Shown: in pieces, positions 1-34,168 of the stretch
How the letters are laid out: every line of letters begins with the position of its first letter
How positions within the stretch are numbered: the stretch's first letter is position 1
From: a virus
IMG/VR virus record: IMGVR_UViG_3300046163_000027
Location: 1 to 34,168 of that record
Direction: 5' to 3' (one strand)
DNA: 34,168 bases
Notes under the pieces: generated by a model
Databases searched by the model: none
What the model was told of the DNA's origin: nothing
Seen by the model: the letters and a program-made list of their open reading frames with translations, nothing else
Translations under genes and position numbers: made by a program

Positions 1-197
1 TATTTCTTTTCTTTATCAGATATAAACATAGCCATATTAGCAATTTAAGCACCTTTTTAGCTAGTTTCACACCCTTTCTGGTATGTACCCCTCATTTTAA
101 TTTAATAATCCCTTAAAACGTCTCTAATTTAATATTGGTTATAGGTAGGTTATAGAAAAGGGGGTACTCTCCCTGTTTGCAAACGTGCTAAGTATAT
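1..197. repeat. Terminal direct repeat, left copy
   Basis: This stretch is identical, base for base as far as I can compare, to 33972-34168. An exact overlap at both ends of a contig normally means a circular molecule, or a circularly permuted one, was assembled past its start. The unique length is then about 33,971 bp. A true fixed terminal repeat is the alternative. The sequence alone cannot separate the two. Confidence 0.9.
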
Positions 198-276
198 TAC
201 TCCACTCTCTCTACACTTCATACTTTCCATCTGACACTTGTATATCCTTTATGAATTCAATACCTTTATGAATCTA
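1..276. other. Non-coding region at the circular junction
   Basis: With 33845-34168 this forms the largest gene-free stretch of the circle, about 400 bp. It is less AT-biased than other gaps. It holds a 10-bp palindrome GTTTGCAAAC (175-184), an inverted pair GTACCCC (85-91) and GGGGTAC (161-167), and a direct repeat GGTTATAG (138-145 and 149-156). I find no convincing ORF or tRNA. A packaging site, an origin or a structured RNA are all possible. None is proven. Confidence 0.5.
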
Positions 277-281
277 ATGGG
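252..281 (+). repeat. TRAATTYAATAS element, locus A (2 copies)
   Basis: TGAATTCAATACC (252-264) and the degenerate TGAATCTAATGGG (269-281) lie 17 bp apart, just before and across the start codon at 277. The first follows TATATCCTTT, much as the promoter at 20985 is followed by TGAATTCAATAGG. Placement over a promoter and start suggests a repressor or activator site. The same element is repeated at 20925-21005 and 32220-32343. Confidence 0.6.
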
Positions 282-516
282 TAAAAAGAAACTTGTTCGA
301 TATGACAGAAACTATTTAAAAGCAATATCTTATTGCATAGACAACAACATTAAGATATATGCTGTGCCAAAGACACAACGTGAATATTATGTTGAGGTTA
401 ATGACAATGGTAAAATAATACGTTCACCTGAGGCATATAAACTAAATGAATGGAGTGATAAAATAGTTGAACTATATACATTCTACTACTACAAACATAA
501 CCCAACCGACAAATAG
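277..516 (+). CDS. Small hypothetical protein (79 aa)
   Basis: Reads MGKKKLVRYDRNY and continues with a mixed alpha/beta-looking sequence rich in Tyr and Lys. I chose ATG 277 over the upstream ATG at 238, because the extra 13 residues of the longer form translate the two TRAATTYAATAS elements, which look like regulatory DNA. There are no membrane segments, signal peptide or Cys motif. I do not recognise a family with a known role. It is the only gene between the non-coding junction and the TACA-N3-TGTA array, apart from the tail operon, so an early or regulatory function is conceivable. Confidence 0.6.
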   Translation: MGKKKLVRYDRNYLKAISYCIDNNIKIYAVPKTQREYYVEVNDNGKIIRSPEAYKLNEWSDKIVELYTFYYYKHNPTDK

Positions 517-541
517 TCAGATTATATATATTATATATATA

Positions 542-629
542 TACATAGTGTATTATATTACATAATGTATTATATTGCATAGTGTAATATATTACACAGT
601 GTATTACATAGTGTAATACATAGTATGTA
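542..629. repeat. Phased TACA-N3-TGTA dyad array, locus 1
   Basis: Six copies of an imperfect dyad start at 542, 559, 576, 593, 605 and 617, with spacings 17, 17, 17, 12 and 12. Typical copies are TACATAGTGTA and TACACAGTGTA. The fourth spacer and the last copy vary (TACATAGTATGTA). The array fills the gap between 516 and the tail operon at 719. The same dyad occurs three times at 22312-22366. The regular spacing and symmetry point to cooperative protein binding, either operator or iteron. Confidence 0.7.
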
Positions 630-667
630 ACATATACATATATAATACATATATAACTGACATATAT

Positions 668-693
668 TCAGTTGGAATATAGTAAAGTACAAA
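668..693 (+). promoter_or_regulatory. Candidate phage promoter (TCAGTTGGA type)
   Basis: TCAGTTGGA at 668-676 is followed 11-12 bases later by a TA step, about 45 bases before the start of the tail operon. The same nonamer stands before the genes at 29561 and 30078. It is a plausible promoter for the structural operon, perhaps read by the sigma-like factor encoded at 24381. No expression evidence is available. Confidence 0.4.
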
Positions 694-718
694 ATCAAAT
701 AAAATTATTAATTATAAT

Positions 719-1435
719 ATGGCACTAAAACAAATTGAACTAGAAGTACCAACAACTCTATCTGACATTAAACTTTGGCAATATCAAAAGTATATGAAAG
801 TCATAGAGCAGAACAAAACAGAAGATGCCGAAGATGAAGATAAGATAAATGATTTCTTGAATATGAAACTTGTAGAAATATTCTGTAATGTTTCACTAAG
901 AGATGTTAGCAAGATACCATTAAAGGAGTTTAATAAAATATTAGAAATACTAAACAAAGCATTTGCAGAGAAACCAAAGCTAATACAAAGATTTAAGTTA
1001 CTAGATGTGGATATGGGATTCATACCAAAGCTTGACGATATAACTCTTGGTGAATATGTAGACATTGAAACTAATATTTCTGATTGGCAAAAAATACACA
1101 AATCTATGGCTGTATTGTACAGACCAGTTAATTTTAAGGCAGAAGATAAGTATACTATTGCTCCTTATAAAGTAAAAGAGGAAATACAAGAGCTGATGAA
1201 AGAGATGCCATTAGATGTAGCAATAAGTTCAATGGTTTTTTTTTACGATTTAGGGAAGGAATTACTGGGAGCTATACCGAAATATTTGGAGCAAAAACTG
1301 AAGAAAGAGGATATGCAACAGCTAGAGACGCATTTGCAAAAAAATGGGGTTGGTATCAATCAATTTATGCACTCGCTAAAGGTGATGTCAGAAACTTTGA
1401 TTCAGTTACCGAGCTTCCACTCTACCAGTGTTTAA
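719..1435 (+). CDS. Tail assembly chaperone, short form (gpG-like)
   Basis: A 238-residue soluble, acidic, helical protein. It is the first gene of the tail block, upstream of the tape measure gene, which is where tailed phages encode the chaperone that coats the tape measure during tail assembly. The decisive sign is an overlapping open -1 frame that continues to 1506, as in lambda G and GT. The zero frame ends shortly after GVGINQFMHSL. The start ATG 719 has an A-rich leader and no Shine-Dalgarno. The assignment rests on position and frameshift architecture rather than on a residue motif. Confidence 0.6.
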   Translation: MALKQIELEVPTTLSDIKLWQYQKYMKVIEQNKTEDAEDEDKINDFLNMKLVEIFCNVSLRDVSKIPLKEFNKILEILNKAFAEKPKLIQRFKLLDVDMGFIPKLDDITLGEYVDIETNISDWQKIHKSMAVLYRPVNFKAEDKYTIAPYKVKEEIQELMKEMPLDVAISSMVFFYDLGKELLGAIPKYLEQKLKKEDMQQLETHLQKNGVGINQFMHSLKVMSETLIQLPSFHSTSV

Positions 1436-1506
1436 ATTATTTAGCATTTGAAAAAGAAAAAGTAGATATAGAACAACAAGAATTAAAAAAAGCATATAGA
1501 CAATGA
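719..1506 (+). CDS. Tail assembly chaperone, -1 frameshift product (gpGT-like)
   Basis: The -1 frame stays open to the TGA at 1504-1506 and encodes a protein-like stretch (KKWGWYQSIYALAKGD, then YLAFEKEKVDIE). It has no start codon that I would credit. Its stop overlaps the next start as ATGA. Two slippery heptamers are in the correct zero-frame register: A AAA AAT at 1339-1345 and T TTT TTT at 1237-1243. A slip at either gives a 262-residue fusion. I favour 1339, because the recognisable WGWY segment follows it directly. The longer form would recruit tail tube subunits to the tape measure, as known for lambda GT. Confidence 0.55.
1339..1345 (+). other. Candidate -1 slippery site A AAA AAT
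   Basis: Zero-frame codons are CAA AAA AAT GGG. After slipping back one base the ribosome reads AAA AAA TGG, which enters the WGWY-coding frame. It lies in a run of seven A. A T9 run at 1236-1244 contains a second in-register heptamer, T TTT TTT at 1237-1243. Confidence 0.5.
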
Positions 1507-1994
1507 CAAGTTTTTACGACATATTAGATAAACTTAAAACCTACCTTCAAGGCAACACTAATGTTAATTCAGTTACATTTGGAGATATATTTGAGGTTGA
1601 CCTAGCTAAACAAACTATATTTCCATTATCGCATATAATTGTAAATAGTTGTACGTTTCAAGACCATGTAGTTCAATTCAATCTACAGGTTATTTGTATG
1701 GACATTGTAAACGAAACTAAAGAAGACAAGAAAGATTTGAATAACTACTTTCACGACATAAACAATAAACAAGATGTGTTAAACACACAGTTTGCTGTAG
1801 TTAATGGTTTACAATCGGCACTTAGAAGAGGAGAATTGTTTTCTGATTTATATCAAATAGATACAGATTATACTGCTAATATGTTTGAAGATAGGTTTGA
1901 GAATTTACTTGCTGGTTGGAGTTTAGATATATCAATCACAGTGGCAAACAATCAAATATCAGATATTAATGCTAACGGTCAATCTCCTTGCTAA
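1503..1994 (+). CDS. Putative tail terminator/completion protein (163 aa)
   Basis: Starts with ATGA overlapping the stop of the frameshift product, and its own stop overlaps the next start as TAATG, so it is translationally coupled on both sides. The sequence has an N-terminal helix (MTSFYDILDKLKTYL), a beta-rich middle and a C-terminal DRFENLLAGWSLDISITV strand pair. Size and position between chaperone and tape measure fit tail terminator or completion proteins, which cap the tube and join it to the head. No diagnostic residue is visible, so the role is inferred from context. Confidence 0.45.
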   Translation: MTSFYDILDKLKTYLQGNTNVNSVTFGDIFEVDLAKQTIFPLSHIIVNSCTFQDHVVQFNLQVICMDIVNETKEDKKDLNNYFHDINNKQDVLNTQFAVVNGLQSALRRGELFSDLYQIDTDYTANMFEDRFENLLAGWSLDISITVANNQISDINANGQSPC

Positions 1995-2572
1995 TGAGTT
2001 TAAAACTAGAAAATACTGAAAAATATTTAAGAGAATACACAAAGTCTTTGCTTAATAATGCTATTGTTGAAATATCAAGAAAAGATAGAACAAGAAATTA
2101 TCCCTCAAGACCCGTAACAACAAATATTACAGCTAGTGGTAGTTTACAGGAAAGTTTAAAAATAGTAGAAAAACAAGGTAATTCAGTATTAGAATTAAAT
2201 ATAGAAGGTAATTCTTATGCAGAACAGATAGATGAAGGAACTGACAGCACAAATATATCAAAAGATAAATTAATACAATGGATAAAAAATAAAAGAGGTT
2301 TTAAAGATTTGAATGGGGATTTAATTAATTTAAGCGATATTGGAAAAATATCAAGAATAGCATCTTTAATAAGCAATTCTTTAAGAATTAAAGGAATATA
2401 TCCTACGGGATTTTTAACTGATTTAGTTAAGCTTAAATTTGAGGAGTTAAGAAACATACACGAGCCTATAGTTATGGATATAGATAGTGATTTAGAAAAT
2501 ATATTAAAAAGAGCAGGATATAAAAAAGGCGCTAACGAAACCTTTTCAATACAAACGAAAATAATAAAATAA
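1994..2572 (+). CDS. Putative head-tail joining/tail completion protein (HK97 gp10-like)
   Basis: The start at 1994 overlaps the preceding stop (TAATG). A TTG six bases upstream could add two residues but is less likely. The 192-residue product has an N-terminal helical region and the segment YAEQIDEGTDS, resembling the Y-A-x-x-x-E-x-G-T signature near the middle of HK97 gp10-family joining proteins. A basic C-terminal half with a helix follows. The stop overlaps the next start as TAATG. Involvement at the head-tail interface is plausible but unproven. Confidence 0.4.
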   Translation: MSLKLENTEKYLREYTKSLLNNAIVEISRKDRTRNYPSRPVTTNITASGSLQESLKIVEKQGNSVLELNIEGNSYAEQIDEGTDSTNISKDKLIQWIKNKRGFKDLNGDLINLSDIGKISRIASLISNSLRIKGIYPTGFLTDLVKLKFEELRNIHEPIVMDIDSDLENILKRAGYKKGANETFSIQTKIIK

Positions 2573-3942
2573 TGTCAACAGTAATAAACACAAGAAGTCC
2601 ATTTTATTTCAAAGTATCTAATGCAGATTTGAGCTCTGTTAAATTAGAACTTTATATTTGGACTGGAACGTATGCGCAAAGAAACGCATCTTACAAAAGA
2701 TATACTTTAACTAAGGAGCAATTATTAGATGAACTAGACAGAGGGACAACGACTTCTACTACGGCTAATAAATTAGTTGATAGCACACAAAACTTTAACA
2801 CTACAGCTCAAGTAGGTAGTTTTATAAAGAATACAACAGATTCAACAACAGCAAGTGTTACTGCTATTGATAGCGACACAACTTTATCTATAAGCTCAGA
2901 CATTATGGCTTCAGGTGAAAATTATATATTATTTGCTAAACCTTACGTTGTATTTGAATTAAGCGAGCTTGCAAGAGACTTTATGGAAACAGAATATAAT
3001 AACTATGCAACTGACACTTTATGGATAGATGCAGATATTACTATTTATGATTCAACAGGAACTATTGTTCAAGTAAACTCTCAAGACACAAACACATCTA
3101 GTTTCTTAGGCATAGATGGATATGGTTACTTTGAAGATGGTACCAACCCTAGAAGTGTTCAATATACAACACCTATGGTGCTTCAACACAATACTACAGT
3201 TTATTATAATGATGGTGCTGACATAAAGATTCCTATATATGCAGAGGCTGCAACGGTAACTGCTGTGTTAGACACAGATGCTGGTGCTAATGTAAATTGG
3301 AATGAGGCAAATGTGTTTTGGGAAACTTATGATGTAACTTGGGGTGATGGAGACGAAGACCAAGAGATTACAGATAATGGAAATACTAACCAAAAAATAC
3401 AATATCTTATACTGACAGACACAGAATATTTATCAGACGGAGATACTGTAACCATATCAAGCGATAGTGCAAATTATCCTGATGACGTTGTTATAACACT
3501 TAGAAAAGTATGTGAGCCTAAATACACGCCACTAAATATAATATTCTATAATAAATTTGGAGCACTACAAAACTTATGGTTCTTCAAGAAATCTATGACT
3601 AACATAAATATTACTTCACAACAGTTTAAAAATAATATTTTAGATATAGAAAACTCTGGCAGTACACCTTCTTATGCTTTAAGCAAACATCAGGAAAAGA
3701 AGTTTATGGCAAATGGTAAAGAATCAATAACTGTTAATTCAGGATTCTACACTGAAGACCATAACGAAGTAGTAAGAGAAATGTTACTCGCAGAACAAGT
3801 TTGGATTTATGACGGAACAAATACCTTGCCAATTAACCTTAAATCTAATACACTTCAATTCAAAAAGTCAGTTAATGATAAGCTTATAAGTTACACCTTG
3901 TCTTTTGATTACGCTTACGACAAAATAAATAATATTCTATAA
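2572..3942 (+). CDS. Structural protein of the tail block, unknown role (456 aa)
   Basis: A long Thr/Ser/Asp-rich, beta-strand-rich protein without membrane segments or signal peptide, typical of virion structural proteins. It begins MSTVINTRSPFYFKV and contains short acidic stretches such as WGDGDEDQEITDNG. Start and stop both overlap neighbours by one base, so it is co-translated with the tail genes. A baseplate, distal tail or receptor-binding role is possible. I recognise no enzymatic motif and cannot choose between these. Confidence 0.55.
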   Translation: MSTVINTRSPFYFKVSNADLSSVKLELYIWTGTYAQRNASYKRYTLTKEQLLDELDRGTTTSTTANKLVDSTQNFNTTAQVGSFIKNTTDSTTASVTAIDSDTTLSISSDIMASGENYILFAKPYVVFELSELARDFMETEYNNYATDTLWIDADITIYDSTGTIVQVNSQDTNTSSFLGIDGYGYFEDGTNPRSVQYTTPMVLQHNTTVYYNDGADIKIPIYAEAATVTAVLDTDAGANVNWNEANVFWETYDVTWGDGDEDQEITDNGNTNQKIQYLILTDTEYLSDGDTVTISSDSANYPDDVVITLRKVCEPKYTPLNIIFYNKFGALQNLWFFKKSMTNINITSQQFKNNILDIENSGSTPSYALSKHQEKKFMANGKESITVNSGFYTEDHNEVVREMLLAEQVWIYDGTNTLPINLKSNTLQFKKSVNDKLISYTLSFDYAYDKINNIL

Positions 3943-6170
3943 TGCAAAAAATAGTATTATATATAAAAAATAATGATGATGTCTATAAGAGAGTAGATAT
4001 GTTTAATGATGAAACTATTTCGTTAACATCTAAAATACAAGATGTAAGAGATATACAAAAAGTATTTACTGACTTTAGTCAAACATTTACATTACCTGCC
4101 TCTAAAACAAATAACAAGTTGTTTCAACACTGGTATAACTATAATATTGATAATGGTTTTGATGCAAGAAGTAGAAAAGATGCTATAATGGAATTAGACT
4201 TTTCTCCATTTAGAAGAGGCAAGATTTCTCTTAATAATGTTAAGATGAAAGATAATAAACCTTTTTCTTATGAGGTTGTTTTTTATGGCAATACTATAAA
4301 CTTAAAAGATTTGCTTGGAGATGATGAATTAAGTACTCTTGGTCAACTAGATGATTATACACATGATTATACAAGTTCTAATGTTAAGAATGGATTACAA
4401 ACAGGATTATCTTCTGGTAAAATAATATATCCTTTAATATCACACACAAAAAGATTTTATTATGATTCGGCTCAATCTAGCCCTAATTATAGTGGTAATT
4501 TATATTACAACACATCACAAAACGGTATTGGTTTAGAGTTTGATGATTTAAAGCCTGCTGTTAAATGCTTAACTATAATAGAAGCTATAGAAGACAAATA
4601 TACTATGGCTAACGGATATTCTTCTAATGTTGTCTTTACTAGAGATTTTTTTAACTCAACTGAATTTAGTAATCTATTTCTTTGGTTAAGCAGAAATAAA
4701 GGAGCAATAGGAGGGGACGAAAACCAAGAAGAAACATTAAGTCGTATATGTGGCTCATGGGGATATTCTTCTGGTGACTTAGGTTTTAATATAACTGGAG
4801 ATACTTGGACTGTATCAACTTCAGGACACACAAGACGTTATGACGCAGAATTAACAATAACAACAACGGGTGCAGACCAGACTAAGCCTTATAGTGTAAA
4901 AGCTATTGATTACGTTACTGGAAATACGCTAGGACAATTAGCTTTGGGTGCAGGAGCTTCAAGAGATTTTACTGTTCAATTAATATCAACATTTGAATTA
5001 GTCAATTATCAAATTAAATGGATTGTTGAATCTAACGAAACTTTGTCGTTTACTCCTACATTAGACATGACAGAATATATACTTGACCCTATAACACAAA
5101 CTCCTACAGGTACAAATACTGCTGTATTTAATATAGGAGGAACTGGAGCAAGTATATCTACAACAAGTGAGATTATAATAACAGACAATGTGCCTAAAAT
5201 AAAAACTATTGATTTTCTTACAGGATTATTTAAGATGTTTAATTTAACAGCATATTATATTGATGATGTGGCTGATGCAGACTTTGGTAAAATATATGTA
5301 GATACTTTAGATAACTTTTATTTACATGCAGCAAACAATCCGTCTGAAGGTAGTTATGATATAACAAAACATATAGATACAAAAGAATTAACCATAGACA
5401 GGGCTTTTGAATTTAATCAAATTAATTTTGAGTATGAAAAACCCTCTACTTTATTATCTATTAATCATCAAGAGCAATTTAATGAGATATTTGGCAACGA
5501 AGAAGTAAGACCTACATTTGTTGATAGAGGAACTAAATACGAAGTTAAAGTACCTTTTGAGCATATGAAGTTTGAAAGAATAATCGACACTAATCAAACA
5601 GGAACAAGTCCTTATTCAGCAATCACATCTCCTTCGCCCTACATAACAGACATTCTTTGTGGTTATTCAGCAGATGGAGACTTTGAATCTAAAACAGACG
5701 TAACTCCAAACACTGGTAATTATTCTCCAGTATTAACTAAACCTTTAGTTTTTTATGCTATACAGAAAACTGGATTATCTTCTGGAACAGGAATTAAATG
5801 GATTTCAGATGGCACTCCTGTAGAAATAACACAATATTATAGACCTTCTAATACTAATGAAGATGGTACAACATCAACTGCGGCTTCTTTTACAATTAAT
5901 TTTGATGATGAAATAGATGAATGGAATTTAACCAATTATGATGGAGGCACTAACTCTTTGTTTAAAAAGTTTTATGCTAATTATATAAACGGAATCTTTG
6001 AAGAAAAGAAAAGAATATATAAGTTAAAAGGATACTTGCCAACAGATATATTAGTTAATTATAGATTAAATGATGAGTTTGTAATACAAGATAGAACATT
6101 TACGATTAATTCTATAAGCACAAACTTTAAAACTGAAGTAAGTCAATTAGAATTATTAAACAAATTATAA
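3942..6170 (+). CDS. Large tail/baseplate-like structural protein (742 aa)
   Basis: A 742-residue beta-rich protein encoded just upstream of the tape measure. The N-terminus (IQDVRDIQKVFTDFSQTFTL) and a stretch around residue 170-200 look like parts of a tail-tip hub or baseplate protein. The C-terminal 60 residues (LKGYLPTDILVNYRLNDEF then TINSISTNFKTEVS) resemble the beta-barrel end of hub-like tail proteins. No lysozyme or protease motif is visible. The start overlaps the previous stop (TAATG). Function as the tail tip or hub is inference from size, context and fold impression. Confidence 0.5.
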   Translation: MQKIVLYIKNNDDVYKRVDMFNDETISLTSKIQDVRDIQKVFTDFSQTFTLPASKTNNKLFQHWYNYNIDNGFDARSRKDAIMELDFSPFRRGKISLNNVKMKDNKPFSYEVVFYGNTINLKDLLGDDELSTLGQLDDYTHDYTSSNVKNGLQTGLSSGKIIYPLISHTKRFYYDSAQSSPNYSGNLYYNTSQNGIGLEFDDLKPAVKCLTIIEAIEDKYTMANGYSSNVVFTRDFFNSTEFSNLFLWLSRNKGAIGGDENQEETLSRICGSWGYSSGDLGFNITGDTWTVSTSGHTRRYDAELTITTTGADQTKPYSVKAIDYVTGNTLGQLALGAGASRDFTVQLISTFELVNYQIKWIVESNETLSFTPTLDMTEYILDPITQTPTGTNTAVFNIGGTGASISTTSEIIITDNVPKIKTIDFLTGLFKMFNLTAYYIDDVADADFGKIYVDTLDNFYLHAANNPSEGSYDITKHIDTKELTIDRAFEFNQINFEYEKPSTLLSINHQEQFNEIFGNEEVRPTFVDRGTKYEVKVPFEHMKFERIIDTNQTGTSPYSAITSPSPYITDILCGYSADGDFESKTDVTPNTGNYSPVLTKPLVFYAIQKTGLSSGTGIKWISDGTPVEITQYYRPSNTNEDGTTSTAASFTINFDDEIDEWNLTNYDGGTNSLFKKFYANYINGIFEEKKRIYKLKGYLPTDILVNYRLNDEFVIQDRTFTINSISTNFKTEVSQLELLNKL

Positions 6171-6172
6171 CT

Positions 6173-6319
6173 ATGATAAAAGACATACTTGATTTATTAA
6201 ACGCTTCTGATTGGTACGGAGCTGGTGAAAATGTGGAAATAGCAAAAGGTAAATATTCAGGAGTTAAAGACTTTAAACAAATGAAAGAACAACTTAAAAG
6301 ATTAAGATATGGCAACTAA
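6173..6319 (+). CDS. Small hypothetical protein (48 aa)
   Basis: MIKDILDLLNASDWYGAG opens a 48-residue mostly helical protein. It begins two bases after the upstream stop and overlaps the tape measure start by 11 bases, an arrangement that implies coupled translation. It has no membrane segment. Its function is unknown. A small tail assembly cofactor is a guess from position only. Confidence 0.55.
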   Translation: MIKDILDLLNASDWYGAGENVEIAKGKYSGVKDFKQMKEQLKRLRYGN

Positions 6320-8171
6320 GAAAATACTTATCCAAGTAATACTTGATGATAAAGCAACTAAAAAATTAAAAGGAGCTGAAGATGCTGTTCAAGGTTTATC
6401 AAGTAAAGTTACTATATTAAATAAAGAACAAAGGCAACAAATTATAAATGATGAAAAATCAGCTATACAAAAAAGAAATTTAATTAGTACTCTTAAGGCT
6501 GAAGCAACAGAACAAATGAGAGTTGCAGATGCTACTAATAATGCAAGAGCTCAAGCTGGTTTAAATAATGCAATACTTTTAGAAACAGGTCGTTTAGCTT
6601 CTGATGCTAATTATGGATTCACTGGTATGGCTAACAATTTAGGTCAGTTAGTAAGTTTATTTGGTTCGTTTGTAAAAACTAATAATGGAGTAATAGCTTC
6701 TTTTAAACAATTATTAAGTTCTTTATGGGGTACTGGAGGTTTTTTAATTGCAGTCCAACTATTAATAAGTTTTATGCCTAGATTAGACAAGTTGTTTAAA
6801 GAATTGTCTGGAAGAACTTTAGATTTAGGAGAGACTTTTGAAGATGCTGCTAGCGGAGTAGCAGATTTAGCTGGTAATTTTGAAATATATATAGGAATAT
6901 TACAAGATGCTACAAGGTCAGAAGAACAGCATCAATTAGCTATTGAAAAATTAAATGAAGAATATCCTGATTTTGTAGATAGCTTAGAAAAATCTGGCAT
7001 TTCTATGATTGATATTCAAAATAATACTAAAGATGCTGTTGATGAATTAGAAGAATATAGAAAAAAAATATTAGAAATAGCATATACTGAAGCTGCAAAA
7101 GATAAAATTGCTGAAGAACAAGCTAAGATTATTCAAAAAAGAATTGATTTAGATGATGAAGCAAGAGAAAAGGGGATAGACAATCTTGAAGATTATTTTC
7201 AAAAATACATAGACTCTGAGAAAGAAATTGAAAGGCTTGAAAAAATGGCTAATAGCAGAAGAAGAAACGCATTAATAAAAAGAGAAAGAGAAAGCAGAGA
7301 AGAAGGTACTATTCTTGCAGGGCAATTTTTAAGAGAAAAAGAGTTAAGAGAGCAAAATATAGAAACAATTAGAGGTTTTGTAAAACTTCAAGAAGGCGAA
7401 ACAAAAAAAGAAACTAGAGAAAAAGTTAAGCTTTTAAATGAAATGGGCTTATCAGGAGTTGAATTAAATAAATTATTTTTAGAAGGTTATACTGCCCAAC
7501 AAGTAATGGCAATGGAAGCTCTTGCTGAAGGAGCAAAAGAAAGAGATAATAAATTTGCTGAATTGGATAGGCAAAACAAAAAACGATTAAAAGATTTGAC
7601 AAATGCTGAGAAAGCTGAAACAAAGGCTAGAATTGCAATAAGAGAAGGGTATTTTGATGCAGCAAAATCTGTTAGCGATGGATTAAAAGCTTTAGGGGAT
7701 TTAGATGATGGTTTTAAAATAGCAGCAATCGTAACAGAAAAAGCTGAAGCTATAGCTAAAGTAATAGTTAAAACTAAAGAAAGTAATCAAATAATTTCAG
7801 CAGCAGGTAAAGCTAGAGCTATGTTGGGTGACCCTACAGCTATTCCAAAAAGTAGAGCAAGAAGATTGTCAAACAACATTAGTGCAGGTATAAATATTGC
7901 TGGTATAGTTGCAGCAGCAGCAGGAGGTATAAATGCAATTAAAAGCAAATCATCTGTAGGAGCATCTTTAGGTGGTGGTGGTGAAGCAGGAGAAGCAGGA
8001 GAAGTGCAAGCTCCTGACTTTAATGTAGTCGGTGCTGGAGGAGTAAGTCAATTAGCAACTACATTAGCAGGTGTAACAGGGCAACCATTAAAAGCATTTG
8101 TTGTTAGTAAAGAAATATCATCAGCTCAAGAATTAGAAAGAAATATTACAACTACAGCATCAATAGGTTAA
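6309..8171 (+). CDS. Tape measure protein (620 aa)
   Basis: Sets tail length and is later ejected with the DNA. Evidence is the position after the chaperone pair, a long helical, Lys/Glu/Ala-rich sequence with coiled-coil character (about residues 245-470), a hydrophobic segment near residues 141-157 (GTGGFLIAVQLLISFMP) and an Ala/Gly-rich hydrophobic C-terminal stretch around 525-545. All are usual in tape measure proteins. At about 0.15 nm per residue, 620 residues would give a tail near 90 nm, which is short for a siphovirus. No sheath gene is present, so a contractile tail is unlikely. Confidence 0.85.
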   Translation: MATKKILIQVILDDKATKKLKGAEDAVQGLSSKVTILNKEQRQQIINDEKSAIQKRNLISTLKAEATEQMRVADATNNARAQAGLNNAILLETGRLASDANYGFTGMANNLGQLVSLFGSFVKTNNGVIASFKQLLSSLWGTGGFLIAVQLLISFMPRLDKLFKELSGRTLDLGETFEDAASGVADLAGNFEIYIGILQDATRSEEQHQLAIEKLNEEYPDFVDSLEKSGISMIDIQNNTKDAVDELEEYRKKILEIAYTEAAKDKIAEEQAKIIQKRIDLDDEAREKGIDNLEDYFQKYIDSEKEIERLEKMANSRRRNALIKRERESREEGTILAGQFLREKELREQNIETIRGFVKLQEGETKKETREKVKLLNEMGLSGVELNKLFLEGYTAQQVMAMEALAEGAKERDNKFAELDRQNKKRLKDLTNAEKAETKARIAIREGYFDAAKSVSDGLKALGDLDDGFKIAAIVTEKAEAIAKVIVKTKESNQIISAAGKARAMLGDPTAIPKSRARRLSNNISAGINIAGIVAAAAGGINAIKSKSSVGASLGGGGEAGEAGEVQAPDFNVVGAGGVSQLATTLAGVTGQPLKAFVVSKEISSAQELERNITTTASIG

Positions 8172-8190
8172 TTATTAAAATAAATTCAAT

Positions 8191-9690
8191 ATGAAAATAG
8201 TAGAATTAATTATAGACGAAGAACAAGAATTATCTGGAATAGAAGCAATCTCTATTGTAGATGAACCAGCAATAGAAGAAAACTTTATTGCATTATCTAA
8301 ACAGCACGAAATAAAATTAGCTGAAGTAGATAAAGAAAAGAAAATATTAATGGGTGCAGCTTTAGTTCCTAACAAGAATATTTATAGACGTAACGGAGAA
8401 GACGAGTATTATATATTCTTTAGTGAAGATACTGTTAGAAAAGCATCTGAACTATTCTTAATGAGAGGCAATCAAAATAAATCTACACTAGAGCATCAAG
8501 CTGAATTATATGGGTTATCTGTAGTTGAATCATGGATTATAGAAGATGATGTACACGATAAATCAAGAAAGTATGATATGGATTTACCTGTAGGTACTTG
8601 GATGGTATCTATGAAGGTAAACAACGATGAGGTTTGGGATAACTACGTTAAAACAGGTTTAGTAAAGGGATTCTCTATAGAAGGTTATTTTACAGATAAA
8701 ATTGCTATGAGTAAAATACAAGAAGTTAATGAGGAAGAAGAGGCAAGAGAAATACTATTGGAGATTGCCAATTCAATACTAGACAATAAGTATGAACTTA
8801 AAACTTATGGTGATTACGGAAGTGGTGTTAGAAACAATGCTAAAAGAGGTATTGAACTTAACAAAAAAGTAAATAATAAATGTGCCACAAGCGTAGGAAA
8901 AATAAGAGCTCAGCAGTTGTCAAGAGGTGAGAAATTAAGTGTGTCCACGATTAAGAGGATGTATTCATATTTAAGTCGAGCAGAAACTTACTATGATGCT
9001 GGAGACAGTAAAGCTTGCGGAACTATATCTTATTTGTTATGGGGTGGTAAAGCAGGTTTAAACTGGTCAAGAGGCAAGCTAAGAGAACTTGGTGAATTAA
9101 AAATGGCATCTATGGTTGTAGATAAAGACCATGCAATTATAAATGATAGATTAGCTTATTCAAGTAAAGAAAAGGCTGAGGAAATGGCAAAAGATTTAGA
9201 TTGTAAAGGAATACACGAACACGAGCTTGAAGGTAAAACTTGGTATATGCCTTGTGAACAACACAAACTAGCAGAAGTAGGAGAAGATGGAGCAATAAGA
9301 AAAAGTCCTAAAGCACCTAAATCTGATACACCTAATTCTAATCCTAAAGGAAAAGGAACTGCAAAAGGAGATGCTTCTGGGAAAAGAGGTGCTAAGGTAT
9401 CAGAAAAAGATAGAGCTTCCTTGAAGAAAAAAGCAGATGATTTTAATGAAAGGTATAAAGAAAAATTAGGTTATGGCATAACTGTTGGTATGCTAGCTTC
9501 AGTATTTCAAAGAGGACTTGGAGCATACAACACAAGTCATTCACCAAATGTTAAATCACCTTCACAGTGGGCACACGCTAGAGTAAATGCCTTTATGTAT
9601 TTAGTAAGAAACGGAAGACCAGAAAATGCTAAATACACTACTGATTATGATTTATTACCAACTAAACATCCTAAAAGCAGTAAGAAATGA
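8191..9690 (+). CDS. Multidomain prohead protease (XkdF-like) fused to three C-terminal modules
   Basis: Residues 1-170 look like an XkdF-type prohead serine protease, which matures the capsid by cleaving scaffold and coat. Candidate catalytic His102 lies in STLEHQ and Ser162 in KGFSIEGYF. Three modules follow: about 203-302 (NNKCATSVGKIRAQQLSRGE, YLLWGG), about 303-362 (short, with IHEHEL and WYMPCEQH), and about 383-499, a basic low-complexity linker followed by GITVGMLASVFQRGLGAY and SPSQWAHARVNAF. At 499 residues it is much longer than a bare protease of about 200. The extra modules may be virion or internal-head proteins released on maturation. It lies directly upstream of scaffold and coat genes. 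Confidence 0.75.
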   Translation: MKIVELIIDEEQELSGIEAISIVDEPAIEENFIALSKQHEIKLAEVDKEKKILMGAALVPNKNIYRRNGEDEYYIFFSEDTVRKASELFLMRGNQNKSTLEHQAELYGLSVVESWIIEDDVHDKSRKYDMDLPVGTWMVSMKVNNDEVWDNYVKTGLVKGFSIEGYFTDKIAMSKIQEVNEEEEAREILLEIANSILDNKYELKTYGDYGSGVRNNAKRGIELNKKVNNKCATSVGKIRAQQLSRGEKLSVSTIKRMYSYLSRAETYYDAGDSKACGTISYLLWGGKAGLNWSRGKLRELGELKMASMVVDKDHAIINDRLAYSSKEKAEEMAKDLDCKGIHEHELEGKTWYMPCEQHKLAEVGEDGAIRKSPKAPKSDTPNSNPKGKGTAKGDASGKRGAKVSEKDRASLKKKADDFNERYKEKLGYGITVGMLASVFQRGLGAYNTSHSPNVKSPSQWAHARVNAFMYLVRNGRPENAKYTTDYDLLPTKHPKSSKK

Positions 9691-9893
9691 GTAAAACCAA
9701 CGAAACATTAGGAAACGCTGTTCCAAGTGGCAGTAGAAGAGGTTGTATGTGTAAAGATGGCACATACTCAAGAAAGTGTTGTGATGGCACTTTAAGAAGT
9801 CAAGGTGTAGGAAGAATATCAGGTGTAGGTGTTTTATTGTTAGAATCAGGAGCAAACATACTACAAGAAAACGGTAACAATATAAAATTATAA
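9687..9893 (+). CDS. Small Cys-rich phage protein (68 aa)
   Basis: Overlaps the protease stop as ATGA. The core RRGCMCKDGTYSRKCCDG packs four cysteines into 13 residues, which suggests metal binding or disulfides, followed by a Gly-rich hydrophobic tail (GVGRISGVGVLLLESG). It sits in the head gene cluster between protease and scaffold. I believe similar short proteins occur in phages of this group, but I know no established function. Confidence 0.6.
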   Translation: MSKTNETLGNAVPSGSRRGCMCKDGTYSRKCCDGTLRSQGVGRISGVGVLLLESGANILQENGNNIKL

Positions 9894-9896
9894 ATA

Positions 9897-10343
9897 ATGT
9901 CAAAAAAAATATCACAATTAGATTCAATATCATCAATACAGGAAACTGATTTAATAGCTGTAGTACAGAGTGGTTCAACAAAAAAAGCTACAATAAGTCA
10001 AATTGAAAACTACTTAATTCCTACTAATTTAACAGTATCTAGTGGAGATACAATAAATTTATCAGATTCCACTTATTCTAATTCTATGCTTATAAGATTA
10101 TCTTGGAGTGGAGGTAATGGAACAATGACGTTAAACTTGCCTTCTGCCTCTGATAACACAAATAGAGTTATGAGATTTATTTCCAATGGAGGATTTGATA
10201 CTGCAACAAGAGTAGAGTTAAAACCAATAAACTCACAAACATTAGATGGTTCTACAAGTGCTTATGTAATCAATAAAGAGTTTGAGGGTATACAAGTATG
10301 GTCAGATGGTTCTGAATGGTTTATAATACAGAAAAAAGCATAA
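9897..10343 (+). CDS. Putative head fibre or decoration protein (148 aa)
   Basis: The N-terminus KKISQLDSISSIQETDLIAV followed by SGSTKKATISQIENYL matches the anchor module that begins many phage fibre and head-decoration proteins. About 100 residues of beta-rich sequence follow, ending WSDGSEWFIIQKK. The location between protease and scaffold favours a capsid surface role over a tail role. No enzymatic motif is present. Confidence 0.5.
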   Translation: MSKKISQLDSISSIQETDLIAVVQSGSTKKATISQIENYLIPTNLTVSSGDTINLSDSTYSNSMLIRLSWSGGNGTMTLNLPSASDNTNRVMRFISNGGFDTATRVELKPINSQTLDGSTSAYVINKEFEGIQVWSDGSEWFIIQKKA

Positions 10344-10408
10344 AAATCTAACAAGGTTTTTATATACAGTTAATTAGTTAAGATAAATTAATTTATAAAT
10401 CGAAATTT

Positions 10409-10942
10409 ATGGAAAACACTAAAGCTACATCAATTTTGAACGACATCATGGAAAAACTATCATTAGTTAAAAAGGATGAAGTAAAAGAAGTTGAGGTGAA
10501 TCAAGAAGTAAATCTTTCGGAAGAAGTTAAAGAAGAAGAAAAACTATCTCAAGAACTTACTGAACTTGCTTGTCAAGAAGAAGAAGTAAAAGAGGAGTTG
10601 TCTTCTGAAGAAGTTGTTTCTGAAGAGTTACAAGAGGAAGTTCCTGTAATAGAGGAAGCCTCTGAAGAAATTGAGATGGATAAAATGAAATACGTTAGTA
10701 AAGACGAATTTGATTCTAAAATCTCTGAACTAAAGAAAATGATTGAGGAAATGAAATTAGGTTACAGTGAGGAAAAACTATCTATGGAAAAAGAAATAGA
10801 AAAGTTATCTGCTGAACCAGCTTCAGAACCAATATCACACAACCCTGAAGGGGAAGTAAAACAAAACTTTAAATCTTATGGTCAAAACAGAGTTATGAAC
10901 ACTAGAGATAGAGTAATGAACAGAATTGCTAATTTAAAATAA
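10409..10942 (+). CDS. Putative capsid scaffolding protein (177 aa)
   Basis: Extremely Glu- and Lys-rich, with long predicted helices and coiled-coil stretches (about 20-85 and 95-130) and a short basic tail (NRVMNTRDRVMNRIANLK). Such composition, the gap of 25 bases before the major capsid gene and the position after the protease are the usual marks of a scaffolding protein, which shapes the procapsid and is then degraded. Identity by motif is impossible because scaffolds diverge fast. Confidence 0.65.
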   Translation: MENTKATSILNDIMEKLSLVKKDEVKEVEVNQEVNLSEEVKEEEKLSQELTELACQEEEVKEELSSEEVVSEELQEEVPVIEEASEEIEMDKMKYVSKDEFDSKISELKKMIEEMKLGYSEEKLSMEKEIEKLSAEPASEPISHNPEGEVKQNFKSYGQNRVMNTRDRVMNRIANLK

Positions 10943-10967
10943 ACTAAAAACTAAAATTAATTAAAAA

Positions 10968-11927
10968 ATGGCTACTACTACATCAATTACAAGTACTTAT
11001 GCTGGCGAATTTGCAGGCAAGTACATTTCTGCTGCTTTATTATCAGGTGTTACACTTGATAGAGGTGGTATTGAAATCAAACCAAATGTAAAGTTCAAAG
11101 AAGTAATCAAAAAAATTGCTACTGATGCTAACGTAATCAAAGATGCAACTTGTGATTTCACTGATACTGCAACTATTACATTAACTGAAAGAATCCTTCA
11201 ACCAGAAGAGTTCCAAGTAAACCTAGAGCTTTGTAAGAAAGACTTTAGAAGTGACTGGGAAGCTGTACAAATGGGATACTCTGCTTTTGACAACCTACCT
11301 CCAAAATTCTCTGACTACTTAATTGGTCACGTTTCTGGATTAGTTGCTGAAAAAACAGAAAACAACATTTGGAAAGGTGTTAACGGAAACGCTGGTGAAT
11401 TCGATGGATTTACAACTTTATTAGCTGCTGATGGTGACGTTATTGACGTTGCTGCTGCAACTGTAACATCTTCAAACGTTATTGCTCAACTAGGAGCTAT
11501 TGTTGATGCTATTCCTTCTTCACTATACGGAAAAGAAGATTTATATATCTATGTATCTCAAAACATCGCTAGAGCTTATGTAAGAGCTTTAGGAGGATTT
11601 GGAATCTTAGAAAATGCTGCTGGTACTGAAAACGTATCTAGCATTGGAGCAAACGGTGTGTCTAATCAAGGTACTATGTGGTGGCAAAATGGAGCATTAT
11701 CTTTTGATGGTGTAAAATTATTTGTTGCTAACGGACTTGCTGACAACAGAGCTGTTGCTGCTCAAAAATCTAACTTATTCTTCGGAACAGGTCTTTTATC
11801 TGACCACAACGAAGTTAAGTTAATCGATATGGCTGACCTAGATGGTTCTCAAAACGTAAGAGTTGTTATGAGATTTACTGCTGGTGTTCAGTATGGAATA
11901 GGGTCTGACATTGTACTATATTCTTAA
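10968..11927 (+). CDS. Major capsid protein (HK97-like fold)
   Basis: 319 residues, beginning MATTTSITSTYAGEFAG. It follows protease and scaffold and is closed by a strong terminator. It contains E-loop and P-domain-like segments with a C-terminal VRVVMRFTAGVQYGIGSDIV strand pair, common in HK97-type coats. Codon use differs from neighbours: many AAC, TTC, ATC and GAC codons in an otherwise A/T-ending genome, as expected for the most abundant protein. There is no long N-terminal delta domain in this ORF, consistent with the separate scaffold gene upstream. Confidence 0.85.
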   Translation: MATTTSITSTYAGEFAGKYISAALLSGVTLDRGGIEIKPNVKFKEVIKKIATDANVIKDATCDFTDTATITLTERILQPEEFQVNLELCKKDFRSDWEAVQMGYSAFDNLPPKFSDYLIGHVSGLVAEKTENNIWKGVNGNAGEFDGFTTLLAADGDVIDVAAATVTSSNVIAQLGAIVDAIPSSLYGKEDLYIYVSQNIARAYVRALGGFGILENAAGTENVSSIGANGVSNQGTMWWQNGALSFDGVKLFVANGLADNRAVAAQKSNLFFGTGLLSDHNEVKLIDMADLDGSQNVRVVMRFTAGVQYGIGSDIVLYS

Positions 11928-11950
11928 TAAATTAAATTAACCAAAAATTA

Positions 11951-11984
11951 GGGTAGGTGGGTAAATGCCTACTTACCCTTTTTT
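11951..11984 (+). terminator. Terminator after the capsid gene
   Basis: GGGTAGGTGGG pairs with GCCTACTTACCC (two G-T wobbles) around a short AAAT-type loop, followed by six T. The stem of 11-12 pairs in an AT-rich context is a strong intrinsic terminator. It lies 24 bases after the capsid stop and isolates the scaffold-capsid transcript from the tail tube gene. Confidence 0.9.
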
Positions 11985-12001
11985 ATAAAAAATAATAAAC
12001 T

Positions 12002-12574
12002 ATGGCTTGTGGACTAAATATAGGTAGAAAAGAACCTTGTAAAGATGTAGTTGGTGGTATAAAAAATATATATTTTGTTGACTTTGGTGATTTGGGAACT
12101 GTTAGTGAAACAGATGACGAAGTTACTAATATGACAGGAGACGGCAGTAACAATTTAACAGCATATAAGTATGAAGTTAAAGGAAACTCGTCTTTTGAAC
12201 AAAATATTACATCATCAAGAGAAAATGGAACTACATTCTTTGAACAAACATTAAATTTAACACTACATAAACTTTCTAAAGAAGACAATAAAGAATTAAA
12301 ATTGTTAGCTTACGGAAGACCTCATGTTGCTGTTGAAGATTATAATGGAAATGTATTTTTAATGGGATTAGAGCATGGAGCTGATGTTTCTGGTGGAACA
12401 GTTGTTACTGGAGCTGCTATGGGAGATTTAAGCGGATATACTTTAACTTTAAGTGGCATGGAAAGAAAACCAGCTAACTTTATGAGTGTTGATAGCACTT
12501 CTGCTACATTCCCATTCAGTGAATTTGCTGGATTAACTGGAACTGTAACTATTACGGAAGGTACTAATTTATAA
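12002..12574 (+). CDS. Major tail tube protein (190 aa)
   Basis: MACGLNIGRKEPCKD opens a 190-residue, beta-rich protein. It lies between two strong intrinsic terminators, which is typical for very abundant structural proteins. The segment YTLTLSGMERKPANFM and the preceding GDLSGYTL strand fit the single-domain tube subunits of siphoviruses, which polymerise as hexameric rings around the tape measure. It is placed apart from the other tail genes and inside the head block. The alternative is another abundant virion protein. Confidence 0.65.
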   Translation: MACGLNIGRKEPCKDVVGGIKNIYFVDFGDLGTVSETDDEVTNMTGDGSNNLTAYKYEVKGNSSFEQNITSSRENGTTFFEQTLNLTLHKLSKEDNKELKLLAYGRPHVAVEDYNGNVFLMGLEHGADVSGGTVVTGAAMGDLSGYTLTLSGMERKPANFMSVDSTSATFPFSEFAGLTGTVTITEGTNL

Positions 12575-12601
12575 TAACTAAATTTAATTGGGTTAAATTA
12601 A

Positions 12602-12626
12602 GGGATGCTTCGGTATCCCTTTTTTT
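12602..12626 (+). terminator. Terminator with TTCG tetraloop
   Basis: GGGATGC and GTATCCC pair around TTCG closed by a C-G pair, followed by seven T (12620-12626). This is a textbook UUCG hairpin terminator 28 bases after the tail tube stop. Confidence 0.92.
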
Positions 12627-12662
12627 ATGAAAACAAATTAGCGATTATTTGTTACTTATAAT

Positions 12663-12998
12663 ATGGTAGTATTAACAACATCAACAGGTGCTCAGAGTTT
12701 TAAGGTAATTCCTAGAAGTGCACAAAGCTCAGTTACGTTTGAACTAACTGATAAATCTAAAAGAACTACAAGTACTGTTAGTGTTTCTGTAACTAATTCA
12801 AATGGGTATATGACTGTTACAGGTAGTTTTTCATTAGTAGAAGGTAGATTTTATTCATTTGCAATTAAAAATGGTGCTGTAATTATATATAGAGGCTCTA
12901 TTTTTTGCACAGACCAAACTAATTTTAATACCTTTGATGTACACTCTGGAGAATACACTACAGAAAACACATACGATAACGATTTTGTAATAATATGA
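12663..12998 (+). CDS. Small beta-rich structural protein (111 aa)
   Basis: MVVLTTSTGAQSFKVIPRS begins a Ser/Thr/Val-rich 111-residue protein that looks wholly beta-structured (FELTDKSKRTTSTVSVSV, then YMTVTGSFSLVEG). The stop overlaps the portal start as ATGA, so it is coupled to portal translation. It is probably a minor virion protein. No catalytic motif is visible and I know no role for it. Confidence 0.55.
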   Translation: MVVLTTSTGAQSFKVIPRSAQSSVTFELTDKSKRTTSTVSVSVTNSNGYMTVTGSFSLVEGRFYSFAIKNGAVIIYRGSIFCTDQTNFNTFDVHSGEYTTENTYDNDFVII

Positions 12999-14242
12999 GA
13001 AAAGTAAATAAAATGGCAAAAAAAAGATATAATAGTAAACCGTTGCCAAAAGTAGAAAAAGGAAAGATACATATAGTTAATATGTCGTCTTATACACGAC
13101 CTGAAATCAAAGAACAATATAATAGAGATTGGGTAGAGTATGGAGATGATAATAATTATTTTAGCTATTTAATAGACAGATATAATGGCAGTCCTACGAA
13201 TAATGCTGCTATTAATGGTATTGCTGAAATGATATATGGAAAAGGAATTGATGCAGTTGACAGTAAAGAAAAAGAAGCTGACTATGTAGAAATGAAAGAG
13301 CTCTTTACTAAATCTTGTATGAAAAAAGTATGCTACGATTACAAAATGATGGGTCAGGCTGCAATTCAAATAATCTATTCTAAGGACAGAAAAAAGATTG
13401 TACAAGTAGAACATATACCTGTAGAGACGTTAAGGGCAGAGAAGGCAAATAACAAGGGTGAAATACAAGGTTATTACTATGCTAAAGATTGGTCAGACGT
13501 TACTTTTAAAACACAGCCTAAAAGAATACCTGCATTTGGAACTAGCAAGTCAGGATTAGAAATATTATATATTAAACCTTATAGAGCTGGGTTTTATTAT
13601 TATTCACCAGTAGATTATCAAGGAGGTTTACAGTATGCCGAATTAGAAGAAGAGATAGCTAACTATCATATAAATAATATACAAAATGGACTTGCACCAA
13701 GTATGCTTATAAACTTTAACAATGGCGTTCCTACAGAAGAGCAGAGAAGTTTGATTGAGCAAAACATACAAGAAAAGTTTAGTGGGTCTTCTAATGCTGG
13801 TAGATTTATATTGGCATTTAATGATAGCAAAGAACTGTCTGCAAGTATTGAGCCAGTTATACTAAGTGATGCACATGAACAATATAAGTTTCTTAGCGAT
13901 GAATCTATGAGAAAGGTAATGGTATCACACAGAATTGTATCGCCTATGCTTGTAGGTATAAAAGACAATACTGGTTTAGGTAATAATGCTGAAGAATTAC
14001 AAACAGCATCTTTACTTATGGATAATACGGTTATTAGACCAATGCAAGTTACCATACTAGATGAACTAGAAAAAGTATTGATGTACAATGGAATTGAATT
14101 AGATATATACTTTAAAACATTACAACCTTTAGAATTTACTGATTTAACAAATGCTATTACAGATGCAGAGATAGAAAAAGAAACAGGAATAAAAAAGGAA
14201 GATAGTGAAGAAATAGAAGAACAAATAAATATAGAAGAATAA
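12995..14242 (+). CDS. Portal protein (415 aa)
   Basis: Forms the dodecameric ring at the capsid vertex through which DNA passes. Features seen: N-terminal basic tail, DWVEYGDDNNYFSYLIDRYN, the helical stem region with NNAAINGIAEMIYGKG, and the C-terminal segment SHRIVSPMLVGIKDNTGLGN followed by long helices, all typical of siphovirus portals. The length is normal for the family. The start overlaps the upstream stop (ATGA); a second Met at 13013 could also serve. The stop overlaps the connector start (TAATG). Confidence 0.8.
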   Translation: MRKVNKMAKKRYNSKPLPKVEKGKIHIVNMSSYTRPEIKEQYNRDWVEYGDDNNYFSYLIDRYNGSPTNNAAINGIAEMIYGKGIDAVDSKEKEADYVEMKELFTKSCMKKVCYDYKMMGQAAIQIIYSKDRKKIVQVEHIPVETLRAEKANNKGEIQGYYYAKDWSDVTFKTQPKRIPAFGTSKSGLEILYIKPYRAGFYYYSPVDYQGGLQYAELEEEIANYHINNIQNGLAPSMLINFNNGVPTEEQRSLIEQNIQEKFSGSSNAGRFILAFNDSKELSASIEPVILSDAHEQYKFLSDESMRKVMVSHRIVSPMLVGIKDNTGLGNNAEELQTASLLMDNTVIRPMQVTILDELEKVLMYNGIELDIYFKTLQPLEFTDLTNAITDAEIEKETGIKKEDSEEIEEQINIEE

Positions 14243-14745
14243 TGGCAACAGCACTATTTATAAAAAGGTCAGATTTAGTTAAAAATACTGCATTAAATTC
14301 AAATGTAGATACAGATAAATTTATACAGTTTATTAGTTTGGCACAAGAAATTCATGTACAAAATTATTTAGGCACAGATTTATACGATAAAATAAGTTCT
14401 GATATAATAGCAGGAAGTTTAAGTGGAGATTACTTGGCTTTAGTTAATGACTATATACAACCAATGCTTATACACTTTGCTATGGTAGAATACTTGCCAT
14501 TTGCAGCATACTCTATATCAAATGGCGGAGTATATAAACACAATGCTGAAAACAGTCAGATAGCAAATAAAGAAGAGGTAGATTTCTTAATTCAAAAGGA
14601 GAGAGATTTTGCTGAGTATTATGCTCAAAGATTTATAGATTACATGACTTATAATGCACCATCTAAATTTGATGAGTATTATAGTAATTCTAATCAAGAT
14701 ATTTACCCAGATAAAGATACAGGATTTCACGGATGGGTATTATAA
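14242..14745 (+). CDS. Head-tail connector/adaptor protein (167 aa)
   Basis: MATALFIKRSDLVKNTALNS, then a mostly helical 167-residue protein (QFISLAQEIHVQNYLGTDLY, YIQPMLIHFAMVEYLPF). Helical proteins of this size immediately after the portal are usually gp6/gp15-type adaptors that bind the portal ring and present it to the tail. The arrangement and coupling by TAATG support this. No specific active residue exists for this family. Confidence 0.65.
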   Translation: MATALFIKRSDLVKNTALNSNVDTDKFIQFISLAQEIHVQNYLGTDLYDKISSDIIAGSLSGDYLALVNDYIQPMLIHFAMVEYLPFAAYSISNGGVYKHNAENSQIANKEEVDFLIQKERDFAEYYAQRFIDYMTYNAPSKFDEYYSNSNQDIYPDKDTGFHGWVL

Positions 14746-14849
14746 AAAAGAACTACAAACCTAAAGAGGTTAACGTAAAAAAATTATTAACTTATTTAAA
14801 AAAGAAAGATAATGGCAAACACAATAAATTGGGCAGAGATATACTGTAG
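14733..14849 (+). CDS. Tiny basic protein (38 aa)
   Basis: MGIIKKNYKPKEVNVKKLL, a strongly Lys-rich product, starting inside the last codons of the connector gene and overlapping the next small ORF. Continuity of tight overlaps between neighbours supports translation, but the ORF is short and could be fortuitous. Its function is unknown. Confidence 0.4.
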   Translation: MGIIKKNYKPKEVNVKKLLTYLKKKDNGKHNKLGRDIL

Positions 14850-14919
14850 CACCGAGTGGGGTGATACTGCAAACGAGAACACTTTACATATTGATTCACA
14901 ACCAACTTGTTTTGAATAA
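14812..14919 (+). CDS. Tiny protein upstream of the fibre gene (35 aa)
   Basis: MANTINWAEIYCSTEWGDT, 35 residues. The stop overlaps the fibre start as TAATG, and the start sits in an A-rich leader. Trp- and Cys-containing sequence of this kind looks non-random. It may assist fibre attachment or be a coupling leader. No known family function. Confidence 0.5.
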   Translation: MANTINWAEIYCSTEWGDTANENTLHIDSQPTCFE

Positions 14920-17900
14920 TGGCTACACTTTCAGGAAATAAAATAAAAGATACTTATCAGTCGCTTGTAAAGTTCTCTGATAATGGAAATATAACAGTTG
15001 GTGCTAAACAATTAACTGATGGTTTTGGTAATAACTCACCTATATTTATTTCTACTACTCAAGTAGGAATAGGAGTAACACCTGAATCAGGATTAAATCT
15101 TCACGTTTATGGTGATGCTAAAATAGGTAGCAATTTAACAGTAATTGGAAACTTAGTAGTAGAAGGAAGCACTACAACAGTAGGAACAGATACATTAACA
15201 GTAAAAGACCCTTTAATTGTACTGGCAAACAATAACACTTCTACAGATGCAGTTGATATAGGGTTTTATGGCAAATATACTCCTTCAGGTACTACACTAT
15301 ACTCAGGACTGTTTAGAGAAGCTCTAACAGGCAAATACAGATTATTCAAAGACTTACAAGAAGAACCTACTACAACAGTAAACACTAGTGGAACAGGATA
15401 TACTGTAGCTACTTTAGTTTCTAATTTAGAAGGAAACGTAACGGGTAATGTTACAGGTAATCTGACGGGGAATGTAACAGGAGGAACAATATCAGGTACT
15501 ACAGGCACATTTAGTGGAGATGTAGAGGTTAATGGTGGAGACTTGTCTATTACTTCTTCTACAGGATTAGCAAGTGTTGAACTTGGTGGAGCTTCAGGTG
15601 GTTATATAGACATTAAAGCACCTGAAAGCGATGATTATGATATGAGATTTATCGTTAGTCAAGGTGGTAATGAAATAACTACTGCAAGTGGTGATTTAAA
15701 AATAAATACAGCAAACACATTAGCCTTAACGATAGACACTTCACAAGATGCCACATTTGAAGGAGGTGTTACTGCAAGTAGTTTTAGTGGTAACTTAACA
15801 GGAAATGTTACAGGAAATTTAACGGGTAATGTCACAGGTAATGTTACTGGTAATGTTACAGGTGACGTAACAGGAGATGTTACAGGTGATGTAACTGGAA
15901 ATCTAACAGGTAATGTGACTGCAACTTCTGTATTAGCAGATGGGGTTACAGCAACTACTCAATCAGATGGAGACAACAGCACTAAAGTGGCTACTACTGC
16001 TTATGTAGATACTGCTATTACAGGTCACGATACATTAGCTGAGGTACTTGCAGGTGGTAATACTTCAGGTGGAACGTCAATGATTATTAGCAACGGAGAT
16101 GATTTTACAGTAAACACAAGTACGCTTAAAGTAGATTCAACTAATAGTCAAGTAGGTATAAATAATGCAAGTCCTTCAGGATTTACAAGTGGTGCTAAAG
16201 ATTTAATAATTGGAGATGGCACAAGTAATAGAGGAATAACAATATACTCAAGCAGTTTAGCTTATGGTCACTTATTCTTTCAAGATGCTGAATCTAGTAG
16301 TAGTACAAACGGAGGTTTTATTGCTTATACTCACGTTGGAGATGCTTTTGAAATTGGTGTAGCAGGAGCAGGATTAGGAGCAGGTAGTTTAAGTATAGGT
16401 TCTCGAGTATATACAAGAAAAGATTTTGCAGTTGATGCTACATACACAAATTTATTTGATACTCTTACTGTGGACGCTTCAACTGGAAAATTAGGAATAA
16501 GAAATGATGCTCCTGCATACCCATTAGATGTTAATGGAGAAGCAAATATCACTTCAGATTTAATAGTAGACACAGATACTTTGTTTGTAGATGCTTCAGA
16601 AGATTCTGTTGGTATTAATACAGTAAATCCTAGTTCTTATAGTAAACACGAATTAGTAATAACTGCACCAGATGAAGGGGGTATTACAATAGCTAGTGCG
16701 ACAGATGAGGCTGCATATTTAGACTTTTCAGATGGTTCTGGTGTAAAAAACTTTCTTCGTGTTGACCACGATGGAGATACATTTGGTTATAATTCTTGGG
16801 GTTCACACTTATTCACACTTGGTGAAGGAGTTGATTCTTTAACTTTAGATGACAATGGTGCAACTTTTGCAGGAAATGTAGGAATTGGAGGTGCTGCAAG
16901 CAGTACTCATACTCTTGATTTAAATAGTGCATCAAATTTAGCATTAAGATTTTATGATTCTACAACATTCAAAGCAGGTATGCAAGCTGTAGATACTGGA
17001 GGGCAAATGATTTCAAGTTCAGCAGATGGAGATTTTGCAATACGTTCTCAATCTAATATGCTTTTTTCTACTGGAGGAAATACAGAAAGAATGCGTATAG
17101 ATAGTTCTGGAAACGTAGGAATTGGAACGACTTCGCCTGACAATTCTTTGCATATTTTATATAATGATAGCACAATATATAGCAATAATACCTATAATGC
17201 AGGAATACAAATAGAAAATGAAAATAGTACAACAAACACTTTTTCACAACTACATTTTAGAAGTGGAAATTCGGATAGTTATATAAGAAACATTAAGGAG
17301 GGCAATAATTTATCATCTTTAGTATTTTTAACTGATAATGGAGGTGCAACTGGAGATGTTGGCGAGGTTATGCGTATAGATAGTTCTGGAAATATAACAA
17401 TAGGAGATAATAAAAGTATTATAAGTAATGGGAGTATTAGAATGGACATTGATAATGACAATGATTCAACTACAAGAGCATTTGTTGTAAGAAATGATGG
17501 TGGAACAAATACTTTGTTTAAAGTTCAAGAAGATGGAAACGTAGGAATTGGAATTGATTCGCCTGAAAATAAATTACACGTTGTAGGCGATGGTGATAGA
17601 ATTGAAATATCTAGTGATGATTATGATTTAGTTAAAATTGGTGCATATGGAGATACTGGTGCTGATATAGATAATGGCTTTTTAAATTTATCTTTAAATG
17701 GTTCTGAAAAAATAAGATTATTAGCAAATGGCACTTCATATTTTAATGGAGGAAACGTAGGAATTGGAGTTCAACCTGAAAGCACTTGGTACACGGGTGG
17801 TGAAACAAAAGCATTACAAATAGGTGGTACAGTATCTATATTTAATTTATTTGATACTCGTTCTGTTTTTGCAAACAATTATTACTTAACCACAGATGGT

Positions 17901-18917
17901 TCGGATACTTATATTAATACTGATGAAGCAACACAATATTATCAAGAAGGTGGTCAGCATATTTGGAAACACGCATCATCAGGAACTGCTGACACTACAA
18001 TTACTTGGACTGAAAGTATGCGTATAACATCTGGGGGGTTAAGTAAATTTAAAACACAAGCGGGTTCTTATGGTTATGGTTCAGGCTATAATTTTCACGA
18101 ATTTAATAGCGACTTTGGTAATCAACCAATAGCTATGTTTTGGCAAGCATCTGGAAGTGGCTCACATTATGGTATTAACGTACATAATAATGATGATGAA
18201 AACGATACTACTTCTCGTTTCTTTATGGGACAAGGTGGAAGTACCGAAAGAATAAAAATATATTCAAATGGAAATATTGAAAACACTAACAATAGTTATG
18301 GGCAATTATCTGATATTAAATTAAAGGAAAACGTAACAGATGCTACTTCTAAGCTAGAAGATTTAATGAAAGTTCAAATCAAAAACTTTAATTATATAGG
18401 ACAAGAACAAAAACAAATTGGTGTTATTGCTCAAGAGTTAGAACAAATATTTCCAAATTTAATATATGAAACTCCAAAAACAAAACGTGAAGAAGTAAAC
18501 AAAACGGATAATGAAGGTAATATAATTTATCAAACAGAACAAAAATTAATTAATGAAGCTGTTGAAGGACAAGACGCTATTGAGTGGAATGAAAAACCAA
18601 CACAAGATAATACAAAAATTGAGATTCAAACTTGGTTAGATAATAATAATATAGAGTGGCAAAGTGCAGATACGAAACAAGAATTACTTGATAGAATACC
18701 TGAATATCAACAAGAAGCAGTTGAAGCAAAGGAAGCAATATATGAAACAATAGAAACAGATGAACCTGTAAAAGAAAATGTAGAGTTAGCAACAGGAGAA
18801 GTTATAAAAGGAGTAAAATATTCTGTATTTGTTCCTATGTTAATTAAAGGAATGCAAGAACAACAACAACTAATCAATGATTTAAAAAGTAGAATAGAAA
18901 CACTTGAGAATAATTAA
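14919..18917 (+). CDS. Tail fibre with C-terminal S74 self-cleaving chaperone (1332 aa)
   Basis: The largest protein of the genome, a probable receptor-binding fibre. The N-terminus (about 1-110) is a virion anchor. Two blocks of the tetrapeptide GN(V/L)T repeat occupy about 172-188 and 291-334. The middle consists of repeated units such as MRIDSSGNVGIG, typical of trimeric beta-helix shafts. Residues 1131-1332 are a peptidase S74 intramolecular chaperone: Ser1131 and Lys1136 in SDIKLK match the catalytic Ser-Lys pair (spacing 5), and IGVIAQELEQIFPNLI follows. Cleavage before Ser1131 would leave a 1130-residue fibre. An HeH-like module (about 1233-1262) is inserted before the final helix. Confidence 0.85.
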   Translation: MATLSGNKIKDTYQSLVKFSDNGNITVGAKQLTDGFGNNSPIFISTTQVGIGVTPESGLNLHVYGDAKIGSNLTVIGNLVVEGSTTTVGTDTLTVKDPLIVLANNNTSTDAVDIGFYGKYTPSGTTLYSGLFREALTGKYRLFKDLQEEPTTTVNTSGTGYTVATLVSNLEGNVTGNVTGNLTGNVTGGTISGTTGTFSGDVEVNGGDLSITSSTGLASVELGGASGGYIDIKAPESDDYDMRFIVSQGGNEITTASGDLKINTANTLALTIDTSQDATFEGGVTASSFSGNLTGNVTGNLTGNVTGNVTGNVTGDVTGDVTGDVTGNLTGNVTATSVLADGVTATTQSDGDNSTKVATTAYVDTAITGHDTLAEVLAGGNTSGGTSMIISNGDDFTVNTSTLKVDSTNSQVGINNASPSGFTSGAKDLIIGDGTSNRGITIYSSSLAYGHLFFQDAESSSSTNGGFIAYTHVGDAFEIGVAGAGLGAGSLSIGSRVYTRKDFAVDATYTNLFDTLTVDASTGKLGIRNDAPAYPLDVNGEANITSDLIVDTDTLFVDASEDSVGINTVNPSSYSKHELVITAPDEGGITIASATDEAAYLDFSDGSGVKNFLRVDHDGDTFGYNSWGSHLFTLGEGVDSLTLDDNGATFAGNVGIGGAASSTHTLDLNSASNLALRFYDSTTFKAGMQAVDTGGQMISSSADGDFAIRSQSNMLFSTGGNTERMRIDSSGNVGIGTTSPDNSLHILYNDSTIYSNNTYNAGIQIENENSTTNTFSQLHFRSGNSDSYIRNIKEGNNLSSLVFLTDNGGATGDVGEVMRIDSSGNITIGDNKSIISNGSIRMDIDNDNDSTTRAFVVRNDGGTNTLFKVQEDGNVGIGIDSPENKLHVVGDGDRIEISSDDYDLVKIGAYGDTGADIDNGFLNLSLNGSEKIRLLANGTSYFNGGNVGIGVQPESTWYTGGETKALQIGGTVSIFNLFDTRSVFANNYYLTTDGSDTYINTDEATQYYQEGGQHIWKHASSGTADTTITWTESMRITSGGLSKFKTQAGSYGYGSGYNFHEFNSDFGNQPIAMFWQASGSGSHYGINVHNNDDENDTTSRFFMGQGGSTERIKIYSNGNIENTNNSYGQLSDIKLKENVTDATSKLEDLMKVQIKNFNYIGQEQKQIGVIAQELEQIFPNLIYETPKTKREEVNKTDNEGNIIYQTEQKLINEAVEGQDAIEWNEKPTQDNTKIEIQTWLDNNNIEWQSADTKQELLDRIPEYQQEAVEAKEAIYETIETDEPVKENVELATGEVIKGVKYSVFVPMLIKGMQEQQQLINDLKSRIETLENN
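15432..15482 (+). repeat. 12-bp coding tandem repeat in fibre gene, block 1
   Basis: About four 12-base units encode GNVT/GNLT tetrapeptides. Synonymous differences between units (acg, aca; ggt, ggg) show the amino acids rather than the DNA are conserved. Confidence 0.8.
15789..15920 (+). repeat. 12-bp coding tandem repeat in fibre gene, block 2
   Basis: Eleven 12-base units encode GNLT, GNVT and GDVT. Unit number in such a tract can change by slippage or recombination and would alter shaft length. Confidence 0.8.
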
Positions 18918-18925
18918 TATATTTG
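18918..18925 (+). promoter_or_regulatory. Possible Bacteroidota -7 element
   Basis: TATATTTG right after the fibre stop and 25 bases before the next start fits TAnnTTTG. No TTG stands at the expected upstream distance, so the call is weak. Confidence 0.3.
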
Positions 18926-18949
18926 TAATATAACTATAAATTTAATAAA

Positions 18950-19186
18950 ATGTCAAAAATTAGTAAAGAAGAATTAGAATCATTGTTAGAGTCAGAAAAG
19001 AAAGTTTCTGCTATTAAACACGACTTAGGTACACTAGATGAGCAAAAGCATAATCTATTACACGCTTTAAGTCAAGTTAGAGAAGAATCTAACAAAGTAA
19101 AAAAAGAACTAGAAGAAAAGTATGGTAAAATAAACATCAACTTGCAAGATGGTTCTTACGAGGAAATAAAAGAAGATAAAGAATAA
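18950..19186 (+). CDS. Small coiled-coil protein (78 aa)
   Basis: MSKISKEELESLLESEKKVS, then a heptad-like, Lys/Glu-rich helix over residues 5-60 and a short C-terminal KININLQDGSYEEI strand. No membrane segment or signal peptide. It opens the lysis region after the fibre gene. It could be a structural or assembly helper. No function is known to me. Confidence 0.55.
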   Translation: MSKISKEELESLLESEKKVSAIKHDLGTLDEQKHNLLHALSQVREESNKVKKELEEKYGKININLQDGSYEEIKEDKE

Positions 19187-19190
19187 CGCT

Positions 19191-19331
19191 ATGGATTTTG
19201 CAGATATGAAGATATACCTTATAAACTCAATGGCTTTTCTAGTATCATTAACTGAGGTTGAGGTATGGTTAAAAATTATACTTCTAATCTGCACAATAGT
19301 ATATACTATTCAAAAAACTAAAAAACTATGA
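19191..19331 (+). CDS. Small membrane protein (46 aa), holin-like candidate
   Basis: MDFADMKIYLINSMAFLVSL, with a second hydrophobic stretch VEVWLKIILLICTIVYTI and a basic end (QKTKKL). One or two membrane spans fit a small inner-membrane protein. Its stop overlaps the next start as ATGA. Position in the lysis cluster suggests a holin, antiholin or lysis regulator. The better holin candidate is at 20407. Confidence 0.5.
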   Translation: MDFADMKIYLINSMAFLVSLTEVEVWLKIILLICTIVYTIQKTKKL

Positions 19332-19606
19332 GTGAATTAAGCGAAGACAGTAAATTTGAAATTAGTATAAAGACACTTATTGCTATAGGGGTGGGATTAT
19401 CTACCCTTATAGGAATGTGGTTTGCCTTACAAGCAGACATAGAGGAAGCTAAGAAGCTACCTGAACCTGAGATTTCAAGAACAGAGTATGATTTAAAAGA
19501 CAAGCTCGTAAGAGAGACAATAATGAATACTGGTAAAAAAGTAGAAGAAAACTCAGATGCGTTAAAGAAAATAGACGATAAGTTATTTGAAATAATTAGT
19601 AAATGA
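19328..19606 (+). CDS. Single-span membrane protein of the lysis region (92 aa)
   Basis: One membrane segment at about residues 14-35 (KTLIAIGVGLSTLIGMWFAL) follows a short acidic N-terminus, and a long charged helical C-terminal domain (about 38-92) follows it. This layout is seen in spanin-like and holin-accessory proteins. It overlaps its neighbours at both ends (ATGA), so it belongs to one coupled lysis operon. I cannot say which lysis role it has. Confidence 0.5.
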   Translation: MSELSEDSKFEISIKTLIAIGVGLSTLIGMWFALQADIEEAKKLPEPEISRTEYDLKDKLVRETIMNTGKKVEENSDALKKIDDKLFEIISK

Positions 19607-19944
19607 AAAAATTAATATTATGTGCGATATGTGTATTGGTTGCGGTCTCTGTATATAGTCAAGACGTAACAGTTCTGCAAATAAATGCAGAATGGAATAA
19701 AAAGAATAATTACGATTTAAGTGATATTACAGGGGCTACTGTTAAGTTTAGTTACTTAAAAGACCAGCCTAGAGATGTTCAGAACTCTATTATGGCTGTA
19801 CCTGTAATTGTTATTATGGATAAATCAGGTAGAGTAAGAATGCAATATGTAGCAGATATATCTTTACAAATTAAAGCCACTAGATTAGAAATACAGAATA
19901 CTATAAATAGAATTAATAAATCCAGAAGGGCAAGTACTAACTAA
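19603..19944 (+). CDS. Secreted thioredoxin-fold protein without CXXC (113 aa)
   Basis: The first 20 residues (MKKLILCAICVLVAVSVYSQ) look like a Sec signal peptide, so the mature protein would act in the periplasm. The rest resembles a thioredoxin core: strand VTVLQINAEW, later VPVIVIMDKSGRV with the conserved cis-Pro position. Where thioredoxins have W-C-x-x-C, this has WNKKN, so it cannot be a classical disulfide enzyme. It is coupled to the lysis genes on both sides. A structural or chaperone-like role in envelope breakdown is conceivable. Confidence 0.5.
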   Translation: MKKLILCAICVLVAVSVYSQDVTVLQINAEWNKKNNYDLSDITGATVKFSYLKDQPRDVQNSIMAVPVIVIMDKSGRVRMQYVADISLQIKATRLEIQNTINRINKSRRASTN

Positions 19945-20426
19945 TGAATAGAATAAGTAAACATATAAGCTACAAAGAAGCTACTAGGAGCGCTACAGCT
20001 TTGCGTTTAGGTATAGATAATAAACCTAATGAGTATGAGCTTCAGAATATGGAAATGGTAGCTAAGAAAGTATTTGAACCATTAAGAGAAGCAGTTGATG
20101 CTCCTATTAAAATAAACTCATTTTATAGATGTGAAAAACTTAATAAAGCTATTGGAGGCAGCAGTAAAAGCCAACATTGTCAAGGACGTGCTATTGATAT
20201 TGACGATATTTATGGTCACGTTAGTAATGCTTATATGTATTATTACATTAAAGATAATCTCGACTTTGACCAACTTATTTGGGAGTTTGGCACAAATGAT
20301 AGTCCTGATTGGGTTCACGTTAGTTATGTAGATGAAGATTCTAACAGAAAAAGATGCCTAAAAGCTATAAGAGAAAATGGTAAAACTAAATATATAGATA
20401 TAACAAATGAGCAAAATATTAAGTAA
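19944..20426 (+). CDS. Endolysin, M15-family peptidase (160 aa)
   Basis: Zinc peptidase that cuts peptidoglycan cross-link peptides at lysis. The zinc-site motif SQHCQGRAIDID gives His78 and Asp85, and WVHVSY gives His125, the M15 triad in the usual order and spacing. The length of about 160 fits single-domain M15_3 enzymes. There is no signal peptide, so export depends on the holin encoded by the overlapping next gene. The start overlaps the upstream stop. Confidence 0.85.
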   Translation: MNRISKHISYKEATRSATALRLGIDNKPNEYELQNMEMVAKKVFEPLREAVDAPIKINSFYRCEKLNKAIGGSSKSQHCQGRAIDIDDIYGHVSNAYMYYYIKDNLDFDQLIWEFGTNDSPDWVHVSYVDEDSNRKRCLKAIRENGKTKYIDITNEQNIK

Positions 20427-20802
20427 ATTATTTGGGGCTACAGGTTCTAATATAGCAGATAAAATTTCAGGCATAATTGACAAACATACTTTTAGTAAAG
20501 AAGAAAAGGCTCAATTTGAAAAAGAGATGGAACAAATTTGGATTGATGCAGAAGCAGATATGCAAAAAAATGTTACTGAGAGATGGAAAGTAGATATGGC
20601 TTCTGATAGTTGGCTTAGTAAGAATGTTAGACCTTTAGTTCTGATATTTCTAGTTGTGTCTACAGTTCTTATGGTATTTATAGATGCAGGTGTTATATCG
20701 TTTGAAGTTAAAGCAAATTGGATTGATTTATTACAATTAGTACTTATAACGGTCATAGGAGCTTATTTTGGAGGTCGTAGCGTAGAGAAGTTTAAAAAGT
20801 AA
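20407..20802 (+). CDS. Holin (3TM-type family) (131 aa)
   Basis: An amphipathic, charged N-terminal 70 residues is followed by WLSKNVRPLVLIFLVVST and two membrane segments at about 76-93 and 105-123, ending AYFGGRSVEK. This matches the family of holins of three-TM type found in phages and gene transfer agents, which open the inner membrane for endolysin. It overlaps the endolysin gene by 20 bases. Confidence 0.7.
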   Translation: MSKILSKLFGATGSNIADKISGIIDKHTFSKEEKAQFEKEMEQIWIDAEADMQKNVTERWKVDMASDSWLSKNVRPLVLIFLVVSTVLMVFIDAGVISFEVKANWIDLLQLVLITVIGAYFGGRSVEKFKK

Positions 20803-20927
20803 TGGCAAAGCTAGTTATAAGTAATTATCGTGCGTCTAATCGCACTAAAAGACCTAATGTACATTCTAAAAATGCAAGTAAAGGTCAAGTAAAGTATAAG
20901 AAAAAGTATAGAGGTCAAGGTCGTTAA
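20802..20927 (+). CDS. Small basic protein ending KYRGQGR (41 aa)
   Basis: MAKLVISNYRASNRTKRPNV, 41 residues with many Lys and Arg and no acidic residue, suggesting nucleic-acid binding or ribosome contact. It ends in KKKYRGQGR, and the small terminase contains VYRGQGRPPK. It overlaps the holin stop as TAATG. Its stop codon lies in the first copy of the TRAATTYAATAS element. Its role is unknown. Confidence 0.55.
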   Translation: MAKLVISNYRASNRTKRPNVHSKNASKGQVKYKKKYRGQGR

Positions 20928-21005
20928 ATTTAATAGGTGTATAAATAAATTCAATACCCTCTATGAATTTAATAGGTATTTTTATATCTTTGTGAATTCA
21001 ATAGG
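20925..21005 (+). repeat. TRAATTYAATAS element, locus B (4 copies)
   Basis: TAAATTTAATAGG (20925), TAAATTCAATACC (20946), TGAATTTAATAGG (20964) and TGAATTCAATAGG (20993), all in the same orientation and spaced 21, 18 and 29 bp. The last copy begins immediately after the -7 element TATCTTTG at 20985-20992, across the expected transcription start. This makes a repressor-operator relation likely. Confidence 0.7.
20985..20992 (+). promoter_or_regulatory. Bacteroidota -7 promoter element TATCTTTG
   Basis: Matches TAnnTTTG. The region about 33 bases upstream lacks a clear TTG. It is flanked by TRAATTYAATAS copies and followed at 21042 by a terminator, so any transcript would be a short leader unless termination is prevented. 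Confidence 0.4.
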
Positions 21006-21041
21006 GTGCGAATATCTGTTGATTTCTTTGTTTTCAATGAA

Positions 21042-21072
21042 AAGGGGTAGCAAAATGTTGCCTCTTTTTTTT
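21042..21072 (+). terminator. Terminator or attenuator upstream of the Erf gene
   Basis: AAGGGGTAGC pairs with GTTGCCTCTT (G-T wobbles) around AAAAT, and eight T follow. It lies downstream of the promoter at 20985 and upstream of that at 21083, so it either ends the late lysis transcript or attenuates a leader RNA. Confidence 0.8.
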
Positions 21073-21082
21073 GTCTTTTGTC

Positions 21083-21113
21083 TTGCACATGACATATTTT
21101 ATCTATATGTTTG
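21083..21113 (+). promoter_or_regulatory. Bacteroidota promoter immediately before the Erf start
   Basis: TTG at 21083-21085 and TATGTTTG at 21106-21113 are about 20 bases apart, close to the TTG-N19-TAnnTTTG pattern. The start of transcription would fall within about five bases of ATG 21118, so the mRNA may be leaderless. Confidence 0.5.
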
Positions 21114-21117
21114 TTGC

Positions 21118-21681
21118 ATGGAAAACTTAACAAAGAAGTTGGTGCGTATTCAAGGGAGTTTGAAAGCACCGAAAAATCAAAGGAACAATTTTGGTAATTA
21201 TAATTACAGAAGTTGTGAAGACATCTTAGAGGCAGTAAAGCCTTTATTGGCAAAAGAAGAGTTATTGCTTACTATTACTGATTCTATTGCTCCAGAACCT
21301 TTATTTGTTAATGCAGTTGCAGAGATTACTGACGGTGTAGATAAAATACAAGTCAGAGCTCAAGCAGGTATTAACTTAAATCGTAAAGGAATGGATGTAG
21401 CTCAATGCTATGGTGCATCAAGTAGTTATGCTAGAAAGTACGCTTTAAACGGCTTATTTTTAATTGATGATACAAAAGATGCAGATGCTACTAATAATCA
21501 CTCTAACACGTCTAAAAACTCTTCTACGGCTGTCTTAGAGCCAAATAAAGACTGGCTAGAAGACAAAGGAGACAAGTTTGATAAAGCTAAACAAGCTATT
21601 AAAGAAAAAGGTTTTACTATCACCGATATTAGAAAAAAATATAAAGTAAGTAAGAAAGTAGAAAAATTATTATTAACCTAA
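21118..21681 (+). CDS. Erf-type single-strand annealing protein (187 aa)
   Basis: Anneals complementary single strands in phage recombination and replication. The N-terminal domain has KLVRIQGSLKAPKNQRNNFG, then NYNYRSCEDILEAVKPLL, a signature of the Erf superfamily; AQCYGASSSYARKYAL near residue 95-110 is another family block. A Ser/Asn-rich linker leads to a C-terminal helical tail. I chose ATG 21118: a longer reading from 20992 would start in promoter DNA and translate the terminator hairpin. The partner nuclease may be the RecE-like protein at 26176. Confidence 0.75.
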   Translation: MENLTKKLVRIQGSLKAPKNQRNNFGNYNYRSCEDILEAVKPLLAKEELLLTITDSIAPEPLFVNAVAEITDGVDKIQVRAQAGINLNRKGMDVAQCYGASSSYARKYALNGLFLIDDTKDADATNNHSNTSKNSSTAVLEPNKDWLEDKGDKFDKAKQAIKEKGFTITDIRKKYKVSKKVEKLLLT

Positions 21682-21695
21682 ATTAAATTAAAATT

Positions 21696-21956
21696 ATGAA
21701 TGAAAAAAAGTATGTAGGTAGTGGGAAAAAAGTTGGAAACTACGACCTAATTAACTTTACTATTAGTGAAGAAAAAACAAAAGATTCTTGGATTGAGTAC
21801 AATGGAAAGCGTTATTTAAAGCTTACTATTGGAAACAAGAAAGAAACTGACCAGTATGGTAAAACTCACTCAGTTTGGCTAGATGAATATAAGCCAGATG
21901 CTCAAAAGCAATCGCAACCTGCTCAAGCATTACCAACACCAGATTTACCGTTTTAA
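21696..21956 (+). CDS. Small protein with SSB-like C-terminal tip (86 aa)
   Basis: A short beta-rich core (YVGSGKKVGNYDLINFTI, then KRYLKLTIGNKK, QYGKTHSVWLDEYKPD) could form an OB-like or related fold. A Gln/Pro-rich linker follows, and the chain ends TPDLPF, close to the acidic DDDIPF tip that bacterial SSB uses to recruit partners. It lies directly downstream of the Erf gene. A single-strand binding or SSB-mimic role is inferred. The domain itself I cannot assign with certainty. Confidence 0.5.
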   Translation: MNEKKYVGSGKKVGNYDLINFTISEEKTKDSWIEYNGKRYLKLTIGNKKETDQYGKTHSVWLDEYKPDAQKQSQPAQALPTPDLPF

Positions 21957-21963
21957 TTAACAT

Positions 21964-21995
21964 TCCCCCATTACGTTAAGTTTTGGGGGATTTTT
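21964..21995 (+). terminator. Terminator after the SSB-like gene
   Basis: TCCCCCA pairs with TGGGGGA around a loop of about 13 bases, followed by five T. The stem is seven G/C-rich pairs and lies eight bases after the gene stop. Confidence 0.8.
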
Positions 21996-22005
21996 ACCTT
22001 AAATC

Positions 22006-22311
22006 ATGACACAAAGAAAAAACACAAAATACGTTAATATTAATTTAGCATTTATGAACACAAATTTAACAATATCAGAAGCAACGGTTTTATCTTATAT
22101 AGATTCATTATCAATAAAAAAGGGTTATTGTTATGCCTCAAATGAAAGTATTTGTATGGCATTAAATTTAAACGATAGAACTTTATATAGGATATTAAAC
22201 AAATTAGAAAACAAGAAATACATAAAAAGAAAGACAAAGAGTTTAGGAAATGACGGAAAAGAACGTAAGATTTACGTTAGCCCAAGTGCCAAGAATGTCA
22301 GTTCTATGTAA
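22006..22311 (+). CDS. Winged-helix DNA-binding protein (101 aa)
   Basis: Residues about 20-80 match the helix-turn-helix of replication-initiator and regulator type: ISEATVLSYIDSL, GYCYASNESICMALNL, recognition helix NDRTLYRILNKLENKKYIKR. The N-terminus is basic. Its stop codon lies directly before the TACA-N3-TGTA repeats (22312-22366) and the primase-helicase gene, the arrangement seen when a replication initiator binds iterons beside its own gene. A transcriptional regulator of those dyads is the alternative. Confidence 0.6.
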   Translation: MTQRKNTKYVNINLAFMNTNLTISEATVLSYIDSLSIKKGYCYASNESICMALNLNDRTLYRILNKLENKKYIKRKTKSLGNDGKERKIYVSPSAKNVSSM

Positions 22312-22366
22312 TACACTGTGTATTATATAAATAAATAATACATAGTGTAATATATTACATAGTGTA
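22312..22366. repeat. TACA-N3-TGTA dyad array, locus 2, candidate origin
   Basis: Three copies at 22312 (TACACTGTGTA inside a 17-bp near-palindrome 22309-22325), 22339 and 22356 (both TACATAGTGTA), with spacings 27 and 17. They fill the gap between the winged-helix gene and the primase-helicase gene. The same dyad forms locus 1 at 542-629. Origin iterons or an operator are both plausible. Confidence 0.6.
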
Positions 22367-22394
22367 TTATAAAATATAGCAGAAATTTTATATT

Positions 22395-24122
22395 ATGCAA
22401 GAAAACTTTGAAAAAATTGGAATCGTACCTAAAGGCAAATACTCTCAACAGAAAGTAAAGTGCCCAAAATGTAGTCATACTAGGAAAAATAAAAGTGATA
22501 CATCGCTTTCTATAAACTTAGATGATGGATTATATCACTGCCACCATTGTGGCTGGAACGGTTCTGTAAACCCTAACAACAATATGATACAACAAAAAAT
22601 ATACACTAAGCCGACTACAAATAATTTAAAGAAAATAAATTCAAGTGCCATAAAGTTTCTTAATAGTAGAGGTATAACTAATGAAGTTATTGAAAACAAT
22701 AAAATAACCACTACTAAAGACGGCAAAAGTGTTGTATTTCCATACCTAAAAAACAATGAGCTTGTAAATTATAAAACTAGAGGCATTGACAATAAAACAT
22801 TTACCCAATCAAGAAACGGTCAACCTATTATATTCAATTACGATAGAGTAGTAAATCAAGACTTTGTAATACTTTGTGAAGGAGAATTTGATTCATTAAG
22901 TTGGGAAGTTGCAGGTTTCACTTGGCATACCTCTGTAAATATGGGTGCACCAAATGCCAGAGACAAAAACTTAGATAAGAAATTAGAATGTATAACAAAC
23001 TCTTATGAAGTGTTTGATAATGCAAAAGTAGTTTACTTATGTACAGATAATGACGAAAACGGAAGGTATTTAGAAGAGGAATTAATAAGAAGGATTGGTG
23101 CTGAAAAAATAAGATTAATAGACACAAATCCATATAAAGATGCTAATGAAGTTTTACTTAATGAAGGTGTAGAATCGTTACAGCATAGATTTAAACACGC
23201 TAGAGTGCCTAAAGTAGAAGGTGTTTTTGATGTTAGTGATATATACGATAGTATGTTAGATGGTTATAGAAACGGACAAGAAAGAGGTTCTACAACACAT
23301 ATAGATTGTATAGATAGGGCATGGACTTGGCGTAATGGCGAAGTAAACATTTGGACTGGCTATCAAAATGAAGGTAAAAGTATGTTTTTAAATCAGCTAT
23401 CAGTTTTAAAGGCATTTCACGATGGATGGAAGTTTGCAGTGTTTAGCCCAGAGAATATGCCAATAAATGATTTTTTCCATGATTTGATAGAATGTTACAT
23501 AGGCAAAAGTTCAGACCCTTTTTATCAGAACAATTATATGAGTGAAGTTGAATTTAAACAAGGCATGGAGTTTATGAAAAAGCATTTTTTTATTATATAT
23601 CCAAAAAAAAGTTATAAATTAGAAGACATATTTGAAAGAGCTAAGTTTTTAGTAAAAACAAAAGGCATACGTTCATTGATTATTGACCCATACAATACTG
23701 TACAACACAGAATGCAAAGAGGCGAAAGGGAAGACTTATACATAAGTAGATTTATGAGTGAGTTAAAAAGGTTTGCCGTAGAGAATAAAATCTCTGTTCA
23801 TTTAGTTGCACACCAAGTTACACCACAAAAAGATGATAATGGTAGATATAGAAAACCAGATGTCAACACGATTAAAGGTGGTGGAACATTTGCAGATAAA
23901 AGTGATAATGTACTTTTTGTATGGAGACCAAATAGAGCTTTAGATTTTAGTAATACTGAGGTTACGTTTGGCAGTCAAAAAATAAAGAAACAAAAATTGG
24001 TAGGTTATCCACAAGATATTGAAGGCATAACTTATCATAGGAAATCAAACAGATATTATTTCAACAATCAAACACCCTTTGATAGTGTAGATAATATCAG
24101 ATGCGAAAAAGAGCAAGAGTAG
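22395..24122 (+). CDS. Bifunctional DNA primase-helicase (575 aa)
   Basis: Makes primers and unwinds DNA at the fork. In order: a zinc-binding domain with Cys23, Cys26, Cys49 and Cys52 (CPKC and CHHC); a TOPRIM primase with Glu162 in CEGEFDS and Asp218-x-Asp220 in TDNDENG; and a DnaB-like helicase with the Walker A GYQNEGKS (322-329), Walker B LIIDPYNT (Asp431), VAHQ near 473 and GGGTFADKSDNVLFVWR. This is the T7 gp4-like layout, at a normal length. Its upstream gap carries the TACA-N3-TGTA repeats. Confidence 0.9.
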   Translation: MQENFEKIGIVPKGKYSQQKVKCPKCSHTRKNKSDTSLSINLDDGLYHCHHCGWNGSVNPNNNMIQQKIYTKPTTNNLKKINSSAIKFLNSRGITNEVIENNKITTTKDGKSVVFPYLKNNELVNYKTRGIDNKTFTQSRNGQPIIFNYDRVVNQDFVILCEGEFDSLSWEVAGFTWHTSVNMGAPNARDKNLDKKLECITNSYEVFDNAKVVYLCTDNDENGRYLEEELIRRIGAEKIRLIDTNPYKDANEVLLNEGVESLQHRFKHARVPKVEGVFDVSDIYDSMLDGYRNGQERGSTTHIDCIDRAWTWRNGEVNIWTGYQNEGKSMFLNQLSVLKAFHDGWKFAVFSPENMPINDFFHDLIECYIGKSSDPFYQNNYMSEVEFKQGMEFMKKHFFIIYPKKSYKLEDIFERAKFLVKTKGIRSLIIDPYNTVQHRMQRGEREDLYISRFMSELKRFAVENKISVHLVAHQVTPQKDDNGRYRKPDVNTIKGGGTFADKSDNVLFVWRPNRALDFSNTEVTFGSQKIKKQKLVGYPQDIEGITYHRKSNRYYFNNQTPFDSVDNIRCEKEQE

Positions 24123-24391
24123 ATGCTAACCAAAAAAAGATTGTCTCTCAAATTAGAGAGATGGGATGCTCTGTCCTCCATACTCATCAATTAGGCAAAG
24201 GTGCACCAGATATTATAGTAGGATATGCAGGTAACAATTATCTTATAGAAATTAAAGATGGAGACAAGCCGTTAGCACAACAAAAGCTTACGCCAGATGA
24301 AATTAAGTTTCAAGCTGAATGGCAAGGCAACTATCATGTTGTAAATTCATTTAACAAACTTAGAGACATAATATTTAAAGATGAGCTCTAA
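24101..24391 (+). CDS. VRR-NUC-type nuclease (96 aa)
   Basis: A minimal PD-(D/E)xK nuclease of the VRR-NUC group, which cuts branched or structured DNA. Visible residues: Asp37 in GAPDIIVG, Glu50-x-Lys52 in LIEIKDG, and the following QKLTPDEIKFQAEW block. The length of 96 matches stand-alone phage VRR-NUC proteins. It overlaps the primase-helicase gene by 22 bases and likely resolves or trims replication intermediates. Confidence 0.8.
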   Translation: MRKRARVDANQKKIVSQIREMGCSVLHTHQLGKGAPDIIVGYAGNNYLIEIKDGDKPLAQQKLTPDEIKFQAEWQGNYHVVNSFNKLRDIIFKDEL

Positions 24392-24950
24392 GATACTTGA
24401 CATATTAGCTAAGAGGCATAATGAATGGATAAATATGGCTAAGAGTTTTAAATTGGATACTAATGATGCTAATGAGTTAGTTCAAGATATGTATATTAGA
24501 ATGTATGATTATACAAAAGATGTAAAAAGAATTATGTATAATGAAACTGAAATTAATACATTTTACATATACATTACGTTAAGAAACTTGTATTATAGTA
24601 AGTTTACTAATTATAATAAAAATAAAAAAACAGTATTGTTTTCAGATATAGACAATGAAAAATTTAGTTATATTATGAATCAAATAGTTTATGATGTTGA
24701 GCAACATAATGATAATTACAAAAAAAAAGTTAACTTAGAGGCACTCTATAACAAGATTGATAGCGTTATTGAAGATTGGTATTGGTACGATAAGAAGCTA
24801 ACTAAGTTATATTTAAATACTAATATGAGTATGCGAGATATTAGTAAAGAGACAAAAATAAGTTTAAGTTCAATATTTAATACATTAACAAATGCCAAAG
24901 AAAAAATCAGGAAAGAAAGTAAAGAAGAGTATAAAAAGTACAAAGGCTAA
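24381..24950 (+). CDS. Sigma-70-like (ECF-type) factor (189 aa)
   Basis: An N-terminal helix pair resembling sigma region 2 (LAKRHNEWINMAKSFKL, ELVQDMYIRMYDYTKD, about 9-47), an unusual charged linker, and a C-terminal HTH like region 4 (LNTNMSMRDISKETKISLSS, about 145-178). It lies in the middle of the replication block and overlaps both neighbours. If active it would redirect host RNA polymerase to phage promoters, possibly those carrying TCAGTTGGA. The region 2 match is weak and this may be a different HTH regulator. Confidence 0.55.
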   Translation: MSSKILDILAKRHNEWINMAKSFKLDTNDANELVQDMYIRMYDYTKDVKRIMYNETEINTFYIYITLRNLYYSKFTNYNKNKKTVLFSDIDNEKFSYIMNQIVYDVEQHNDNYKKKVNLEALYNKIDSVIEDWYWYDKKLTKLYLNTNMSMRDISKETKISLSSIFNTLTNAKEKIRKESKEEYKKYKG

Positions 24951-25296
24951 AGGATTAGGAGATACAGTTGAAAAGGTACTTGAAAAAACAGGAATAGCTA
25001 AAGTAGCTAAATGGATACTTGGTGAAGATTGTGGATGCGAACAGCGTAAAGAAAAACTCAATAAACTTTTTCCATATAAAAAACCAGAATGTTTAACAGA
25101 AGATGAATACAAATATTTAGACAAGTACTTTACTGAGTCAAAATCTACTGTACATCCAAAAACACAAGAAAAATTACTTAAAATAGGCAATAGAATATTT
25201 CATCAAAAAATGTCAATGACAAGTTGCACCTCTTGTTTTAAGAAAAATTTACATGACCAATTATACAAGGTTTATAAAGAATATAATAATGACTGA
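24892..25296 (+). CDS. Conserved-looking Cys-containing hypothetical protein (134 aa)
   Basis: Basic N-terminus (MPKKKSGKKVKKSIKSTK), then GLGDTVEKVLEKTGIAKVAK, then DCGCEQRKEKLNKLFPYKKP and later MTSCTSCFKKNL. The CxC plus CxxC pattern suggests a metal-binding site. It overlaps the sigma-like gene by 59 bases, long for this genome, so a later start is possible. I recall similar proteins in Bacteroidota phages, always without assigned function. No membrane segment. Confidence 0.55.
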   Translation: MPKKKSGKKVKKSIKSTKAKGLGDTVEKVLEKTGIAKVAKWILGEDCGCEQRKEKLNKLFPYKKPECLTEDEYKYLDKYFTESKSTVHPKTQEKLLKIGNRIFHQKMSMTSCTSCFKKNLHDQLYKVYKEYNND

Positions 25297-25696
25297 AAAC
25301 AAAGGACTAATTAGGAATCGAAAGCGTGTAAAACAAGTCATTGATTTTACAGGTGTTCAAAACGGAAAACTACATCCGTCAGATATTGATGCCGTTTTAG
25401 AGTTTGATAATGAAGTTCTTATTCTTATAGAAGTTAAATATAAATTTAACAAGATACCAACAGGTCAAAGATTATTACTTGAAAGGATTTGTGATTCTTG
25501 GCATACTGAAAAATCAGCAGTATTGAAAGTAGAGCACGATTTTGATAATGATGATGTGAATATACCTCTTGAAAAATGTAGAGTATCTGGCATATATTAT
25601 GATAAGCGTTGGACTTATTACAAAGAGACAAAAGACTTTAAGAAGTTTATAAATCAGATGGGAGAAAAATGGGATTGCAAAAAATGTAAATTCTAA
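25289..25696 (+). CDS. Putative PD-(D/E)xK-fold protein (135 aa)
   Basis: ATG 25289 (overlapping the previous stop by 8 bases) is preferred to the upstream ATG at 25253, which would lengthen the overlap. The core HPSDIDAVLEFDNEVLILIE then VKYKFN gives Asp32/Asp34, Glu48 and Lys50 in the restriction-endonuclease-like D-x(n)-E-x-K pattern, with Gln60 in TGQRLLLERI. A second nuclease in the replication block is likely. No family name is certain. The C-terminus ends WDCKKCKF. Confidence 0.5.
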   Translation: MTENKGLIRNRKRVKQVIDFTGVQNGKLHPSDIDAVLEFDNEVLILIEVKYKFNKIPTGQRLLLERICDSWHTEKSAVLKVEHDFDNDDVNIPLEKCRVSGIYYDKRWTYYKETKDFKKFINQMGEKWDCKKCKF

Positions 25697-25710
25697 AGTA
25701 CATTATATCT

Positions 25711-25718
25711 TATATTTG
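25711..25718 (+). promoter_or_regulatory. Possible Bacteroidota -7 element TATATTTG
   Basis: Matches TAnnTTTG 10 bases before the ATG at 25729. The expected upstream TTG is absent (TTC). The transcript would have an extremely short leader. Confidence 0.35.
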
Positions 25719-25728
25719 TTATTTATAT

Positions 25729-25875
25729 ATGCCACTACTTAAACCTAAAAAATACGAACAAAAAGCTAGTTTCATGGCAAGGTTCATGAACAATGCTAAA
25801 ATGATTCTTGAATACCCAGATACCAAACAACGCTATGCAGTAGGTATGGATATTTGGAAAAAGAATTTCATGTAA
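25729..25875 (+). CDS. Small conserved-looking protein (48 aa)
   Basis: MPLLKPKKYEQKASFMARFM followed by MNNAKMILEYPDTKQRYAVG. The pattern P-K-x2-E-x3-F-x2-RFM and EYPD-x-KQR is one I associate with short proteins found near head maturation genes of other phages. Here it is alone between the nuclease and a lipoprotein. No membrane segment or Cys. Function unknown. Confidence 0.55.
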   Translation: MPLLKPKKYEQKASFMARFMNNAKMILEYPDTKQRYAVGMDIWKKNFM

Positions 25876-25878
25876 TAC

Positions 25879-25908
25879 TTGTTTATTACAGTTCTTTTAT
25901 TAACTTTG
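25879..25908 (+). promoter_or_regulatory. Bacteroidota promoter before the lipoprotein
   Basis: TTG (25879-25881), 19-base spacer, TAACTTTG (25901-25908): an exact TTG-N19-TAnnTTTG promoter. It lies 20 bases before the ATG at 25929, after an A-rich leader. It gives the lipoprotein and probably the RecE-like operon their own transcript. Confidence 0.7.
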
Positions 25909-25928
25909 TGAGTGAATAACAAAGAAAT

Positions 25929-26174
25929 ATGAGAACAATACTTTACACATTAATTTTATTTACACTATTTAGTTGCAGTGATAATTGTGATTTGAGCAGT
26001 TATCCGTCAGCACCTTTTATTGACGAACCCTATCATGCAGAGTATGGGGACAATACAGTTAGATATGTTTATCTATGCAGAGATGGTTATAATAATGAGG
26101 TTTATAATTATTATATAGAGGGTGGATGTTGGGAGTATTACGTTTCATATCAGTATAACTTAAATTGTAATTAA
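25929..26174 (+). CDS. Small lipoprotein (81 aa)
   Basis: The first 16 residues (MRTILYTLILFTLFSC) are a lipoprotein signal with lipobox LFSC, Cys16 being the lipidated residue. The mature part is short, Tyr- and Cys-rich (WEYYVSYQYNLNC end), acidic. It has its own promoter. Phage lipoproteins such as those of T5 or TP-J34 can block receptor use or DNA entry by related phages, so superinfection exclusion is a reasonable inference, not a demonstration. Confidence 0.6.
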   Translation: MRTILYTLILFTLFSCSDNCDLSSYPSAPFIDEPYHAEYGDNTVRYVYLCRDGYNNEVYNYYIEGGCWEYYVSYQYNLNCN

Positions 26175-26175
26175 A

Positions 26176-26949
26176 ATGAAAGAACCAATTATCACACTAG
26201 ACAATGAGATGCATGATAGACATGAGCTCACACAAAAAGCAATTCAAGATAGCTTTTATTATGGCTACTTAGCTAAAGCTTGTTTATCAAGTAGTGCAGT
26301 AAGCCAACTACTTAAATCGCCATTAGAATACTTAAATCAAATAAACCTGCCTACTGAATCGGATGCACTAGCTCAAGGATATTTATTTCACGCTAGTATA
26401 TTAGAAGAGGATAAATTTAATGAGTGTTTATTCTTAGATGTTAAGACAAAGGCAAATAAAGAATATAAACTTGCCAAAGAAGAAAGGTGGGATGTCTTTA
26501 CTGTAAAGGATAGAGACAAGGCATTAAGATTAAGAGATAGATTTTATAATTGTAAACCTGCAAGTGAACTTATAGAAAACAGTGAGTTTGAAGTGCCTAT
26601 GGTTGATAATTTAATGGGATACCCTTTTAGAGCTAAGGCAGATGTTTTAGGTCAGTATTTAATAGATTTAAAGACAACTCAGATTTGTTCAGCGTTTAAA
26701 TACAGTGCCAATAAATATAATTACGATAGTCAATGTTACATTTATTGTAATTTGTTTGGCAAAAGTTATAAGGATTTTAAGTATATTGTCATTGATAAAT
26801 CACCAACAAATGAAATTGGTATTTTTAATGTCAGTGAAAATTTCTATTTTAGTGGTGAGCAAAAAGTTGAATATGCTTTAAAGGTATATGAAAACTATAT
26901 TAGAAACGAATTTGATTTAGAAAACTACTTAGTAGAAGACACTTTATAA
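26176..26949 (+). CDS. RecE/YqaJ-like PD-(D/E)xK exonuclease (257 aa)
   Basis: Degrades one strand of double-stranded DNA to expose 3' ends for an annealing protein. Seen: helical N-terminus with YLAKACLSSSAVSQLLKSP, GYLFHASILEE (His72), FRAKADVL (Asp156), LIDLKTT (Asp164, Lys166) and YDSQCYIYC (Gln186), the usual order of the core residues. The length fits RecE C-terminal domain proteins. With the Erf protein at 21118 it would form the two-part recombination system common in phages. Confidence 0.75.
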   Translation: MKEPIITLDNEMHDRHELTQKAIQDSFYYGYLAKACLSSSAVSQLLKSPLEYLNQINLPTESDALAQGYLFHASILEEDKFNECLFLDVKTKANKEYKLAKEERWDVFTVKDRDKALRLRDRFYNCKPASELIENSEFEVPMVDNLMGYPFRAKADVLGQYLIDLKTTQICSAFKYSANKYNYDSQCYIYCNLFGKSYKDFKYIVIDKSPTNEIGIFNVSENFYFSGEQKVEYALKVYENYIRNEFDLENYLVEDTL

Positions 26950-27141
26950 ATGGACAATGAATATTTAGATTACTTAGATTGTTACGAAGACACTCTATTA
27001 TGTCTAAAGAAAAGAGTAATAACAGAAAACGAAATACCTATATTAATCGAGCAATATGAATTTGAAGAGCACTATGAATGTTGTGGTGCAATATTACACG
27101 CTTTAGAAGATTACAAGGCTCAACAAAATTATTTACCATGA
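26950..27141 (+). CDS. Small acidic protein (63 aa)
   Basis: MDNEYLDYLDCYEDTLLCLK, with high Glu/Tyr/Cys and no Lys-rich patch. It begins immediately after the exonuclease stop and overlaps the next start by four bases. No known motif. Possibly a DNA mimic because of its charge, but I have no evidence for a target. Confidence 0.5.
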   Translation: MDNEYLDYLDCYEDTLLCLKKRVITENEIPILIEQYEFEEHYECCGAILHALEDYKAQQNYLP

Positions 27142-27551
27142 TTTCACCAAAACACATAATAGAAAAAATAGTTGAATTGTCAAGATTAAATATATTTAAC
27201 AAGACCAGAAAAAGAGAATATGTCGAGGTTAGGTCTTTGCTAAACCATATATTATATAATCATAAAAGAATGACTTTATTTAATATTGTTAAGATATATA
27301 AGAAGTATGGCTGGGAAGTTAATCACGCTACAATTTTATATTCACTCAGAACTTATGAGGTTCATAAAAACTACAATAAAGATTTAATAGTATGGGAACA
27401 AAAGATTATTGATAAAATAAATCAAATGGATAATTATACAAAGCGAGAATATATTAAGAGCAAAGTAAATTATCTTAACAATAAAGACGTTGATGAATTG
27501 ACTATGGTTATTAGCAATATGGTAGATAAAAAATTAGAGTATGCAGAATAA
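27138..27551 (+). CDS. DnaA domain IV-like DNA-binding protein (137 aa)
   Basis: ATG 27138 (ATGA overlap) is preferred to the upstream ATG at 27078, which would run through the preceding gene. The N-terminus is KHIIEKIVELSRLNIF, then RKREYVEVRSLLNHILY and NHATILYSLRTYEVHK near residues 62-76. The last resembles the DnaA signature NHxTV-type helix that contacts DnaA boxes, with the long helix before it also matching. The AAA+ part of DnaA is absent, so it cannot load helicase alone. A helicase-loading competitor or a DNA-binding factor is possible. Confidence 0.5.
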   Translation: MISPKHIIEKIVELSRLNIFNKTRKREYVEVRSLLNHILYNHKRMTLFNIVKIYKKYGWEVNHATILYSLRTYEVHKNYNKDLIVWEQKIIDKINQMDNYTKREYIKSKVNYLNNKDVDELTMVISNMVDKKLEYAE

Positions 27552-27879
27552 ATATAGAAAGTTACTACAAAAAGAATCGCCTAACTTATATAAGAGTTAT
27601 GAGAATATTGTTGAAGAGCAGTTTGAACTCTTTGCAAAAAAGCAATTAGATTATGGCATTAGTAATATAAGCACTGGTGCAAACCTAGAAACTAAGGAAG
27701 GTAAAGACTTTGCTTTACATGGTTTATGGTTTAGAATGAATGATAAAATAAGTCGTTGGAAAAATCTAATTATTAAGAATCGTAAAGGTAATAACGAAAC
27801 CCTCTTAGATACATATCAGGACTTAGGCAATTACTCTATTATATGCCAATTAATAAATAAAGGTTTATGGAAGGAGTAA
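27541..27879 (+). CDS. Nucleotide modification-associated domain protein (Nmad1-like) (112 aa)
   Basis: ALHGLWFRMNDKISRWKNLI and ETLLDTYQDLGNYSIICQLI are hallmarks I associate with the Nmad1/DUF1599 group, small all-alpha proteins of phages thought to act in nucleotide handling. Length about 110 fits. It overlaps the gene before by 11 bases and the small terminase by 13. No hypermodified-base synthesis genes are visible elsewhere in the window, so the substrate is open. Confidence 0.6.
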   Translation: MQNKYRKLLQKESPNLYKSYENIVEEQFELFAKKQLDYGISNISTGANLETKEGKDFALHGLWFRMNDKISRWKNLIIKNRKGNNETLLDTYQDLGNYSIICQLINKGLWKE

Positions 27880-28238
27880 ACGAGAACAAAAAGAAAAAAG
27901 ACGGAAGAGCAAACAATGGTGCTTTAAAAGGAGTTTATAGAGGTCAAGGAAGACCACCAAAGGCAAGGGAAAAAAAGCTAGGTAACTATGCTTTAGGTGC
28001 CATGAAAAAAGTATTTGGAAGCGAAGAGAAAGCTTGGTTAGAACTTGCTAAACAGGCTCAAGATAGTTTCCCTCATATGAGATTACTTTGGGAATATAAG
28101 TATGGTAAACCAAAAGAATTAAAAGAACTTAATGTTAAAACAGAAGTAAACATTCCTGTAATTAATTTTGCCGATAAAGAAAAAACTATTGATATTGAAT
28201 CAGAAGATATAAAAGATGAAGAAACTAAATCTGAATAA
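27867..28238 (+). CDS. Terminase small subunit (123 aa)
   Basis: DNA-recognition subunit of the packaging motor. It lies directly before and overlaps by 23 bases the large subunit. A basic N-terminus with VYRGQGRPPKAREKKL leads to helices (ALGAMKKVFGSEEKAWLELA, AQDSFPHMRLLWEYKYGKPK) and an acidic C-terminal tail that could contact the large subunit. The assignment rests mainly on neighbour and fold type. Confidence 0.65.
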   Translation: MEGVNENKKKKDGRANNGALKGVYRGQGRPPKAREKKLGNYALGAMKKVFGSEEKAWLELAKQAQDSFPHMRLLWEYKYGKPKELKELNVKTEVNIPVINFADKEKTIDIESEDIKDEETKSE

Positions 28239-29436
28239 AAAATATCAAGCTCTATTTAATTCAGATAGTAGATACTATGTAATTACAGGAGGAAGGGGAA
28301 GTGGAAAGTCTTTTGCTACAAACACATTTTTAGTATTACTTACTTACGAAAAAGGACATAGAATATTATTTACTCGTTATACAATGACCTCAGCAGGTAT
28401 GTCAATTATACCTGAGTTTATTGAGAAGCTAGAGTTAATGGGCATACTTGACCAGTTTACTGTTACTAAAACAGAAATCATTAATAATTTAACAGGCAGT
28501 TCAATATACTTTAGTGGTATTAGAACATCAAGTGGAGACCAAACGGCAAAGCTTAAATCTATTCAAGGTGTTAGTTCGTTTGTTTTAGATGAGGCAGAAG
28601 AGCTAACAGACGAAGAGAGTTTTGATAAAATTGATTTTAGTATTAGAGCAAAGAATGTAAAGAACAGATGTATATTAATTCTAAACCCTACTACAAAAGA
28701 GAATTGGATATATCAAAGGTTCTTTCAAAACAGAGGAGTTCCTGACGGATTTAATGGCACAAAAGAAAACATTACTTACATTCATACAACTTACTTAGAT
28801 AATTTAGAACATTTATCAGAATCGTTTGTAAAGCAAATTAATGATATGAAAGTCAGAAGACCAGAGAAGTATAAGCATCAGATTATGGGAGGCTGGTTAC
28901 AAAGAGCAGAAGGAGTTATATTTACTCATTGGAATATAGGTAAATTCAATACGGAAATAGATTCAATATTCGGTTTAGACTTTGGATTCTCTGTTGACCC
29001 TTCAGCGTTAATTGAAGGTGCGATTGACAAAACTAGGAAAATTATTTGGTTTAAAGAACATCTTTATAAAAAAGGTTTAACTACCTCACAAATTTATGAT
29101 GCTTGTATTAGAAAGGTTGGCAGGAATTTAATAGTTGCTGACAATAGCGAACCGAGATTAATTACTGAATTGAAAACAAAAGAACAAGGATTAAACATAG
29201 TACCAACCATAAAAAAGAAGGGAAGTATATTATCAGGAATTGCATTGATGCAAGATTATCAAATTGTAATTGATAGCAATTCAATAAATTTAATTCGTGA
29301 GTTTAATAATTATTCTTGGAAGCTTACAGGTTCTATCCCTCAAGATGATTGGAATCATGGAATTGATGCTTGTCGTTATCTTTGTCAGTACCTACTTACT
29401 AGGTCTGTACCTCATGGCAATTACTTTATTAGGTAA
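28216..29436 (+). CDS. Terminase large subunit (406 aa)
   Basis: ATP-driven DNA packaging motor with a nuclease domain. Walker A GGRGSGKS (25-32) and Walker B FVLDEAEE (Asp125, Glu126) form the ATPase. The C-terminal nuclease has Asp255 in GLDFGFSVDPSALI, Asp309 in VADNSEPR and Asp384 in HGIDACRYL. The length is typical of PBSX/T4-like large terminases. It is the last gene of the replication-packaging block and far from the portal gene. Confidence 0.92.
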   Translation: MKKLNLNKKYQALFNSDSRYYVITGGRGSGKSFATNTFLVLLTYEKGHRILFTRYTMTSAGMSIIPEFIEKLELMGILDQFTVTKTEIINNLTGSSIYFSGIRTSSGDQTAKLKSIQGVSSFVLDEAEELTDEESFDKIDFSIRAKNVKNRCILILNPTTKENWIYQRFFQNRGVPDGFNGTKENITYIHTTYLDNLEHLSESFVKQINDMKVRRPEKYKHQIMGGWLQRAEGVIFTHWNIGKFNTEIDSIFGLDFGFSVDPSALIEGAIDKTRKIIWFKEHLYKKGLTTSQIYDACIRKVGRNLIVADNSEPRLITELKTKEQGLNIVPTIKKKGSILSGIALMQDYQIVIDSNSINLIREFNNYSWKLTGSIPQDDWNHGIDACRYLCQYLLTRSVPHGNYFIR

Positions 29437-29437
29437 A

Positions 29438-29455
29438 TTGTTACATTTGTAACAA
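29438..29455. promoter_or_regulatory. 18-bp perfect dyad after the large terminase gene
   Basis: TTGTTACATTTGTAACAA: 8-base arms around TT. It begins one base after the terminase stop. It contains TACA-N2-TGTA, one base shorter in spacing than the TACA-N3-TGTA dyads elsewhere. It lacks G/C-rich pairing and a T-run, so an operator is likelier than a terminator. Confidence 0.5.
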
Positions 29456-29491
29456 AAAACATTTAATTTGTTATATTTCTACATTTATTTG

Positions 29492-29516
29492 TCAGTTGGA
29501 GAATTAATTACTATAT
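29492..29516 (+). promoter_or_regulatory. Candidate phage promoter (TCAGTTGGA type)
   Basis: TCAGTTGGA at 29492-29500 is followed at about 12 bases by TATATTG, 45 bases before the gene at 29561. It is the same nonamer as 668 and 30029. Confidence 0.45.
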
Positions 29517-29560
29517 TGAACACAGTTCATTGAAATATTGTTTAACTAAAAATTAAAAAC

Positions 29561-29983
29561 ATGCAAACAAACAGATTTAAAAAATCTTTTGGAGGTAGAG
29601 AAAAGTTCTTTACCAAAAAAAGTCAGAAAACAAAAAAGAATCTTTATGTTGGAGATTGTGTAGTGAGAGCAATAGCACACGCTACAAAAAAACCTTATAA
29701 GGAAGTTTGGGATGAATTAATGGATTTATCTAAAAAGACATTACAAATGCCAAACGAAGAAATTAATTATAGCTCTTACTTGAGGAGTATAGGTTGGGAA
29801 AAACAAAAACCTTTTAGAAATCTAAACAACAAAACCGTAAGGGTTGCTTATTTTCCTGCTAAACCTAGAGGCAAGTATATAATTTCAACAAGAAATCATT
29901 TAACCTCTATTGTGAATCGTGTTCATTTAGATACTTGGGATTGTGGAGGATACAGAGCTAACAGTTTCTGGATTAAGAAATAA
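29561..29983 (+). CDS. Papain-like fold protein, putative cysteine protease (140 aa)
   Basis: A Lys-rich N-terminus is followed by GDCVVRAIAHATKKPYKEVW, then NHLTSIVNRVHLDTWD. Cys33 in GDC, His113 in NHLTS and Asp124 in LDTWD occur in the C-H-D order of papain-type enzymes, with an LYVGDC helix start. Such proteins are widespread in phages with no fixed substrate. It has its own TCAGTTGGA promoter candidate and terminator, so it is a single-gene transcript; cleavage of a host target is inference. Confidence 0.55.
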   Translation: MQTNRFKKSFGGREKFFTKKSQKTKKNLYVGDCVVRAIAHATKKPYKEVWDELMDLSKKTLQMPNEEINYSSYLRSIGWEKQKPFRNLNNKTVRVAYFPAKPRGKYIISTRNHLTSIVNRVHLDTWDCGGYRANSFWIKK

Positions 29984-29990
29984 GAAGTAG

Positions 29991-30014
29991 GGGAGGGTAA
30001 AACCTCCCTTTTTT
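29991..30014 (+). terminator. Terminator after the papain-like gene
   Basis: GGGAGG (29991-29996) pairs with CCTCCC (30003-30008) around GTAAAA, followed by six T. Confidence 0.88.
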
Positions 30015-30024
30015 AAAAAAAGAT

Positions 30025-30055
30025 TTGGTCAGTTGGAAATAATTAACTAAGTTTG
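30025..30055 (+). promoter_or_regulatory. Promoter of the small-ORF operon
   Basis: TTG at 30025-30027 and TAAGTTTG at 30048-30055 are separated by 20 bases, close to the Bacteroidota pattern. TCAGTTGGA lies within it at 30029-30037, so the two promoter types coincide here. ATG 30078 follows 23 bases later. Confidence 0.6.
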
Positions 30056-30077
30056 TGTATAACTAATAAATAAAACT

Positions 30078-30194
30078 ATGAAAACAAAGAAAGAAATCAT
30101 TAACAAACACTTTAAACTAAAAAACGATTGGATACAAAAAAGTAATCAAAATCGTATGTTAGAACTATTAAGTAAACAATTTAAAAACAAATAA
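30078..30194 (+). CDS. Tiny basic protein (38 aa)
   Basis: MKTKKEIINKHFKLKNDWIQ, first gene of the small-ORF operon. It ends KQFKNK, a C-terminal ending shared in form with two later genes (QFENK). Helical and basic. Function unknown. Confidence 0.5.
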   Translation: MKTKKEIINKHFKLKNDWIQKSNQNRMLELLSKQFKNK

Positions 30195-30196
30195 TT

Positions 30197-30340
30197 ATGA
30201 GTTGGATAGAAAACGAAACCTTTGACCATTACAGAAAAAGAGTAAATCAAATAGAAAAATCAATTAACCTATTAAGAAGTCATGGCTACACTGTTGTAGA
30301 TTTAGAAGGCAAAATAATAGAAGAACAAGTAAAACAATAA
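30197..30340 (+). CDS. Small hypothetical protein (47 aa)
   Basis: MSWIENETFDHYRKRVNQIE followed by KSINLLRSHGYTVVDLEGKI; one amphipathic helix and a short strand. It starts two bases after the preceding stop and shares a base with the next start (TAATG). No recognised family. Confidence 0.5.
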   Translation: MSWIENETFDHYRKRVNQIEKSINLLRSHGYTVVDLEGKIIEEQVKQ

Positions 30341-30510
30341 TGGAAGACATCATTGAAGAGCTAGAAGCTGAAATAAAAAGTTTACAATACGACATTGAAT
30401 GGCAAAACCATTATATGAAATACTTAGAAGACAAGAATTGTGAATTGGATAATGAAGCTACAACCTATGCTAATTATATGATGAACTCAACAAAAACCTA
30501 TAAAGTATGA
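30340..30510 (+). CDS. Small coiled-coil protein (56 aa)
   Basis: MEDIIEELEAEIKSLQYDIE gives a clear heptad pattern over residues 3-40. It overlaps both neighbours by one to four bases. Probably dimeric. Partner unknown. Confidence 0.5.
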   Translation: MEDIIEELEAEIKSLQYDIEWQNHYMKYLEDKNCELDNEATTYANYMMNSTKTYKV

Positions 30511-30860
30511 AAAGAATAATTGATAAAATAAAAGATTATTTACAAGTGCCTAATAAGAAAAAACCTGTACCTACAAAAAGACGTAGCAACAAAAAATACA
30601 AACCCACACAAGAACTTACGTTGAAAGCTTTAATAAATAAAAACACAAGTAAGCGATTGCAAAGTGATGTAGACGTTCTTGCTGATTTAATAGTCAAACA
30701 TTCGGGAGGAAATGGTGCTTTTACATATAGGTTAGCTAATCAGAGTTTTAAACTTTGTAATCATAATTCTTTAAGTAAATCACTTGAAAGATTATGGAAA
30801 AGAGAAATGTTAAAAACAGATTATATAAACAAAAAAAAGAAGTCAAATGAGAAAGTGTAA
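30507..30860 (+). CDS. Basic hypothetical protein (117 aa)
   Basis: The first 35 residues are Lys/Arg-rich (IKDYLQVPNKKKPVPTKRRS). The rest is helical (LTLKALINKNTSKRLQSDVD, KHSGGNGAFTYRLANQSFKL, SLSKSLERLWKREML), with a resemblance to a small HTH protein that I cannot confirm. It overlaps neighbours at both ends. A DNA- or RNA-binding role is plausible from charge. Confidence 0.5.
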   Translation: MKRIIDKIKDYLQVPNKKKPVPTKRRSNKKYKPTQELTLKALINKNTSKRLQSDVDVLADLIVKHSGGNGAFTYRLANQSFKLCNHNSLSKSLERLWKREMLKTDYINKKKKSNEKV

Positions 30861-30984
30861 CAAATGTTCGGCAAGAATAGAACAGAAAGCAAAACAATTA
30901 TTCTGTTATAATTGCAAAGGGTATAAGATGCCTTACGAAACTTATAAATTTTATTCACTAGCAAACCAATTTGAAAACAAATAA
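30847..30984 (+). CDS. Small zinc-ribbon-like protein (45 aa)
   Basis: MRKCNKCSARIEQKAKQLFC then YNCKGYKMPY: two C-x2-C pairs (Cys4, Cys7, Cys20, Cys23) separated by 12 residues, the layout of a zinc ribbon. It ends NQFENK. Such small ribbons in phages often bind host polymerase or nucleic acids; no target can be named. Confidence 0.6.
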   Translation: MRKCNKCSARIEQKAKQLFCYNCKGYKMPYETYKFYSLANQFENK

Positions 30985-30985
30985 C

Positions 30986-31201
30986 ATGAAACAAACTTAT
31001 AGTGGTTTTATAAGAAACCAAGAAGATACAGATTCCAAACCATTTGTGCCAACAGGAGTAGTATATGAATTTAGAGAAGAGTTAAAACTATTGTTTGGTA
31101 AATTTAAATGTGATTTAAAAAACCCTGAACACATAAAAGGAATAGCTGAAATAATGAATAATTGGAAACCAATTTTAAGAAGTCAATTTGAAAACAAATA
31201 G
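30986..31201 (+). CDS. Small hypothetical protein (71 aa)
   Basis: ATG 30986 is chosen, one base after the preceding stop; an upstream in-frame ATG at 30971 lies in that gene. MKQTYSGFIRNQEDTDSKPF, then a helical C-terminal half (ELKLLFGKFKCDLKNPEHIK) ending RSQFENK. Function unknown. Confidence 0.5.
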   Translation: MKQTYSGFIRNQEDTDSKPFVPTGVVYEFREELKLLFGKFKCDLKNPEHIKGIAEIMNNWKPILRSQFENK

Positions 31202-31202
31202 T

Positions 31203-31343
31203 ATGAAAATAGAACAATTAAAACAAGAATTAGAATGGTGGCGAACTTATGGCGAATATGTCGCAAAGGTTCATAACAATGTAGATGCTGAAGCTTGTGG
31301 GTTTGCTGATGGAGATAATGAATATCAAGATAATTTTAACTAA
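31203..31343 (+). CDS. Small acidic protein (46 aa)
   Basis: MKIEQLKQELEWWRTYGEYV then NNVDAEACGFADGDNEYQDN. Helical first half with two adjacent Trp, and an acidic tail. It follows the QFENK junction. No recognised family. Confidence 0.45.
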   Translation: MKIEQLKQELEWWRTYGEYVAKVHNNVDAEACGFADGDNEYQDNFN

Positions 31344-31353
31344 AACAAATAAT

Positions 31354-31551
31354 ATGAAAGTAAACAGAGTATACAAAACAGTACGCCCAATGAAAAAGTT
31401 TGGCAATTTAATAAAGGATTTATTTATGCCTAAGCAATCTAATCATTTCTGGATAAGAGTAAAAGAAATCGCAGAAACTAAAGAGGAAAAAGAAGAGCAA
31501 ATTTATGCCATAATAGAATTATTAAATAATAGAATAGATATAAAACTATGA
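31354..31551 (+). CDS. Small hypothetical protein (65 aa)
   Basis: ATG 31354 is chosen; an in-frame ATG at 31285 would start inside the previous gene. MKVNRVYKTVRPMKKFGNLI, then a Phe/Lys-rich segment, then an acidic helix (ETKEEKEEQIYAIIELLNNR). No recognised family. The stop overlaps the next start (ATGA). Confidence 0.45.
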   Translation: MKVNRVYKTVRPMKKFGNLIKDLFMPKQSNHFWIRVKEIAETKEEKEEQIYAIIELLNNRIDIKL

Positions 31552-31736
31552 GTAATTTAAAAGCACACTTACAACAGGATTTACTTGAAGCACATGAGTG
31601 TTTTTACAATGTAAATAGAAATATAAATAACTATGTTGTAGATAATCAATACAACAATGAATTTAAAAGAAACTTAGAGAAGCTAGACAATTTCTTTACT
31701 TATTGGAACTATCACGCTAAAAACTTAAATAAATAA
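31548..31736 (+). CDS. Small hypothetical protein (62 aa)
   Basis: MSNLKAHLQQDLLEAHECFY; mainly helical, with many Asn and aromatic residues. Starts by ATGA overlap with the gene before. Function unknown. Confidence 0.45.
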   Translation: MSNLKAHLQQDLLEAHECFYNVNRNINNYVVDNQYNNEFKRNLEKLDNFFTYWNYHAKNLNK

Positions 31737-31738
31737 AT

Positions 31739-31909
31739 ATGACACACTTAGAAGATTTAAACCGAATCGAGATTAACCATTTAAGAGATTTACTTAGAAA
31801 TGTAAAACAAGAGAATGAGAATTTAAAAGATATGAATCGAACACTACAAGCTACTGTCGAATTATATCTACAACAACAAGAACAAGAATATAAAGAAAGC
31901 AAAGCATGA
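31739..31909 (+). CDS. Small coiled-coil protein (56 aa)
   Basis: MTHLEDLNRIEINHLRDLLR continues as a near-continuous helix with Gln/Glu-rich C-terminus (LYLQQQEQEYKESKA). Overlaps the next start by ATGA. A dimerising partner protein is a guess. Confidence 0.5.
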   Translation: MTHLEDLNRIEINHLRDLLRNVKQENENLKDMNRTLQATVELYLQQQEQEYKESKA

Positions 31910-32169
31910 GGCATTATTTCATAAGAGAGTTAGCAGTGTTTAAATTTAAACGACTTAAGAAAGCTACAAAGAGAGCAAAGCTTTTAGTTGATGAAGATGA
32001 TAATTTAATATGGGTGCCAAATTTTATGGTAAGTAAATACACATGGAATAAAGAAACTCAAGAGGTTAAAATATTAGTGTCGCCAAAGTATCTTGTCTCT
32101 GTTCTTAACTTACCAATAGAAAAGAAGTTTGTATATAAAAGGCATGATAAGAATAAATTTAAAACATGA
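31906..32169 (+). CDS. Small basic protein (87 aa)
   Basis: MRHYFIRELAVFKFKRLKKA, then LLVDEDDNLIWVPNFMVSKY, then YTWNKETQEVKILVSPKYLV. The N-terminal 30 residues are strongly basic, followed by beta-like segments. No recognised family. Overlaps the next start by ATGA. Confidence 0.5.
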   Translation: MRHYFIRELAVFKFKRLKKATKRAKLLVDEDDNLIWVPNFMVSKYTWNKETQEVKILVSPKYLVSVLNLPIEKKFVYKRHDKNKFKT

Positions 32170-32306
32170 GAGTTCTAACCTTTGAAATAAAAGAAGTAGG
32201 GCAAGAGCCATACCAAAAGCAATTCAATACGGATAGGTCAATTCAATGGACAGTTCAACAGTATTCAAGACACAGAGCAATTCAATACATGAATTTAATA
32301 GAATAA
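32166..32306 (+). CDS. Small protein overlapping the repeat element (46 aa)
   Basis: MRVLTFEIKEVGQEPYQKQF, then RSIQWTVQQYSRHRAIQYMN. Starts by ATGA overlap. Its 3' half is written partly in copies of the TRAATTYAATAS element (Q-F-N and AIQYMNL), so coding and regulatory DNA overlap. A weak protein may have arisen around the element. Confidence 0.4.
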   Translation: MRVLTFEIKEVGQEPYQKQFNTDRSIQWTVQQYSRHRAIQYMNLIE

Positions 32307-32343
32307 ATTTAATACATTGTGAATTTAATATAAATTCAATACA
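32220..32343 (+). repeat. TRAATTYAATAS element, locus C (7 copies)
   Basis: Seven copies start at 32220, 32239, 32278, 32290, 32304, 32320 and 32331, all in the same direction (CAATTCAATACGG, TGAATTTAATAGA, TAAATTCAATACA and relatives). This is the largest cluster. It spans the end of the small gene at 32166 and the gap before the terminator at 32374. Confidence 0.7.
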
Positions 32344-32373
32344 TTAGTAAAAACATTTTTGTTTGTTTGTTTG

Positions 32374-32402
32374 CCCTCTGTAAATTTTACAGGGGGTTTT
32401 TT
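32374..32402 (+). terminator. Terminator after the small-ORF operon
   Basis: CCCTCTGTA pairs with TACAGGGGG (one T-G wobble) around an A/T-rich loop, and six T follow. Confidence 0.85.
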
Positions 32403-32513
32403 GTTGGATAACTTGCAAAGCTAAAAACAATAAAAGCAAGAAAGCAAATTAATGTTCTTATTTAGAATTAATATAAATTAATAGTTATTAACGTACTTTG
32501 TGAATTATTTATA

Positions 32514-32521
32514 TATATTTG
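32514..32521 (+). promoter_or_regulatory. Possible Bacteroidota -7 element TATATTTG
   Basis: Matches TAnnTTTG and is followed by GTGTAAACATT and the gene at 32543. The upstream TTG is not at the ideal distance. Confidence 0.4.
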
Positions 32522-32542
32522 TGTAAACATTAAAACAAACAA

Positions 32543-32683
32543 ATGAAAGAAAACAATTATTTAAACAACAGAATTGAAGCTTTAGAAAAAGAGGTTGAAA
32601 GGTTATTGTCTTTAAATGATGCCTTAGAAAGAGCTTGTCTTTATTTACATGAAGAAAACAGAAAATTAAATTTATTTAAATGA
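32543..32683 (+). CDS. Small coiled-coil protein (46 aa)
   Basis: MKENNYLNNRIEALEKEVER then LLSLNDALERACLYLHEENR: heptad leucines over most of the chain. Overlaps the next start by ATGA. First gene after the TATATTTG element. Function unknown. Confidence 0.5.
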   Translation: MKENNYLNNRIEALEKEVERLLSLNDALERACLYLHEENRKLNLFK

Positions 32684-32793
32684 AAAATACAATACACAAA
32701 CTTTTTATTAATGCTTTAGTAATAATTTCCTTTATTACGTTCGCCTTTGTCATGGTGGCATCTCTTATAATTTTAACTAAACTATTTATATAA
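32680..32793 (+). CDS. Single-span membrane peptide (37 aa)
   Basis: MKNTIHKLFINALVIISFIT continues hydrophobically to the end (VMVASLIILTKLFI), so it is almost wholly a membrane segment with a short basic N-terminus. Overlaps the next start (TAATG). No known role; an envelope-targeting early function is possible. Confidence 0.5.
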   Translation: MKNTIHKLFINALVIISFITFAFVMVASLIILTKLFI

Positions 32794-32909
32794 TGAAAAC
32801 AAAAATTAAAAACCTATTCGCTAAAATCATTTTAAGCGACTTATTTATAAAAGTATTTGTTTATACATCTGCTTTTATTTTAACCTTATTATTAACCTTA
32901 GAAATATAA
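32793..32909 (+). CDS. Single-span membrane peptide (38 aa)
   Basis: MKTKIKNLFAKIILSDLFIK then VFVYTSAFILTLLLTLEI: a basic N-terminus and a C-terminal membrane segment. Directly coupled to the similar peptide upstream, so the two may act as a pair. Confidence 0.5.
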   Translation: MKTKIKNLFAKIILSDLFIKVFVYTSAFILTLLLTLEI

Positions 32910-32913
32910 AACA

Positions 32914-33384
32914 ATGAAAACAACAAACAAACATTTATTAAAGCTATCAAAAGAGATAGCACAAAAAGAACTCAAAGAACATCTAAAACTTTATAAAGAA
33001 GTTATTCCAAACGCATATGAAAAAGAAAACACGCCAGAAGCAAAAGAAAGGTATTTAAAGGAAGAAACAGAATATTTTTATATTGAGTTATCAAGAATTA
33101 AAAACGCTCTTTTGAAAGGCAAATTTTATGTAAATATAGAATACGTTTCAAAAAGTGGAATGAGTAGAAAAATAAATATAGGATACATTTATAAAAATAA
33201 TTTTAGGCACATCAGAAATAAACACATATTAAAATTTGCTTGTATAAATGAAAAAGGTTTAATTGGTGGGTGTGGAATGGATATGTGTTTTCACGCTCAA
33301 TATAGCTTATTTAATAAGCTTCATAGAAGCTATAAAGAGGCAAAATACCAGACAAGAATGAAAACATATAACACAATATTTTAA
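32914..33384 (+). CDS. Hypothetical protein with GCGMDM motif (156 aa)
   Basis: A helical N-terminal half (residues 1-70, Lys/Glu-rich) is followed by YVSKSGMSRKINIGYIYKN and GLIGGCGMDMCFHAQYSLFN. The S-K-S-G-M-S-R and GCGMDM blocks recur, to my knowledge, in unrelated phages without assigned function, which suggests a conserved active or binding site. No membrane segment. Confidence 0.5.
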   Translation: MKTTNKHLLKLSKEIAQKELKEHLKLYKEVIPNAYEKENTPEAKERYLKEETEYFYIELSRIKNALLKGKFYVNIEYVSKSGMSRKINIGYIYKNNFRHIRNKHILKFACINEKGLIGGCGMDMCFHAQYSLFNKLHRSYKEAKYQTRMKTYNTIF

Positions 33385-33393
33385 ATTAACATT

Positions 33394-33519
33394 ATGAATT
33401 TATATTATAACAACTTAAAACAATTACAAAAAATATACAATACTACTTGCAACGCTTACGAGTGGAAAATTAACATGCTAGAAAAAGAAATAAAAGAACT
33501 TAAAAACAAAATAAAATAA
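33394..33519 (+). CDS. Small helical protein (41 aa)
   Basis: MNLYYNNLKQLQKIYNTTCN then EWKINMLEKEIKELKNKIK: two helices, the second a Lys/Glu heptad. Start within AACATTATG, a leader repeated before the next gene. Function unknown. Confidence 0.45.
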   Translation: MNLYYNNLKQLQKIYNTTCNAYEWKINMLEKEIKELKNKIK

Positions 33520-33524
33520 ACATT

Positions 33525-33704
33525 ATGCACCGACTAGAAAAAAACATCTTGCACCATGCAAATAAAAGAAGAGAACAAAGAAAGTATTTGGTTTGGATAG
33601 GTGGCACTTATAACGCCTTTAATACACTAGATGAAGCCACAAAAGAAAAACAAAACTATTTAAACAAAGGATATACAGATATTCAAATTGAAGTAATAAA
33701 TTAA
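33525..33704 (+). CDS. Small hypothetical protein (59 aa)
   Basis: MHRLEKNILHHANKRREQRK then YLVWIGGTYNAFNTLDEATK and KGYTDIQIEVIN. Basic helix followed by a compact alpha/beta segment. The start shares the AACATTATG leader of the gene before. Function unknown. Confidence 0.5.
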   Translation: MHRLEKNILHHANKRREQRKYLVWIGGTYNAFNTLDEATKEKQNYLNKGYTDIQIEVIN

Positions 33705-33715
33705 ATTATATTAAT

Positions 33716-33844
33716 ATGAAAACAAATCAAAGAAAGTATTTTAATAACACAAAATTAAAATTATTAATCTTAGGTCAAATAAAAACAAATATAAATTCAA
33801 ATAAACTAAATAAACTATTAAGAATATATAATACCTTAAATTAA
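33716..33844 (+). CDS. Tiny basic protein (42 aa)
   Basis: MKTNQRKYFNNTKLKLLILG then QIKTNINSNKLNKLLRIYNT. Last gene before the terminator. Very AT-rich, Lys/Asn-heavy composition weakens the case; it may be fortuitous. Confidence 0.35.
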   Translation: MKTNQRKYFNNTKLKLLILGQIKTNINSNKLNKLLRIYNTLN

Positions 33845-33880
33845 TTTATATTAATCTTTTATCGTTCTTTATTAAAAATT

Positions 33881-33907
33881 AACCTCCTTTTTAGGGGGTT
33901 TTTTTAT
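33881..33907 (+). terminator. Terminator ending the small-ORF region
   Basis: AACCTCC pairs with GGGGGTT (one T-G wobble) around TTTTTA, followed by a run of T. It separates the small-ORF block from the non-coding junction. Confidence 0.8.
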
Positions 33908-34168
33908 ATCCAACATTTTGTTAGATTCTTAACATTCAGTTAATTAAGATTAATTAAATATTGAAAAAGTATATTTCTTTTCTTTATCAGATATAAACAT
34001 AGCCATATTAGCAATTTAAGCACCTTTTTAGCTAGTTTCACACCCTTTCTGGTATGTACCCCTCATTTTAATTTAATAATCCCTTAAAACGTCTCTAATT
34101 TAATATTGGTTATAGGTAGGTTATAGAAAAGGGGGTACTCTCCCTGTTTGCAAACGTGCTAAGTATAT
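33908..34168. other. Non-coding junction, right part
   Basis: No ORF with coding character. It starts after the terminator and becomes identical with bases 1-197 from 33972. See the entry for 1-276 for the palindromes and repeats in the shared stretch. Confidence 0.5.
33972..34168. repeat. Terminal direct repeat, right copy
   Basis: Exact copy of bases 1-197. Joining the ends continues the non-coding region after the terminator at 33881-33907 straight into the leader of the gene at 277, with no gene broken at the junction. Confidence 0.9.

Follow-up and report, generated by a model that had tools for sequence, protein, structure and literature searches.

Paired arrays of a 17-bp dyad about 12 kb apart, one beside an initiator-type winged-helix gene, as candidate replication origins in an apparently flavobacterial phage lineage

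Does the short, palindrome-bearing gap between a small winged-helix gene and a primase-helicase gene serve as a replication origin, and is the winged-helix protein the initiator that binds it? We addressed this question in a 34,168-base virus record (IMGVR_UViG_3300046163_000027), the whole of which is called the window here and which carries a 197-bp direct repeat at its ends, giving a circle of 33,971. The genes identified in the window all lie on the + strand. Structural genes extend from 719 to ~20.8 kb and are followed, in order, by erf, a small gene, the winged-helix gene (wHTH), the primase-helicase gene, a sigma-like gene, a PD-(D/E)XK nuclease-like gene and terminase, with many small ORFs downstream of terminase. 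A search for wHTH relatives in bacterial genomes and plasmids found none, so that host and lifestyle were taken from the nearest named phages (Tenacibaculum and Nonlabens); the phage lineage is apparently flavobacterial. The elements at the locus are as follows.

21115-21681, + strand: erf-type annealing protein gene (Pfam ERF, E 4.3e-35), the recombination partner in the model proposed below.
21965-21998, + strand: terminator-like hairpin with a T-rich tail, directly 5′ of the wHTH start codon (z -3.9).
22006-22311, + strand: wHTH gene, 101 aa, initiator-type winged helix (HTH_36; phrog_428; AlphaFold model pLDDT 82.3).
22309-22325, 22336-22352 and 22353-22369, no strand: array 1, three 17-bp dyads, kept in 48/48 and 25/26 loci.
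22395-24122, + strand: primase-helicase gene, 575 aa (DnaB_C, E 2.4e-10, and Toprim_2, E 4.3e-8, both above cut-off; phrog_239, E 1.9e-80).

The first-pass annotation had described a winged-helix gene that ends where three dyads begin, a very AT-rich gap and a primase-helicase gene starting 28 bases after the dyads. This description was correct in substance but overlooked a second, larger array at 539-630. The TAA stop of wHTH (22309-22311) indeed supplies the first three bases of dyad 1, and the gap is 84.9% A+T; the distance of 28 bases holds when counted from the 11-bp core, which ends at 22366, but becomes 25 when counted from the full 17-bp dyad. The 150-bp segment at the array 1 gap ranked at the 94th A+T percentile of the genome and that at array 2 at the 97th, and the most AT-rich segment of the genome, at 33701, lay away from both arrays. 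Because the DNA is so AT-rich, dyad symmetry by itself is weak evidence: the array 1 gap held five perfect local dyads, where shuffles averaged 1.6 and 25 of 300 reached five. Across 15 records scored, the perfect local dyads (6-bp arms) in this gap were mostly not clearly above shuffles, with none in G012 and G026 and one in G023. Palindrome statistics alone were set aside as evidence, and recurrence and conservation were used in their place.

Conservation of array 1 was nearly complete. An IMG/VR protein search with wHTH returned 48 loci, and inspection by eye located a dyad array directly 3′ of the wHTH stop and 5′ of the primase-helicase gene in every one of them (48/48). The window-type dyad (group A), with the core TACAYAGTGTA and close variants, was present at 36 loci; the other 12 constituted group B, with wHTH 49−53% identical and the dyad core TACAWTGTA. 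A profile search added groups C (69−75% identical), D (60%) and E (53−56%). From its 80 loci, 26 were picked to span the new sequence groups and inspected by eye, and 25 of these carried repeats at the array 1 position, the sequences differing in D and E. The exception, L219 (around 4001-4330), encoded a wHTH 64% identical and had no dyads between wHTH and primase-helicase, the first ATG of the primase-helicase frame lying five bases past the wHTH stop. No such dyad cluster was found elsewhere on its 10.7-kb record, which ends short of gene 719. All five groups (A−E) also had a terminator-like hairpin directly 5′ of the wHTH start codon, its sequence differing between them; for group B (G012, G013 and G029) it was taken from the upstream sequence, since the hits did not start at the initiation codon. 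The hairpin of the window itself was not picked up by a consensus terminator scan.

Scanning the window with the dyad consensus gave 18 strand-matches, against a shuffle mean of 1.86 and a maximum of 7. Outside array 1 there were six matches at ≤3 mismatches, five of them inside 80 bp (539-618), and whole shuffled windows contained on average 1.7 and at most 5 matches at this threshold (200 shuffles). Recurrence of the dyad in the window exceeds chance. The second array occupies a non-coding gap with a 79-aa ORF on one side and the gene 719-1435 on the other, and its surroundings comprise the following elements.

277-516, + strand: 79-aa ORF, the conserved neighbour 5′ of array 2, with no Pfam match.
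516-661, no strand: long, imperfect outer inverted repeat with GTCAG/CTGAC arms, enclosing array 2.
539-630, no strand: array 2, five to six copies of the array 1 dyad, mostly in 17-bp steps (at 539, 556, 573, 590 and 602, with a weak copy at 614).
669-691, + strand: conserved promoter-like element, CAGTTGG...GTACA, lying 3′ of array 2 and 5′ of gene 719.
719-1435, + strand: gene 719, 238 aa, the first gene 3′ of array 2 (phrog_32199, E 1.4e-20).

As single-stranded DNA, the block 516-661 folded into one hairpin (z -4.6), a fold partly expected because the dyads are tandem. Among the sequences compared, the GTCAG/CTGAC ends also recurred in most of those from group A and in some from group C. 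A further single group B dyad was noted 5′ of the 79-aa ORF in G013 (at 28251) and G015 (at 12853; both in oriented coordinates), and it represents a possible third site. In Nonlabens phage P12024L, the homologue of gene 719 sits directly after terminase; this phage has a VirE-type primase, which makes it uninformative on the wHTH/primase-helicase module.

The two arrays were then compared across 33 whole records by a motif-free approach, each genome being searched for the 9-mers of its own array 1. The comparison was confined to the 24 records with both wHTH and the gap before gene 719. This excluded G018, where the window proteins used had no relative, G019, whose record lacks wHTH, and G004, G023-G028 and G030, which lack gene 719. 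The gap before gene 719 was the best second place for array 1 9-mers in 23 of the 24, the window included, with scores of 10−44 there and ≤8 in other segments. In the exception, G021 (group E), this gap scored 3 and another place 5, and array 2 was not recovered. Records G016-G020 had come from the dyad pattern scan and were hence selected for the presence of dyads, not for their position. That scan, run across the whole collection of 2.9 million viral contigs (IMG/VR), detected 79 stretches with two dyads close together, 76 of which carried a relative of this phage; on the stretches with a relative, 78 paired-dyad clusters were counted, of which 46 coincided with array 1 and 30 with array 2, leaving 2 elsewhere. 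All five group B records (G011-G015) had B dyads at both arrays and lacked any exact A core. The two arrays were separated by 10.2−13.3 kb with a mean of 12.1 (approximate values from hit coordinates, measurable in 18 of the 24 records). Taken together, the 9-mer, pattern-scan, group B and distance results indicated that the motif is kept at two specific places and changes together at both, so that this phage group has two arrays with a shared, co-changing motif, fixed gene neighbours and a roughly constant separation. The co-change agrees with wHTH as the binder without proving it, because the phage groups differ throughout and array co-change is confounded with phage phylogeny.

Partition and packaging systems, too, are known to have tandem palindromes at two fixed places, and the arrays could in principle have a function of this kind or in some other DNA transaction, acting for instance as a centromere or a packaging mark. 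We consider such a role very improbable: no ParA-like protein was present among the window proteins scanned, a subset of the ORFs, and array 1 lies between an initiator-type gene and the replicative helicase, not before terminase.

The profile matches of wHTH pointed mainly to replication initiators. The protein belongs to Pfam HTH_36 (PF13730; 40.3 bits against a cut-off of 25, E 2.8e-10), and its best PHROG match was the replication-initiator family phrog_428 (E 2.3e-13). Eleven of its 17 PHROG matches were to replication initiation, O-like or DnaD-like loader families, and one was to a transcription regulator. By tblastn, wHTH matched 15 records of named phages, 13 of them Staphylococcus phages, and several of these matches carry the annotation 'replication initiation protein' (40% over 70 residues). 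The PadR profile reached 22.8 bits, below its cut-off of 27, and the MarR profile 15.3, below its cut-off of 24.6, and the nearest solved structures by sequence profile were SMU.1704 and PadR-type regulators.

Structure comparison gave a more mixed picture. With the wHTH model as a query, the top Foldseek match in the PDB was 4pql (E 1.7e-4, TMq 0.61 over the whole model). The eight chains at E ≤0.001 comprised 4pql (two chains), 5kbj (a Rep-DNA complex), 4pt7 (an initiator) and four MarR-type chains, the TM-scores of the MarR-type chains being somewhat above those of 4pql, 5kbj and 4pt7. The entries 4pql and 5kbj are RepA_N initiators. According to PMC7145576, 4pt7 also belongs to the RepA_N initiators. 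In VIA-align, regulators led the ranking of matches to the model (top Z 10.6), the T4 MotA domain had a Z of 9.8, and 4pql ranked 20th (Z 9.6). The modelled fold leaves the choice between initiator and regulator undecided, and wHTH consists of one domain of 101 residues with no separate C-terminal domain.

These likenesses bear on a second explanation, which we regard as a serious though less probable one: wHTH may be a MarR/PadR-like transcription regulator with two operators that times an early-to-late switch. Array 1 would then control or road-block transcription into the primase-helicase operon, and array 2 would act on the structural-gene operon. wHTH shares its winged-helix fold with MarR regulators and with the activation domain of T4 MotA, and the weak PadR profile match (22.8 bits), the palindromic sites adjoining gene starts and the conserved promoter-like element 3′ of array 2 all fit a regulator. 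The phage's sigma-like protein could moreover serve unusual promoters. This protein, encoded at 24381-24950, matched phrog_1740 (E 3e-4) and, below cut-off, NCBIfam Sig70_bacteroi1 (E 6.2e-6), and could have phage-specific late promoters as possible targets. The promoter-like element was well preserved, with CAG[AGT]TG standing almost equally far from the gene start in 23 of 25 records. The dyads, however, varied in their spacing to this element and did not overlap it, which speaks against a fixed-spacing activator.

Other features also fit poorly with operators. The dyads of wHTH lie 3′ of its gene, not 5′, the hairpin stands directly before the start codon, and the profile matches favour initiators; compared with MarR/PadR regulators, which share the winged-helix fold and the weak PadR match, wHTH scores below the PadR cut-off and has its tandem arrays 3′ of the gene, off recognizable promoters. 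Promoters were sought with the consensus TTG, 16−20 bases, TAnnTTTG. No consensus Bacteroidetes −7 box was found in the array 1 gap or in the 250 nt before gene 719 in any of 14 records (14/14), whereas erf had the full promoter consensus 28−32 nt upstream in 9/14 records, a recurrence that itself lends support to the consensus. Phage-specific promoters at the arrays are possible. Many plasmid initiators do both jobs, replication initiation and regulation, and a dual-function wHTH would fall between the two explanations. Should the arrays be operators, their paired dyad would still be nearly diagnostic for this phage group.

It is also conceivable, though improbable, that the dyads are bound by another protein, either a host factor or the DnaA-C-like product of 27078-27551, and that the adjacent wHTH is incidental. 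Only gene position and shared variation tie wHTH to the dyads, and a DnaA-C-like protein is present. This 157-aa protein resembled the DnaA DNA-binding domain IV (Pfam E 0.019; NCBIfam E 4.1e-4; both below cut-off) and represents an additional candidate origin binder. On the other hand, the dyad motif differs between the wHTH groups, and at E 1e-3 the DnaA-C-like gene was not found in 5/5 group B and 3/3 group C array-bearing records, one weak match being present in the B-like G029. Strict DnaA-box matches also fell outside the arrays. As origin evidence in their own right, DnaA boxes were discarded: 13 strict matches at ≤1 mismatch were counted, one of them exact (24005) and none in the arrays, and a looser pattern gave 119 matches with one in each array.

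The order of initiator, iterons and helicase had earlier been read as a candidate replication origin near 22.3 kb. The layout proved real and conserved and the protein has an initiator-type profile, but skew analysis lent no support to an origin at that position. The GC-skew minimum anticipated near 22.3 kb did not appear, as none of the five circles analysed (the window, G001, G013, G017 and G020) had a detrended minimum at array 1, and none of them had one at array 2. The detrended minimum lay 4.8−6.5 kb past the gene 719 start in four circles and 14.3 kb past it in one, and the skew was positive almost everywhere. With genes on a single strand such a skew is to be expected, so that the test has little power, and it was given little weight in either direction. 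The non-coding junction, which the first-pass annotation had named as the competing location, does hold the larger dyad cluster, 12 kb off, but the skew minimum was absent there too. A larger cluster of the same dyads 12 kb away means that the origin is not simply placeable at 22.3 kb.

A two-site arrangement has a counterpart in SPP1. The origin-binding protein gp38 (G38P) of Bacillus phage SPP1 has two target regions, oriL within the gp38 gene itself and oriR 12−13 kb away (PMC3485210, PMC6316719). As in SPP1, where they are 12−13 kb apart, one protein would here have repeated AT-rich sites at two places, 10.2−13.3 kb apart. One SPP1 site lies at the initiator gene, with the helicase genes immediately following, a position that array 1 also takes at 48/48 loci; the other is intergenic among late genes, and an annealing recombinase is also encoded (PMC3485210, PMC6316719). 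The present system differs in that array 1 lies 3′ of the gene and not within it, the protein has 101 aa, the sites are palindromes and not direct repeats, and primase and helicase are fused. No separate helicase loader, the counterpart of SPP1 gp39, was recognized among the window proteins scanned, a subset of the ORFs.

RepA_N initiators offered a further comparison. Those of plasmids such as pSK41 and of PLEs resemble the present system in combining a winged-helix DNA-binding domain with repeated semi-palindromic sites, and in PLE RepA the domain and its iterons vary together (PMC8263062, PMC7145576). The top Foldseek match of wHTH, 4pql, is in line with this likeness, and MarR proteins fit equally. 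RepA_N (PF06970) was absent from the 16 families matched at E ≤0.1 by the window wHTH and from the 18 matched at E ≤0.5 by group B; wHTH further differs from these initiators in having no C-terminal domain and dyad sites twice in the genome.

Positional evidence came from Tenacibaculum phage JQ, in which a DnaD-like initiator (247 aa) occupies the slot before a related primase-helicase (49% identical). This initiator and wHTH both match phrog_270, replication initiation. The JQ protein has two domains, unlike wHTH, and short direct repeats lie inside its gene. No similarity between the wHTH family and the JQ initiator was detected by hhalign, so that apart from the shared phrog_270 match JQ provides positional evidence only. 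Within the DnaD-like initiator gene of JQ (L162 19596-19640), three copies of a 21-nt stretch with 12-nt spacing were observed, which may form an in-gene origin.

The explanation that we favour, with a confidence falling just short of even, is that wHTH is a stand-alone initiator-type protein acting on both arrays and that the arrays are initiator-bound origins. The initiator-type profile, the JQ slot, the missing −7 box and the SPP1 geometry were counted for this reading, and the lack of a helicase-recruiting second domain, the MarR-like fold, the lack of a skew signal, the dyad-free L219 and the promoter-like element were counted against it. We infer the binding of wHTH, its occupancy of the arrays as dimers, the opening of DNA and every replication step as follows. 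Dimers of wHTH would recognize the 17-bp dyads and fill both arrays, and several bound dimers would open the AT-rich duplex at one or both of them, with recruitment of the fused primase-helicase to the opened DNA. On the SPP1 pattern, forks would depart from array 1 as the theta origin. Array 2, at the boundary of the small-gene region and the structural genes, would act as a second origin or a fork barrier, where stalled forks and Erf-dependent recombination would give rise to concatemers and thereby to a switch from theta replication.

A more specific version of the origin reading, which remains doubtful, holds that a ~100-residue wHTH lacking any recruitment domain marks a pair of origins 12 kb apart for a loader-free primase-helicase in an independent, minimal SPP1-like design; array 2 would be the fork barrier for the passage from theta to concatemer, and the protein and both arrays would change their specificity together. 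Two-site initiator binding (SPP1) and winged-helix binding of semi-palindromic iterons (RepA_N) are known counterparts; the present phages would combine the two with a protein reduced to the domain alone and with dyad motifs that form a series from one phage group to the next. A search of open-licence literature turned up no account of these arrays. If the origin reading is true, these uncultured phages have a compact two-site replication control and offer a natural way of asking whether a second initiator-bound array ~12 kb away recurs as a concatemer-switch device. The dyad types and their winged-helix partners across groups could be used to derive a recognition code.

Two further observations were made in the window. 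At 29494-29530 and 30025-30060, a repeated GTCAGTTGGA motif followed by a TAnnTTTG-like box was found 5′ of small-gene blocks, and the same arrangement was seen in relatives; these elements are likely phage promoters. The 1332-aa protein encoded at 14919-18917 is rich in GNVTGNVTG-type repeats and is tail-fibre-type by appearance.
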